Shown here piece after piece: positions 1 through 45,701 of a stretch of 45,701 bases of DNA. Both the position numbers and the translations under genes were made by a program. The notes below the pieces were generated by a model, which was not told the origin of the DNA, made no database searches, and saw only the letters and a list, made by a program, of their open reading frames with translations. This DNA is from a virus, in IMG/VR virus record IMGVR_UViG_3300028840_004433, positions 1-45,701 of that record. One strand, 5' to 3'. The number at the start of each line of letters is the position of its first letter. Positions within the stretch are counted from its first letter, which is position 1.

Positions 1-1
1 C

Positions 2-913
2 TGTGAAAATGAATTGATTTTTGAATATGTGACCGAATATAACGTTTTTAATCATCTGTATAACAAAGGCTTTTATTTTGACCCGGCGGCTGATGCAAGT
101 TCAGCAAATGGCGGCATTAAGTTCTCTGTAAAAGATATTTTTAATAATAGTATTTTAAGATCATTGGCCGGCGAAGACATCAGTGAACAAACCCTTTATA
201 CAATGGCTGAGCAAGGTACAGAAGTAACGGCAGAAAGAGAGGTTGTTGTAATGGGCGATTCATTTACTGCCGGAGTAATACCGGGTGGAGGTACAGCGTA
301 TTATACGGTATTGGCAAATTTATTGACAGGTGCCGGATATACGAATATAAACACTCATGTTGAAGGCATTCAGGGTTGGAAATGGTCAACTTATATAAGT
401 AATCATGAAAGTAATCCCTTTTGGAATCCTTTAACCGCTCAATTAGATTTTAATTATTATTGCACGAATGAAGGGATCAGCCAAATAAATATGATGACAT
501 GCATGTTAGGTATAAATGATGTTAGATCAAATCCTTATGATCTTGATCAAATCATAGCTGATATGAAAATCTTCTTTGATGCTTTACTTTCTGATTTCCC
601 TAACTGCAAAATATTGATATTACAACAGCCTAACGGGGCATATCATTCAAATTTTAGAACCGAATATAAAAGGATGTTCGAACTGCATAAGCAAGAGATT
701 TTAAATTTTGACAACGGCCTTTATAATTCCAATATCAAATTAATTCCTTTGCATGCTTTAATTAATAATAGTTGTTATGAAAGTGGCAGTCTTGTTATTA
801 ATTCAATGGGTGAAGAAATAGATATCTTTGATGATTACATACACCCCAATGATAACGCTCATGAGGTTATGGGAAATATTATTTATTCAAGTATATTATA
901 TTATTTAAATTAA
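2..913 (+). CDS. SGNH/GDSL-type hydrolase, probable tail-associated esterase (5' end missing)
   Basis: The reading frame is open from base 2, so the gene starts outside the window. The TTG at 14 is not a convincing start. Numbering from that codon, the SGNH catalytic blocks are all visible: GDSFTAG (nucleophile Ser83), GIND (166-169) and the DYIH dyad (Asp274, His277). SGNH enzymes usually hydrolyse esters, such as acetyl groups on polysaccharides. In a phage this suits deacetylation of the host capsule or surface glycan by a tail fibre or spike. The roughly 70 residues before the catalytic block could be the end of an attachment domain. It lies directly downstream of the structural module if the genome is circular. 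The ester substrate cannot be deduced. Confidence 0.82.
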   Translation, partial: CENELIFEYVTEYNVFNHLYNKGFYFDPAADASSANGGIKFSVKDIFNNSILRSLAGEDISEQTLYTMAEQGTEVTAEREVVVMGDSFTAGVIPGGGTAYYTVLANLLTGAGYTNINTHVEGIQGWKWSTYISNHESNPFWNPLTAQLDFNYYCTNEGISQINMMTCMLGINDVRSNPYDLDQIIADMKIFFDALLSDFPNCKILILQQPNGAYHSNFRTEYKRMFELHKQEILNFDNGLYNSNIKLIPLHALINNSCYESGSLVINSMGEEIDIFDDYIHPNDNAHEVMGNIIYSSILYYLN

Positions 914-918
914 AAAAA

Positions 919-1518
919 ATGTACATAAAAATTAAAAAATTTAAAGAAGGCGTTTCAAAAGGGATTGAAACCAATGTTTTTGGAAAAAATACAGAAAATA
1001 TATTTATTAAAATAATAGATTTTCGAAAAGAAGAAAAGCAAAAGAGATCTGGTAAGATAACAAGGTATTTGGGTGTGAATGTTCAATTTCTAAGATTTGT
1101 CGAAACTGAAGAAGGAAAAGAAGAACTTATAATAGGAGAGGTTAACGGCTTTTCGGAAACTTTAGACCTGATTGTCATTTCAAAAGACTTCAAAATGAGT
1201 CGAATCAATGTCGTTAAAAAGCTGGCAGCAAAAATAAAAGAAGCTTATCTTTTGAATGATTCAGATTTAGAGATAGTTGCAGAGCCAAAATGGAGGCATG
1301 AAAATATGAATTTTAGAGTCAGTATTTCTGATAAGAAGCTGAAAGAACTTCCTTTTAAAGAAGATGTACCAAGTTATGCCGAATTAGTGAGCCATGTTCT
1401 TTCTTTAGGTGTACCACATTATGAATACGGAGATTTGAATGTTATTTATTTTCCGGCAATAGCGAAAGAACATGATTTTATTTATGAAGATCCTGATATT
1501 TTCATTGAAGAAAAGTAA
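919..1518 (+). CDS. hypothetical protein, 199 aa
   Basis: I do not recognise this protein. It is soluble, rich in Lys and Glu, has no signal peptide or membrane segment, and appears to be mixed alpha/beta. The start is fixed by the A-rich linker TTTAAATTAAAAAA, which overlaps the stop of the SGNH gene five bases upstream, so the two are probably co-translated. It is the last plus-strand gene before a convergent hairpin terminator and the minus-strand genes, so it closes the late operon. An adsorption or tail accessory role is only a guess from position. Confidence 0.7.
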   Translation: MYIKIKKFKEGVSKGIETNVFGKNTENIFIKIIDFRKEEKQKRSGKITRYLGVNVQFLRFVETEEGKEELIIGEVNGFSETLDLIVISKDFKMSRINVVKKLAAKIKEAYLLNDSDLEIVAEPKWRHENMNFRVSISDKKLKELPFKEDVPSYAELVSHVLSLGVPHYEYGDLNVIYFPAIAKEHDFIYEDPDIFIEEK

Positions 1519-1522
1519 AAAA

Positions 1523-1539
1523 GGACCGAATAACGGTCC
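1523..1539 (-). terminator. intrinsic terminator between convergent operons
   Basis: A perfect 6-bp stem GGACCG/CGGTCC has a 5-nt loop (AATAA). Read on the minus strand it is followed by a run of six T, the classical form for terminating leftward transcription. On the plus strand it has no T run but sits right after the stop of the 919-1518 gene, so it may act weakly in both directions. Confidence 0.7.
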
Positions 1540-1719
1540 CTATCTAAATCTATAGGCATAATTTACGACAACATGACCTTCAGAAGTTAAGCCGATAGAA
1601 TAAATTGATTTTTTCCTTGTATGATTAATATTTAACTGAATGCTTTGATCATCTTTATTTAATAAAACACCCCCACCGATATAAAAAGCCGGGTTACTCA
1701 TGGAAGGAATGCCCGGCAT
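1540..1719 (-). CDS. small ORF with an outer-membrane-barrel-like C-terminus, 59 aa
   Basis: A minus-strand frame of 59 codons starts at ATG 1719 (alternative ATG at 1701). It encodes a Gly/aromatic stretch (FYIGGG), alternating hydrophobic and polar strands, and the end NYAYRFR. A terminal aromatic-x-Phe/Arg pattern is typical of the last strand of outer-membrane barrels and of the C-terminus of some Bacteroidota phage periplasmic proteins. It lies downstream of the NinG operon but is separated by a minus-strand terminator-like hairpin whose loop covers the second ATG. It may therefore be weakly expressed, or be the remnant of a longer protein. Confidence 0.4.
   Translation of the reverse strand: MPGIPSMSNPAFYIGGGVLLNKDDQSIQLNINHTRKKSIYSIGLTSEGHVVVNYAYRFR
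1683..1717 (-). terminator. minus-strand terminator-like hairpin
   Basis: Complementary arms GCCGGG (1688-1693) and CCCGGC (1712-1717) form a 6-bp G+C stem. On the minus strand the second arm is followed by TTTTTAT. It comes after the 1754-1942 gene in the direction of transcription and would end the NinG operon. It overlaps the 5' end of the small ORF 1540-1719. Confidence 0.6.
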
Positions 1720-1753
1720 TTGATATTAGAATGATAACTAATAGAATGGCAAC

Positions 1754-1942
1754 TTAGATCTTATGTTTAACATCTAGTTCAAGTCCGATTAAAGCGAGCT
1801 TTTTATTAATTCTCTCAATATTATTCCGGAAAAATAAGCCGGCAGAATTCTTTTTATATCCGCAAGCTTTTGAATAATTTTTCCAATTTTTAAACTCTGA
1901 TTTTTTGACGCTCTCATCAATCTTATGAAGTGTATATCTCAT
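1754..1942 (-). CDS. hypothetical protein, 62 aa
   Basis: A small basic protein rich in Lys, Asn and Ser, predicted helical, of no family I recognise. Its ATG overlaps the stop of the upstream NinG-like gene (4-bp overlap), so the two are translationally coupled. The basic composition and the partner gene suggest nucleic-acid binding, which is inference only. Confidence 0.6.
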   Translation of the reverse strand: MRYTLHKIDESVKKSEFKNWKNYSKACGYKKNSAGLFFRNNIERINKKLALIGLELDVKHKI

Positions 1943-2349
1943 GCTCTTTTATTTTTATAATATTCAATTTTTTCAATTAATACGACTCTATCCCATTTAA
2001 AATTCCTTTGCTGCTTATAGATCAATTGAAGTTCTTCAAGTTCTTCGACTTCCTTCCTTCCGTACCGGGAGATTAAACGTCTGCGATATTCAATAGGATT
2101 GCCATGTTTAAAATAGTTACAAGCCTTACATTGACCGTTTGCATTAAGCTCATGAAAGCGGAGAGCCGAACAGGATCCTACAGCGATATAATGACCGGCA
2201 TCTGTAAAGCTCGGAGAATTGCAGGAGATACAGCCGAACTCTTTTTTATTATCTCTCTCCCGGATATATCTGTTAAAATGAGTTTGACATATCTCAATGA
2301 GCTTGGGAGTAGAGTATTTTTTATACCGCTTAATTGTCTTTATATCCAT
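1939..2349 (-). CDS. ninG: NinG/Rap-like recombination protein
   Basis: The 136-aa protein matches the lambda NinG (Rap) family in length and layout. It has two Cys pairs that can bind zinc (C40xxC43 and C74xxC77), the family string DAGHY (50-54), LRFHE (63-67), then GN..YRRRLI..YG and VEELE. Lambda NinG acts in Red recombination as a branched-DNA (Holliday junction) endonuclease. Here it would act with the YqaJ exonuclease encoded nearby on the other strand. It is the first gene of the only leftward operon. Its start lies about 70 bp from the rightward promoter at 2391-2422, so control regions are shared. Confidence 0.82.
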   Translation of the reverse strand: MDIKTIKRYKKYSTPKLIEICQTHFNRYIRERDNKKEFGCISCNSPSFTDAGHYIAVGSCSALRFHELNANGQCKACNYFKHGNPIEYRRRLISRYGRKEVEELEELQLIYKQQRNFKWDRVVLIEKIEYYKNKRA

Positions 2350-2390
2350 AGGTGCAAAGATACATCGAATATTTTAATATTACAAAAAGA

Positions 2391-2422
2391 TTTTTATATA
2401 TCAAAATTATTTATTATCTTTA
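2391..2422 (+). promoter_or_regulatory. Bacteroidota-type promoter for the recombination operon
   Basis: TATCTTTA (2415-2422) fits the -7 consensus TAnnTTTG in all but the last base and is preceded at 20 nt by TTTT (2391-2394) in the -33 position. It lies in the divergent gap between the NinG operon and the gene at 2553. The same -7 octamer recurs at 13949 and, with the final G, at 20390. Transcription would begin near 2429. Confidence 0.6.
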
Positions 2423-2485
2423 CCCGGAATTTATTAAATATCTATGGTGTTTTACTTGTAGTAATTTCATGTATTTCCATTTTTT

Positions 2486-2513
2486 GGGTGGCTCTTTCGG
2501 GTCACCCTTTTTT
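2486..2513 (+). terminator. leader hairpin with T tract upstream of the first gene
   Basis: GGGTGGC (2486-2492) pairs with GTCACCC (2501-2507) with one G-T pair and an 8-nt loop, followed at once by TTTTTT. This is a good intrinsic terminator, but it lies between the promoter at 2391-2422 and the first gene at 2553, so it would terminate or attenuate the operon leader. A 5-codon ORF (ATG 2444 to TAG 2461) precedes it. Confidence 0.65.
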
Positions 2514-2552
2514 ATGATACAATACACTAAACAAACTTTTAAATTAAAAAAG

Positions 2553-2942
2553 ATGGAAATAAAAAACTTAAAAGAGGCTGAAGAGCTTATAAAAAAGTAT
2601 AGAGATATTACGATTGGGATGATTAAAAATGCTAATTTAACACCAAACGAAAATAATCATTTTAAGATATTTGGAGAGAGAGTCGCAAATAATTTATTAG
2701 GATTTGGAAGCACCTCACAATGTTTACTATGTCAATCTACAACGGAAAATACATATTCAGGAGATTGTTCAAAATGTATTTATTCATCTGTTAGTAAAAC
2801 AAGTTATGCTTGCTTTAACGCATCAACCTCTCTAAATAGAACATATCGGGCTATTCAGTTTTCAGCAAATCCTAAATCGTTAAAGAAAGCCTTTGAAGCT
2901 CGGGCAGACCTAATTGAAGAAATAATTTCTAAAATAAAATAA
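2553..2942 (+). CDS. hypothetical Cys-rich protein, 129 aa
   Basis: The frame is open further upstream, but ATG 2553 follows the A-rich start signal AAATTAAAAAAG, whereas earlier in-frame ATGs lie at the terminator-like hairpin. Cys pairs CLLC and CSKC (around residues 60-80) suggest a small zinc-binding element. The ends are helical. I know no family for it. It is the first gene of the recombination operon and ends one base before the next start. Confidence 0.65.
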   Translation: MEIKNLKEAEELIKKYRDITIGMIKNANLTPNENNHFKIFGERVANNLLGFGSTSQCLLCQSTTENTYSGDCSKCIYSSVSKTSYACFNASTSLNRTYRAIQFSANPKSLKKAFEARADLIEEIISKIK

Positions 2943-2943
2943 T

Positions 2944-3381
2944 ATGAAAGCAGTATTTAAACAAGTAAACTTTAATAAAGAAGTACAAACGAAATTCGGG
3001 AGTACGATGTATGCTTTTAATGTAAAGTATACAATTCCAAACGGAGAGGATCGATTCGGATCTTTTCTCTGTAAGGATAAAAATAAACCGCCTTTTGAGG
3101 CCGGACAAGAATATGATATTTTGGAAGATCCTAAAGAGTATAACGGCAAAACATATTATAATGTTAAGCCCTATAAGCAAGCGAGTCAATCCGGCTATAG
3201 TAAACAGAGAAAAGTTGAGCAGACTAAATATGCCGGTTTCGCTGTCTCCTATGTAAAGGATCTTTTATGTAAGGGAGTTATAATTTGTCAGACAGAGGAA
3301 GAAATGATGGAAGTCTGGAAAGGAAGATCAAAAGAGATCTTTGATCATATGGTTGCACTCGATAAATCTAATGAATCATGA
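2944..3381 (+). CDS. hypothetical protein, possibly an OB-fold ssDNA-binding factor
   Basis: 145 aa. The first 80 residues look like an all-beta domain with the segment GSFLCKDKNKPPFEAGQEYD, and the remainder is helical. Beta-barrel proteins of this size beside a YqaJ exonuclease are often ssDNA-binding or annealing partners, but I cannot identify the family, so this role is inferred from shape and neighbours. The stop overlaps the ATG of the next gene (ATGA). Confidence 0.6.
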   Translation: MKAVFKQVNFNKEVQTKFGSTMYAFNVKYTIPNGEDRFGSFLCKDKNKPPFEAGQEYDILEDPKEYNGKTYYNVKPYKQASQSGYSKQRKVEQTKYAGFAVSYVKDLLCKGVIICQTEEEMMEVWKGRSKEIFDHMVALDKSNES

Positions 3382-3542
3382 TAAATGCTAAAATTGATTT
3401 TGTTATAAGAAGAGCAACATTGATAGAGTGGCAAAAGTGGCTTAATCAATGGATGCACACTTATAAGGATATTGAGATTATAAGCTCAAAGATCCATGAA
3501 AATAATGAAGTAACAATAATACTTAAAAGAGAGGAAAAATGA
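3378..3542 (+). CDS. hypothetical protein, 54 aa
   Basis: A short frame is linked at both ends by ATGA overlaps, with the gene at 2944 and with the exonuclease at 3539, which strongly supports real translation. The product has a Trp-rich helix (IEWQKWLNQWMHTY) followed by a possible beta strand. No family is recognised. It may be an accessory subunit of the adjacent exonuclease, by position only. Confidence 0.6.
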   Translation: MINAKIDFVIRRATLIEWQKWLNQWMHTYKDIEIISSKIHENNEVTIILKREEK

Positions 3543-4219
3543 TATTACATCCAATTGAACAAAGATCCGAAGCTTGGTATTCGGTCCGAGCCGGAAAAAT
3601 AACCGGGACAAGATTCGCGCAGATGATGATGAAACATTCTACCCAAGGATATAAAGACCTTATTACAGATCTTGCAGCAGAAAGTATAACAGAGACTCAA
3701 GATGCCGGGGGATATGTATCGGAAGATATGCAAAGAGGTATAGACCTTGAACCGATGGCTGTTAAAGCTTATAAAGATGAGCTAAATAAAAAGGGTATTG
3801 ATGTTGGTTTTATTGAACCTAATGAAGATCATGAATTCTTCGGATGGATCGGTATCTCTCCTGATCATTTAATTATAGATGACAATATCGTTTATATAGA
3901 TGATAATGATAATGAGATTATTGAGTATGAAGGACTTTTAGAAGTAAAATGCCCTAAATTAAAAACTCATTTTAATTATATCTGTGATGACCGACTACCG
4001 AATAAGTATAAATATCAGGTACAGGCACAACTTTATGTAACCAGTCTTGATTATGTCGATTTTATGTCCTTCTATCCGTCTCAAAAAATAAAACCGTTTA
4101 TTATAAGGGTCAAGAAAGATCCTATCATACACGAGTCATTTGAGGCCCAATTACGTCATTTAATTCCTTTAGTAAAGGAGAAAATTGAAATTTATAAAAA
4201 CTATAATCATTTAGTATGA
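3539..4219 (+). CDS. YqaJ-family (lambda Exo-like) 5'-3' exonuclease
   Basis: 226 aa, normal for YqaJ-type viral recombinases. Visible motifs in order: QRSEAWYSVRAGKITGT (8-24), RGIDLEP (66-72), GISPDH with metal-binding Asp109, LLEVKCPK with the E135-x-K137 nuclease dyad, and YQVQAQLYV (159-167). This is the complete PD-(D/E)xK active site. The enzyme resects double-stranded ends to make 3' overhangs for strand annealing. A RecT/Beta-type annealing partner is not obvious; the proteins at 2944 or 4650 are candidates. ATGA overlaps on both sides show tight coupling. Confidence 0.93.
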   Translation: MILHPIEQRSEAWYSVRAGKITGTRFAQMMMKHSTQGYKDLITDLAAESITETQDAGGYVSEDMQRGIDLEPMAVKAYKDELNKKGIDVGFIEPNEDHEFFGWIGISPDHLIIDDNIVYIDDNDNEIIEYEGLLEVKCPKLKTHFNYICDDRLPNKYKYQVQAQLYVTSLDYVDFMSFYPSQKIKPFIIRVKKDPIIHESFEAQLRHLIPLVKEKIEIYKNYNHLV

Positions 4220-4644
4220 AAAAAATAAAATATAGAGTATGGGATAAACAACAAAAATGTTATTTATCAGAAGATAATTCTGAATATGAGGATCCTATTG
4301 CATTGAGCCCAAATGGGAATATTTTAATTAAAAGAGATAATGGTGCTTGCGGAGATCCTGAATGCTGCGGTGATTATTTAGAATATTATAGTAAACATGA
4401 AACCGGAGATCATTATATTATAAAATGGTTTATAGGTGATCAAGAAGTTGATATTTTAGAAGATAAAGAACGGCTTGACAGGCTTGAAGAAATTAAACAG
4501 GGATACGGTAAAGGTTGGGTTGTAAGATGGTCAACTACGAACCGAGGTTTAAGAATTCATGAATCAAGCCGAGATGATGCACTACCTACAATCAGAGAAG
4601 CTATTGATGATTTTTTAAATAAAAATACAAACTCAAAAAAATAG
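4216..4644 (+). CDS. hypothetical protein with YopX-like N-terminus
   Basis: 142 aa. The opening KKIKYRVWDKQQKCYL resembles the start of YopX-family phage proteins, followed by a Cys cluster (CGDPECCG, about residues 50-57). A second domain (GWVVRWSTTNRGLRIHESS, then a helix) looks independent. The function of YopX proteins is not established. The start overlaps the exonuclease stop (ATGA). Confidence 0.6.
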   Translation: MKKIKYRVWDKQQKCYLSEDNSEYEDPIALSPNGNILIKRDNGACGDPECCGDYLEYYSKHETGDHYIIKWFIGDQEVDILEDKERLDRLEEIKQGYGKGWVVRWSTTNRGLRIHESSRDDALPTIREAIDDFLNKNTNSKK

Positions 4645-4649
4645 AAATT

Positions 4650-5099
4650 ATGACAAAAGAAACACAATTATTTGATGACATTAAATTCCATGATCCAACA
4701 GTTGGAAAAGGTGGCTATTCAAGAAACCCTAAAGGTGATGTTGTAATCGTTTACAAGAAAACTAAAAAAGTAGCAAACTACATTTTAAAGATCTATCATG
4801 CCGGATTTGAAGATATTGATCGGGTTTCTATCGGATCCTCAAAAACTCATGGTATGCTCTATATTGTTCCGGATCCTAAGACCGAAAATGCATATGAGAT
4901 TAAAGGATCAAAAGCATATCCCAATACGAAACTGATTTATAAAAAGAATCTTGTTGTTAGCATTCTTAATGATTTGGATTTACACCCCGGAGAAGATATG
5001 CTCATAAAAGTAAATTTCCAAATTCAGGAACGAGGCCATATTAACGGGGAACAGGTCTTTGCTTTTAAACCTATTGAAAAAGAAACCATACAGCTATGA
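4650..5099 (+). CDS. hypothetical protein, 149 aa
   Basis: Predicted alpha/beta soluble protein without membrane segments or recognised motifs. It lies between the exonuclease region and a coiled-coil protein in an unbroken operon and overlaps the next start by 4 bp. A nucleic-acid-related role is plausible from context only. Confidence 0.6.
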   Translation: MTKETQLFDDIKFHDPTVGKGGYSRNPKGDVVIVYKKTKKVANYILKIYHAGFEDIDRVSIGSSKTHGMLYIVPDPKTENAYEIKGSKAYPNTKLIYKKNLVVSILNDLDLHPGEDMLIKVNFQIQERGHINGEQVFAFKPIEKETIQL

Positions 5100-5527
5100 G
5101 TGAACAAAAAACAGTATTAGATGAGGTAAAAGAGATTCTTGACTATTATTATGAAAACTCTCAGGATATAATTATTGAGGATCTTTTACGAATGCAAGAT
5201 AAGGTCGCCATTTTAGGCTACAGACTTGCAGAGGAACTTGCAGAGATCCGGAAACAATATAATTGGGCTTATTTTACCCGTAAGATAGAATTCAATAAAG
5301 CTAAAAGCCATTATATCGGAGAGAGACAAATGAAGATCGGAGAAAGTGATGTTGAAGCTCATTTAGATGTAGAACAACAGCAGAAAAAAGAATTGGAGTT
5401 TGAGAATATGGGATATCAGCTTGAAAACGTTCTCCGTCAGCTTAATAAGGTTTTATCTGCTGTTCAGCAGAGAATAAGTTATCTGAAATTTGAAAAACAG
5501 CGAACCCAAAATCAAAATACGACATGA
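5096..5527 (+). CDS. hypothetical helical protein, 143 aa
   Basis: Almost entirely helical, with heptad-like runs (LAEELAEIRKQYN and LENVLRQLNKVLSAVQQRISYL) and many charged residues, so a coiled-coil or helical-bundle fold is likely. It is coupled by ATGA-type overlaps to both neighbours (4650 and 5524). No family is recognised. Helical partners of phage recombinases commonly look like this, but I have no direct evidence. Confidence 0.62.
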   Translation: MSEQKTVLDEVKEILDYYYENSQDIIIEDLLRMQDKVAILGYRLAEELAEIRKQYNWAYFTRKIEFNKAKSHYIGERQMKIGESDVEAHLDVEQQQKKELEFENMGYQLENVLRQLNKVLSAVQQRISYLKFEKQRTQNQNTT

Positions 5528-6042
5528 TAAAAGAAAAAAATAAATTTAAGGTAACTTGGGAGAGGTATTTGAAGGTTGCTCGTAGGGCCGGAAGGAATAA
5601 GGCTTTAATTAAAAAGTTAAATAAACGGGTTCAAATACTTGAGGATATAGTTAGACGGTTTTCTTTACTTGATGATATTATGACTCTAGATGAAAATGAG
5701 ATTGAGGTTAGAAAATTATATGATATATCTCAGATTGTAGCAGATTATTATATTATCTCAAAGGACTTAATTATTGGTAAAACAAATCGGGATAGAGATA
5801 TTGTTTCAAAAAGGCAAGTTACCCACTATCTCGCTAAAAGATATACCAAAAACTCATTAAGTAATATCGGGAGTCGAATCGGAGGTAAAAATCATGCAAC
5901 CGTTCTTTATTCAGATAAAGTTGTTAAGGATATTTTGACTTATGATAAGCAATTTATTGTAGAAATTGATGAACTTTGCAAAAGGACTGAAATATTATTA
6001 AAAGCAAAATATGGCACTAAAAATTCAGAGTATGAAGGATAA
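5524..6042 (+). CDS. free-standing DnaA domain IV-like DNA-binding protein
   Basis: 172 aa. Residues about 65-160 match the C-terminal origin-binding domain of DnaA: a helix (IVADYYIISKDLIIG), helices around QVTHYLAKRYTKNSLSNIG, and the signature-like stretch GSRIGGKNHATVLYS (about 116-130), comparable to the DnaA signature helix. The AAA+ ATPase domain is absent. The first 60 residues are basic and helical. Such a protein could bind DnaA boxes in host or phage origins, as a competitor of host DnaA or as an origin marker for the initiator and loader encoded at 6824 and 7524. Role is inference; fold assignment is good. Confidence 0.78.
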   Translation: MIKEKNKFKVTWERYLKVARRAGRNKALIKKLNKRVQILEDIVRRFSLLDDIMTLDENEIEVRKLYDISQIVADYYIISKDLIIGKTNRDRDIVSKRQVTHYLAKRYTKNSLSNIGSRIGGKNHATVLYSDKVVKDILTYDKQFIVEIDELCKRTEILLKAKYGTKNSEYEG

Positions 6043-6250
6043 AAAGCTTGAAGTTATAAAGAAGTTTGTAAAAGTACGAACGACCTTAACTCATCAAAAT
6101 ATTTTACTAAACTATCTTAGAGAGATAGAAAACACGATCGAAAAAATTGATGAGATTAAACTTGATAAAGTATTTGAAAACTTCGTATATGATCTCTTAA
6201 GTGAGTCTACAGACCGTAATTATTGGAAGGAAAGATATTATTCAGTATGA
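6032..6250 (+). CDS. hypothetical protein, 72 aa
   Basis: A helical charged protein. Two in-frame ATGs exist (6011 and 6032). I prefer 6032 because it leaves an 11-bp overlap with the DnaA-like gene rather than 32. Its stop overlaps the ATG of the next gene. No family recognised. Confidence 0.55.
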   Translation: MKDKKLEVIKKFVKVRTTLTHQNILLNYLREIENTIEKIDEIKLDKVFENFVYDLLSESTDRNYWKERYYSV

Positions 6251-6468
6251 AAGCTTTCTTAATGATTATACTTTTTATAGCAACTTACTTTTTTTTTACG
6301 ACCGTAGCTTTATCGGTATTGCTCCTAACAGGGTGGGAACCTTTAGACGGTTGGATCTATTTATTTATTATTTTATTTAATCCGCTTCTGTCGGGTATTA
6401 TATCCGTTCAGATTTTAACACAGATAGAAAATGAAATTTACAAAAGAACAACTAATCAGGAAAGCTAG
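6247..6468 (+). CDS. small membrane protein, two predicted transmembrane helices
   Basis: 73 aa from ATG 6247, which overlaps the stop of the preceding gene. Hydrophobic segments lie at about residues 2-27 and 36-58, joined by a short loop with GWEPLDGW, and the tail is charged. It resembles a class II holin in topology. It lies in the early replication region far from the amidase, so membrane remodelling, superinfection exclusion or an unknown role is as likely as lysis. Confidence 0.6.
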   Translation: MKAFLMIILFIATYFFFTTVALSVLLLTGWEPLDGWIYLFIILFNPLLSGIISVQILTQIENEIYKRTTNQES

Positions 6469-6643
6469 GATTTATAATAAAAACATCCCTGTTTCATTTT
6501 TCGATGATAAAGATGAGAAAGATATATTATCTTGGTTACATCCGAACGATCGAAAAGAGATAAGCTTGAAATCGATTATGAAGAGTAAATATGAAAATCT
6601 CTTTTATAGTCCTAAAGGTGGCAGACCTGTTAATTTAAATTAA
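6431..6643 (+). CDS. hypothetical protein, 70 aa
   Basis: A small basic soluble protein overlapping the end of the membrane protein gene by 38 bp. It contains a helix (TKEQLIRKARIYN) and a basic C-terminus (PKGGRPVNLN). It ends in the A-rich TTTAAATTAAAA element usually found before starts, but the following gene is 180 bp away. It is the last gene before the leader region at 6654-6823. No family recognised. Confidence 0.5.
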   Translation: MKFTKEQLIRKARIYNKNIPVSFFDDKDEKDILSWLHPNDRKEISLKSIMKSKYENLFYSPKGGRPVNLN

Positions 6644-6653
6644 AAAAAGAAGA

Positions 6654-6685
6654 TTTTAAAATATCAAAAATTTTTAGTATTTTTA
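6654..6685 (+). promoter_or_regulatory. probable promoter for the replication operon
   Basis: TATTTTTA (6678-6685) fits TAnnTTTG except for the final base, with TTTT (6654-6657) 20 nt upstream. Transcription would begin near 6692, only a few bases before the complementary arm AACCATCAC of the leader structure. The match is weaker than the promoter at 20366. Confidence 0.5.
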
Positions 6686-6694
6686 CAGTTCAAT

Positions 6695-6792
6695 AACCAT
6701 CACAAATGAAAAATTTAGTTAATTATTATATTTCACATATACCCGGCAAGGGCAGAATTAAGGCGGTTTCGTGATGGTTCCCGTCTTTTTTT
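6695..6792 (+). promoter_or_regulatory. structured leader with 9-bp closing stem and T tract
   Basis: AACCATCAC (6695-6703) is the exact complement of GTGATGGTT (6771-6779), closing a 67-nt loop. Seven T follow at 6786-6792, six bases after the stem, so it is terminator-like but not canonical. A second hairpin (GGTTTTT/AAAAACC) lies just before the ATG at 6824. The loop holds a small ORF (6706-6774) whose stop codon lies inside the 3' arm, so ribosomes finishing there could prevent pairing. This is the only content of the gap between 6643 and 6824. Confidence 0.5.
6706..6774 (+). CDS. possible leader peptide, 22 aa
   Basis: ATG 6706 to TGA 6772-6774 lies entirely inside the closing stem of the leader structure. 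The codon order gives a peptide starting MKNLVNYYISHIPGKG. The TGA begins one base into the 3' arm GTGATGGTT. Its placement, not its composition, suggests a translational attenuator; it could be chance. Confidence 0.3.
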   Translation: MKNLVNYYISHIPGKGRIKAVS

Positions 6793-6823
6793 GTTTGCGC
6801 CGGTTTTTTATTTAAAAACCTAT

Positions 6824-7522
6824 ATGGACGGTTGGATTAAATTACATCGGAAGGTTGTTGAAAATGATCTATGGTTATCAGAGCCATTTACGAGGGGTCA
6901 AGCTTGGGTTGATTTAATCTTATTGGCGAATCATAAAGACGGTTTCTTTTATCTGAGAGATCATAAAATTGAGGTTAAAAGAGGACAGGTCGGTTGGTCA
7001 CAATTAAAGCTCTCTAAAAGGTGGGGTTGGTCAAGAAACAAAGTCAGAAAATTCTTAAAAGACCTCGAAAAAGGACAACAGCTTGAACAACAGCAAAGCC
7101 GTAGTACGACTATCATAACGATTAAAAACTATGAAAAATATCAGAAAAAAGGACAACAGCTTGAACAACAGAAAGACAACAGAAAGACAACAGAAAGACA
7201 TAAACAAGAAAGTAAAGAAAGAAAAGAAACTATTATAGAGAGGAAGAAAAAATTTGAAGATTTTATTAATGAAACTTTAAATAAAAAGCGTCAAAAATAT
7301 CTCTCGTTTAATGAAGATATAAAAGAATTTTTTGAATATTGGTCTGAGTATGGCCCGAAGGATAAAAAGATGAGGTTTGAAAAACAGACATCATTTAGTT
7401 GTGAAAGACGGCTTGATACATGGTTTAAAAATAAAAAGAGATTTAATAAAAATTATTTACAGACCGGAAATGATCAGAGTAGCTTTGATCAGGATCCAGG
7501 TTGGAATTCAAAAGTAAATTAA
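6824..7522 (+). CDS. winged-helix replication initiator-like protein
   Basis: 232 aa from ATG 6824; upstream in-frame starts fall in the leader. Residues 1-90 look like the N-terminal winged helix of phage replisome organisers (DGWIKLHRKVVENDLW, then GQVGWSQLKLSKRWGWSRNKVRKFLKDLE). A Gln/Thr/Lys-rich linker contains a repeated GQQLEQQ, and the C-terminus (FEYWSEYGPKDKKMRFEKQ) is helical. Such proteins bind the phage origin and hand over to a DnaC-like loader, which is the very next gene. The exact family (DnaD-like or other) is not certain. Confidence 0.72.
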   Translation: MDGWIKLHRKVVENDLWLSEPFTRGQAWVDLILLANHKDGFFYLRDHKIEVKRGQVGWSQLKLSKRWGWSRNKVRKFLKDLEKGQQLEQQQSRSTTIITIKNYEKYQKKGQQLEQQKDNRKTTERHKQESKERKETIIERKKKFEDFINETLNKKRQKYLSFNEDIKEFFEYWSEYGPKDKKMRFEKQTSFSCERRLDTWFKNKKRFNKNYLQTGNDQSSFDQDPGWNSKVN

Positions 7523-7523
7523 T

Positions 7524-8216
7524 ATGGCTAAAAAAATGAAATGGGAGAAAAAAATTGACAGGACTCGGGTTGATAATCAGCTTAAAGAGGCACAGCAAGA
7601 ATGGAGAGAGGCCCGGCAGAATATATTTGAACATCGCTCTTTTATCCCCAATATCTATTATGATGATTTCTTTAAGCTTTTTAAATTAAACGCAGAGATC
7701 CTTTTATTTGAGAGGGGAGAAAAGACAGAGTATAAAATTGATGATTATAATAAGTCAGCCCTTAGTTTTATCTGTACTTATCTCCAAAAATGTGAAGGTG
7801 TTGACCATAAGAAGGGAATAATGATTGTTGGGGATATCGGAACCGGAAAAACATTAATGCTTAAGACTGCTATAAAAATCATTGAAAAACATACAATAAA
7901 AAGATTTAAGCAGCTGCATTCTAAAGAAGTTGCCGAAGCTATTAAAGAAGCTGAAAGCGGTATCCGATCTTTGAAAAAGATGCCTATGCTTATTGATGAT
8001 ATAGGAAAGGAGCAAAAAGAAGCTAAAGATTATGGATCTGCTTTTAATCCGATCCCGGATCTTTTCGCTTTAAGGTGGGATTTCGGATCATGGACGTTCG
8101 CTACATGTAATTATAATTTTGATGATCTTGTGAATTTTTACGGAAGATCTACAGTTGACAGAATGAATCAAATGTTTAACATAATAACTCTTAAAGGTGA
8201 ATCAAGAAGAAAATAA
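7524..8216 (+). CDS. DnaC-like AAA+ ATPase, helicase loader
   Basis: 230 aa with a complete P-loop core: Walker A GDIGTGKT (103-110), Walker B MLIDDIG (155-161), sensor-1-like ATCNY (193-197) and an arginine-finger-like segment YGRSTVDRM (206-214). Order and spacing match DnaC/IstB-type loaders that deposit the replicative helicase on DNA. No phage helicase is seen, so it probably loads host DnaB. It follows the initiator-like gene by one base, and the next gene starts inside its end. Confidence 0.88.
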   Translation: MAKKMKWEKKIDRTRVDNQLKEAQQEWREARQNIFEHRSFIPNIYYDDFFKLFKLNAEILLFERGEKTEYKIDDYNKSALSFICTYLQKCEGVDHKKGIMIVGDIGTGKTLMLKTAIKIIEKHTIKRFKQLHSKEVAEAIKEAESGIRSLKKMPMLIDDIGKEQKEAKDYGSAFNPIPDLFALRWDFGSWTFATCNYNFDDLVNFYGRSTVDRMNQMFNIITLKGESRRK

Positions 8217-8676
8217 AGGAAATATTAAATGTAATACTTGTAAGAAAATTATATATTTTAACAGGGAAGCTAGTTTTATGAAATGTTCAAGATATCCTGA
8301 AGGACATTCTAGTTTATATGTAAGCTTATGTCAGCAATATGAAAAACAAGAATTTGAAGTTGTTCATATTTTACAGGTTAAAATTGAATCTTGGCTTAAG
8401 TGGTCATATGAAACTTTCGGTAAAACAGAATATATGCATATATCAAAAGCTTATCATTTAAAAGAGGAAGTCGATGAGCTTATTAAATCATTCAAAATGA
8501 TGGAAGATCCGGGAGAGGAAATTGCTGATTGTTTTATATTGCTTATGACAGCAGCTTTCCATTATGGGTATGATCTTGAAAAGATAGTTAATGAATGTGA
8601 TAAGAAGTTTGAAATACTTAAAAAGCGAGATTGGAACAAACCTGATGAAAACGGAGTTGTAAGACATAAAAAATAA
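8197..8676 (+). CDS. MazG-like dNTP pyrophosphohydrolase with N-terminal Cys motif
   Basis: 159 aa with a GTG start at 8197, overlapping the loader gene by 20 bp. The N-terminus has CNTC, a Cys at about 30 and a Cys at about 45, suggesting zinc. The C-terminal 100 residues follow the DUF550/all-alpha NTP pyrophosphohydrolase pattern: KAYHLKEEVDEL (metal-binding Glu pairs), EEIADCFILLMTAAFHYGYDLE, then KKFEILKKRDWNKPDENGVVRH. These enzymes hydrolyse (d)NTPs to monophosphates. In a phage this could reshape nucleotide pools or lower (p)ppGpp. Substrate not determined. Confidence 0.8.
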   Translation: MNQEENKGNIKCNTCKKIIYFNREASFMKCSRYPEGHSSLYVSLCQQYEKQEFEVVHILQVKIESWLKWSYETFGKTEYMHISKAYHLKEEVDELIKSFKMMEDPGEEIADCFILLMTAAFHYGYDLEKIVNECDKKFEILKKRDWNKPDENGVVRHKK

Positions 8677-8681
8677 GGTTT

Positions 8682-8876
8682 ATGAAGATCAAAGAATTAG
8701 ACATAAACGATGTTTTTTTAACGGATACATGTCGTTCTTTTATCTTCTTAGGGAAATATACCCCGAAAGAAATAAAAGCCGATAAAGAGCTTAAAAATCG
8801 ATATAAGGTCAAATGTTTAAGCTCCGGAGAAATTTTCGCTTTTACAGATAGGGTTTTAATTAGAAAAAAGAAATAA
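8682..8876 (+). CDS. hypothetical protein, 64 aa
   Basis: A small protein with a likely beta-rich fold (FIFLGKYTP...YKVKCLSSGEIFAFTDRVLI) and a basic tail. It begins five bases after the pyrophosphohydrolase stop. No family recognised. Confidence 0.55.
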   Translation: MKIKELDINDVFLTDTCRSFIFLGKYTPKEIKADKELKNRYKVKCLSSGEIFAFTDRVLIRKKK

Positions 8877-8893
8877 TGATTTAAATTAAAAAA

Positions 8894-9088
8894 ATGAATA
8901 ATAATTTGAATAGTTCATCCCATGCAAAGTGTTATTGCGGTCGATATGCTTCAATAGGAGAATGGAAAGCCAGTATTGGTTTTTATGGAGATTATAAATG
9001 CCCTGACTGCTTAAGTAGAGAGCTTGAAAAACAGGTACAAGAAATTTTACAAAATAGGAATAAAAAATATGGAATCAAAAAAGTTTAA
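8894..9088 (+). CDS. small zinc-ribbon-like protein, 64 aa
   Basis: Two Cys pairs (CYC at 13-15 and CPDC at 36-39) separated by about 20 residues suggest a zinc ribbon. The C-terminal part is a basic helix. The start is marked by TTAAATTAAAAAA directly before ATG 8894. It overlaps the next gene by 20 bp. Function unknown. Confidence 0.58.
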   Translation: MNNNLNSSSHAKCYCGRYASIGEWKASIGFYGDYKCPDCLSRELEKQVQEILQNRNKKYGIKKV

Positions 9089-9326
9089 ATCGGGAGTATT
9101 CAGCCTCGGAAAATGTTTAGTATTTGTTGCTATAGAAAATGGTCTATGGCATTTATCAATTAGCCGGAAGGATAGGAGCCCAAATTATGAAGAAATAAAA
9201 GAGGCCCGTTATAAATTTATTCCTGATGAGGTTTATATGGCTCAGATCTTCCCCCCGAAAAAAGAATTTGTTAATGTAATGCCTTTTTGTCATCACTTAT
9301 GGGAAATAAGACACGATACAGAATAG
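9069..9326 (+). CDS. DUF7694-like protein, 85 aa
   Basis: From ATG 9069 the protein shows the pattern WHLSISRKDRSPNYEEIKEARYKFIPDE followed by PPKKEFVNV and a final HHLWE. That resembles a phage family I know as DUF7694, whose members have WH(L/V)S.S, a YEE/W-helix, PP..EYVN and a terminal HLW. Its function is not known. It overlaps both neighbours, in keeping with dense early operon packing. Confidence 0.68.
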   Translation: MESKKFKSGVFSLGKCLVFVAIENGLWHLSISRKDRSPNYEEIKEARYKFIPDEVYMAQIFPPKKEFVNVMPFCHHLWEIRHDTE

Positions 9327-9523
9327 GAGCAAAATACAGGTATCCGGATCAGAGAAGGTTTTTTAAATTAAAAGATGTTAAAAAGAATATTCTCGGAGAT
9401 CCTATTGTATTTTATTTTGAATGCGGTCATTGGTGTACAGATCTTATTTTTATAGATCTTATTGAGTCCGGAAAAAAATATCAAGTTAAAGATGATAATC
9501 AATTAAGCTTATGGAAGGAATAA
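9299..9523 (+). CDS. hypothetical protein, 74 aa
   Basis: Starts at ATG 9299 inside the end of the DUF7694-like gene (28-bp overlap) and overlaps the next gene by 13 bp. It is Lys-rich and probably beta-rich, with CGHWC in the middle (a possible metal site). No family recognised. Confidence 0.52.
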   Translation: MGNKTRYRIGAKYRYPDQRRFFKLKDVKKNILGDPIVFYFECGHWCTDLIFIDLIESGKKYQVKDDNQLSLWKE

Positions 9524-9933
9524 ATGAATCAATAGAAAGATTTATAGCGGCTAAATTAATTGTAAACGGTATAATTGAAGACTATGAAATTATCAAGGGT
9601 AAAGAGTTTGCAGTCCGTATTATAATTAAGGATAAAAAAAAACAGAATAGTCTTAATAAATTTGTTAATTTCTATATTAAGAGAATCTTATTTGAATATA
9701 AGATTTTGAAATTAACTGATGAGTTAAATAATGCAGTTAAAGAGAAGTATAAAACATGGAAGCAATTCAACGAAACTGTTGGCAAAACATGGAGAAATAA
9801 ACCGACAACCATAAAGGAGATTGAAAAAACAACGAAAACGTTAAATTATTTAGATAGGGAGATTCTTATAATTGAAAAGAAGTATATCTCAGATGTCAAA
9901 TTATATTTAAATAAGCTTAAAATTAAAAAATAA
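9511..9933 (+). CDS. hypothetical helical protein, 140 aa
   Basis: Strongly Lys/Ile/Glu-rich and helical, with long amphipathic helices in the second half (IEKTTKTLNYLDREILIIEKK). No motif or family recognised. Two bases separate its stop from the next small ORF. Confidence 0.6.
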   Translation: MEGINESIERFIAAKLIVNGIIEDYEIIKGKEFAVRIIIKDKKKQNSLNKFVNFYIKRILFEYKILKLTDELNNAVKEKYKTWKQFNETVGKTWRNKPTTIKEIEKTTKTLNYLDREILIIEKKYISDVKLYLNKLKIKK

Positions 9934-9934
9934 T

Positions 9935-10096
9935 ATGCTGTATAAGGGACAAGAAAGAATGATCGAAAAGTATGAACTTAAGGAATTTACTGAATGGGTG
10001 CAAAAAAATTTCTTTGGCACACATTGTACTCTTGCTGTTATTCCTGTAGAAAAATTGAATTTTTCAAATATTGACTTACTTATATTTTGGAACTAA
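9935..10096 (+). CDS. hypothetical protein, 53 aa
   Basis: A short frame between two supported genes. ATG 9935 follows an A-rich AATTAAAAAATAAT leader, and its stop TAA overlaps the next ATG (TAATG). Product has a helical first half and a hydrophobic end (NIDLLIFWN). No family recognised. Confidence 0.5.
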   Translation: MLYKGQERMIEKYELKEFTEWVQKNFFGTHCTLAVIPVEKLNFSNIDLLIFWN

Positions 10097-10260
10097 TGTT
10101 AAGAAAATTTGAATTATATTTTGAAATATTCGGAAAGTATATGAAAACGAAAATTACTGCCGAGAACGAAAAGGATGCTGCTGACAAGCTCCGAGAAAAG
10201 ATTAAGATACATAAAATTGTTGATATAAAAACGAATCAAATTTTAAATATTAAGATATGA
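10096..10260 (+). CDS. hypothetical protein, 54 aa
   Basis: Coupled at both ends by one- to four-base overlaps. It is basic, with a beta-alpha-beta look (FELYFEIFGKYMKTKITAEN, then a helix, then KIVDIKTNQIL), similar in pattern to the small protein at 19791-20006. Function unknown. Confidence 0.5.
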   Translation: MLRKFELYFEIFGKYMKTKITAENEKDAADKLREKIKIHKIVDIKTNQILNIKI

Positions 10261-10382
10261 AAAAAATCAGCCCGAAATGGGATCTTGAGAAATGGAACCC
10301 ATATAAAACTAATAAATGGGTCATTAAAATTTTATGGCTCATAATTCTAATTCTTTTAACAATTTATATATTTATATTATGA
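10257..10382 (+). CDS. small single-pass membrane protein, 41 aa
   Basis: ATGA overlaps on both sides. The first 22 residues are polar and Trp-rich, followed by one hydrophobic helix to the C-terminus (VIKILWLIILILLTIYIFIL). It sits directly before another membrane-anchored protein, so the two may form a pair. Confidence 0.52.
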   Translation: MKKISPKWDLEKWNPYKTNKWVIKILWLIILILLTIYIFIL

Positions 10383-10954
10383 AAACATGGCTTTATAATT
10401 TATTAATAATACTTATTACAGTAGCTATCTTTGCGTGGGCTACAAAAAGAGGGTGTAATATGTACAAAACTCTTGATTTGATGAAAAGTAACCAAGAGCA
10501 ACTTTTAAAGGATCTTCCCGATCAAAACCTTTTTATGACAAAGAAGGAATTTAAAGATTATCAGAAACAAATGAATGATTCTTTATTTAAAAAACTTAAA
10601 GACTCTTTAAATATCGGTTTTAGGAATATTACAAAGACAATAAACCACCGGTATAGATATACTTATGACACAACAAAAACGATTCTTATACGCTATGAAA
10701 ACACCCCGGATTTCTATTTTAAAAAAGACCTCGACTCATGTCTGTCTATTAAAGGGCATATTGACCTTGCCGATAGTACGATTTATTTTGATGAGGTTGC
10801 TATTGATTATAATTCTAATACGATCTATTATTTTAAGCGTAAAAAGCTCTTGGGATTTATACCTCTCGGTCGAAAACAGTTTTATACAGTTACAGAAAAT
10901 AATTGTTCAGGGCAGGCAGAAACAAGATCTATAGAAATAATTAAATCAAAATGA
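10379..10954 (+). CDS. membrane-anchored periplasmic protein, spanin-like
   Basis: 191 aa. A single N-terminal transmembrane helix (about residues 3-21) is followed by a coiled region and then a beta-rich domain (RYRYTYDTTKTILIRY, later YYFKRKKLLGFIPLGRKQFYTVT). This layout recalls the DUF6549/DUF6808-type proteins of Bacteroidota phages, suggested by some to act like Rz in outer-membrane disruption. No lysis gene lies beside it, so the spanin role is tentative. ATG 10379 overlaps the stop of the small membrane protein. Confidence 0.55.
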   Translation: MKTWLYNLLIILITVAIFAWATKRGCNMYKTLDLMKSNQEQLLKDLPDQNLFMTKKEFKDYQKQMNDSLFKKLKDSLNIGFRNITKTINHRYRYTYDTTKTILIRYENTPDFYFKKDLDSCLSIKGHIDLADSTIYFDEVAIDYNSNTIYYFKRKKLLGFIPLGRKQFYTVTENNCSGQAETRSIEIIKSK

Positions 10955-10955
10955 T

Positions 10956-10991
10956 ATGAAACTAAGAGGGTATGTTGATCGGGACCCGTAA
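10956..10991 (+). CDS. possible leader peptide, 11 aa
   Basis: ATG 10956 to TAA 10989-10991 encodes MKLRGYVDRDP. Codons 3-6 coincide with the 5' arm of the following hairpin (AAGAGGGTA), so a translating ribosome would block stem formation. It may be chance in an 85-bp gap. Confidence 0.3.
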   Translation: MKLRGYVDRDP

Positions 10992-11025
10992 CGTGCGGTA
11001 AAAACAGAGTCTTTATTACCCTCTT
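10964..11025 (+). promoter_or_regulatory. leader hairpin with perfect 9-bp stem
   Basis: AAGAGGGTA (10964-10972) pairs exactly with TACCCTCTT (11017-11025), enclosing 44 nt that include the small inverted repeat CGGG-A-CCCG. Only four T close the structure, so it is a weak terminator or a structured leader. It lies between the membrane protein gene and the gene at 11040. No promoter match is visible next to it. Confidence 0.5.
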
Positions 11026-11039
11026 TTAAACACAATAAC

Positions 11040-11429
11040 ATGAAAAAACTAACGATAGAACATTTAGCACCTTATTTGCCGTATGAGTTGAAAATTATAT
11101 TAGATGAAGACTTAAAAGAATTAGATAAGTATAAACCATATCAATTTATTTTGATGGGGTTAGGCGAAGATTCTGCAATAATAAATAACGATTCATATTG
11201 GTTAAATGAAGTCAAACCTATCTTACACCCTTTATCCGATCTTACAAAAGAGATAAGCGAGGGAAAGCCGAAATATTTTCCTATGTCAATTACTATGGAA
11301 TATATAAAAAGCAATAAAGACCTATTAGATTTACCTTATAATGAAGTAAACTATTTAATACGAAACCATTTTGACGTCTTCGGTTTAATCAAAGAAGGTT
11401 TAGCAATAGATATAAACACAATTAAATAA
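11040..11429 (+). CDS. conserved-looking phage protein, 129 aa
   Basis: The opening LTIEHLAPYLPYELKIIL and the later ILHPLSDLTKEI resemble a protein often met in Bacteroidota phages and prophages, whose function is unknown. It is soluble and helical. It begins the GATC-poor island 11040-12367, so it probably arrived with its neighbours. Confidence 0.62.
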   Translation: MKKLTIEHLAPYLPYELKIILDEDLKELDKYKPYQFILMGLGEDSAIINNDSYWLNEVKPILHPLSDLTKEISEGKPKYFPMSITMEYIKSNKDLLDLPYNEVNYLIRNHFDVFGLIKEGLAIDINTIK

Positions 11430-11431
11430 AC

Positions 11432-11632
11432 ATGAGAATTTTAGAAAAATATTTTACAGATTCAGAGGTGTACGAGGCACAAAAAATATTATCGGAAGCA
11501 AGGGAAAGCAATGAATGTTTAGATTATCTTATGAGAGAAATGAGACAAAAAATATCAAAATTACAGAGACAGAATAGAGAGTATCAAAGTTTAATATCTA
11601 ACATCGAAGATGAAATCGAAAAAATTAAATAA
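11432..11632 (+). CDS. small coiled-coil protein, 66 aa
   Basis: Entirely helical. The C-terminal half is a clear coiled coil (MRQKISKLQRQNREYQSLIS). It starts two bases after the preceding stop. No family recognised. Confidence 0.55.
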   Translation: MRILEKYFTDSEVYEAQKILSEARESNECLDYLMREMRQKISKLQRQNREYQSLISNIEDEIEKIK

Positions 11633-11642
11633 ACATTAAGAT

Positions 11643-11807
11643 ATGGAGATAAAAATAACAAAGGCTCAATTAAAAGCAATTATAGAAATGACAAATGATG
11701 TATCTGCAATGATTGGATGTGGTGATTATGACAAGATGTGGAAAAAGTATATTAGATTGATAGACAAGATGCTTAAGAAAAATGGATTCAAAAGAGATTT
11801 TAAATAA
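11643..11807 (+). CDS. small conserved-looking protein, 54 aa
   Basis: MEIKITKAQLKAIIEMTNDV followed by SAMIGCGDYDKMWKKYIRLI resembles small Bacteroidota phage proteins I have met before, function unknown. Helical, with GCGD in the middle. ATG 11643 is ten bases after the preceding stop. It lies in the GATC-poor island. Confidence 0.58.
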   Translation: MEIKITKAQLKAIIEMTNDVSAMIGCGDYDKMWKKYIRLIDKMLKKNGFKRDFK

Positions 11808-11813
11808 ACCGTT

Positions 11814-12113
11814 ATGAATAAACAACCATTAACCAAAACAACAATGAATAAAGAAATAGAAAAAGTTGAAGACATAAAAGAAGATATTGAGATGATTAAA
11901 TCAGAATTAAAAAAAAGAGGTCTATTATATTTTGAAACCGAACTGAATTTAATCAATGTAAAAATTGAATCACTTTTACAATCTTTACAATCAACAGAAG
12001 AAAAGGAAGAGAAAGAAAACAAGGGAATTTGTAGGGGTGGTCATTTAGAAGATGGGACTTGTACAAAATGGATAGGTAGCTGTAAAAAAGGAAATTGTGA
12101 TTATTATATTTAA
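11814..12113 (+). CDS. hypothetical protein with Cys-rich C-terminus, 99 aa
   Basis: Helical first 65 residues with acidic and basic repeats (a second in-frame ATG at 11844 is possible), then GICRGGHLEDGTCTKWIGSC with four Cys in total before the end, suggesting a small zinc or disulfide knot. Position in the GATC-poor island supports recent acquisition. Function unknown. Confidence 0.52.
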   Translation: MNKQPLTKTTMNKEIEKVEDIKEDIEMIKSELKKRGLLYFETELNLINVKIESLLQSLQSTEEKEEKENKGICRGGHLEDGTCTKWIGSCKKGNCDYYI

Positions 12114-12131
12114 CCACTAAATAATAAGACA

Positions 12132-12371
12132 ATGGGTATAAAAAAAACTGAATTAATAAAAATGACTTGTGATAGATGCGGTATTGAAACTGACCAAAGT
12201 CATTACAAGTATGAAATAAAGAAAATACAATCTTTAAAAATAGAATTAGCCGGTCTGTCATATGGTGGTGATTGGGGCGGTTCAACTATTGACTATATTA
12301 AAAATAAATGGTATTGTAATAAATGTACTCAGGGATTAATAGATTATCTAACTTTAAACAATAAGACATGA
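12132..12371 (+). CDS. small zinc-finger-like protein, 79 aa
   Basis: CDRCG (15-19) and CNKC (62-65) form two Cys pairs that fit a single zinc site bridging a beta-rich middle (GLSYGGDWGGSTIDY). The stop overlaps the HNH gene start (ATGA). Function unknown; it closes the GATC-poor island. Confidence 0.55.
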   Translation: MGIKKTELIKMTCDRCGIETDQSHYKYEIKKIQSLKIELAGLSYGGDWGGSTIDYIKNKWYCNKCTQGLIDYLTLNNKT

Positions 12372-12769
12372 ACGCAAAAGAGACCTTTAAAGATATAAAA
12401 TATTACGAAGGTTACTACCAAGTATCGGATCTCGGTCGAGTCAGATCTTTAAAAAGGACTATTATTGATAAAAACGGTATCCGGATCCGGATAAAAAAGA
12501 AGATCTTAAAGTTATCTATTGAGGCCCGAACCGGATATTTAAAAGTCAATCTTTGCAAGAACGGGAAAACTAAAACAAGGTATGTTCATAAATTAGTTGC
12601 TCAAGCATTCCACGATCATAAACCAAACGGGTATAGGAGAATAATTGATCATAAAAATGCTATTAAAACAGATAATAGGGCGATTAATTTACAAGAAATC
12701 TCTCAGTCAGAAAATATTAAAAAATCAAAGGCCGGTTATATGGAAAGCTCCGATAACTGTCCTTTTTAA
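12368..12769 (+). CDS. NUMOD4/HNH homing-type endonuclease
   Basis: 133 aa. The N-terminus FKDIKYYEGYYQVSDLGRVR is the NUMOD4 motif (DNA binding). The HNH region follows with VHKLVAQAFHDHKPNGYRRI and IDHKNAIKTDNRAINLQEIS, comparable to the usual VDH.NG...DNR..NL. Catalytic His and Asn are present, so it may be active. Such enzymes are mobile and nick or cut at one site to spread into relatives. It stands next to the GATC-poor accessory island. Confidence 0.85.
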   Translation: MNAKETFKDIKYYEGYYQVSDLGRVRSLKRTIIDKNGIRIRIKKKILKLSIEARTGYLKVNLCKNGKTKTRYVHKLVAQAFHDHKPNGYRRIIDHKNAIKTDNRAINLQEISQSENIKKSKAGYMESSDNCPF

Positions 12770-12778
12770 ATTAAAAAT

Positions 12779-13429
12779 ATGGGACTAAACAAACAATCAG
12801 GTAATATGTATGACTTCGTTACTCATACATGGAATACAATAAAAGGTAAATGTTTTCACGATTGCTCTTACTGTTATATGAAACGGTTTGATAATCAAAA
12901 AGACATCCGATTTGATGAAAAAGAACTAAAGACTGATTTAGGACAAGACAATTTTATCTTTGTCGGATCATCAAACGATATGTTTGCTGATAATATCCCG
13001 GATGAATGGATTAAAAAAACTTTAGATCATTGCTATAAATTCGATAATAAGTATCTGTTCCAAACAAAGAACCCAAGAAATATAAGAAGGATTTTAGTAG
13101 AAAAGAGTCATGTATGTGTAACAATAGAATCTAATAGATACTATGATCATATAATGAGAAATTCACCAAACCCAAACCAGAGATTTATAGATACAAGATT
13201 AATAAGACATCCTTTATATATCACAATTGAGCCTATAATGGATTTTGACTTGCATTTCTTTTTAAAAATGTTAGAATCTACAGGGCCAATACAAGTTAAT
13301 ATCGGAGCAGCAACCGGCGGACACAATCTCCCGGAACCGCCAAAAGAGAAAATTCTTGAATTAATAAAGGGGCTTAAGACGTTTACTAAAGTACATTTAA
13401 AATCAAATATTAATCGTTTAATTAAATAA
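12779..13429 (+). CDS. DUF5131-like radical SAM-type protein
   Basis: 216 aa. CFHDCSYCYM (25-34) gives the CxxxCxxC iron-sulfur motif (Cys25, 29, 32). Further family-like segments are FVGSSNDMFADNIPDEWI, LFQTKNPRN, TIEPIMDFD and NIGAATGG. It corresponds to phage Gp37/Gp68-type (DUF5131) proteins, usually longer, with unproven activity. Start is marked by TTTTTAAATTAAAAATATG. It follows the HNH gene and precedes ssb by two bases. A role in DNA repair or base modification is a possibility from the fold, not shown. Confidence 0.78.
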   Translation: MGLNKQSGNMYDFVTHTWNTIKGKCFHDCSYCYMKRFDNQKDIRFDEKELKTDLGQDNFIFVGSSNDMFADNIPDEWIKKTLDHCYKFDNKYLFQTKNPRNIRRILVEKSHVCVTIESNRYYDHIMRNSPNPNQRFIDTRLIRHPLYITIEPIMDFDLHFFLKMLESTGPIQVNIGAATGGHNLPEPPKEKILELIKGLKTFTKVHLKSNINRLIK

Positions 13430-13431
13430 GC

Positions 13432-13860
13432 ATGGTAAATAAAGTATTATTAATAGGGCATGTCGGGAATGATCCTAAATATAAAGCGCTAAATGATCAA
13501 ACAAGTGTAGCTAATTTCAGCCTTGCTACAGCCGAAAGATATAAGAATAAAAACGGAGAGAAGGTTGAAAAAACAGAGTGGCATAATATAGTTGCTTGGA
13601 AAGGGCTTGCTGCTCTCTGCCGAGACTATGTCTATAAGGGGCAGAAAGTCTTTATTGAGGGAAAATTGACTTATCAAAAATATACTGATAAGAATAATAT
13701 CGACCGGATTGCTACGAAGATAATTGTTACTGATATAACGTTTTTAAGCCCCAAGCCCGGAACCGATGGAAGTAAACCGGCTAAGAAAGTAGAGAAGCAA
13801 TCAATTGATGATGTCCCGGAAGATCTTAATACAATACCAGACGGTGATATGCCATTCTAA
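13432..13860 (+). CDS. ssb: single-stranded DNA-binding protein
   Basis: 142 aa with the classical OB fold: VNKVLLIGHVGNDPKYK, VANFSLATAERY, TEWHNIVAWKGLAALC, YVYKGQKVFIEGKL and TDITFLSPK. The tail is acidic and ends DGDMPF, like the host SSB tip that recruits replication proteins, so it can probably dock host SSB partners. It covers ssDNA in replication and recombination. A clear terminator follows. Confidence 0.93.
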   Translation: MVNKVLLIGHVGNDPKYKALNDQTSVANFSLATAERYKNKNGEKVEKTEWHNIVAWKGLAALCRDYVYKGQKVFIEGKLTYQKYTDKNNIDRIATKIIVTDITFLSPKPGTDGSKPAKKVEKQSIDDVPEDLNTIPDGDMPF

Positions 13861-13866
13861 ACTAAT

Positions 13867-13890
13867 AAAGGGTTGTTTATACAGCCCTTT
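13867..13890 (+). terminator. intrinsic terminator after ssb
   Basis: AAAGGGTTG pairs with CAGCCCTTT (9 bp, one G-T) around a 6-nt loop, seven bases after the ssb stop. The following ATGTTTTAAT is moderately T-rich. It ends the operon before the promoter at 13926. Confidence 0.72.
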
Positions 13891-13925
13891 ATGTTTTAAT
13901 ATCTTAAAATAAAAAGCCAGAAATA

Positions 13926-13956
13926 TTTTTTTATTTAAAAAAGTTTTATATCTTTA
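13926..13956 (+). promoter_or_regulatory. Bacteroidota-type promoter for the 13988 gene
   Basis: TATCTTTA (13949-13956) is preceded by TTTT (13926-13929) at 19 nt. The -7 octamer is identical to that at 2415. It lies between the ssb terminator and the next gene; transcription would begin near 13963, giving a short A-rich leader without a hairpin. Confidence 0.62.
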
Positions 13957-13987
13957 CCCTATATTTAATAATAAAAACTTTTGAAAA

Positions 13988-14461
13988 ATGGAAAAAAAAT
14001 CGTTAACATTGACATCGGACTATGGTATAATCACCGTAACAAAAGATTCTACCGGAATAATTTTTAACTTACCTTCAACCTTCCCATCTAGTCAAAGAGG
14101 GTCCCGTTTAAAGAGAATTAAAAAGAAGTATTCTAAAGAGATCTCGGAATTTAGAAAAGGAATTAAAAAGCCTATCCCTAAGAAGAAAGTAAAAAAAGAA
14201 GTAAAGGAGTTTTCTAATATCTTTTACTTTACTAACCTAAGAAAAGAAGAAATTAAAAAAGCCCGGCTTGAAATAAAAGCCCTTTTAGATCCTAATTTTA
14301 AATCTGAAACCGGTTTAAGTATTAATAAAAGAGAGGCCCTTGCTGAAAAGAAAGCTAATTTTATTCTTGATAAGTACGGAATTGATTTGCTACCTAAAAA
14401 AGCGACTTCTAACGGTCTTGATAATACCGGTATAGAATATAAAAACTATCTAACTAAGTAA
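13988..14461 (+). CDS. basic hypothetical protein, own transcription unit, 157 aa
   Basis: Very rich in Lys/Arg in the centre (SRLKRIKKKY, then IKKPIPKKKVKKEVKEF), with a beta-like N-terminus and helical C-terminus. It is flanked by its own promoter (13926-13956) and a 12-bp hairpin (14479-14507). A basic protein expressed alone could bind DNA or RNA as a regulator or takeover factor, but I recognise no family. Confidence 0.62.
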   Translation: MEKKSLTLTSDYGIITVTKDSTGIIFNLPSTFPSSQRGSRLKRIKKKYSKEISEFRKGIKKPIPKKKVKKEVKEFSNIFYFTNLRKEEIKKARLEIKALLDPNFKSETGLSINKREALAEKKANFILDKYGIDLLPKKATSNGLDNTGIEYKNYLTK

Positions 14462-14478
14462 TCTTTAAAACTATTTCC

Positions 14479-14507
14479 TTAGATCCTATTTTTTTAATAG
14501 GGTCTAA
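14479..14507 (+). terminator. hairpin downstream of the 13988 gene
   Basis: TTAGATCCTATT and AATAGGGTCTAA form a 12-bp stem with one G-T pair and a loop of five T, 18 bases after the stop. There is no long T run after it, so termination may be partial and the following small genes could be read through. Confidence 0.58.
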
Positions 14508-14529
14508 ACTTATTTAAAAACTTAATATT

Positions 14530-14610
14530 ATGTACAGATTTATAAAAGAAAATACTTGGCTCCCACGAGTAACAGATTTTGGTTGGGGAAACGGATATGT
14601 TAAAACTTAA
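14530..14610 (+). CDS. short ORF, likely truncated, 26 aa
   Basis: ATG 14530 to TAA 14610. DFGWGNGYV near the end resembles a phage protein segment that normally continues well beyond (GNGYV followed by a long conserved tail). Ending after VKT suggests a decayed fragment or a small peptide. It is otherwise the only content between the hairpin and the gene at 14623. Confidence 0.3.
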   Translation: MYRFIKENTWLPRVTDFGWGNGYVKT

Positions 14611-14622
14611 AAAATAGAAATC

Positions 14623-14898
14623 ATGACAGTAACAGACTATAAAAAACAACTTAGAGAAGAGTTAAACTGCGAAATACAAGTTGTAACTCAATTAACAGAA
14701 AAGGTTTCTTTCGGAACTTACGGAATTGAAACTTGTAACTTATATAGACCGGGTAAAGGCTATCTTACAATATTAGTACTAGAATATAAGAGAGTAAAGA
14801 ATGATGATGACTTTACATTAATAAATGTATATAATCGACTTACCGGGAATAATGCTAAAGAAGATGCTGAAAATATTATCAAAATTAAGAAGTTATGA
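14623..14898 (+). CDS. hypothetical protein, 91 aa
   Basis: Small alpha/beta protein with a helix at the start and a beta-rich centre (TYGIETCNLYRPGKGYLTI). First of five small genes joined by 4-bp overlaps up to 15926. No family recognised. Confidence 0.55.
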   Translation: MTVTDYKKQLREELNCEIQVVTQLTEKVSFGTYGIETCNLYRPGKGYLTILVLEYKRVKNDDDFTLINVYNRLTGNNAKEDAENIIKIKKL

Positions 14899-15095
14899 AA
14901 ACAATACAATTAGATTTTAATGAAAGATTCTCTCTTGAAAATGTTGTCGAGACTATTTTAGATGAGAGTTATACTGCTGAAAGTGAAACCGGAGAAATAA
15001 ACTATTTTGTAATGATAGGAGATCAGCTTTTATGTATTGGTAGATTAGATGATTTTGAAGCATTAAATAGTTCATATAAAAAAATAATATCATGA
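14895..15095 (+). CDS. hypothetical protein, 66 aa
   Basis: Acidic small protein, coupled to both neighbours by ATGA overlaps. A helix (SLENVVETILDESY) precedes a beta hairpin (INYFVMIGDQLLCIG). Function unknown. Confidence 0.55.
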   Translation: MKTIQLDFNERFSLENVVETILDESYTAESETGEINYFVMIGDQLLCIGRLDDFEALNSSYKKIIS

Positions 15096-15448
15096 CAGAT
15101 ACAGAATTAAATAACTACTTACATAGTATAGACAGCGCAGATCAGGATAGAGCAAGTGCATCTGAAATATGGCAAGATATTTTTGAAATAAACCTTGCTC
15201 AGGGATACAGCTATAATGTATCCGAATTGGAGTCTTTAATTAAAAAAGATCTCCTTTTAACAGATCCTAAGATCAGGATATCAATTGAAAATGATAAGAT
15301 CTTTATTCAAATTGACGGAATAATTCATTATTCTTGGCTTATAAATGAAGACAACCCCTATGATGTTTGGAATATATTAAGCTCTAAACAGTATGAGAAA
15401 ATTAATAATGCTATAATTGAATTTGAGGATCAAATTGAAGAGTTATGA
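15092..15448 (+). CDS. hypothetical protein, 118 aa
   Basis: Acidic, alpha/beta, no motif known to me. The centre (KIRISIENDKIFIQIDGII) looks like a beta sheet. Coupled by ATGA overlaps on both sides, which supports expression as part of the small-gene cassette. Confidence 0.55.
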   Translation: MTDTELNNYLHSIDSADQDRASASEIWQDIFEINLAQGYSYNVSELESLIKKDLLLTDPKIRISIENDKIFIQIDGIIHYSWLINEDNPYDVWNILSSKQYEKINNAIIEFEDQIEEL

Positions 15449-15744
15449 AAATACTTAGCCCGGAAGAATGGATAAAAGATTATCATCCTGATCCTGATAA
15501 TATACATGAATGTGTACAAAATAGGATTACTGAAAAATGGTCTTATCCGATTAAAGAAGAAACAGCATATAAATTAATGCAACAATACGCCGATTATGTT
15601 CATGCTGAGAAGATGAAAGAAATAATGAAATGGTTATCTGAAAATTGTTTTTGTCCTCAATCTTATGGTTTTGAAGGTCCTGACACTTTCCCCGGTTGCG
15701 GTGAATGTATAATTTGTAAATCTGAAAAAATATATCCGACATGA
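15445..15744 (+). CDS. hypothetical protein with Cys-rich C-terminus, 99 aa
   Basis: The N-terminal two thirds are helical with Trp residues. The end carries NCFCPQSYG and CGECIICK (five Cys plus one more), a plausible zinc or disulfide cluster. ATGA overlaps with both neighbours. Function unknown. Confidence 0.55.
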   Translation: MKILSPEEWIKDYHPDPDNIHECVQNRITEKWSYPIKEETAYKLMQQYADYVHAEKMKEIMKWLSENCFCPQSYGFEGPDTFPGCGECIICKSEKIYPT

Positions 15745-15926
15745 AAATAAGAGAGATTTTAAAAACACTTGTAGAGGCTGAAAATTATGCTGAGGTAAGA
15801 GTGACAGTTCCCGATAACTTTATAGATTTTATTAAAAATTATATGAAGAGAGATTATGAGTACATTAAAGAGAAGGAAGAAATATATCAAGAATTAAAAG
15901 AACTTTTAAATAATATTAAAACTTAA
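15741..15926 (+). CDS. hypothetical helical protein, 61 aa
   Basis: Small charged helical protein with the C-terminal half rich in Glu/Lys/Tyr. It closes the cassette of overlapping small genes and lies four bases before the DUF932 gene. No family recognised. Confidence 0.52.
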   Translation: MKIREILKTLVEAENYAEVRVTVPDNFIDFIKNYMKRDYEYIKEKEEIYQELKELLNNIKT

Positions 15927-15930
15927 TATC

Positions 15931-16779
15931 ATGACAACAACAAATCAAGCAGACTTCTATTTCCCTGTTGAGGTGATAGATAACGAACACAAAACAAACC
16001 CTGAATATTCAAAGATCATTAAAGCCAACATAAAAGGCTACGAATGGCATTTGAATTATTGCTCTCCACGATATGAACTCGTTAAAAATGAAGACATTTT
16101 CCCGAATATTGAAGATGTCCTATCAAGCAATAATATCTCTTATGAGGCATCATATAAGATGATAAACCGAGTTCGATTCTATGCCGATTATATTTTAAAC
16201 GATGATGATTTCCTTCATACTATAGAAGGAACAAATGACAAAATCTATCCTAAATTATCAGTACAGCATTCTTATAACGGAATGACCAAGTATGCTATTA
16301 ATTTCGGATATTTCCGTTTAATATGCTCTAATGGTCTTGTTATTCCTATTCAGGAGATGAAAAAATATAACCTTAGTATTATAGGAAAACATACGGCCCA
16401 AATATTAAGCTCCTTTAATAAACTTGATGAGATGCTAAATAAATTCGTTGATAAGAAGCAACAAATCGGTCTTGCTATTACTGCTAAATATAAGCAGCTC
16501 ACTGATGTTTGGGTAACAAAACCCGAAGATCGATTAAAAGAGATCCTTGAAGGAACTAAGATCCGAGCAGTCGAAAATAAGAACTTTAATACAGTCGATC
16601 ATATCATGAATATAGTTATCGGAGAGGCCAATAATCAGGATCTCGGTTACGGGGGAAAAATTAATGATTGGCTTATCTATAACGGGATAAATCAGTACAT
16701 TAATGATGATGACAGATATAAGTCGGCCCCTGAGACAAGAGCAAAGAAGGATCAAGAAGTTTTATCATTTATGCTTTAA
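15931..16779 (+). CDS. DUF932 family protein
   Basis: 282 aa with the DUF932 pattern: a variable N-terminus, KYAINFGYFRLICSNGLVIP (about 125-145), a helical middle (HTAQILSSFNKLDEML) and a C-terminal segment ending KKDQEVLSFML. DUF932 proteins are common on phages and plasmids, with no proven activity; links to DNA handling are suspected from their neighbours. A structured hairpin follows. Confidence 0.78.
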   Translation: MTTTNQADFYFPVEVIDNEHKTNPEYSKIIKANIKGYEWHLNYCSPRYELVKNEDIFPNIEDVLSSNNISYEASYKMINRVRFYADYILNDDDFLHTIEGTNDKIYPKLSVQHSYNGMTKYAINFGYFRLICSNGLVIPIQEMKKYNLSIIGKHTAQILSSFNKLDEMLNKFVDKKQQIGLAITAKYKQLTDVWVTKPEDRLKEILEGTKIRAVENKNFNTVDHIMNIVIGEANNQDLGYGGKINDWLIYNGINQYINDDDRYKSAPETRAKKDQEVLSFML

Positions 16780-16789
16780 ATAATCGTTT

Positions 16790-16847
16790 CTGAGCGACTT
16801 TCTCCCGGATTAATAGTAAGATACTCTTTGCCGGGAGAAACACTCGG
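16790..16847 (+). promoter_or_regulatory. strong hairpin without T tract in the leader of the 16867 gene
   Basis: TTTCTCCCGG (16799-16808) is an exact 10-bp complement of CCGGGAGAAA (16831-16840) with a 22-nt loop. Outer bases CTGAG and CTCGG can extend the stem. No T run follows, so it is not a normal terminator. It lies between the DUF932 gene and ATG 16867 and may be a processing site or regulatory RNA element. Confidence 0.6.
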
Positions 16848-16866
16848 AGAGCTAAAATTTGATACT

Positions 16867-17076
16867 ATGGATAGTAAAAAATTGTATTTAATAAAGCTAA
16901 TGAAAGATAAAAACGGAAATTTCCTCTGTTTACACCAAAGAGATGTTCTCGGGGAACAATATCAGGTAACGATAAATGATTCTGATCCTAAGATTTTTAA
17001 TAAATACGGAGATGCCGAAGATTTTTATTATAGCTTAATAATGTTTGACATTAAAAGATTTTTAAATAAAAAATAA
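16867..17076 (+). CDS. hypothetical protein, 69 aa
   Basis: The frame opens at TTG 16828, inside the hairpin, but ATG 16867 is the better start. The protein is alpha/beta (LYLIKLMKDKNGNFLCLHQR, then YQVTI and a helical end). No family recognised. Confidence 0.52.
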   Translation: MDSKKLYLIKLMKDKNGNFLCLHQRDVLGEQYQVTINDSDPKIFNKYGDAEDFYYSLIMFDIKRFLNKK

Positions 17077-17079
17077 CCT

Positions 17080-17247
17080 ATGGATTTCGAAGTCTTAATA
17101 TTTATTATCTACTTTATTTGGCTTTTGGGCCTCTTTATAATTAATTTAAAATATAATAAAAAACGAAAAAAGAATGGAAAATATTTTAGAATTTCTAACA
17201 GGAAAAAAGATCAGGGTGATAACAAAAAAGAAGAAATATCGGAATGA
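17080..17247 (+). CDS. small membrane protein, 55 aa
   Basis: ATG 17080 lies three bases after the preceding stop. One strong hydrophobic helix (about residues 5-23, LIFIIYFIWLLGLFII) is followed by a very basic tail, a typical inner-membrane anchor with cytoplasmic C-terminus. It overlaps the next gene by 74 bp in another frame, which is long, so one of the two may start later. Confidence 0.45.
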   Translation: MDFEVLIFIIYFIWLLGLFIINLKYNKKRKKNGKYFRISNRKKDQGDNKKEEISE

Positions 17248-17533
17248 GAGGTATTTTTATGAGCCCGATATTGTTCCTCTTATGGAGCAATATACAAATG
17301 AAAGAATCTCGGAAATAGAGATATGTTGTAATTGTGGTCAGACATCGAATATCCCTTTTAAATGGCCGACAAATTCATGCTGCCGATTTATGAATAGAGT
17401 ATCTTTGAAAGATTATGCAAAGCTTTCTATTTATAGACCATATGACGAGTGGATTGAGATTATAAAATTATATGATCGCTCCCTTAAGTGGTCTAAATTC
17501 CAAAGGTTTTTAATTAAAACTTTTAAGATATGA
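17174..17533 (+). CDS. hypothetical protein with Cys motif, 119 aa
   Basis: Basic N-terminus, then a CCNC pair and a downstream CC (about residues 50-75) that could bind zinc, then a Tyr/Trp-rich helical end. The stop overlaps the ATG of the radical SAM gene, so translation is coupled and a functional tie is plausible but unproven. Confidence 0.55.
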   Translation: MENILEFLTGKKIRVITKKKKYRNERYFYEPDIVPLMEQYTNERISEIEICCNCGQTSNIPFKWPTNSCCRFMNRVSLKDYAKLSIYRPYDEWIEIIKLYDRSLKWSKFQRFLIKTFKI

Positions 17534-18252
17534 AGGAAGTTATATTTGAAGACCTTATAATTGAGGTGACAAGACGCTGTAATCTTAGATGTGATCATTG
17601 TTTAAGAGGGGAGCAAGAAGATATTGATATTGCAGATGTTTATTATGATACTGTATTTGCTAAAATCGATTATATAGAAACCCTAACTTTAACGGGGGGT
17701 GAACCATCTCTCGTTCCTTATAGAATAAGAAGGATATTAAACTCGCTTATACATAACAAGGTTGAAATAGGATCTTTCTATATTGCTACTAATGCCTATG
17801 ATATACACGATGAATTTATAAGAGTCCTTATGGATTTATATTTATATAGCAATGATCGTGATATGTGCCGAGTTGATATTTCAAATGACTATTTTCATGA
17901 TAATAATTTTCATGAATCAGAAAAGTTAATGATGTTTAAATTTGCAGGGAATAAGTATAAAGATAGCGGACATGATTACTATAATTTTCAGAATATCATC
18001 AATGAAGGTTTTGGTTCAAATGTTTCTATTCCCGGACGAAGTTATAATGCACATTGCCTTTTTGTTGAAGAGGAAGATGATATGATAAAATTTCATGGCG
18101 AAGTAATCTATCTAAATGCAGAAGGGAAGATATTAATCGGTTGTGACTATTCCTATGAAAGTCAACGGTATAATGAAATATGCTCTTATAACGAAGATAT
18201 ATTAAAAGAATTAAAAGAAATAATATTTAAAACTCAAGAAAATGAAAATTAA
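17530..18252 (+). CDS. radical SAM enzyme
   Basis: 240 aa. CNLRCDHC gives the CxxxCxxC cluster (Cys17, 21, 24) after an IEVTRRC lead, and LTLTGGEPS (53-60) is the SAM-binding GGE motif. Later Cys residues (HC at about 175, GC near 203) might hold an auxiliary cluster or substrate. It is not a canonical QueE by motif spacing, and no queuosine-pathway partner is seen. Radical chemistry on a nucleotide or peptide is possible; the substrate is unknown. It overlaps the next (ATPase) gene by 11 bp, a strong hint of joint function. Confidence 0.85.
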   Translation: MKEVIFEDLIIEVTRRCNLRCDHCLRGEQEDIDIADVYYDTVFAKIDYIETLTLTGGEPSLVPYRIRRILNSLIHNKVEIGSFYIATNAYDIHDEFIRVLMDLYLYSNDRDMCRVDISNDYFHDNNFHESEKLMMFKFAGNKYKDSGHDYYNFQNIINEGFGSNVSIPGRSYNAHCLFVEEEDDMIKFHGEVIYLNAEGKILIGCDYSYESQRYNEICSYNEDILKELKEIIFKTQENEN

Positions 18253-19549
18253 AAGAATTCAAGTTGAAAATTTTAAAGCTATATCAAGTCAGGATATAAG
18301 CTTTGACGGTTGCTCCGCTATTATAGTCGGAGGAAATAACAAAGGCAAATCATCTCTCTTAAGAGGACTAATCGATCGGTTCCGGGGGGAGAAACCCGAA
18401 ATGATCCTTAAAAAAGGCGAAAAAGAGGGTTTCTTTTTTATGGAACTGACTGACGGTTCAAAAATAGAGTGGAACTTTGCTAAAACAGAAAGATTTAAGT
18501 ATATAACAAAGGAAGGTTGGGAAGTTAAATCGGCTGTTCTCTCAAGTATAGGTAAAAAATATTTTGGATCCGGTTTTGATATTGACACCTTCTTAAGATC
18601 CGGCCCGAAAGATCAGCTTAAAATGTTACAGGATCTTGTAGGGCTTGACTGCTCTAAAATTGATCATGATTATAAAAATATATTCGATAAACGAAGGGAT
18701 CTTAAAAGAGATCTAAAGAATTTGGAAGCAGCACCGATATTTGAACCTGCTTTCGTTCAGGAAATTAGTGTTACGGAACTCGAAGAAAAGCTTGAAAGGA
18801 TTAAGCTTGAGAATGTAAAAATTAAAGAAGATTGGCAAGCGAAAAATAAGCAGCACCTTGAGGATCTACAGGTTTGGAATAATACCCAAAGAGAGATAAA
18901 TGACAATCATAGGGAAGCATGGAATGCAGCGAAGGAAATTGATAAACTTGCCGGTAAATGGGGGTTTTTAGACTTTATTGATAAAAATAAGATCCTTAAT
19001 CAAATTAATAATTCTTATATTATTCGGGATCTAAAACAAATTGAGTCTCTCCCTGAACCGGAATATATTAAAACAGAAGAATATCAAAAATTGATAGATG
19101 ATGCAAGAGAAACTAACCGAGATGCCAAACTTTATAAAGAAAGGAAAGTTGAATATGAAACTTGGAAGAGAAGAAAACAAAATTTTTCTACCGAGATTGA
19201 AGAGTGTAATTTGATCCTTAACAGGCTTGAACTTGAGAAAAAAGATCTTATTTCAAAAGCTAATTTTCCGAATGAGTTTGAGATTAAAGAGGAAGGAATC
19301 TATTACGAAGGCTTTCCGATTTCTGATAATCAGATAAGCTCATCAAGTAAATATATCGCAGCTTTAAAACTCGGCTCTCTCGCATTAGGAGACCTTAGAG
19401 CGATTTATTTTGATGCTTCCTATCTAGATAAACAAAACCTACAGAAAATTCAGGAGTGGGCAGAAAAGAGCGATTTACAACTATTAATTGAAAGACCCGA
19501 CTACGAGGGGGGTGATATTACTTATGAAATAATTCAGGAAAATGTTTGA
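18242..19549 (+). CDS. SbcC/RecF-like AAA ATPase
   Basis: 435 aa. The start KIKRIQVENFKAISSQDISF is the usual SMC/RecF opening, Walker A is GGNNKGKSSL (30-39), the centre (about 145-330) is a charged coiled coil, and the C-terminal part has a signature-like ISSSSKYIAALKLGSLAL and a Walker B-like region LRAIYFDASYLD lacking the usual DE pair. Thus ATP hydrolysis may be slow or altered. Such proteins act on DNA ends or recombination; no SbcD nuclease is adjacent. The radical SAM gene overlaps it. Confidence 0.82.
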   Translation: MKIKRIQVENFKAISSQDISFDGCSAIIVGGNNKGKSSLLRGLIDRFRGEKPEMILKKGEKEGFFFMELTDGSKIEWNFAKTERFKYITKEGWEVKSAVLSSIGKKYFGSGFDIDTFLRSGPKDQLKMLQDLVGLDCSKIDHDYKNIFDKRRDLKRDLKNLEAAPIFEPAFVQEISVTELEEKLERIKLENVKIKEDWQAKNKQHLEDLQVWNNTQREINDNHREAWNAAKEIDKLAGKWGFLDFIDKNKILNQINNSYIIRDLKQIESLPEPEYIKTEEYQKLIDDARETNRDAKLYKERKVEYETWKRRKQNFSTEIEECNLILNRLELEKKDLISKANFPNEFEIKEEGIYYEGFPISDNQISSSSKYIAALKLGSLALGDLRAIYFDASYLDKQNLQKIQEWAEKSDLQLLIERPDYEGGDITYEIIQENV

Positions 19550-19587
19550 TTTTAATAAAAAGTTATAAACGATTTAAAATAAAAATA

Positions 19588-19794
19588 ATGGCAAACAGAA
19601 CACTTCCTCAATTCCCGGTTACGGAAATCCGGGAAAGTAAGTTTGAGCTTGAATATATTCTTAAGAGAATAAGTGCGAACGGTACAGAAAAAATGCCTAA
19701 TATGAATGACCCTTATCTTGAATTGATCTTAAGATTAGGGAATGAAATTCAGAAACTACAAAAAGAGGTTAAAGAATTAAAAGAACTTTTATGA
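19588..19794 (+). CDS. hypothetical protein, 68 aa
   Basis: ATG 19588 is preferred over an upstream TTG at 19546. The first half is loop-like with Pro, and the end is a clear coiled coil (RLGNEIQKLQKEVKELKELL). Its stop overlaps the next start. Function unknown. Confidence 0.52.
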   Translation: MANRTLPQFPVTEIRESKFELEYILKRISANGTEKMPNMNDPYLELILRLGNEIQKLQKEVKELKELL

Positions 19795-20006
19795 AAAGAT
19801 TTTATTTAAAAATATACTTTGAGATTATACCAAAAAAAGGGATCTTAAAAAGATTAAGAAAACAGCTTGTAACTGTAAACCGTATAATAAAAGCCGATAG
19901 AGCAATTGAGGCTAGAATAGAGGCAGAAAGTTATTTTAATCTGATTTTAATCCCAAAGTATCATAAATATAATAGTAAATTAATTCATGTCAAATTTTTA
20001 AATTAA
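19791..20006 (+). CDS. hypothetical protein, 71 aa
   Basis: Very basic, beta-alpha-beta-like, with FYLKIYFEIIP at the start, a helix (ADRAIEARIEAESYF) and a beta end. Similar in pattern to the 10096-10260 protein. The A-rich TTTTTAAATTAAAAATT after it marks the next start. No family recognised. Confidence 0.5.
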   Translation: MKRFYLKIYFEIIPKKGILKRLRKQLVTVNRIIKADRAIEARIEAESYFNLILIPKYHKYNSKLIHVKFLN

Positions 20007-20011
20007 AAATT

Positions 20012-20206
20012 ATGTATAGAATAATTAATTTTGGCAGTAAAGATTACGCCGTTAAACTAATGACATCCGGAAGGGATGCAGAAGATGAATTCGATGAAAT
20101 GCAAACATTTTTTGATGAGGATGGTCAGGTTGAAATTCGTATAGTTAATACCTTAGAAGATGTTGAAGAAATGGGGGCTGAATTAGTAATCAGAGATTAT
20201 GAATAA
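20012..20206 (+). CDS. hypothetical acidic protein, 64 aa
   Basis: Strongly acidic (DAEDEFDEMQTFFDEDGQVE), which contrasts with its basic neighbours. Start fixed by the A-rich leader. Acidic small phage proteins often mimic DNA or bind host factors, but nothing here proves it. It overlaps the next ATG by one base. Confidence 0.52.
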   Translation: MYRIINFGSKDYAVKLMTSGRDAEDEFDEMQTFFDEDGQVEIRIVNTLEDVEEMGAELVIRDYE

Positions 20207-20364
20207 TGCCTCTTACAGATACATATAAACTATTCGTAAAAGTAAAAAATTACAAGCCCATTGTTCAAAAATCGGGAAAAAAGAAATGGAAACCGGGAAA
20301 AGGTATCTATGACCCCGATAAGATTAACAATAAGCTATTCCCTTCAAAAAAATCAAAGGAGTAA
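20206..20364 (+). CDS. hypothetical basic protein, 52 aa
   Basis: ATG 20206 overlaps the previous stop (TAATG). Lys-rich (about a third of residues), with GKGIYDPDKINNKLFPSK near the end. Ends one base before the promoter at 20366. No family recognised. Confidence 0.48.
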   Translation: MPLTDTYKLFVKVKNYKPIVQKSGKKKWKPGKGIYDPDKINNKLFPSKKSKE

Positions 20365-20365
20365 T

Positions 20366-20397
20366 TTTGATATATTAAAAAGAAATTCATATCTTTG
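20366..20397 (+). promoter_or_regulatory. consensus Bacteroidota promoter of the TAGT operon
   Basis: TTTG (20366-20369), 20-nt spacer, TATCTTTG (20390-20397): a perfect match to the Bacteroidota primary sigma consensus TTTG-N19-21-TAnnTTTG. It is the best promoter in the window and would start transcripts near 20404, about ten bases before a terminator-like hairpin. Confidence 0.85.
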
Positions 20398-20414
20398 TCA
20401 TTCGATGTTAACGT

Positions 20415-20459
20415 AGCCCGGTTTTTTATTCCATATTAAGTTTTTAACCGGGCTTTTTT
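20415..20459 (+). terminator. leader terminator between promoter and ParB-TAGT gene
   Basis: AGCCCGGTT (20415-20423) and AACCGGGCT (20446-20454) pair exactly (9 bp) around a 22-nt loop, with a T tract through 20459. It lies right after the promoter start region and 13 bases before ATG 20472, so most transcripts should end at about 55 nt unless terminator function is overcome. A three-codon ORF (ATG 20405 to TAG 20416) ends at the 5' arm. Confidence 0.72.
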
Positions 20460-20471
20460 AAAAACTAGGAT

Positions 20472-21836
20472 ATGAAATTATCAAAATTGAAACTTAATCC
20501 GGACAACCCTCAAGTGTTCGGAGATCTTGAAAAACTTAAAAATTCAATAAAAGAATTTCCGAAAATGATGAAACTGAGGCCATTGGTTTATGACCCGGCA
20601 ACAGGTTATGTCTTAGGGGGAAATAAACGCCTTGTCTGTCTCCGAGAATTAGAATTTAAAGAGATTCCCGATGAATGGGTCCGGTCAGCAGATGAACTTA
20701 CCGAGGAAGAAAAGAAAAGATTTATAATTGCCGATAATCTCTTGTGGGGAGAATTCGATTGGGATAAATTAAAAGACGAATGGGATATTGATGAACTTGA
20801 AAATTGGGGTTTGGATGTTCCTAATTTTGATGCTTCTGAGGATGAATGGCAGGGGATGCCTGATTTTGATAAAGCAGATGAATCTTTTAAGATTGTTATT
20901 CATTTTGATGATGAAGAGACAAGAGAAAAATATGCAGAAGAAAATAAGATGCAATTCGTTAAGACCGAAAAAAGGACTTGGTCAACATGGTTTCCTTTCC
21001 GAGAAAGAGATGACTTAACTTCTCTAAAGTATCAACCCGAGGAATCGCAAGAAAACGAGTTAACTGACCTTCAGAAGACAAATTATCCTATTTATGTACT
21101 ATCAAAAGATAGGGCCGGGGGGTCGACTACCGCAGATATTTTAATTAAAAATAATATAGAATTCGAGTTCGTTGTTGAAGAACAAGATTTCAAATCCTAC
21201 CTTGAAGCATATCCTAAAACAGATATTATTGTACTACCTAAAAATGATCAGGGGATTGCATATGCCCGAAACTTCTGCATTGAACATTCTAAAGAAATGG
21301 GATTTGAATATCATTGGCAATTAGATGATAATATTAAAAATTTTCAATTCAAAGATGCCGAAAATAAAAGGAATACTGTTGATCCTTTTGGTATGCTAAG
21401 ACACACAGAAGAGCATATCGATCAGTATATGAATATCGGGGGTGCTTGTTTCTCTCATGGAGCTTTTGCATTTGGCTTTAAGAACGATATTGATTATAAT
21501 AAGATGATATTTTGCTGTCAGCTTATAAATAACTCGATAGAAACCCGGTTTAAAAAGGGAACAGCCGAAGATGTTGATTTCTCTGCACAGCTCCTTACAG
21601 ATGGTTGGTGTTCTATTATATTCAGAACATTTTTAATTAATAAACCTAAGATTGGAACACAAAAAGGCGGTAACGAAAACGAGTATAAGGAAGGTGGTAG
21701 AGAGTCCCGAAATAAACAGCTCCAAAAAGATTGGCCCAGATGGTTTAAGGAATATAAGAAAAACGGTGAGTCAAGAATAAGACCAAGCCGTATATGGTCA
21801 TCTTTTAAGCAAAGACCTATTTTGAAAGATGAGTAA
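20472..21836 (+). CDS. ParB-like domain fused to a TET-associated glycosyltransferase
   Basis: 454 aa with two modules. Residues 1-115 are a ParB/Srx-type domain (GYVLGGNKRLVCLRELEFKE, then FIIADNLLWGEFDWDKLKDEWD), as seen in phage DNA-modification proteins. About 138-195 is a linker domain (RTWSTWFPFRERDD). From about 205 the TAGT fold starts: NYPIYVLSKDRAGGST, VVEEQDFKSY, AYARNFCIEHS, HWQLDDN (DDN at 285-287, a metal/sugar-nucleotide motif), then AEDVDF (365-370) and TQKGGN (396-401). TAGTs transfer sugars to 5-hydroxymethylcytosine in phage DNA. It overlaps the second TAGT gene by 8 bp. Acceptor and sugar donor are not known here. Confidence 0.88.
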   Translation: MKLSKLKLNPDNPQVFGDLEKLKNSIKEFPKMMKLRPLVYDPATGYVLGGNKRLVCLRELEFKEIPDEWVRSADELTEEEKKRFIIADNLLWGEFDWDKLKDEWDIDELENWGLDVPNFDASEDEWQGMPDFDKADESFKIVIHFDDEETREKYAEENKMQFVKTEKRTWSTWFPFRERDDLTSLKYQPEESQENELTDLQKTNYPIYVLSKDRAGGSTTADILIKNNIEFEFVVEEQDFKSYLEAYPKTDIIVLPKNDQGIAYARNFCIEHSKEMGFEYHWQLDDNIKNFQFKDAENKRNTVDPFGMLRHTEEHIDQYMNIGGACFSHGAFAFGFKNDIDYNKMIFCCQLINNSIETRFKKGTAEDVDFSAQLLTDGWCSIIFRTFLINKPKIGTQKGGNENEYKEGGRESRNKQLQKDWPRWFKEYKKNGESRIRPSRIWSSFKQRPILKDE

Positions 21837-22749
21837 TTTTAAAATAAAATATCCGATCTATATAGTAAGTAAAGGGAGACATGATTGCTGCCTTACTGCT
21901 AATTTTATGATAAAAGACGGTATTGATTTCCTTATAGCTGTTGAACCTCAAGAATATGATCTTTATAAGGAATTTTATGATGATAAATATCTTCTTAAAC
22001 TCCCCTTTCAGGATCTCGGTCTCGGATCCTATCCGGCAAGGAATTATTGTTGGGAGCATTCTATAAAAAACGGACATGAAAGGCATTGGTGCTTTGATGA
22101 TAACATCTACGGTATAAGGAGACTTCATAAAGGCAAAAGGATACCGGTAAACGGTACAATCGGAATAAGTATAATAGAAGAATTTACAGATAGATATACT
22201 AATATCGGGATCTCAGGATTTGAGTATATGAAATTCGTAACGAATACTACAAAAAAACCATATTCCGTGAATACTCATATCTATTCGGCTATGCTAATGA
22301 ATAACTCGATGCCTTATAGATGGAGATTAAAATTCAACGAGGATGTTGATCTATGCTTACAGGTACTTCATAATAAACTCTGCACAGTCTCCTTTAAAGC
22401 TTTTATGATTCATAAAGTTTCTACTGTAGCAAAAATGAAAGGCGGTAACCAAACTGAGCTTTATAAAGGGAATAACCCTAAACAGAAACTTATAAAAGCT
22501 AAAACACTTGAAGATACATGGCCCCAATATGCTAAAACCGTTATAAGGTATAAACGGCCTCATCATTATGTAGATTGGAGAAAACACTTTAAATTTAAAT
22601 TAAAAAGAAGAACAGATATTGACTGGGAAGAAATTAAAAAAAAGAAATTTGATATAAAACTAACAGAAGTAAAAGAAGTACAAGCAGAAACACTTAAAAA
22701 GCTTAAAAATGAGTATAAAGAAGGAAGATCTGAAAAAAATAATAAATGA
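21829..22749 (+). CDS. TET-associated glycosyltransferase (TAGT)
   Basis: 306 aa, a stand-alone TAGT. Motifs: YPIYIVSKGRHDCCLTA (8-24), IAVEPQEYDLY (36-46), LGLGSYPARNYCWEHS (63-78), RHWCFDDN (85-92), YRWRLKFNEDVDL (163-175) and AKMKGGN (201-207). The same DDN, EDVD and KGGN residues occur in the fused TAGT upstream, so both look active. Two different TAGTs could add two sugars in sequence or act on different acceptors. The C-terminal 70 residues are Lys-rich and helical, possibly for DNA binding. It overlaps the small gene at 22709 by 41 bp. Confidence 0.9.
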   Translation: MSNFKIKYPIYIVSKGRHDCCLTANFMIKDGIDFLIAVEPQEYDLYKEFYDDKYLLKLPFQDLGLGSYPARNYCWEHSIKNGHERHWCFDDNIYGIRRLHKGKRIPVNGTIGISIIEEFTDRYTNIGISGFEYMKFVTNTTKKPYSVNTHIYSAMLMNNSMPYRWRLKFNEDVDLCLQVLHNKLCTVSFKAFMIHKVSTVAKMKGGNQTELYKGNNPKQKLIKAKTLEDTWPQYAKTVIRYKRPHHYVDWRKHFKFKLKRRTDIDWEEIKKKKFDIKLTEVKEVQAETLKKLKNEYKEGRSEKNNK

Positions 22750-22879
22750 ACTTTGTGAAATAACCGAAGTAAGTCAAGAGAGAATTGAAAAAATTATTGT
22801 AAATTCGATTATTGTAGATTCAGATATAAAGGCATTATACAACTTTTTTAATATATTAAAACAAAAAACAACCCTATAA
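22709..22879 (+). CDS. hypothetical helical protein, 56 aa
   Basis: ATG 22709 lies in the end of the TAGT gene; stop 22879 is nine bases before the terminase small subunit start. Helical with a charged N-terminus (SIKKEDLKKIINELCEITEV). By position it could help packaging, but the sequence gives no direct sign. Confidence 0.48.
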   Translation: MSIKKEDLKKIINELCEITEVSQERIEKIIVNSIIVDSDIKALYNFFNILKQKTTL

Positions 22880-22888
22880 TAACTCTGT

Positions 22889-23311
22889 ATGGAAGATAAA
22901 AAGAAACATAATCCATATGATAATTTTAAGGGCAAAGAGAATACAAACGGATTCGATAAAAACCCTGAGAACATCGGTAAAGGTCGAAAAAAAAAGATCC
23001 TTACTATTCTAAAAGAACAGGGATTTTCAAAGGATGATGTTCATACAGCTTTTAAGGAGTTAATATGGTATAATATAGGAGATCTTAAAGAAGTCTTTGA
23101 AGATAAAGAGAAACCGATAATTTTAAGAATAGTCGCGAATCAATTAAAATTAGCCTTACAAAAGGGTGAAATGAATAGGATAAAAGAGATAGTTGAGCAT
23201 ACAATAGGAAGGCCGATTCAAAAAACAGATATAACATCCTTAAATACCCATGTTCAGGTAGATGAGGAAACCGTACAAGAAATTAAAAAGATGTTTGATG
23301 AGCAAATTTGA
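22889..23311 (+). CDS. terminase small subunit-like protein
   Basis: 140 aa directly before the large subunit. The N-terminus is Gly/Asn/Lys-rich and probably flexible (NPYDNFKGKENTNGFDKNPE). GRKKKILTILKEQGFSKDDV is a helix-turn-helix-like DNA-binding region, followed by helices with LKLALQKGEMNRIKEIVEHT and GRPIQKTDI, a stretch common in Bacteroidota phage small subunits. It would recognise the packaging site and load the motor. Overlaps the large subunit by 14 bp. Confidence 0.75.
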   Translation: MEDKKKHNPYDNFKGKENTNGFDKNPENIGKGRKKKILTILKEQGFSKDDVHTAFKELIWYNIGDLKEVFEDKEKPIILRIVANQLKLALQKGEMNRIKEIVEHTIGRPIQKTDITSLNTHVQVDEETVQEIKKMFDEQI

Positions 23312-24770
23312 TTGGCAGACATTAACGGATGAACAGATAGCGGTTATAAAAGTCCTCACCTTACAATCGCTCCTTACCTTTACTCGCTTTTGGTTTAAAG
23401 TCTTACGAGATAATAGATTTATAGTAAATTGGCATCATAAAGACATTTGTTATTCTCTTGAGGAAGCAAGTCAGTATAAATATGAATTTCTTAATATAAA
23501 TATTCCCCCCAGGCATTCAAAAACAGAATTAGTCGGGATAAATTGGCCGGCTTGGTCATTAGCCAAAAATGCAAAAGCAAACTTTCTTTATATTACTGCC
23601 TCGGATGAGTTAAGATCTGAAACTTCAATCCGGATCCGGGACATTATACAGCACCCTCTTTATTTTAGATTATACGGAGTTAAGATCCGAAGAGATCAGT
23701 CGGGGAAGAATCTTTGGAAAACAAATGAAGGTGGCGGCCTTAAGACAGCAACTATTTTCGGTCAGATAACAGGGTTCGGGGCCGGTCGATTAGTCGATAA
23801 GGATCTCGTTGATTATATAGAGTTATTTGAAGGGGCAATAATTCTCGATGATATAAACAAAATCGAGGATGTGAAAGACGATCTTAAGAAGAATAAGAAA
23901 ACCTTAAGCACGATATTTACGACTATCCTATCGCGTAAAAACAATGAAGAAACACCAATTGTAAATATACAGCAGAGAGCCGGTCATAATGATGCTACAA
24001 AGGTCTTACTACAACATTATGCTGATCAGCCGGATAAAGTAAAGAATATTGTAATGCCGGTATTAAAAAACGGAAAGCCACTTTGGCCCAAGAAATTAAG
24101 TCTTGAGAAAATAAATCAATTAAAGACTTCGCCGTTTACAAAAATGATCTTCTATTCTCAGTATATGCAAGATCCGAAACAAGAGGAAGGCGGTAAATTC
24201 AGGAGAGAGTATTTCAAGAAAGCTACAAAAGCAGATCTTCCTAAAAACTTGGAATGGAAAATATATGTAGATGGCGCTTATACAGAAAAGACCGAGAACG
24301 ATCCGACCGGAATAATGATTGCAGCTAAATATAAAGAGAATATCTATATTAAGTTTGCAATAAGCAAATGGCTCGAACTCCCGGAATTAATAAAATATTT
24401 TGACGCTCTTTTTAATTCTCAGTCACTTCCAAAAAATTGTCGTATCTTTATCGAACCAAAAGCTAGTGGGAAATCGTTAAAGCAACACTTAAAAAAGAAG
24501 GAATATGTTGCTATTGAAATAAGCTCAGATTGGGCCAATGAGAGTAAAATGACGAGAGCGAATGCCGTACTTCCGTATTGTGAGGCCGGCTTTGTTTATT
24601 TAGTAGACGGATATTGGACGGAACATTTTATTGATCAATTGGTTTTATTCCCGAATGATGAGCATGATGAATATGTAGATCTAATTAGTTATTTTTTAAT
24701 AGATCACTATCTTATCCAAAAAGGAAGTGATCGCCCAAGAGTAGAGAATTTATCAGATATTGGATTATGA
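23298..24770 (+). CDS. terL: terminase large subunit
   Basis: 490 aa from ATG 23298. The ATPase has IPPRHSKTEL (69-78, Walker A of the PRxxxKT type), FLYITASDEL, and a Walker B-like AIILDDI (180-186). The nuclease part has YVDGAYTEKTENDPTG, FIEPKASGKSL and EYVDLISYF, with Asp residues suited to the RNase H-like metal site. It packages and cuts concatemeric DNA into proheads. The packaging mode (pac or cos) cannot be read here. Confidence 0.92.
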   Translation: MSKFDWQTLTDEQIAVIKVLTLQSLLTFTRFWFKVLRDNRFIVNWHHKDICYSLEEASQYKYEFLNINIPPRHSKTELVGINWPAWSLAKNAKANFLYITASDELRSETSIRIRDIIQHPLYFRLYGVKIRRDQSGKNLWKTNEGGGLKTATIFGQITGFGAGRLVDKDLVDYIELFEGAIILDDINKIEDVKDDLKKNKKTLSTIFTTILSRKNNEETPIVNIQQRAGHNDATKVLLQHYADQPDKVKNIVMPVLKNGKPLWPKKLSLEKINQLKTSPFTKMIFYSQYMQDPKQEEGGKFRREYFKKATKADLPKNLEWKIYVDGAYTEKTENDPTGIMIAAKYKENIYIKFAISKWLELPELIKYFDALFNSQSLPKNCRIFIEPKASGKSLKQHLKKKEYVAIEISSDWANESKMTRANAVLPYCEAGFVYLVDGYWTEHFIDQLVLFPNDEHDEYVDLISYFLIDHYLIQKGSDRPRVENLSDIGL

Positions 24771-24782
24771 AAATATTGAAAT

Positions 24783-26225
24783 ATGAAAGCAGAAGATATT
24801 ATTAACAGCGAATCTATACCTATAGATAAAAGAATAAAATTATTAACGTCTTATAAAGATGAAATGCTTGATACCTATAAGAATAATTATAAAGGGAAAC
24901 AAGAAATAAAAAACAGAGTCTATAAGCCAAACCCGGCTAAAAGCGGAGAAATAAATAAAATCGTTGTTAATCTATACCGGAAGATAACAAACACTGCAAG
25001 TTATTTTCTCTTTGGAAAGGATCCGGAACTAATATTAAATAATCCAAGTAATGAACTACAGCCGTTATTTGATAAATTCAAACAGAGCTATAAAGATGCC
25101 AATACCGGGAAGATAAATCGAATGATCGGGAGAGAAACTCTCGGATACGGACAAAGTGCAGAAATCCTTTATATATCTGGTGGAGAAGTAAATTATCAAT
25201 TTTTATCTACAGATAATAATGACTTATTCCCTTATTATGATGAACAGGGCCGAATGGATGCTTTTACAAGGCGATATATGGTTAATGAGATTAATCCGGA
25301 AAATGGAGAGGTAACAGTCGTATATTACTATGATATTTATCTTAAAACTTATATGAGGCGATTCAGGGCTTATGATTCTGAAATTAAAGAGATCCTTATT
25401 GAAGTAGAAAATGATGACGGAACAAAAACAGAAAAGAAACTACTCGAATATGATATTATGCCTATTATCTATTATAAGGAAGATGAGCCACCGGCATACC
25501 AAGTAATTGATATGCTTGACAGATATAACTTAATCGTTTCTAACCACGCGGATGTAAATGATTATTTCTCATTTCCCTATCTTAAATTAATCGGCTTTCC
25601 GGTAACTAATGAGTCAAGGACAGGAGAAAGCGGACAAGGAACCGATAAGTCAAAACCTTATAAAAACACCCCGAATGTTCTTCATTTAGATCTCTATTAC
25701 GGAGACGGTGGAAAAGAGAAAAGGCCTGATGCCGAATTCCTTACTTGGTCTCAAAAGCCTGAGAGTGCTATTGACGAAAGATCTAATTTAAAAAAAGATG
25801 CTCTATATATTACTAATACTCCGGATCTTTCTTTGGAGAGTCTTAAAGGGATAACAGCCCCGAGCGGTGTAGCTCTCGAACTTCTTTTTACAGATGCTAT
25901 TGCCCAAGCCGAAGAAAACCAAGACATATTTAACAGCTTAATATCTAGGATAAATGTTCATAAAGACCTATTATCAAAAATTGAGGCTGATGAAAGATAT
26001 AAGGATCTTGATATAATGGTAGAATTTAAAGCACCTATCCCGGAGAATAAATCAGAGAAGATAAGCAGCCTTGTAACAGGATATACAGCCGGAATAATGT
26101 CAAAGGAGACAGCTGTTGAGAATAATCCATATGTTGAGAATACAACTATTGAATTAGAGAATATTGAGAAGGATCAAGCCGGGGCAGCATCATTAATTAT
26201 TGAACCCGATGATCCGGATTTATAA
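24783..26225 (+). CDS. portal protein (SPP1 gp6-like)
   Basis: 480 aa. The order of segments (DEMLDTYKNNYKGKQEIKNR, NKIVVNLYRKITNTASYFLFGKDP, later EDEPPAYQVIDMLDRYNLIVSN, NLKKDALYITNTPDLS, GVALELLF) fits the SPP1-type portal family. It forms the dodecameric ring for DNA entry and the head-tail link. It lies between terminase and head morphogenesis genes as expected. Confidence 0.9.
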   Translation: MKAEDIINSESIPIDKRIKLLTSYKDEMLDTYKNNYKGKQEIKNRVYKPNPAKSGEINKIVVNLYRKITNTASYFLFGKDPELILNNPSNELQPLFDKFKQSYKDANTGKINRMIGRETLGYGQSAEILYISGGEVNYQFLSTDNNDLFPYYDEQGRMDAFTRRYMVNEINPENGEVTVVYYYDIYLKTYMRRFRAYDSEIKEILIEVENDDGTKTEKKLLEYDIMPIIYYKEDEPPAYQVIDMLDRYNLIVSNHADVNDYFSFPYLKLIGFPVTNESRTGESGQGTDKSKPYKNTPNVLHLDLYYGDGGKEKRPDAEFLTWSQKPESAIDERSNLKKDALYITNTPDLSLESLKGITAPSGVALELLFTDAIAQAEENQDIFNSLISRINVHKDLLSKIEADERYKDLDIMVEFKAPIPENKSEKISSLVTGYTAGIMSKETAVENNPYVENTTIELENIEKDQAGAASLIIEPDDPDL

Positions 26226-26343
26226 TATAAAAGATCTTAAAAAATATAAAGTCTGTCAGCTCGTTATCTTAAGAGAGAATGGCAGCATCATTTTAACTAA
26301 AAAGAATAATCATTATTTTTTAACTATAAGATACAGACAATGA
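26209..26343 (+). CDS. hypothetical protein, 44 aa
   Basis: ATG 26209 inside the end of the portal gene (17-bp overlap), stop overlapping the next ATG (ATGA). Small beta-like protein (VCQLVILRENGSIILTKKNN). Linkage supports translation; function unknown. Confidence 0.5.
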   Translation: MIRIYNIKDLKKYKVCQLVILRENGSIILTKKNNHYFLTIRYRQ

Positions 26344-26822
26344 AAAAATTAGCTGCTAACAACATGAAAAGAGCTGAGAAAGCTCTTAATGACTTCCTCA
26401 AGGAGTTAAAAGCAAACGGATTTACTAAAGGGATTACAAAGCATTTAAATCTTGCTTGGCAAAAAGAAAAGCTCTTAATTGAAAATATGACTAAAGGTTT
26501 GAAAGACATCAAGTTCGATTATAAAGATCCTAAATTTATTGAACTGTCTCCCGGCACTAAGATCTTTCGATTTAAAGTAGAGATTAACGGAGAAGAAACA
26601 AGTATTTTCGTTCAGCCTTTAAAGGACTATAACGGACAGCTTCAAAGCTCTTGGGATCCCAATACTCATTTCGGTATAATTCCGACCAAATTAATTAAGT
26701 TCAATAAAGAGGAAGCTGCTCGGATTAAAGCAAGGATTAATGCTGCTGCTAAAACAGTTAATGAGCTTGAAAAAGAAATCAAAAAAGGAGAGGCAGAAAT
26801 CGATAAAATTGAAAAGAAATGA
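26340..26822 (+). CDS. hypothetical protein of the head region, 160 aa
   Basis: Basic helical N-terminus, a beta-rich middle (TKIFRFKVEINGEETSIFVQ), and a long C-terminal helix rich in Lys/Glu (about 120-160). Lies between portal and MuF-type genes. Scaffold, protease or structural function cannot be told apart. It overlaps the next start (ATGA). Confidence 0.58.
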   Translation: MKKLAANNMKRAEKALNDFLKELKANGFTKGITKHLNLAWQKEKLLIENMTKGLKDIKFDYKDPKFIELSPGTKIFRFKVEINGEETSIFVQPLKDYNGQLQSSWDPNTHFGIIPTKLIKFNKEEAARIKARINAAAKTVNELEKEIKKGEAEIDKIEKK

Positions 26823-27151
26823 AACCGGTAAAATTCAAAGAATGTAATGTAATCTTTGCTGAACAGCAAAACCAATATAATGATCTCCCGGCTTTAAAGT
26901 ATGAAAACAGAGAGGGGAATGTTATAACGTCTTGGAAAATGAGCCCGTGGGAACGCCTAAGAATTCTTTTTACGGGCCGGGTTTGGATTAATACTCTTAC
27001 TTTTAATCGAGATCTACAACCGGTATTTGTATCTGTTAAGCGAAGAAAAGAGATCTTTGACCGTAAGGAAGATTATAACACTTGGTTTAAAAGGTTTTTA
27101 AGGCGTAAAAATCCTTCGATTGATCTTTATAGACAGGCAAAATTAATTTAA
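26819..27151 (+). CDS. conserved-looking phage protein, 110 aa
   Basis: Contains the segment SWKMSPWERLRILFTGRVWI followed by LTFNRDLQP, a pattern (W-x-hydrophobic, ERL.ILFTG.(V/K)W...LTF...LQP) I associate with a widespread unknown protein of Bacteroidota phages. Function unknown. Its stop lies in the A-rich TTTAAATTAAAAA that leads the next gene. Confidence 0.65.
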   Translation: MKPVKFKECNVIFAEQQNQYNDLPALKYENREGNVITSWKMSPWERLRILFTGRVWINTLTFNRDLQPVFVSVKRRKEIFDRKEDYNTWFKRFLRRKNPSIDLYRQAKLI

Positions 27152-27161
27152 ATTAAAAAAC

Positions 27162-27368
27162 ATGGAGAGTAAATATGAGTTTAAAAAAGGTGGGTTCGTT
27201 CCTAAACAAGATCAACCTTTTGATGCTAGTAGCTTTTTTAATGGTAAGCAAGAGCAAATAATTGACTTTAAATCTCATGCTGAGAGAATAGAAAAGATAT
27301 TGGATGACATAGAAAATGATCGGATTAAAAAATACAGCTTTAAAAGTTCAATAAATAAATTAATCTAA
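27162..27368 (+). CDS. hypothetical protein, 68 aa
   Basis: Start fixed by TTTAAATTAAAAAAC before ATG 27162. Gly/Lys/Phe-rich N-terminus, helical end. The following 118 bases (27369-27486) hold no gene I can support, only a 9-codon ATG frame and an ATG-less frame. Confidence 0.5.
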   Translation: MESKYEFKKGGFVPKQDQPFDASSFFNGKQEQIIDFKSHAERIEKILDDIENDRIKKYSFKSSINKLI

Positions 27369-27486
27369 TGGTATCTACAACAAGAGAAAGATTTTAATTA
27401 AAAATAGAGATAAGAATCAGATTATAAAACCGATTAAGATCCGGAATAATTTACCGAAAAGAATAGAAACTTTTGATCATTAAATT

Positions 27487-27666
27487 ATGGAAAATAAATT
27501 ATTTATAACAACGACCCGATTTAAAGGAATGAATCTATTGCCTATGAATAATATTGTTCGGGCAAAAGATTATAAAGAAGCAATTGAGAAAGCTGAAAAA
27601 TATATCAAAAAAACCTTTAAAACATTAGTAATCCACAGTACAACTGCAAGAAAAGAGATTGAATAA
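27487..27666 (+). CDS. hypothetical protein, 59 aa
   Basis: ATG 27487 to TAA 27664-27666, overlapping the MuF-type start by one base (TAATG). Beta start, long helix (AKDYKEAIEKAEKYIKKTF), beta-like end (TLVIHST), a small ferredoxin-like pattern. Function unknown; below the length most gene finders keep. Confidence 0.52.
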   Translation: MENKLFITTTRFKGMNLLPMNNIVRAKDYKEAIEKAEKYIKKTFKTLVIHSTTARKEIE

Positions 27667-28697
27667 TGCCGAATGAAATTAATCTAAATTACGAACGACT
27701 CTTAAGAAGGATTCAAAGCGGATCTATCAATCAGATTAATTCTGCCTTTCTTGATATGATAAGGAGCTTGACACAGACTATGTATGCAAATCCTATTCAT
27801 GACCCTGAAATTAACAGAGCTTTAAGAAAAGAAGTTGTAAGGATCCGGAAGCAGTTTACAAATACCTATAACTCGATACTTTCTTCCTATAATGAGAAGG
27901 CCATTTCATTAAGTCAGCGTAAAAATTTAGATCAGATTAATTCCTATATTCGGGGATTGGAAGTCAAAACCGGTCTTGTTCAGGAATGGTTGGGTCGGCC
28001 TAATTCCCCGGTTGTGAAAATAGTCTCAGGTAGGGTTTGGAATATTACAAAGGGGTTTTATAAGAATCTTAACTATGTTCTGAAATCCGGTCTTTTAGAA
28101 GGGAAATCGGCTAATGATATCAAGATCCAATTAACAAGGCTTTTAAATCAGCCTGAAAGAATGGATATAAATGAACTACGGAGACAGGGCTTTGTAAGAT
28201 CCGGTGGAGAGAGAGCATATCGGAAGCTCGAAAAGGAGATTTTAAACTATAAACCGGGCAGAGGGATCTATAAAAGCTCAAAGAAAAATGCTTATCGTTT
28301 AGCAAGGACAGAGATAAACCGAGCATATAGGGCTCAAGATAATGATATTCGACAAAGACTCCCTTTCGTTATAGGAATTGAGGTTAAATTATCTGCCTCT
28401 CATCCGTTTTTCGATATTTGTGATGATATGCAAGGAACATACCCGAAGGATTTTAATTTTATGGGGTGGCATCCTAATTGCATCTGCTATTCTGTTCCGG
28501 TTATGGCTACTAAAGACCAAGCTGCCAAATTAATCGCTAATAAACCGGTTAAAATTGCCAGGGTGGAAAGGATCCCGAAAAGAGCCCAAAACTATGTAGA
28601 GAAAAGAGCAAAGAAGTTTTCAGAAAAAAAGCCTTGGTTCGTAGATGAGAATAAAAAGTATTTTGAGCCTGTTATAAAGAAGAAAGTCTCAGGATAG
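27666..28697 (+). CDS. minor head protein (SPP1 gp7/MuF-like)
   Basis: 343 aa. Helical N-terminal 190 residues, then ARTEINRAYRAQDNDIRQRL and the MuF-type signature HPFFDICDDMQGTYPKDFNF with GWHPNCICYSVPVM, where His and Cys residues may bind metal. MuF proteins take part in capsid assembly and DNA ejection and follow the portal gene, as here. Basic C-terminus. Confidence 0.88.
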   Translation: MPNEINLNYERLLRRIQSGSINQINSAFLDMIRSLTQTMYANPIHDPEINRALRKEVVRIRKQFTNTYNSILSSYNEKAISLSQRKNLDQINSYIRGLEVKTGLVQEWLGRPNSPVVKIVSGRVWNITKGFYKNLNYVLKSGLLEGKSANDIKIQLTRLLNQPERMDINELRRQGFVRSGGERAYRKLEKEILNYKPGRGIYKSSKKNAYRLARTEINRAYRAQDNDIRQRLPFVIGIEVKLSASHPFFDICDDMQGTYPKDFNFMGWHPNCICYSVPVMATKDQAAKLIANKPVKIARVERIPKRAQNYVEKRAKKFSEKKPWFVDENKKYFEPVIKKKVSG

Positions 28698-28809
28698 GGT
28701 CTTATACTAAAAAATATATAAAGTCCTCGGAGAATAAAAATTTGAGGCCAAAGACAGTAAAATTCAAATAAATTTCGTAACATTGTATAACTATTAAATT
28801 TTTAAAATC

Positions 28810-29436
28810 ATGCTTGAAGAATTAAAAAAGTTAGCTGAAACACTCCCTGACGGAGAACACAAAACAAAAGTATTGGCTGAGATAACCAGATTGGAAGGTG
28901 AAAACCTTATATCGAAACCAAAAAGCTTAAGTGAGTTGTTAAAGTCAGATGCGGACTTAATGAATCAACACAATAGCATCGTTGGAGAACTTCGTAATAA
29001 ATGGGATTATGATCTCAAAAGTAAAGAAGAACTTGAAAAACAACAAAAAGCTATTCTTGACAAGACAGCTCCGGAAGAAAAAAATCAATTAGAAGGAATT
29101 CAGAAATTGATTGAGGCAACACTAAAACCTATCCAAGAAAAGATTGACAAGTTTTCTAATACTATGAAAACGGAAGATCTTAAGAAATTTGCTACTGAAA
29201 AAGCAAATATCCTTCCTGAGCAACTTCGAGGTCTTGTTATCGTGTCAAAAGATTCTACCGAGGAAAGTATAAATGATCAAATTACTAAAATTCAAGAGGC
29301 CCATAAAGAGTATATGAAGACGGTTGATCAGAAACCGCCGGAAGGATCAGGGACTGTTGAGCTTACAGATACAGAATTTGAAAAGTCACTTTCTGACTTC
29401 GGGCAAGGTCTTGAAGATAAGAATACTGATAAGTAA
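28810..29436 (+). CDS. probable scaffolding protein
   Basis: 208 aa, acidic and helical, with heptads (SKEELEKQQKAILDK, LIEATLKPIQEKIDKFSN), just before the major capsid gene. Length, composition and place are those of phage scaffolds (GP20-like), which shape the prohead and then leave. No clear signature, so the call rests mainly on context. The 112-bp gap before it has weak promoter-like elements only. Confidence 0.72.
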   Translation: MLEELKKLAETLPDGEHKTKVLAEITRLEGENLISKPKSLSELLKSDADLMNQHNSIVGELRNKWDYDLKSKEELEKQQKAILDKTAPEEKNQLEGIQKLIEATLKPIQEKIDKFSNTMKTEDLKKFATEKANILPEQLRGLVIVSKDSTEESINDQITKIQEAHKEYMKTVDQKPPEGSGTVELTDTEFEKSLSDFGQGLEDKNTDK

Positions 29437-29459
29437 TTTTAATTAAAAAGAAAATTAAC

Positions 29460-30512
29460 ATGGAAAAATTAATGTTGAATTATTTTGATCAGAAGAAAGG
29501 TGAAAGAGTCGCTTCGGTCATAAGGGAGAAAGCGGGTGCATATTTCCATGAGTCAAAATTTACGGCCAAAAGAACGGCAGAGCTAAAATGGGAAGCTGTT
29601 AACGCAACGGTGACGAACATTGCTGCAACCGTTCAATCCTACGGTACAGAGGCAAAGAGAGTAAAGAGAGATGATATTGTCAAAGTACCGGGAGAGATCC
29701 GACCGATTGAGATCAGTTATGATCTTGATGAAAAGCTCATGTTACACCTAAACAATCCTGTTTATCGTGATATTATCCTTGATGAAATATTCAATGATAC
29801 CTTAAATGCTTATAATGCTGTAAGAACGAGAATGGATTTTATCGCTATGCAGCAACTTTCTACCGGTAAAGTCACTTATAGTGCTACCAATAATCACGGT
29901 GGTATTGTAAGAGAATTCGTTGACTACGATCTCGAATCTTGGCAAGAGGTTGATGTCTCTACATCATGGGCAACGGCAGCTACGGCAACCCCCCTACAAG
30001 ATATTAGGACTCAGCTTGAAACTTTAGAAGGAAAAGGGATCTATCCTGATGTTATTAGAATGACAAAAGCTACATTTAATCAAATGGTTGCCACTACTGA
30101 GGTACTTACTACATTTGGTGTTAAAGTAACAAAAGGCGGTATCCAATCCGGATTTATTTCAGTAGCTGAAATGAGTCTATTCTTTGAGCAAAAAGACTTC
30201 CCACCTTTGGAAATTGTCAGAGATGACATCTCCTATGTAAGTTCAGACGGTTCGTTTAGTAATACACGTGCAGCTTGGGCAGAGGGAATTGTTCAGTTCG
30301 GTTTCAGAAATGAAGGACGTAAGCTTTGGGTTGAGCCCTTAGAGAGCCAAAACAGGAAATTGACTCCGGCAATTGTTAATATGATAAACGGAATTTGTGT
30401 TCAACAATATTCTGAGCTTAATCCCCCGGCTGTTATTACACTCGGTAAGGGAATTATGTTCCCTGTATGGGACAAATCGGCTCATGTATTGCTATTGGAT
30501 ACAACCCCGTAA
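29460..30512 (+). CDS. major capsid protein
   Basis: 350 aa with features of the lambda gpE-like/HK97-fold capsid family: AVNATVTNIAATVQSYGTEA, VPGEIRPIEISYDL, IRTQLETLEGKGIYPDVIRM with TKATFNQM, and an end with VWDKSAHVLLLDTTP. It follows the scaffold gene and precedes neck genes. Builds the icosahedral shell. Confidence 0.9.
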   Translation: MEKLMLNYFDQKKGERVASVIREKAGAYFHESKFTAKRTAELKWEAVNATVTNIAATVQSYGTEAKRVKRDDIVKVPGEIRPIEISYDLDEKLMLHLNNPVYRDIILDEIFNDTLNAYNAVRTRMDFIAMQQLSTGKVTYSATNNHGGIVREFVDYDLESWQEVDVSTSWATAATATPLQDIRTQLETLEGKGIYPDVIRMTKATFNQMVATTEVLTTFGVKVTKGGIQSGFISVAEMSLFFEQKDFPPLEIVRDDISYVSSDGSFSNTRAAWAEGIVQFGFRNEGRKLWVEPLESQNRKLTPAIVNMINGICVQQYSELNPPAVITLGKGIMFPVWDKSAHVLLLDTTP

Positions 30513-30523
30513 CCTAATGTATT

Positions 30524-30835
30524 ATGACTAATTTAGAAGCATTACAGGCGTTAGTAGGACTTGAAGTAACGAATCTTTGTGAGAAGACTTTGTTGGATCA
30601 GGGAATTGATAAAGATGAATCTTATGATCAAAGTCAGAAAGATTCTATTGAATTGGCGTCTGCTTATGTTTACAAAGCAATTTTAGCGCATCCTAATTTT
30701 TGGGAAGGAAAATTGAAAATCGAAATCGATAGAGAACATTTGAGAGATCTTATGAACGCTATTTTTGATAAAAACAATATCCAAATCGAAAAGATAGATA
30801 CGCGACCCGAAATTCGATTTACAAGTATATTATGA
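30524..30835 (+). CDS. head-tail connector-like protein, 103 aa
   Basis: Helical, acidic (LEALQALVGLEVTNLCEKTL, then DESYDQSQKDSIELASAYVY), of the size and place of the first neck/adaptor protein after the capsid gene. It recalls Bacteroidota phage connector families (DUF6706-like), without certainty. Overlaps the next gene by 4 bp. Confidence 0.62.
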   Translation: MTNLEALQALVGLEVTNLCEKTLLDQGIDKDESYDQSQKDSIELASAYVYKAILAHPNFWEGKLKIEIDREHLRDLMNAIFDKNNIQIEKIDTRPEIRFTSIL

Positions 30836-31059
30836 GCGAATTAAAAATTAAATTTAAGAAGGTTTTTAAAGTGCTTGACAAAGACGGAAAAGCAGTTGAA
30901 TTGGTTATCAGACCAAAAATTGAAGGGCTTTCCGGTTCAGAGCGTAAAGCAAATGAGTTTTCGACAAAAGATCAAGTCGTTAAAGCTCTTAAAGGTCATA
31001 AAGCCGGCACTTATAAAATCGTTACTGAGGAATATATCGAGGTTGTTAAACCTAAATAA
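30832..31059 (+). CDS. hypothetical protein, 75 aa
   Basis: Very basic, beta-rich (KIKFKKVFKVLDKDGKAVEL), with ATG overlapping the connector stop. A small head component is likely from position, but I recognise no family. Confidence 0.55.
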   Translation: MSELKIKFKKVFKVLDKDGKAVELVIRPKIEGLSGSERKANEFSTKDQVVKALKGHKAGTYKIVTEEYIEVVKPK

Positions 31060-31104
31060 GATATATTTCATAAATAGAATATAAACGATAAAAATTTTTG
31101 TAAA

Positions 31105-31638
31105 ATGGCAAAAACAACTTATAAAAATTATCCTAATCCGATAATTGAGAAAAGTCCTCCGAGATCATTAACTTTGGCCTCTGCGACTTATACCTTGCCT
31201 GTTCAGAATAATATCCAACGTGGTACTCTTATGTTACTGACTTCCGGATCCGAAACGATTTATAAGTCAGGTAAAGTATATGAGGCAGTAACCGCCGGAA
31301 CAACTATTAAAATGTATAAGAATCATTCATTTGGAGTAGGTGATGATTTATATGACGGTGCAACCGGAGTATCTATCACTGCTATTGATACCACGAATGA
31401 TGCTTATGATTCATTAACTGTTGATAGTGCCGTAACACTAACTCTTAACGAGGTAGTTTACAGTACTAATGCCGGTGCGGTTGGGTCTGCGGATCTTGCC
31501 GTTGTTGCGGAGACCGTTGTTTGGGAAACAGGCGATACGCCCGACGTGGCTATCTCTGACAAAGCAGTTTTAGAATTAACCAAAATGCCTTGCTTTTGGG
31601 CCGCTTCCGTTGAAGCATCTAATATTAAAACTGTTTAG
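31105..31638 (+). CDS. probable head decoration or fibre protein, 177 aa
   Basis: Beta-rich, Thr/Ala/Gly-rich (SLTLASATYTLPVQNNIQRG and later DSLTVDSAVTLTLNEVVYST). No Cys cluster, no membrane segment. Its place between capsid and head-closure genes and its composition suit a capsid decoration protein. The function is inferred. Confidence 0.58.
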   Translation: MAKTTYKNYPNPIIEKSPPRSLTLASATYTLPVQNNIQRGTLMLLTSGSETIYKSGKVYEAVTAGTTIKMYKNHSFGVGDDLYDGATGVSITAIDTTNDAYDSLTVDSAVTLTLNEVVYSTNAGAVGSADLAVVAETVVWETGDTPDVAISDKAVLELTKMPCFWAASVEASNIKTV

Positions 31639-31642
31639 ATAA

Positions 31643-31951
31643 ATGGTAACATTGAGCCCGGATACAATCACCTATAAAAGTGTTACAGTAACGTCCTCTA
31701 ACGGGGAAAGCTCTGAATCGAGCAGTACTGTATCCGGGATTAAATGTAGTGTTCAAGAGAATCGAGCGAGTTATATAATAAATGAATCCGGAAGTCAAAT
31801 CGTATATACTTATCTTATTGTTATAAAGGATAAAGTACAACGAGATAAGCTCCCTGATTTTAATATCGAAGACTCAATTATATATAATTCTAAACGATTT
31901 AAGATCCTATCAAGACAAGACTTGCAAATGCATACTGAGATTTATGTCTAA
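31643..31951 (+). CDS. head closure/stopper-like protein, 102 aa
   Basis: Small beta-barrel-like sequence (ITYKSVTVTSSNGESSESSS, then IKCSVQENRASY, YLIVIKDKVQRD, SIIYNSKRFKILSRQD), the pattern seen in phage stopper proteins that close the portal. Overlaps the next gene by 8 bp. Family call is moderate. Confidence 0.62.
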   Translation: MVTLSPDTITYKSVTVTSSNGESSESSSTVSGIKCSVQENRASYIINESGSQIVYTYLIVIKDKVQRDKLPDFNIEDSIIYNSKRFKILSRQDLQMHTEIYV

Positions 31952-32408
31952 AATAACCGGATTAAGGCAGAAATGGACTGCCCTCGATATTCAAATTCCG
32001 ATTGATATTCGGATTAAAGCGAGTAAATTACAACTTATTCAAGGTCTTCATTTTATTGGTCAGGAATTCGTTAAAAATGCACGTGACGGGGGGAGTTATT
32101 CAGACCATACCGGGAATTTACGCAGCTCTATAGGATACACGATATTTGATGATAACCGAGTAGTTGATGAATTTTATGAAGAGTCTTCTGCCGGTGATCA
32201 GAACGGTGAAGGGGTTGCTACAGGGAAGGAACTTGCCGAAATGGCTATATCGGAAAGCCCGATGAAAGGCCTTATACTCGTAGTAACAGCCGGAATGGAA
32301 TATGCTCTTGCGGTAGAAAGTAAAGGATATAATGTCCTGACTGCTTTTGCTCCGACTGAGAGTGAAGTTAAAAATGATCTTGAAAAATTACTGAAATATG
32401 TCGAATAG
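31944..32408 (+). CDS. HK97 gp10-like neck protein
   Basis: 154 aa with RDGGSYSDHTGNLRSSIGY and a later GMEYALAVESKGYNVL, the pattern of the HK97 gp10-like family that helps join head and tail. Overlaps the next gene by 11 bp in a densely packed neck cluster. Confidence 0.75.
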   Translation: MSKITGLRQKWTALDIQIPIDIRIKASKLQLIQGLHFIGQEFVKNARDGGSYSDHTGNLRSSIGYTIFDDNRVVDEFYEESSAGDQNGEGVATGKELAEMAISESPMKGLILVVTAGMEYALAVESKGYNVLTAFAPTESEVKNDLEKLLKYVE

Positions 32409-32808
32409 CGGACTTTTAGATGTCGTTGATATATTTTATACTATTCTTAATAGTACGACTCTTACAGACGAGATTTCAGGTGGTTTATTTAAAAATAAAG
32501 CTCCTATGAACAGAGAAGATCTTGAAGATGTAATTATTATCGGTAATTTCTTAAATCATAAAAAATATCAAGAATTTCAACCCGGTCTTTATAATATTAA
32601 TATTGAACTCCCTTCTATTACTGACGGAACAATTAATCATTCAAGATTAAAGGTTATAGCAAATATCATTAGGACACTTCTTGAGAATAATAAAGAATAC
32701 CATACAAAAGGCTTATATTATGATATTGTTAACGAAACGGTCTTCGACCAACGTAAGCAAAATCAAAAATCTTTCTATAATTTTCGTATTGACGTTAAAA
32801 AACAATAA
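32398..32808 (+). CDS. tail completion/terminator-like protein, 136 aa
   Basis: Alpha/beta of the expected length (YTILNSTTLTDEIS, then IELPSITDG, RLKVIANIIRTLLENN), between gp10-like and major tail genes. Position matches the tail terminator that caps the tail tube. Sequence similarity is not obvious to me. Confidence 0.6.
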   Translation: MSNSGLLDVVDIFYTILNSTTLTDEISGGLFKNKAPMNREDLEDVIIIGNFLNHKKYQEFQPGLYNINIELPSITDGTINHSRLKVIANIIRTLLENNKEYHTKGLYYDIVNETVFDQRKQNQKSFYNFRIDVKKQ

Positions 32809-32810
32809 CG

Positions 32811-33623
32811 ATGGCAAAAAAGAAAACTTCAAATATTGGTTTAATTTCCCCGGGTGTATATTACGCAGATGTCTTGGCGACAGGACTCCCCCCGGAAATT
32901 GCAGATATGACCCTCTATGTAGGTGATATCGTACCCGGAAGTTTGGCCCGAGATGATGACGAGGACACGGAAACAATATTAAAATCACAAGAAACAGGCG
33001 AAACCTTTGCTGATTTATTAGGTGAGGAAGGCACGAAGCGTTTCAAGTTTAATACTTGGAATTTCGATGTTGACAATCTTAAGTTAGCTATGGGTGGTGC
33101 GGTTGATACAGAAGGAACTTGGAGCGCTCCTATTGAAGCGTTTAGAGGCAATTTTTATGCGATGGCTTATATCAGTAGAGCAGATGAAGATTCTGAGCTA
33201 CATACGGTCATTAAATATCCGAAAGTATCTCTTAAAGGAATGAGAGAAGGAACCCAAGCAGAGGATGACGGTGATAAGATTATGTTTACCGCTACACTTT
33301 ATAAACCTAAAGATGCAAGCGGAATTAAGAAACCTGATCGTTATATTGAAAAAGTTCCGGCAGCTCCGGTTAACGCTGTAATTGATGATACTGCTGATTC
33401 TATGGATTGGGACTATCTTCAAAATTGGGATGCTTATGCTGACTATGAATATTCAGATGATGGCGGTAGCACATGGACGACTTGTACGGCAAAGCCGCAA
33501 ACAGGTTTCACAGGAGCTATTCCGATCGGTGATGCTCAGATAAGAGTTAAGGCAGATACAGCATCTGATACTAAACACAGGGCAGGACTTCCATTGAAAA
33601 ATGACGTAGCATTTACATTATAA
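32811..33623 (+). CDS. major tail protein with C-terminal Ig-like domain
   Basis: 270 aa. The first about 185 residues form the tail-tube fold (FKFNTWNFDVDNLKLAMGG, PIEAFRGNFYAMAYISR, KIMFTATLYKP). The last about 80 (from APVNAVIDDTADSMDWDYLQ on, with YEYSDDGGSTW) look like an Ig/FN3 decoration domain. A strong terminator follows, so this gene is likely expressed at high level. Confidence 0.82.
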   Translation: MAKKKTSNIGLISPGVYYADVLATGLPPEIADMTLYVGDIVPGSLARDDDEDTETILKSQETGETFADLLGEEGTKRFKFNTWNFDVDNLKLAMGGAVDTEGTWSAPIEAFRGNFYAMAYISRADEDSELHTVIKYPKVSLKGMREGTQAEDDGDKIMFTATLYKPKDASGIKKPDRYIEKVPAAPVNAVIDDTADSMDWDYLQNWDAYADYEYSDDGGSTWTTCTAKPQTGFTGAIPIGDAQIRVKADTASDTKHRAGLPLKNDVAFTL

Positions 33624-33627
33624 AATC

Positions 33628-33653
33628 AAGGGTATCTTACGATTGATACCCTT
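33628..33653 (+). terminator. intrinsic terminator after major tail protein
   Basis: AAGGGTATC (33628-33636) and GATACCCTT (33645-33653) pair perfectly (9 bp) around an 8-nt loop, then AATTTTAATTTT. Five bases after the stop. It may lower expression of the following chaperone and tape measure genes against the tube protein. Confidence 0.8.
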
Positions 33654-33682
33654 AATTTTAATTTTAAATAAAAACTTTAATA

Positions 33683-34159
33683 ATGAATAAAGAGTCAAAA
33701 GAGAAGGCCTTGAGAAATGACGAGGCTTTTGAGCAAAAATTATTAGGATTGGCAGCCGATGAGCAAATTATCATTACGATAACTATTGAAAATCCGACTT
33801 TATTACAAAGGATCTTAAAGAAGGAATTTCGGGAGTATGTAGTCAGAAGGCATACCAATCTTGAACAAAATATCAGAATAGCTAAAATATTGAGTAGAAT
33901 TCCGGTATTTGACCTTGAGAATAAAGACAACGAAACAATTAAGAAAAATATTGAATTAGTTGCCGAACATACCGAGGATATTTTAGAAGTAATCTGTATC
34001 CTTCTAAAGACTAATGACAAAAAATTCTTATTAAAAAACCTATCTAATCAAGATATGTTTGCTATTGTAGTCGATATGTTGGCTATGATAGATCTACAGG
34101 CTTTTACGAGTACTATCGTCTTGACTCGCAACAAGACGAGCCTGAAAAAAAGCGAGTAG
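33683..34159 (+). CDS. tail assembly chaperone, short form
   Basis: 158 aa, helical, between major tail protein and tape measure, the place of the lambda G-type chaperone. It has a charged N-terminus, then helices (NIRIAKILSRIP, AEHTEDILEVICILLKTN). Its end passes a run of seven A at 34145-34151 and stops at 34159, while the -1 frame stays open to 34356. It binds the tape measure protein during tail assembly, as known for the family. Confidence 0.75.
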   Translation: MNKESKEKALRNDEAFEQKLLGLAADEQIIITITIENPTLLQRILKKEFREYVVRRHTNLEQNIRIAKILSRIPVFDLENKDNETIKKNIELVAEHTEDILEVICILLKTNDKKFLLKNLSNQDMFAIVVDMLAMIDLQAFTSTIVLTRNKTSLKKSE

Positions 34160-34356
34160 TTAATAGGCTCGTAAATGTATTTGAGTTAATTGCGAGGTTG
34201 AAAGATAGGTATACATACAGGGAGATTATGTATGAGATCCCTTATGATTCGTTATTACTTCAATATATAAGTCTGACTGCCGAAAAGTTAGAAACTAAGG
34301 AAGAACAGGAGAAAGAAGATCAGAGAAAAACGTTGAACTTTCTAATGAACGTATAA
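33683..34356 (+). CDS. tail assembly chaperone, -1 frameshift product (G-GT-like)
   Basis: The -1 frame is open from 34048 to TAA 34354-34356, two bases before the tape measure ATG, and has no suitable start of its own in the conserved part. Slippage on the A7 run (34145-34151) would join the chaperone to KRVVNRLVNVFELIARLKDR, ending in a charged helix and NFLMNV. This is the arrangement used by most siphovirus tail chaperones. The slip site GAAAAAAAG is not a perfect X XXY YYZ heptamer, so the exact site is uncertain. The product would be about 223 aa. Confidence 0.72.
34145..34152 (+). other. candidate -1 ribosomal slip site
   Basis: AAAAAAAG in the zero frame reads AAA AAA AGC. A Lys tRNA on the second AAA can slip back by one and still pair fully. 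It lies seven bases before the zero-frame stop. Confidence 0.6.
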
Positions 34357-34357
34357 T

Positions 34358-36733
34358 ATGGCAGTATTTAAACGACTTCTTTGGCAAACGGGTATTGACA
34401 ATACCCAGTTAAGGGCCGATGCTTTAAAAACCCAAAGTATATTCCAAACTTTGGGTAGGTCTATTTCAAAGGCAGCGATCTTTTCTGCTGTTGGTATAGG
34501 AGCAGCGAAGGCCGTTAAGGAAATGATCAAGGTTAATATGCAGTTCGAGAAATCGATCTCGACTTTAAGTTCCTTGACGGGTGCTACCGGGAAAGCTCTT
34601 GACTTTTATAAAGATAAAGCAATAGAGTTCGGAGAGGTTACAACCCAATCTGCTACACAGGTTGCAGATGCCTTTAAGCTTGTAGGGTCTCAGATGCCGC
34701 AACTTCTTGAAATGAAAGAGGGTCTTGCGGCTGTAACAAGAGAGGCTATAACACTTGCAGAAGCAGCTCAGATCGATGTCCCTCAAGCAGCCAAAGCCTT
34801 AACACTATCATTAAATCAAACTGGAGAGAGTGCCGATAAAGCGAGTGAATTTATTAATATCCTTGCTGCCGGATCTCAAAAAGGAGCCGGTGACATTCCT
34901 TATCTAAATGCCGCAATAGAGAAAACCGGGAAAGTGGCTACGGATGCCAATCTTACTTTCGCTGAAATGGTTTCCGTAATAGAGCAGCTTGCCCCGGCAA
35001 TATCCGAGCCGAGTTCAGCCGGACTTCATATGAATCAAGTCTTATTAAGGTTACAGAAAGCCGGTTTTGGTTTCAGTACCGGTATGTTTGACCTTCAAGA
35101 AGCATTACACGAAGTACAAGATGAGCTTGACGGTATAGTTGACCCCTCTAAAAGAGCAGAGAGAGAAATTGATATTTTCGGTACAAGGAGTATTACAGCC
35201 GGTAAAGTAATGCTTGAGACTAAAGATAAGTTCAAGGAATTTGCAGATGAGATCTCAGATACAAATACCGCCTATGAGCAAGCTGCTACAAATACAGATA
35301 ATTTAGAAGGAAGTATCACAAAATTAAAATCTGCTGTTGAAGGTCTTATGTTAAGGCTTGGCGAAGGGGCCGGATTAAACGGATTTTTAAAGAATATTGT
35401 AGATACTGCTACTGAATTAGTATTACAGTTTAATACTCTCCTTGAAATTATTGATGAGCTTTCACCTAAAACCGGAGAATTAAATGAAGGGTGGCAAAAG
35501 GTCGGAGGTACTTTGAGAAATCTTATCAGCCCGTTAAGAGCTATGATCAAGTATAATTCTATCTTAATTAACGGATTAAAAGAAGCTCTTGAATGGATGG
35601 GCTTATTGCATTCAGGTGATCGAACAGAAATGATCTCTAAAGTTCGCTTAAGAGTTGAGGCATTACAGCAGCAGTTTGAGAAATTAACTCCAAAAGATAA
35701 AGATAATTTTGTACAAGTTCTTAAGGATGCTAATGCTCAATTTAAAAAAACAGAAGATCTTGTAGAATATCAGAGAAGAATAAACAGTATATTCGTTCAA
35801 TTAGAAAAATATAAAGAGAAACCAACATTGCCTTTTCTTCCGGGAGATGGTGAAGAGGAAGGAACCGGTGAAGGTGATAAAGAAGATACAGCATATAAAA
35901 GGGCACTTAAAGAGTTTGAACTTATACAGCAACTTGAGGCATTAAGGCTTGAAACAGTTCAAATGAGTCAAGCTGAAAGGAATCGTATTGAACGGAATAT
36001 GGAGATCCAAAGACTCCAGTTCATAAGAGACAATTCAACCGAGATAACAGATCTTGAAAGAGAAGTCATTGACAAGCAGATAGAAAATCTGAGAAGGTTA
36101 ACTGCTGAGATGGAAGATGTTAAAGACACTAATGAAGAGATGAATATTGAAATGGCTGAATCTTTTGATAAGATGTTTGATCAAGCCAAGATTGCCACTA
36201 TGATTTGGGAGAGCTTGGGTGATATAATCGTTCAGACCTTTGAAAGTGGAGAAGCAAGCGCAGAAAGCTTTTTAAGAACTTTAAGAAGTGTAACCTTGAA
36301 AGTCATATCTGCATTAATCGGAGAGGCTGTTGCTCATGTAGCTAAAGACGCTTTTAAAAAGTTCGGTATTAAGGGCCTTGCTATCGCTCCTGTTGTAGGG
36401 GCAGCCACATATGCTTTAATGAATGCAATTGTACCTAAGTTTAAGGAAGGAAAGCCGGCCGACTTTTCCGGATCCGGTGGTCTTGTTCCGAATACCGGGG
36501 CAGAAGATAGTCATTTTGCTATGGTTGACAGAAACGAAATTATTCTTAATCCAAAGCAACAGGCAAAATTAATGTGGAATATGGCTAACAAAGGATTTGG
36601 TGGAAACGAGATGGTAGGATTAATGAAGCAACAAAATAAGATCCTTAAGAACGCTAAGCAAGTTGTGATGATAGATAATGTCCTTCATATAGTTAAAGAC
36701 GGAAAACTAACAGGAGAAAAAACATATTTTTAA
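34358..36733 (+). CDS. tape measure protein
   Basis: 791 aa, the longest gene. TP901-type opening (RADALKTQSIFQTLGRSISK, AAIFSAVGIGAAKAVKEMI, FEKSISTLSSLTGAT), then VADAFKLVGSQMPQLLEMKE and AAKALTLSLNQTGESADKAS. A coiled coil lies at about 500-600, a hydrophobic Ala/Gly segment near 660-690, and GGLVPNTGAEDSHFAMVDRN near 706, a usual C-terminal signature. It sets tail length; at the commonly used 0.15 nm per residue this would be near 120 nm. One base overlap with the next gene. Confidence 0.92.
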   Translation: MAVFKRLLWQTGIDNTQLRADALKTQSIFQTLGRSISKAAIFSAVGIGAAKAVKEMIKVNMQFEKSISTLSSLTGATGKALDFYKDKAIEFGEVTTQSATQVADAFKLVGSQMPQLLEMKEGLAAVTREAITLAEAAQIDVPQAAKALTLSLNQTGESADKASEFINILAAGSQKGAGDIPYLNAAIEKTGKVATDANLTFAEMVSVIEQLAPAISEPSSAGLHMNQVLLRLQKAGFGFSTGMFDLQEALHEVQDELDGIVDPSKRAEREIDIFGTRSITAGKVMLETKDKFKEFADEISDTNTAYEQAATNTDNLEGSITKLKSAVEGLMLRLGEGAGLNGFLKNIVDTATELVLQFNTLLEIIDELSPKTGELNEGWQKVGGTLRNLISPLRAMIKYNSILINGLKEALEWMGLLHSGDRTEMISKVRLRVEALQQQFEKLTPKDKDNFVQVLKDANAQFKKTEDLVEYQRRINSIFVQLEKYKEKPTLPFLPGDGEEEGTGEGDKEDTAYKRALKEFELIQQLEALRLETVQMSQAERNRIERNMEIQRLQFIRDNSTEITDLEREVIDKQIENLRRLTAEMEDVKDTNEEMNIEMAESFDKMFDQAKIATMIWESLGDIIVQTFESGEASAESFLRTLRSVTLKVISALIGEAVAHVAKDAFKKFGIKGLAIAPVVGAATYALMNAIVPKFKEGKPADFSGSGGLVPNTGAEDSHFAMVDRNEIILNPKQQAKLMWNMANKGFGGNEMVGLMKQQNKILKNAKQVVMIDNVLHIVKDGKLTGEKTYF

Positions 36734-38868
36734 TGATCACTTTAACTCTATACCTACATAATGCAGAGACCGGAACGGGCCCCGAATATAATATCCAAAA
36801 ATTATATTTCGAGGATAACTTTTTTATCGGTACTCGTAGGCATGAAAGATATTTCCGAATTGTAAGAACTTTTGCAGAAGGAAATATGATCTTAAAAAAT
36901 AAGGATGACTTTGACTCGTTAAAGGACTATTTCAGCTCGTCACAGGACGGAAGTATTATCATAGAGGGAGAACATCATTTTTGTAGAATAAACTTCATAC
37001 AGCCTAATTTTTTGACCAAGACCGTTAAAATGAACTTGTATATCTTTGATGAATACTCTTTATTATTAGATGGTGTTCGGATAACAAGTCAAGACTCTTC
37101 TCATATACCTCAGATAGAGCTTAAAAAATTAATCTCAGAACTTCCTTTTGATCCTAAAAGGAGTTTCGTTGATGCCAGTTCATATCAGTATGGGTCTCTA
37201 TGGGGCGAAGAGATACAAGACATTACGGAAGATGCGGAGATTCAAATTGAAAATATTCTTAAGTGGAATACAGGCGGTGATGACCTTAAGCTTGAGGATA
37301 TTTGTGTTGGTACAGCCTATAAAGATGATTATTATATCCCTTCATGGATAAAGTACACTGATAAGGGAGCCGGGCAAAAGTTTAAAGAATGTAGGACAAT
37401 TTGGAAAAGAGAATACAGATATTTTCCGGAAATTGAAACTGTTCCCTCAGATTGGAATAGTGTCGGGATTACTCAAGAGATCAACGGACTGACTTATCAT
37501 AAATATGTAAGAAGATTAGATGGATCAGAGGAAAAATGGTTCAGGGGTGATCAGAATTATTTTATCCGGGATGAGAGTGATGCTGCGAGTGCTTATATGA
37601 CTTCTGAATATCAAGGTTATTCAACGGACTTACAGAAATCAAGATATTTCTATGAGGTAAAGGATCTTGTAAAAGCATTAATCGATGATGCTGTTTATTT
37701 AGAAGATTTTAATATGTCATATACTGATGATCTTTATATCAGTAGCATGAAAAATTTAAATGTAGAAGGGAAAAATTTTGACCGTTTTGATATCAGAACA
37801 TTTATTGAATTTTTCCAAGATAAGTTCGGAATGTATTTTCATTATGACGGAACAGATGCCGGTATAGAATATATGAATTGGAAAATAGTTCAGCTTTTAG
37901 ATATTGAGAATTTTAAATCAAGAAATTGGTATAAAAATAATGAGCCTGAAATTCTACAGAACTATAAAAAAGAAGTTTTCAATTCGGGATCTTCAAGGCT
38001 TGATTTCAGAAACCAAACAGTAAGTTTCTATAATTATGAAGATTCAGAACGGGTCCGAAATGAAGGTATAATTACAGATGTAGAGTTAACCGATGAATCA
38101 GCTGATAATTTTATAATTATAAATACAAATGAAGTATGGCAAGATCAGATCTTTGAGCAATTCCAATACTATAATTTACAGGTCGGAACAGAGGCGATCT
38201 TACGTACAATGAATGGTAAGTTTATTTCTTGGGATAGTGAATTGTTGGATAGATCCTCTTATATCGGCTTTGATCTTGTTAGTAACGGGATATATTGTGA
38301 TATTGATCAGAATATCCGGGTTTCTTTTGGATATGTTATCTATGAGGGCGATGTAACAATAAGGTGTGGAAATTTAGAGTGGAATTTAACAGCCGGGATG
38401 TCAAGTAATTCTACTATCGGAAACGGACAAGCATCAAGTATTACTCCGACTATGACCGTACACGTAAATGATCCTAATAATAGTGGCGTTCGAGGCTTTA
38501 TATTTAATATTAAAGTAGAAACTTTGACGCGAACTCCTGTCGTAGCAGAAGGAATTATATCGGGCCAAAATATAAAAAATGGGAACCTGGCACTTGCCAA
38601 TACAATAAAAAATTATAGGGTTCCGATGTCCTATTCAAAAGGATATTTAGAAGATTACGGATTATTAGAATTTTATACCGATTTTTCAAAAGAGATTGAA
38701 TCGACTCTCCCTTTAGATGAGGGAATTTTTGATAAAACAATTTATGAGAAATATTTATTATTAGGATTGGAAAAATATTGTATATTTGAGAGGAAAAGAC
38801 AAGTATTGACTGAGAATAACATTAGTAATTTTGATATAATTAAAGCCAAAACAGATGCAGTTTATTAG
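36733..38868 (+). CDS. putative distal tail/baseplate protein, 711 aa
   Basis: Large beta-rich protein straight after the tape measure, where distal tail or baseplate hub proteins lie. Opening ITLTLYLHNAETGTGPEYNI; within the first 150 residues a DIT-like pattern (SIIIEGEHHFCRINFIQPNF, KMNLYIFDEYSLLLD). The middle is Tyr/Asp-rich and the end helical. I do not recognise a definite family, so the role rests on position and size. Confidence 0.6.
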   Translation: MITLTLYLHNAETGTGPEYNIQKLYFEDNFFIGTRRHERYFRIVRTFAEGNMILKNKDDFDSLKDYFSSSQDGSIIIEGEHHFCRINFIQPNFLTKTVKMNLYIFDEYSLLLDGVRITSQDSSHIPQIELKKLISELPFDPKRSFVDASSYQYGSLWGEEIQDITEDAEIQIENILKWNTGGDDLKLEDICVGTAYKDDYYIPSWIKYTDKGAGQKFKECRTIWKREYRYFPEIETVPSDWNSVGITQEINGLTYHKYVRRLDGSEEKWFRGDQNYFIRDESDAASAYMTSEYQGYSTDLQKSRYFYEVKDLVKALIDDAVYLEDFNMSYTDDLYISSMKNLNVEGKNFDRFDIRTFIEFFQDKFGMYFHYDGTDAGIEYMNWKIVQLLDIENFKSRNWYKNNEPEILQNYKKEVFNSGSSRLDFRNQTVSFYNYEDSERVRNEGIITDVELTDESADNFIIINTNEVWQDQIFEQFQYYNLQVGTEAILRTMNGKFISWDSELLDRSSYIGFDLVSNGIYCDIDQNIRVSFGYVIYEGDVTIRCGNLEWNLTAGMSSNSTIGNGQASSITPTMTVHVNDPNNSGVRGFIFNIKVETLTRTPVVAEGIISGQNIKNGNLALANTIKNYRVPMSYSKGYLEDYGLLEFYTDFSKEIESTLPLDEGIFDKTIYEKYLLLGLEKYCIFERKRQVLTENNISNFDIIKAKTDAVY

Positions 38869-39286
38869 TTCAGGATATATGGATTTCGAGAAAGTAATTG
38901 CCAAGAGGGGAAATTATTTTCATGGGAATATTATTATGCCGGATGATCAGATGATCTCATTTAGTTTTCCGGGTGAATTACAGTCATATACTTTCTATCT
39001 TCAAAAACTTATTTTTGATAGTGATACGATGCAATATACTTGGGATACTCCTATTGCTTTAAGTAATACTTATAAGAAAACCCTATATTTTGAACAGCAT
39101 ACGATTAGTACTTTAGATGTTGGATATTATAGGATAATTGCCGGATCTGGAGCTGACTTTTATTCTGTCTCTTTACTTGATGTAAGAGATATTGAGGCGA
39201 TAGCACCTTATACATTTTTAGTTGATGATGAGCTGGATACATTAAGAGATAATGTGGGTGATGATTTAGTTGAACCAATAATTTAA
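38855..39286 (+). CDS. hypothetical tail protein, 143 aa
   Basis: Beta-rich (ISFSFPGELQSYTFYLQKLI) with an acidic end. Starts 14 bp inside the preceding gene, so co-translated. Likely a small baseplate or fibre adaptor. No family recognised. Its stop is within the A-rich leader of the next gene. Confidence 0.55.
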   Translation: MQFISSGYMDFEKVIAKRGNYFHGNIIMPDDQMISFSFPGELQSYTFYLQKLIFDSDTMQYTWDTPIALSNTYKKTLYFEQHTISTLDVGYYRIIAGSGADFYSVSLLDVRDIEAIAPYTFLVDDELDTLRDNVGDDLVEPII

Positions 39287-39292
39287 ATTAAA

Positions 39293-41077
39293 ATGGGATA
39301 TAAACAATTTTCTGACATGTCAGGTTTGGCAGTCTCAGATACAACGAAATTCTTAAGAGAAGGGAGTACGACTAATTCTTTTGAATATTCTCTCGCTACT
39401 GAATTAATAACTTATATCTCAGGGAAGGGATATAAAACGCAGACAGAGATTGAGGCGTTAACCTCTTTAGTTAAAACAGCTGACTTTACTCTTGATGAAA
39501 GTATAATATGGCGAAACGGATCCGGAACAGTAGAGAATAAATTGATTTCTGCTATTGACTTCCCTTATCCAAAATTGGCCAAACACGGGTTCGGATTTAC
39601 TCTCTCATCTACTCAGATAGTTGTAGCCGAAGGACGATATTATAATGAACATTTTGCCGGAATAACAAAATTATTAAGCGGAACATTTGCAAAGGGAACA
39701 GGAAACGGCGGTTGTGCAACTTCACCTTTAATTGATAATGACAATAACTTTGTTTTTTTAATTAAAGAAACCGCAACAGATGATCTTGATATATTTATTG
39801 ATAATAGCCCTACATGTGCAAATTGTCCCGGGGGATGGACGAATGAATTTCAGATCGGAATGTTTTATACCGGATCTTCTGCGACTATAATAACGAATAA
39901 TTTTCACCAATTAGAGGATATAATTACCTATGGTGTTCACGGAAGGCCAATGCCCAATGATTATATTAACGAACCACAAATTACACTAACAACGACATCT
40001 ATAAGTGTTCGATCTCTTTTTTGTAGAGATGCTCAAGATGATTATAATTTGGTTCAGGCCGGTACTAATACATTAAATTATCCAACCGGTTTGGGAAGTG
40101 CAAGCTCAAAATATTATATTTATGCTACAAGCTTAAGCGGTGATAGTATAGGTATTTCGGTAAGTACGACAAGTACGGGTCTTGGGGCAAGTTGGCGAAA
40201 ATTAGGCACTTTCTATACAGATGAGAACGCTTATATAATTGTGTCAACTTTAACTGAATATATTGAGGATAAAAAAGATATTGTCGTTGTTTCCTTTAAT
40301 ATGCCTTTATCCGGGATAACGGATACAGACTTGGTTTTAATAGGAGAAGAGAGAACAGTTGTCTCGGGTCAAACTAGTGGATATACTACTGATTTTGCAG
40401 TTAGCGGATGGCATGTCGGATTAATAATTAATTCTTTGACCGGGAATGATGATATTGTAATTACAGGAACATCAAAAGATCCGGGAACAGGAGTCTTAAC
40501 AGCAGCCGATACAGAAAATATTACTATTAATGCAACCGGAACATATAGGACTCAAAAAAATTGGCTTGAGGTTACAAATATTTTAATTGGTGGTAGCATA
40601 ACCGCTATTGATTATGATATTATTGTCTGCGGATGTGAAAGCGGCCTCGGAAATAATTTCACAATATTAGGATATTCTTGTACTTTAAGGAGTCAGGGAG
40701 TAAATCCGGATATTAGAATAATCCTTAAAAAAATGGCTGCTGATGCCACTACAAAGCTTGTTACAGAAACAATATTGGAAGACATCGGAATTGACTCGGG
40801 AGCTACCGGAAATCAGATTGTTGATCATCTTAGGACAGGTGGTGATGATAGAAGTTACAACCCGGCTGTTACTGATATTTGGGGAGATGGAGAGACATTC
40901 AGTTTGGAGCAGCATGACTTTAACGATTATTTTACAAGCGGAGAGAATGAAATTGCCGGGTCTGTTGGTGAAGGCTTTAAGATCCTTCTTGACGGTGAAC
41001 CGGATACAGGCGGTATATCAAATGTTGATTATATCATATTTAATTTATTTGTTCAAAAAGATAAAGTTGTAATATAA
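39293..41077 (+). CDS. putative tail fibre/receptor-binding protein, 594 aa
   Basis: Helical N-terminal about 60 residues (TEIEALTSLVKTADFT, with FLREGSTTNSFEYSLATEL), as in virion-attachment stems, then long beta-rich Gly/Ser/Thr stretches and a Cys-bearing segment NSPTCANCPGGW. The second half repeats short beta units (ITGTSKDPGTGVLTAADTEN). It suits a fibre that binds host surface structures. Start marked by TTTAAATTAAAATG. Confidence 0.6.
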   Translation: MGYKQFSDMSGLAVSDTTKFLREGSTTNSFEYSLATELITYISGKGYKTQTEIEALTSLVKTADFTLDESIIWRNGSGTVENKLISAIDFPYPKLAKHGFGFTLSSTQIVVAEGRYYNEHFAGITKLLSGTFAKGTGNGGCATSPLIDNDNNFVFLIKETATDDLDIFIDNSPTCANCPGGWTNEFQIGMFYTGSSATIITNNFHQLEDIITYGVHGRPMPNDYINEPQITLTTTSISVRSLFCRDAQDDYNLVQAGTNTLNYPTGLGSASSKYYIYATSLSGDSIGISVSTTSTGLGASWRKLGTFYTDENAYIIVSTLTEYIEDKKDIVVVSFNMPLSGITDTDLVLIGEERTVVSGQTSGYTTDFAVSGWHVGLIINSLTGNDDIVITGTSKDPGTGVLTAADTENITINATGTYRTQKNWLEVTNILIGGSITAIDYDIIVCGCESGLGNNFTILGYSCTLRSQGVNPDIRIILKKMAADATTKLVTETILEDIGIDSGATGNQIVDHLRTGGDDRSYNPAVTDIWGDGETFSLEQHDFNDYFTSGENEIAGSVGEGFKILLDGEPDTGGISNVDYIIFNLFVQKDKVVI

Positions 41078-41850
41078 TGTTAACTATCTTTTATCAAGGC
41101 TTTTATGAAAATAATAATTTTTTCCCTTATAATAGTCCATTTAAGGGAACAAAGACCGTTGAAGGCTTTCTAAGGCCCAATAGAGATGAGGAAATCCCTA
41201 TCTATACTAATTGGGATCAGGAGCAGATAACTATTCAGAGTATTGTCTTTGATACCTATACTATAAATTTTGATATCAGAGATTCAGAATATCAAGATTT
41301 TCAGCAAATCAGATATGCTTCTACGATTAAAATATCTGAGGGCAGCAAGTCTTTTGATGTTGAAATAGTAGAGTTTGAAGCAGAAAAGAAACTAAATGAA
41401 TTTTGGAATATCTATATACTTTTTAAAGATATAGGAAGGAAACGAACCCGAAATATAATTCTTGAGAAAGCTCCGGTTGATTATTTTAGAATTTATGACA
41501 GCTCAGCGACTTCTTATTCTTTAGAACAGAATTTATATTTAGATGTTCTAAAAAGTAAAGAGTTTACTAAAAATGATATTGAAGCAATTGATAAAAAAAT
41601 TGTAAATTGGAACTTATTAAAGGATGCTTATAAATATCGGATCTTTGTTACTTTCGATGATTTAGCAACCTTATTGTCTGAGATAAATGAAGTCGGGGAG
41701 ACAAGCGATAAATATATCTCTGTTTTTACATCTGAATCAACAAAACCCGAAGAGTGTACGGAATATACATTAAATATTCAAGATATAGGGAGAGAGCTTT
41801 ATCAAGTCGATATTGTGGCTTATATTAATCAAGAAATTTCAACACCTTAA
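41077..41850 (+). CDS. hypothetical tail protein, 257 aa
   Basis: Beta-rich first 140 residues (TIQSIVFDTYTINFDIRDSE, then DVEIVEFEAEKKLNEFWNIY), helical centre, beta end. Starts on the preceding stop (one-base overlap). Likely baseplate or fibre-linked. No family recognised. Confidence 0.55.
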   Translation: MLTIFYQGFYENNNFFPYNSPFKGTKTVEGFLRPNRDEEIPIYTNWDQEQITIQSIVFDTYTINFDIRDSEYQDFQQIRYASTIKISEGSKSFDVEIVEFEAEKKLNEFWNIYILFKDIGRKRTRNIILEKAPVDYFRIYDSSATSYSLEQNLYLDVLKSKEFTKNDIEAIDKKIVNWNLLKDAYKYRIFVTFDDLATLLSEINEVGETSDKYISVFTSESTKPEECTEYTLNIQDIGRELYQVDIVAYINQEISTP

Positions 41851-41853
41851 ATT

Positions 41854-41979
41854 ATGGCAGTTCAAAATATATATGATATTTCAGTAATAAAGGGCGATAC
41901 TTATAACGGTGTACAGTTTACAGTAGAGGTAAACGGCAGCCCGAAGGATCTTACAGGAGCAGTTATAAAAATGGAGTGA
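41854..41979 (+). pseudogene. truncated BppU N-terminal-like fragment, 41 aa
   Basis: ATG 41854 to TGA 41977-41979. VIKGDTYNGVQFTVEVNGSP followed by DLTGAVIKME is the start of a BppU-type Ig-like baseplate attachment domain, which normally runs about 100 residues or more. It ends right where the next beta strand should begin. It is either a recombination scar of a lost fibre gene or a minimal protein. The following 97 bases (to 42076) hold no gene. Confidence 0.5.
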
Positions 41980-42076
41980 TAAATACCTAATTAAAAACTT
42001 AAATTTATAAAATATCGGATTTAAAATACCTTAATAGATTGTAGCAAGATAAGTTATTAATTAAAAAATTGAAATT

Positions 42077-42223
42077 ATGGTTTTATTACAGGCAGATTTG
42101 CCGGCAGAGGCCAGTGCTTTAACACCGTCAAACGGTTATTTTATTTATGTAACAGATACAAACTTAACTTTTACAAGTGTCGGATTTTGGGGATATGAAT
42201 CCGGGTCTTGGGTAAAAAAATAA
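42077..42223 (+). CDS. small structural-like protein, 48 aa
   Basis: ATG 42077 after TTAATTAAAAAATTGAAATT. Residues end with GFWGYESGSWVKK; the start has ALTPSNGYFIYVTD. The C-terminal aromatic Gly-Trp pattern is like the ends of fibre or carbohydrate-binding segments (compare GAGWVDFH at the end of the 44727 gene). May be a separate small fibre tip. Function unknown. Confidence 0.5.
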   Translation: MVLLQADLPAEASALTPSNGYFIYVTDTNLTFTSVGFWGYESGSWVKK

Positions 42224-42228
42224 AAGCT

Positions 42229-42429
42229 ATGGATAATAAATGGTCAATTTGGAGTAAAAGGATAACATCATATATATTAATTTTAGTCGGGATCTATATG
42301 GGCTTAGTTTCATTCAAAGATTCACCAATAAAATACGAACTTGTTTACGTTATTTTGTTCTTAGGATCAGGCTTGATTAATATAGGAATGTCAATATATT
42401 ATAAACTTAAAAACGGTAAAAATGAGTGA
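42229..42429 (+). CDS. holin candidate, two transmembrane helices, 66 aa
   Basis: ATG 42229. Two hydrophobic helices (about 13-29 and 40-57: ITSYILILVGIYMGLVSF and VYVILFLGSGLINIGMSIYY) joined by a short polar loop, basic at both ends. Size and topology fit a class II holin, and the amidase lies 1.1 kb downstream in the same operon. Overlaps the next start by 8 bp. Confidence 0.6.
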   Translation: MDNKWSIWSKRITSYILILVGIYMGLVSFKDSPIKYELVYVILFLGSGLINIGMSIYYKLKNGKNE

Positions 42430-42550
42430 AAAATCAATTGATTGGTACGAAGGTAGAATTTTGCAGTTAGAAAATTATATAACTGAGTCTGGTGGAACAG
42501 TTCCGGAACCGGACCCTGATTTGCCGCCACCTGATAAAGAGGAAAAGTGA
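42422..42550 (+). CDS. small Pro/Glu-rich protein, 42 aa
   Basis: ATG 42422 to TGA 42550, coupled on both sides. Begins helical and ends TVPEPDPDLPPPDKEEK, an extended acidic Pro tail. A lysis regulator or partner of its membrane neighbours is possible; no family known. Confidence 0.5.
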   Translation: MSEKSIDWYEGRILQLENYITESGGTVPEPDPDLPPPDKEEK

Positions 42551-42897
42551 AAAAATATCAAGTAATAATACTTATATTTTTTATCATTTTAGATTCGTTT
42601 CATATACTGTTTTATGATTCGGATCTAAAATTTGACATATACATCTTTGAAGACCATCAAAGATATCTATGTAATATCGTTCTTGATATTTGTACATTTT
42701 TTGGTTTTGCTGTTTTATTTTTAATATTGTGGCTCGAAGTATCAAAATATTATTTAGCTTTTTTTATTTGGTGGGTGTGTAACATTGTAGGGTATTTTTT
42801 ATTCTATGCACAAAAGATAAATTTAGTCACATTATTAGTTTTAATTATTAGTATTTCGGTTATATGGGTAAAAGAGAAGAAATTAGAAATATTGTAA
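42547..42897 (+). CDS. polytopic membrane protein, about four helices, 116 aa
   Basis: GTG start at 42547 overlapping the previous stop. Very hydrophobic: helices near 3-20, 42-62, 66-88 and 92-108. Four-helix topology is unusual for a holin, but the gene lies in the lysis operon. Could be a holin partner or exclusion protein. Confidence 0.55.
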   Translation: MKKYQVIILIFFIILDSFHILFYDSDLKFDIYIFEDHQRYLCNIVLDICTFFGFAVLFLILWLEVSKYYLAFFIWWVCNIVGYFLFYAQKINLVTLLVLIISISVIWVKEKKLEIL

Positions 42898-43535
42898 TTG
42901 TTCTTATAATTGCAATAATTATAGTCGTATTTTTTAATTATATCATGAGAGTTGACAGTACAACTATGGGTATTATAGGTGCTATACTTGTTGCAATGGT
43001 ACCTTCAATATTGTCTTATTTCAAATCAAATAAAATTAACAAGATTATAAAGGAGTTTGTTGTTGATCAAAAAGAAATAAACGAATTTATAAGGCATCGA
43101 AAAGAGATAGATACTATATGTCAACAAATAGAAAGAGATACATCAAAAATATTTGGTAAATATTCAGAGATAAGCGTTATTTTAAGCGACTATATTATCC
43201 AAATCAATGAAAGTATAAGCGATATAATTAAAAAGAAATATGGTTATGACTTAGATTTATTCGATCCGGAATACTTTAAAAATCAATTAACGATCAAGAT
43301 TAATAAGGTAACAAAAGACATTAATTATGTGATGCTAAACAAAGACATATTTAAAAATATCACTGAAAAAGTTATATTTAATATCGGTATTTATATTGAA
43401 AAAATTGAAAATATGGCAGATATTGAGAATGGTAAAAGAAGAGCAAAATTCAAAAAGGAGACTCTATCATTAACTCAAAAAATAGCCGACCATTCAATAG
43501 ATATTTACAGGAAACACAAAAATAAAACAGCATGA
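42864..43535 (+). CDS. membrane-anchored helical protein, 223 aa
   Basis: N-terminal two transmembrane helices (about 8-27, 34-52), then about 170 residues of charged helix (INKIIKEFVVDQKEINEFIR, then DTICQQIERDTSKIF). Overlaps upstream by 34 bp and the amidase by 4 bp. Might act with the membrane proteins before it, in lysis timing or exclusion. No family recognised. Confidence 0.55.
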   Translation: MGKREEIRNIVIVLIIAIIIVVFFNYIMRVDSTTMGIIGAILVAMVPSILSYFKSNKINKIIKEFVVDQKEINEFIRHRKEIDTICQQIERDTSKIFGKYSEISVILSDYIIQINESISDIIKKKYGYDLDLFDPEYFKNQLTIKINKVTKDINYVMLNKDIFKNITEKVIFNIGIYIEKIENMADIENGKRRAKFKKETLSLTQKIADHSIDIYRKHKNKTA

Positions 43536-44119
43536 TTATTTTAGATCCAGGACACGGAAAAGAAACAAAAGGCAAACGATCACCGATTTGGAATGACGGA
43601 AGTCAATTATTTGAATACGAATTTAACCGTAGTATTGTAAAACGAATAAAAGACATCTTACATTTACATAATATCAGTTGTCATGTCTTAGTTGACAACT
43701 TAGAAGATGTGTCTTTAACTGATCGGGTTGTTATGGCAAATGTTTTCGGTAAGAATAATCTCTTAATTTCAGTTCATGCGAATGCCGGCGGCGGTACAGG
43801 ATGCGAATTTTTTACATCAAAAGGTGAAACAAAGTCCGACAAAATTGTAACTGTATTCGGAGAAGAATATAAAAAAGAATTCCCTGATGAAAAGTTAAGG
43901 ACCGATTATTCAGACGGTGATCTTGATAAAGAGGCAAATTTCACTATTATCAGTAAGACTATTATGCCGGCTGTCTTAACTGAAAATTTTTTCATGGATA
44001 CCGAAAGGGAATGCAGACAAATATTAATGACAAATTACGGACGTGAGAAGATAGCAAACTATCATGTAAAAGCTATATTAAGAGTTTATAAAATGTTTCC
44101 TGAATTGTTTAAAAAATAA
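43532..44119 (+). CDS. endolysin, N-acetylmuramoyl-L-alanine amidase (Amidase_3)
   Basis: 195 aa, the whole length being the catalytic domain. ILDPGHG (3-9, zinc ligand His8), a Glu near 28-30 (FEYEFN), ISVHANA (79-85, His82) and LTENFFMD (149-156, catalytic Glu151) form the zinc amidase site. It cleaves between MurNAc and the peptide stem in peptidoglycan. No signal peptide, so it needs one of the membrane proteins upstream to reach the periplasm. Confidence 0.93.
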   Translation: MIILDPGHGKETKGKRSPIWNDGSQLFEYEFNRSIVKRIKDILHLHNISCHVLVDNLEDVSLTDRVVMANVFGKNNLLISVHANAGGGTGCEFFTSKGETKSDKIVTVFGEEYKKEFPDEKLRTDYSDGDLDKEANFTIISKTIMPAVLTENFFMDTERECRQILMTNYGREKIANYHVKAILRVYKMFPELFKK

Positions 44120-44133
44120 CTTAACTTTGTATT

Positions 44134-44511
44134 ATGGCTATAGAAACAGTAACAGATAAAAAATATGATTTTCCTAATTTTAAAAAAGGTGATTCTTTTG
44201 CAAAAGGCGGAAAGGTATTTCAATTTCAAGTAACAAAATCAGACGGATCGGAACCGGATTCAAGTTTATCTTCCGTAAGAATGGTATTCAGAAAAAGCAA
44301 TGAATTAGAAACCGTTGCGAAGGATATTTCAAACGGGTCCGGAATAACCATATTAGATGCCGTAAACTGGATTTTTGAAATTGATATCTTTACAATCGAT
44401 TGGGATGTTACAACATATGTTTATGATACTGAAACAATTGACGCAAATGGCGTTATTGATACTGTTTTGTGCGGTCAAGTTACAATCGATCAAGATGTAA
44501 GTTATACATAA
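44134..44511 (+). CDS. BppU N-terminal-like baseplate/fibre attachment protein, 125 aa
   Basis: Ig-like beta sequence with FKKGDSFAKGGKVFQFQVTK, SSVRMVFRKSN, GSGITILDAVNW and a C-terminal CGQVTIDQDVSYT, the pattern of BppU-type upper baseplate domains. It seems to be a full domain, unlike the cut version at 41854. A TAACTTTG in front is probably not a promoter (too near the start). Confidence 0.72.
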   Translation: MAIETVTDKKYDFPNFKKGDSFAKGGKVFQFQVTKSDGSEPDSSLSSVRMVFRKSNELETVAKDISNGSGITILDAVNWIFEIDIFTIDWDVTTYVYDTETIDANGVIDTVLCGQVTIDQDVSYT

Positions 44512-44721
44512 ATGAATTGTTATTATGTAAAGATAAACGAACCGGATAATTATTATGTAACTGTTACAACAAATGATTATTATGTTAAAGTTACAGAACC
44601 GGATAATTATTATGTTCTTGTTAAAACCTGTTCTGACGTCACGCTTGATACAATTGCTATCTATGAAGATAATAATACTTGTATTTATGAGAACGGCGAT
44701 ATTTGTATTTATGAAAATTGA
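44512..44721 (+). CDS. repeat-rich small protein, 69 aa
   Basis: Tandem units YYVK(I/V)xEPDN and NYYV(T/L)V: a 57-bp (19-codon) period brings back GAACCGGATAATTATTATGT at 44539 and 44596. The end has a second repeat, IYEDNNTCIYENGDICIYEN. Tyr/Asn/Asp/Glu-rich beta strands fit a fibre shaft or linker between the domains on either side. Two bases or fewer separate it from its neighbours. Confidence 0.58.
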   Translation: MNCYYVKINEPDNYYVTVTTNDYYVKVTEPDNYYVLVKTCSDVTLDTIAIYEDNNTCIYENGDICIYEN

Positions 44722-44726
44722 TTATT

Positions 44727-45608
44727 ATGGCTAACAAAAAGATAAGTCAACAAAAAAATAATATAACGGTCTTAAATGATGACGTTTGGATTCGAGCAAT
44801 TGAAGATCAATCCGGAACACCGACCGATGGATATATAAAAGCCTCTCAATTTGCAAAAGCAGATCAAATTAATGACGTTGACGGCGATACATTTATAAAA
44901 GTCGGAACAGGTAACAAGGTAGATATAAAAAGCGGACTTTCTACCGGACACTTAATAACTTTTAAAAAATTAGATGATACTGAAGTATTTCAGTTAGATG
45001 AAATCGGGAATATATACAATGACGGCAATTTTCAGCTTGTAAGAAAGGACACCTCTTCTTTATTTGTAGGAACATCGTCATCTCATGCCGGAATTAATAA
45101 TGTTATAAATAGTGTATATGTCGGTTATCTATCAGGCAACGCAGTGACGACAGGAGATGATAACACAGCGGTAGGTACAAGATCTTTATATACCAATACG
45201 CTTGGGGCTAAAAATGTTGCCATTGGAGCTTATGCCGGATATTTAGGCAGCGCAAAAAGTTTTAATACATATGTAGGAGCTTTTGCTGGTTATAGACATA
45301 CGCAACACAGCTCTATATTTATTGGTTCTTATGCCGGACAATGGCATACGAGTGAGAGTGATATATATATTTTGGATAATCAAAATAGAGGGAGTAAGAA
45401 TGGAGAAAAGGCAAATGTAATGATGTACGGTATATTCGACCCTGATATGTATGAGCAAATTTTGAAAGTAAATGGTGTTTTTATGGTCGGGACTTTTACA
45501 ACGACTGACAGAAATTTAATCACCCCGGAAGCAAGAATGATAATTTTTAATTCAACCACAGGCAAATTTCAAGGTTATACCGGTGCAGGGTGGGTTGATT
45601 TTCACTAA
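44727..45608 (+). CDS. tail fibre with GNTAxG-type beta repeats, 293 aa
   Basis: ATG 44727 (TTG 44718 is less likely). Residues 1-100 include KISQQKNNITVLNDD and a beta stretch. The middle has repeats like NTAVGTRSLYTNT, NVAIGAYAGYLGS, NTYVGAFAGYRHT, SIFIGSYAGQWHT, a left-handed beta-roll/head-domain pattern of trimeric adhesins. The end (MIIFNSTTGKFQGYTGAGWV) is a common phage fibre tail. It is a likely host-binding fibre. Confidence 0.78.
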   Translation: MANKKISQQKNNITVLNDDVWIRAIEDQSGTPTDGYIKASQFAKADQINDVDGDTFIKVGTGNKVDIKSGLSTGHLITFKKLDDTEVFQLDEIGNIYNDGNFQLVRKDTSSLFVGTSSSHAGINNVINSVYVGYLSGNAVTTGDDNTAVGTRSLYTNTLGAKNVAIGAYAGYLGSAKSFNTYVGAFAGYRHTQHSSIFIGSYAGQWHTSESDIYILDNQNRGSKNGEKANVMMYGIFDPDMYEQILKVNGVFMVGTFTTTDRNLITPEARMIIFNSTTGKFQGYTGAGWVDFH

Positions 45609-45611
45609 GAT

Positions 45612-45701
45612 ATGGCAAATATAACATTAAATAGATATGAGATAGTTTTTCCGGTAACCGATGTATTGCCCTTAAAACGAGATTTTAAATGTAGTATTGA
45701 T
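45612..45701 (+). CDS. start of a gene cut by the window end (30 codons)
   Basis: ATG 45612 opens ITLNRYEIVFPVTDVLPLKR, again a BppU-like or adhesin-type beta opening. It runs off the window. If the genome is circular it could be the 5' part of the SGNH gene at the other end, though the frames differ by one base. Confidence 0.55.
   Translation, partial: MANITLNRYEIVFPVTDVLPLKRDFKCSID

Follow-up and report, generated by a model that had tools for sequence, protein, structure and literature searches.

Two TAGT genes upstream from the terminase

The window, that is, the whole 45,701-nucleotide stretch of the IMG/VR virus record IMGVR_UViG_3300028840_004433, contains two intact ORFs at exactly 20472-21836 (454 amino acids) and 21829-22749 (306 amino acids), both starting with ATG and overlapping by 8 nucleotides. 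A preliminary description of this DNA had read them as two TAGT glycosyltransferases, one fused to ParB, and this assignment was confirmed by two Pfam matches to PF20691 (TAGT), both far above the curated cut-off of the family (27.5 bits), and by the ParB-like N-terminus of the longer protein. The features of the locus are collected in Table 1, where TAGT-a designates the TAGT domain of the fusion protein and TAGT-b the stand-alone protein that follows it. Along the strand, the ParB fused to TAGT-a is followed by TAGT-b, a small ORF with no significant Pfam match, and the terminase large subunit (TerL).

Table 1 Features of the ParB-TAGT-terminase locus in the window
Feature	Position	Strand	Evidence
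ParB N-terminal (ParB/Srx fold) domain, residues ~1-120	20472..20831	+	PHROG 620/498/940; AlphaFold2 (AF2) model and PDB matches
Linker domain, W-x-G-M-P-x-F motif, residues ~121-200, TAGT associated	20832..21071	+	Conserved in ParB partners
TAGT-a (first TAGT), GT-A glycosyltransferase domain fused to ParB	21072..21836	+	PF20691, residues 205-400, E=1.7e-33, 116.8 bits; first-of-pair clade 96/89
TAGT-b (core TAGT), stand-alone GT-A glycosyltransferase	21829..22749	+	PF20691, residues 8-206, E=7e-41, 140.9 bits; AF2; Foldseek; core clade 99/95
Probable terminase small subunit (TerS)	22889..23311	+	Position and length only; between TAGT-b and TerL, as in relatives
Terminase large subunit (TerL)	23262..24770	+	PF17289 Terminase_6C, E=1.9e-06

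The residues DDN, EDVD, and KGGN, singled out in the preliminary description, were found in both proteins, as LDDN / AEDVD / QKGGN in TAGT-a and FDDN / NEDVD / MKGGN in TAGT-b. An alignment of 78 TAGTs gave 10 invariant residues (T23, E39, Y46, R71, D90, D91, D172, G205, G206, and Y212, numbered as in TAGT-b), all of them present in both window proteins. Structural modeling, which had also been proposed as a check, confidently predicted a GT-A fold for TAGT-b (AlphaFold2 mean pLDDT of 93.6 and pTM of 0.91) with the DD(N), ED, and GG(N) motifs intact, and by alignment the active-site residues are kept in both proteins. The best solved-structure matches of the model in Foldseek were the GT-A enzymes TarP, LARGE1, and heparosan synthase. 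A sequence search of the PDB for TAGT relatives retrieved none, and no NCBIfam model matched the TAGTs.

The N-terminus of the fusion protein matched PHROG families of ParB and ParB-methyltransferase proteins (~1e-19) as well as the N-terminus of annotated phage DNA methylases. The AF2 model of residues 1 to 200 (mean pLDDT of 87.6) had ParB-CTP/CDP structures as its best PDB matches (Foldseek probability of 1.00, E of ~1e-3), and the aligned ParBs share a G-x-x-R-like nucleotide-binding box in which G50 is invariant (61/61) and R53 is found in 54 of 61. The domain is therefore predicted to adopt the ParB/Srx fold with a conserved nucleotide-binding box and may bind CTP. ParB and TAGT are separated by a linker of ~65 to 80 residues, which also precedes the TAGT, on its N-terminal side, in PTm1, Kuja, Vibrio phages, and proteobacterial loci. 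We considered whether it could be a general DNA-methyltransferase domain; as PHROG searches with the linker only gave no significant match, it is treated here as associated with TAGT only.

Elsewhere in the window, a dATP/dGTP pyrophosphohydrolase-like gene (8197-8676; PF04447, E=2.4e-07) codes for a nucleotide-pool enzyme, a NUMOD4/HNH homing-endonuclease-like gene (12368-12769) precedes a DUF5131 gene that matches radical SAM weakly (12779-13429), and a DUF932 protein is encoded at 15931-16779 (E=1.3e-13).

A conserved module with a variable slot

Searches based on TAGT recovered 80 viral and 51 bacterial-genome loci besides the initial ones. A ParB/linker ORF was located upstream from TAGT in 113 of 142 TAGT loci, and TerL within seven genes downstream in 82 of the 142, counts limited by the many loci cut by the locus end and referring to a set that is not a random sample of TAGTs, since it was found from the TAGT-b clade. 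The reverse search, starting from ParB plus linker, added 59 loci, with a TAGT within 3 kb in 57 of them; the other two end just after ParB.

The gene order follows a simple grammar: ParB plus linker, an optional slot, the core TAGT, an optional NDP-sugar epimerase (36 loci), TerS, and TerL. The slot is either empty or holds a second TAGT (18 loci, not counting Kuja), an FkbM methyltransferase (8 loci), a GT32-like glycosyltransferase (7 loci; 4 more have one of a second kind close to TAGT), or a different SAM methyltransferase. In the window, the module takes its two-TAGT form. Along these lines, the earlier suggestion that two TAGTs in a row point to a two-step sugar appears reasonable, since the slot is occupied in other loci by an FkbM-type methyltransferase or by another glycosyltransferase. 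The maximum likelihood tree, built with fewer rows and a mixture model because a tree including T6 gave long-branch joins, placed TAGT-a in a clade of first-of-pair TAGTs (96/89) and TAGT-b in the clade of core TAGTs (99/95). The two genes are thus not the product of a recent duplication.

The TAGT gene is under purifying selection in relatives of the window, with dN/dS values of ~0.10 to 0.12 among Escherichia coli variants, 0.03 between Erwinia and Pantoea, and 0.08 between two marine phages.

Some loci present variations around this order. An Erwinia prophage (L113, 7184-9241) has MptE-like, GT9-like glycosyltransferase, and SAM methyltransferase genes directly upstream from ParB-TAGT, which may be extra sugar-tailoring genes. 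Four loci, proteobacterial and similar (L105, L111, L120, and L139), carry, adjoining the linker-fused TAGT, another, distantly related TAGT-like gene (cluster c47; PF20691 E=1.8e-08 in L105). In another locus (L003, 112-1598), a linker-less ParB is followed by a 315-amino-acid protein with a weak GT-B-like match and then by terminase-like genes. This protein is perhaps another glycosyltransferase in the TAGT slot; its identification by eye as a T4 beta-glucosyltransferase-like enzyme replacing TAGT was discarded, as Pfam, PHROG, and PDB gave only the weak GT-B-like match.

Distribution among phages

A search with the TAGT of the Lactobacillus gasseri phage jlb1 retrieved Lactobacillus delbrueckii phages (c5, phiLdb, Ld17, LL-Ku, and PMBT4), Rac-type phages of E. 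coli and Salmonella, the Haloarcula virus HHTV-2, the Nocardia phage NTR1, Porphyromonas prophages, and T4-sized Vibrio phages, and all of these TAGTs exceed the PF20691 cut-off. ParB-TAGT pairs were also found in marine phages. The order ParB, TAGT, terminase can be followed in the annotations of jlb1, c5, the Rac-type phages, HHTV-2, and Porphyromonas, the terminase of HHTV-2 lying a few genes beyond TAGT. The TAGT of NTR1 adjoins TerL and is preceded by a gene without a Pfam ParB match.

Search for an acceptor-making enzyme

The preliminary description had noted that no recognizable acceptor-making enzyme accompanies the two TAGTs, and this held in the profile searches that it had proposed (TET/JBP, 5mC methyltransferase, and hydroxymethylase). 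A Pfam scan of nearly all window ORFs found no TET, cytosine methyltransferase, or thymidylate synthase/hydroxymethylase, and direct searches of the window with PF12851 (TET/JBP), PF00303 (thymidylate synthase/hydroxymethylase), PF00145 (C5 methyltransferase), and PF01555 (N4/N6 methyltransferase) were all empty. The record is classed as "linear" and opens inside an ORF (the first one is open at its 5' end), so the window may miss some genes, and, given this possible incompleteness, absence from the window is on its own weak evidence.

We therefore looked at relatives as well. The viral loci come from 46 virus records that total 814 kb, 13 of these records being longer than 25 kb. TET (PF12851), thymidylate synthase/dCMP hydroxymethylase (PF00303), and radical SAM (PF04055) were each found in 0 of the 46, and C5 methyltransferase (PF00145) in one, as a partial match. 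The positive controls did match, namely, TET in P12024L and thymidylate synthase in Kuja, PTm1, and Aeh1. The complete genomes of c5, HHTV-2, jlb1, and NTR1 and the Rac-type record have no TET, thymidylate synthase, or C5 methyltransferase. When the window, the Rac-type record, HHTV-2 (first 50 kb), c5, and jlb1 were compared, only ParB and TAGT were common to the five; no other family was found in more than three, and those that reached three resemble a helicase loader and a Cro-like regulator. The lack of a recognizable acceptor maker extends to the entire ParB-linked group and is not peculiar to the window.

The window codes for a radical SAM protein ~2.2 kb upstream from the TAGT pair (17530-18252; PF04055, E=1.2e-08), which had been put forward as a possible maker of the acceptor. 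This candidate was rejected: it lies outside the module, as shown by the absence of the family from the 46 relatives, and it had no homologue among the relatives of the initial TAGT search. Besides the window, a radical-SAM-like neighbor was seen only in a contig of a Desulfosporosinus MAG (L102, 9992-11805), where it follows the TAGT. Another proposal, that the host supplies the modification, seems unlikely, since hosts as different as Escherichia, Lactobacillus, Nocardia, Porphyromonas, and Haloarcula would all have to do so.

Relationship with known modification systems

The Nonlabens phage P12024L (gp26-gp28) resembles the window in that a TAGT of a phage lies beside DNA-modification genes. 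However, the TAGT of P12024L adjoins a TET (PF12851, E=2.8e-29) and an annotated methyltransferase and has no ParB partner, whereas in the window and its relatives ParB is present and TET is missing. The family is not tied to TET, contrary to the preliminary description, which had linked TAGTs to a TET-derived acceptor. The T2/T6 beta-glucosyl-HMC-alpha-glucosyltransferase (ggt) also belongs to PF20691, and its acceptor is glucosyl-hmC obtained via dCMP hydroxymethylase (PMC13216743). In the T6 genome, the TAGT gene adjoins the dCMP hydroxymethylase gene (gp42). Unlike the window TAGTs, ggt works after a hydroxymethylase and an alpha-glucosyltransferase and has no ParB; its sequence is very distant and was not recovered by the TAGT HMM built here.

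A similar arrangement outside the ParB-linked group was found in the large myophages Kuja (Vibrio), PTm1 (Tenacibaculum), and Aeh1 (Aeromonas), which have a linker plus TAGT like that of the window (two in tandem in Kuja), with ~36 to 40% identity to TAGT-b, and nest in the tree among ParB-linked prophage TAGTs. In contrast to the window, they have no ParB domain and carry genes of the thymidylate synthase/hydroxymethylase family. The ParB-DNA methyltransferase fusions of phrog_498 share with the window a ParB attached to a DNA-modifying enzyme, but their catalytic partner is a methyltransferase. ParB adjoining DNA methyltransferases and the carboxymethyltransferase CmoX has been described (PMC12783734); in the CmoX system the partner of ParB is a carboxymethyltransferase and in the window a glycosyltransferase.

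Solitary phage TAGTs, without an alpha- or beta-glucosyltransferase, were described in 288 of 753 phage genomes and suggested to be novel transferases (PMC13216743, 2026); the main text of that study does not mention ParB, terminase, or Lactobacillus. In the part of the literature covered, a search for ParB with TAGT or DNA glycosylation retrieved no description of the module. The ParB-TAGT-terminase module is widespread but apparently unreported, its priority not being certain.

Putative function and alternative explanations

We think that the module probably glycosylates the phage's own DNA, guided by ParB, on an acceptor other than the 5hmC produced by TET or hydroxymethylases. The enzyme would be held on DNA by the linker and by the ParB domain, which may work as a CTP-gated clamp. 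TAGT-b would transfer the first sugar from an NDP-sugar, and TAGT-a would attach another sugar or create a branch, a tailoring role that in relatives would fall to a methyltransferase, a different glycosyltransferase, or an NDP-sugar epimerase. ParB plus linker and TAGT lie beside the terminase genes, and glycosylation could take place before or during packaging. The acceptor might be a group already present in unmodified DNA, on which TAGT acts directly, or the product of an unrecognized enzyme, and candidate benefits are restriction evasion or a packaging mark.

DNA appears to be the best-supported substrate on several grounds. In one locus (L067, 1730-4540), ParB plus linker-TAGT lies beside a PF01555 N4/N6 DNA methyltransferase that is itself fused to a ParB of the same type, and the window ParB itself matches the N-termini of phage DNA methylases. 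The occurrence of linker-TAGT in phages with hydroxymethylase-family genes (Aeh1, PTm1, and Kuja), nested among ParB-linked TAGTs, points in the same direction, as does the T6 TAGT, which glucosylates glucosyl-hmC in DNA (PMC13216743 and PMC13390438).

A DNA acceptor does not follow from the fold, and protein is the main alternative. The TAGT might transfer its sugar to a protein, such as the ParB partner or one from the host, with ParB acting as adaptor or substrate. Enzymes like those encoded near TAGT (sugar methyltransferases, epimerases, and GT32 enzymes) also take part in the synthesis of protein or surface glycans. The E. coli TAGT is named "GREB1-related" in NCBI PGAP, and the eukaryotic protein GREB1 is reported to be a protein O-GlcNAc transferase (PMC12645433). 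A protein acceptor would also fit the lack of a base-modifying enzyme, and the only other protein common to five diverse genomes is ParB, which makes it the sole conserved candidate for a phage-protein substrate. Nevertheless, the fusion of the same type of ParB to a DNA methyltransferase, the presence of related TAGTs in phages with hydroxymethylase-type genes, and the action of the T6 TAGT on DNA (PMC13216743) make us regard a protein substrate as unlikely.

We give slightly less credit to a hidden classical step, in which an unrecognized enzyme of the phage or host hydroxylates or hydroxymethylates a base that the TAGTs afterwards glycosylate, as they do in TET-containing or T-even phages. 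The T6 TAGT does use a handle made by another enzyme (PMC13216743), and many window ORFs have no assigned family. However, radical SAM is absent from the relatives, and only ParB and TAGT are common to the five compared genomes, so this scenario requires either a different hidden enzyme in every lineage or a host enzyme that E. coli, lactobacilli, and Haloarcula all possess. It is very improbable that the genes are nonfunctional remnants of an earlier modification pathway and now lack a substrate. K-12 and many other E. coli strains have lost the TAGT, and some copies of ynaK, the ParB gene of the Rac-type module, are marked as pseudogenes, but the intact active-site residues of the 78 aligned TAGTs, dN/dS values of ~0.1, and strong synteny across bacteria and an archaeal virus are hard to reconcile with decay.

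Returning to ParB-guided glycosylation of phage DNA, a more specific version is that a TAGT delivered by a ParB clamp adds the sugar directly to a canonical base or another normal group of DNA, with no prior hydroxylation. We propose this only tentatively, as it seems more doubtful than DNA glycosylation in general. It would involve the same chemistry in bacterial and archaeal phages and in Rac-type E. coli prophages, perhaps only at ParB-bound sites or spreading from them, marking the DNA for packaging.

To our knowledge, all described DNA glycosylation needs a hydroxyl handle provided by TET/JBP or a hydroxymethylase-type enzyme. The present module has neither handle maker, yet it is conserved, active site included, in phages of L. 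delbrueckii, in the Rac-type prophages of E. coli, and in a haloarchaeal virus. Should DNA be the substrate, this would mean either a new acceptor chemistry or the direct glycosylation of a normal base, and, if true, it would bear on restriction and CRISPR evasion, phage engineering, and DNA-modifying tools.

The module in E. coli genomes

Rac-type ynaK plus TAGT was found, with at least 80% coverage, in 887 of 5,426 complete E. coli genomes (~16%). As the genes are present in these genomes and also in lactobacillus phages of 31 kb, the substrate of the module is within reach of tests in ordinary laboratory strains. K-12 derivatives retain only ~212 bp of ynaK, joined to ydaY, and in some other strains TAGT is intact but ynaK is broken. 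One Rac-type prophage region (L156) carries as cargo an ADP-ribosyltransferase and AB-type toxin subunits, as annotated by PGAP.
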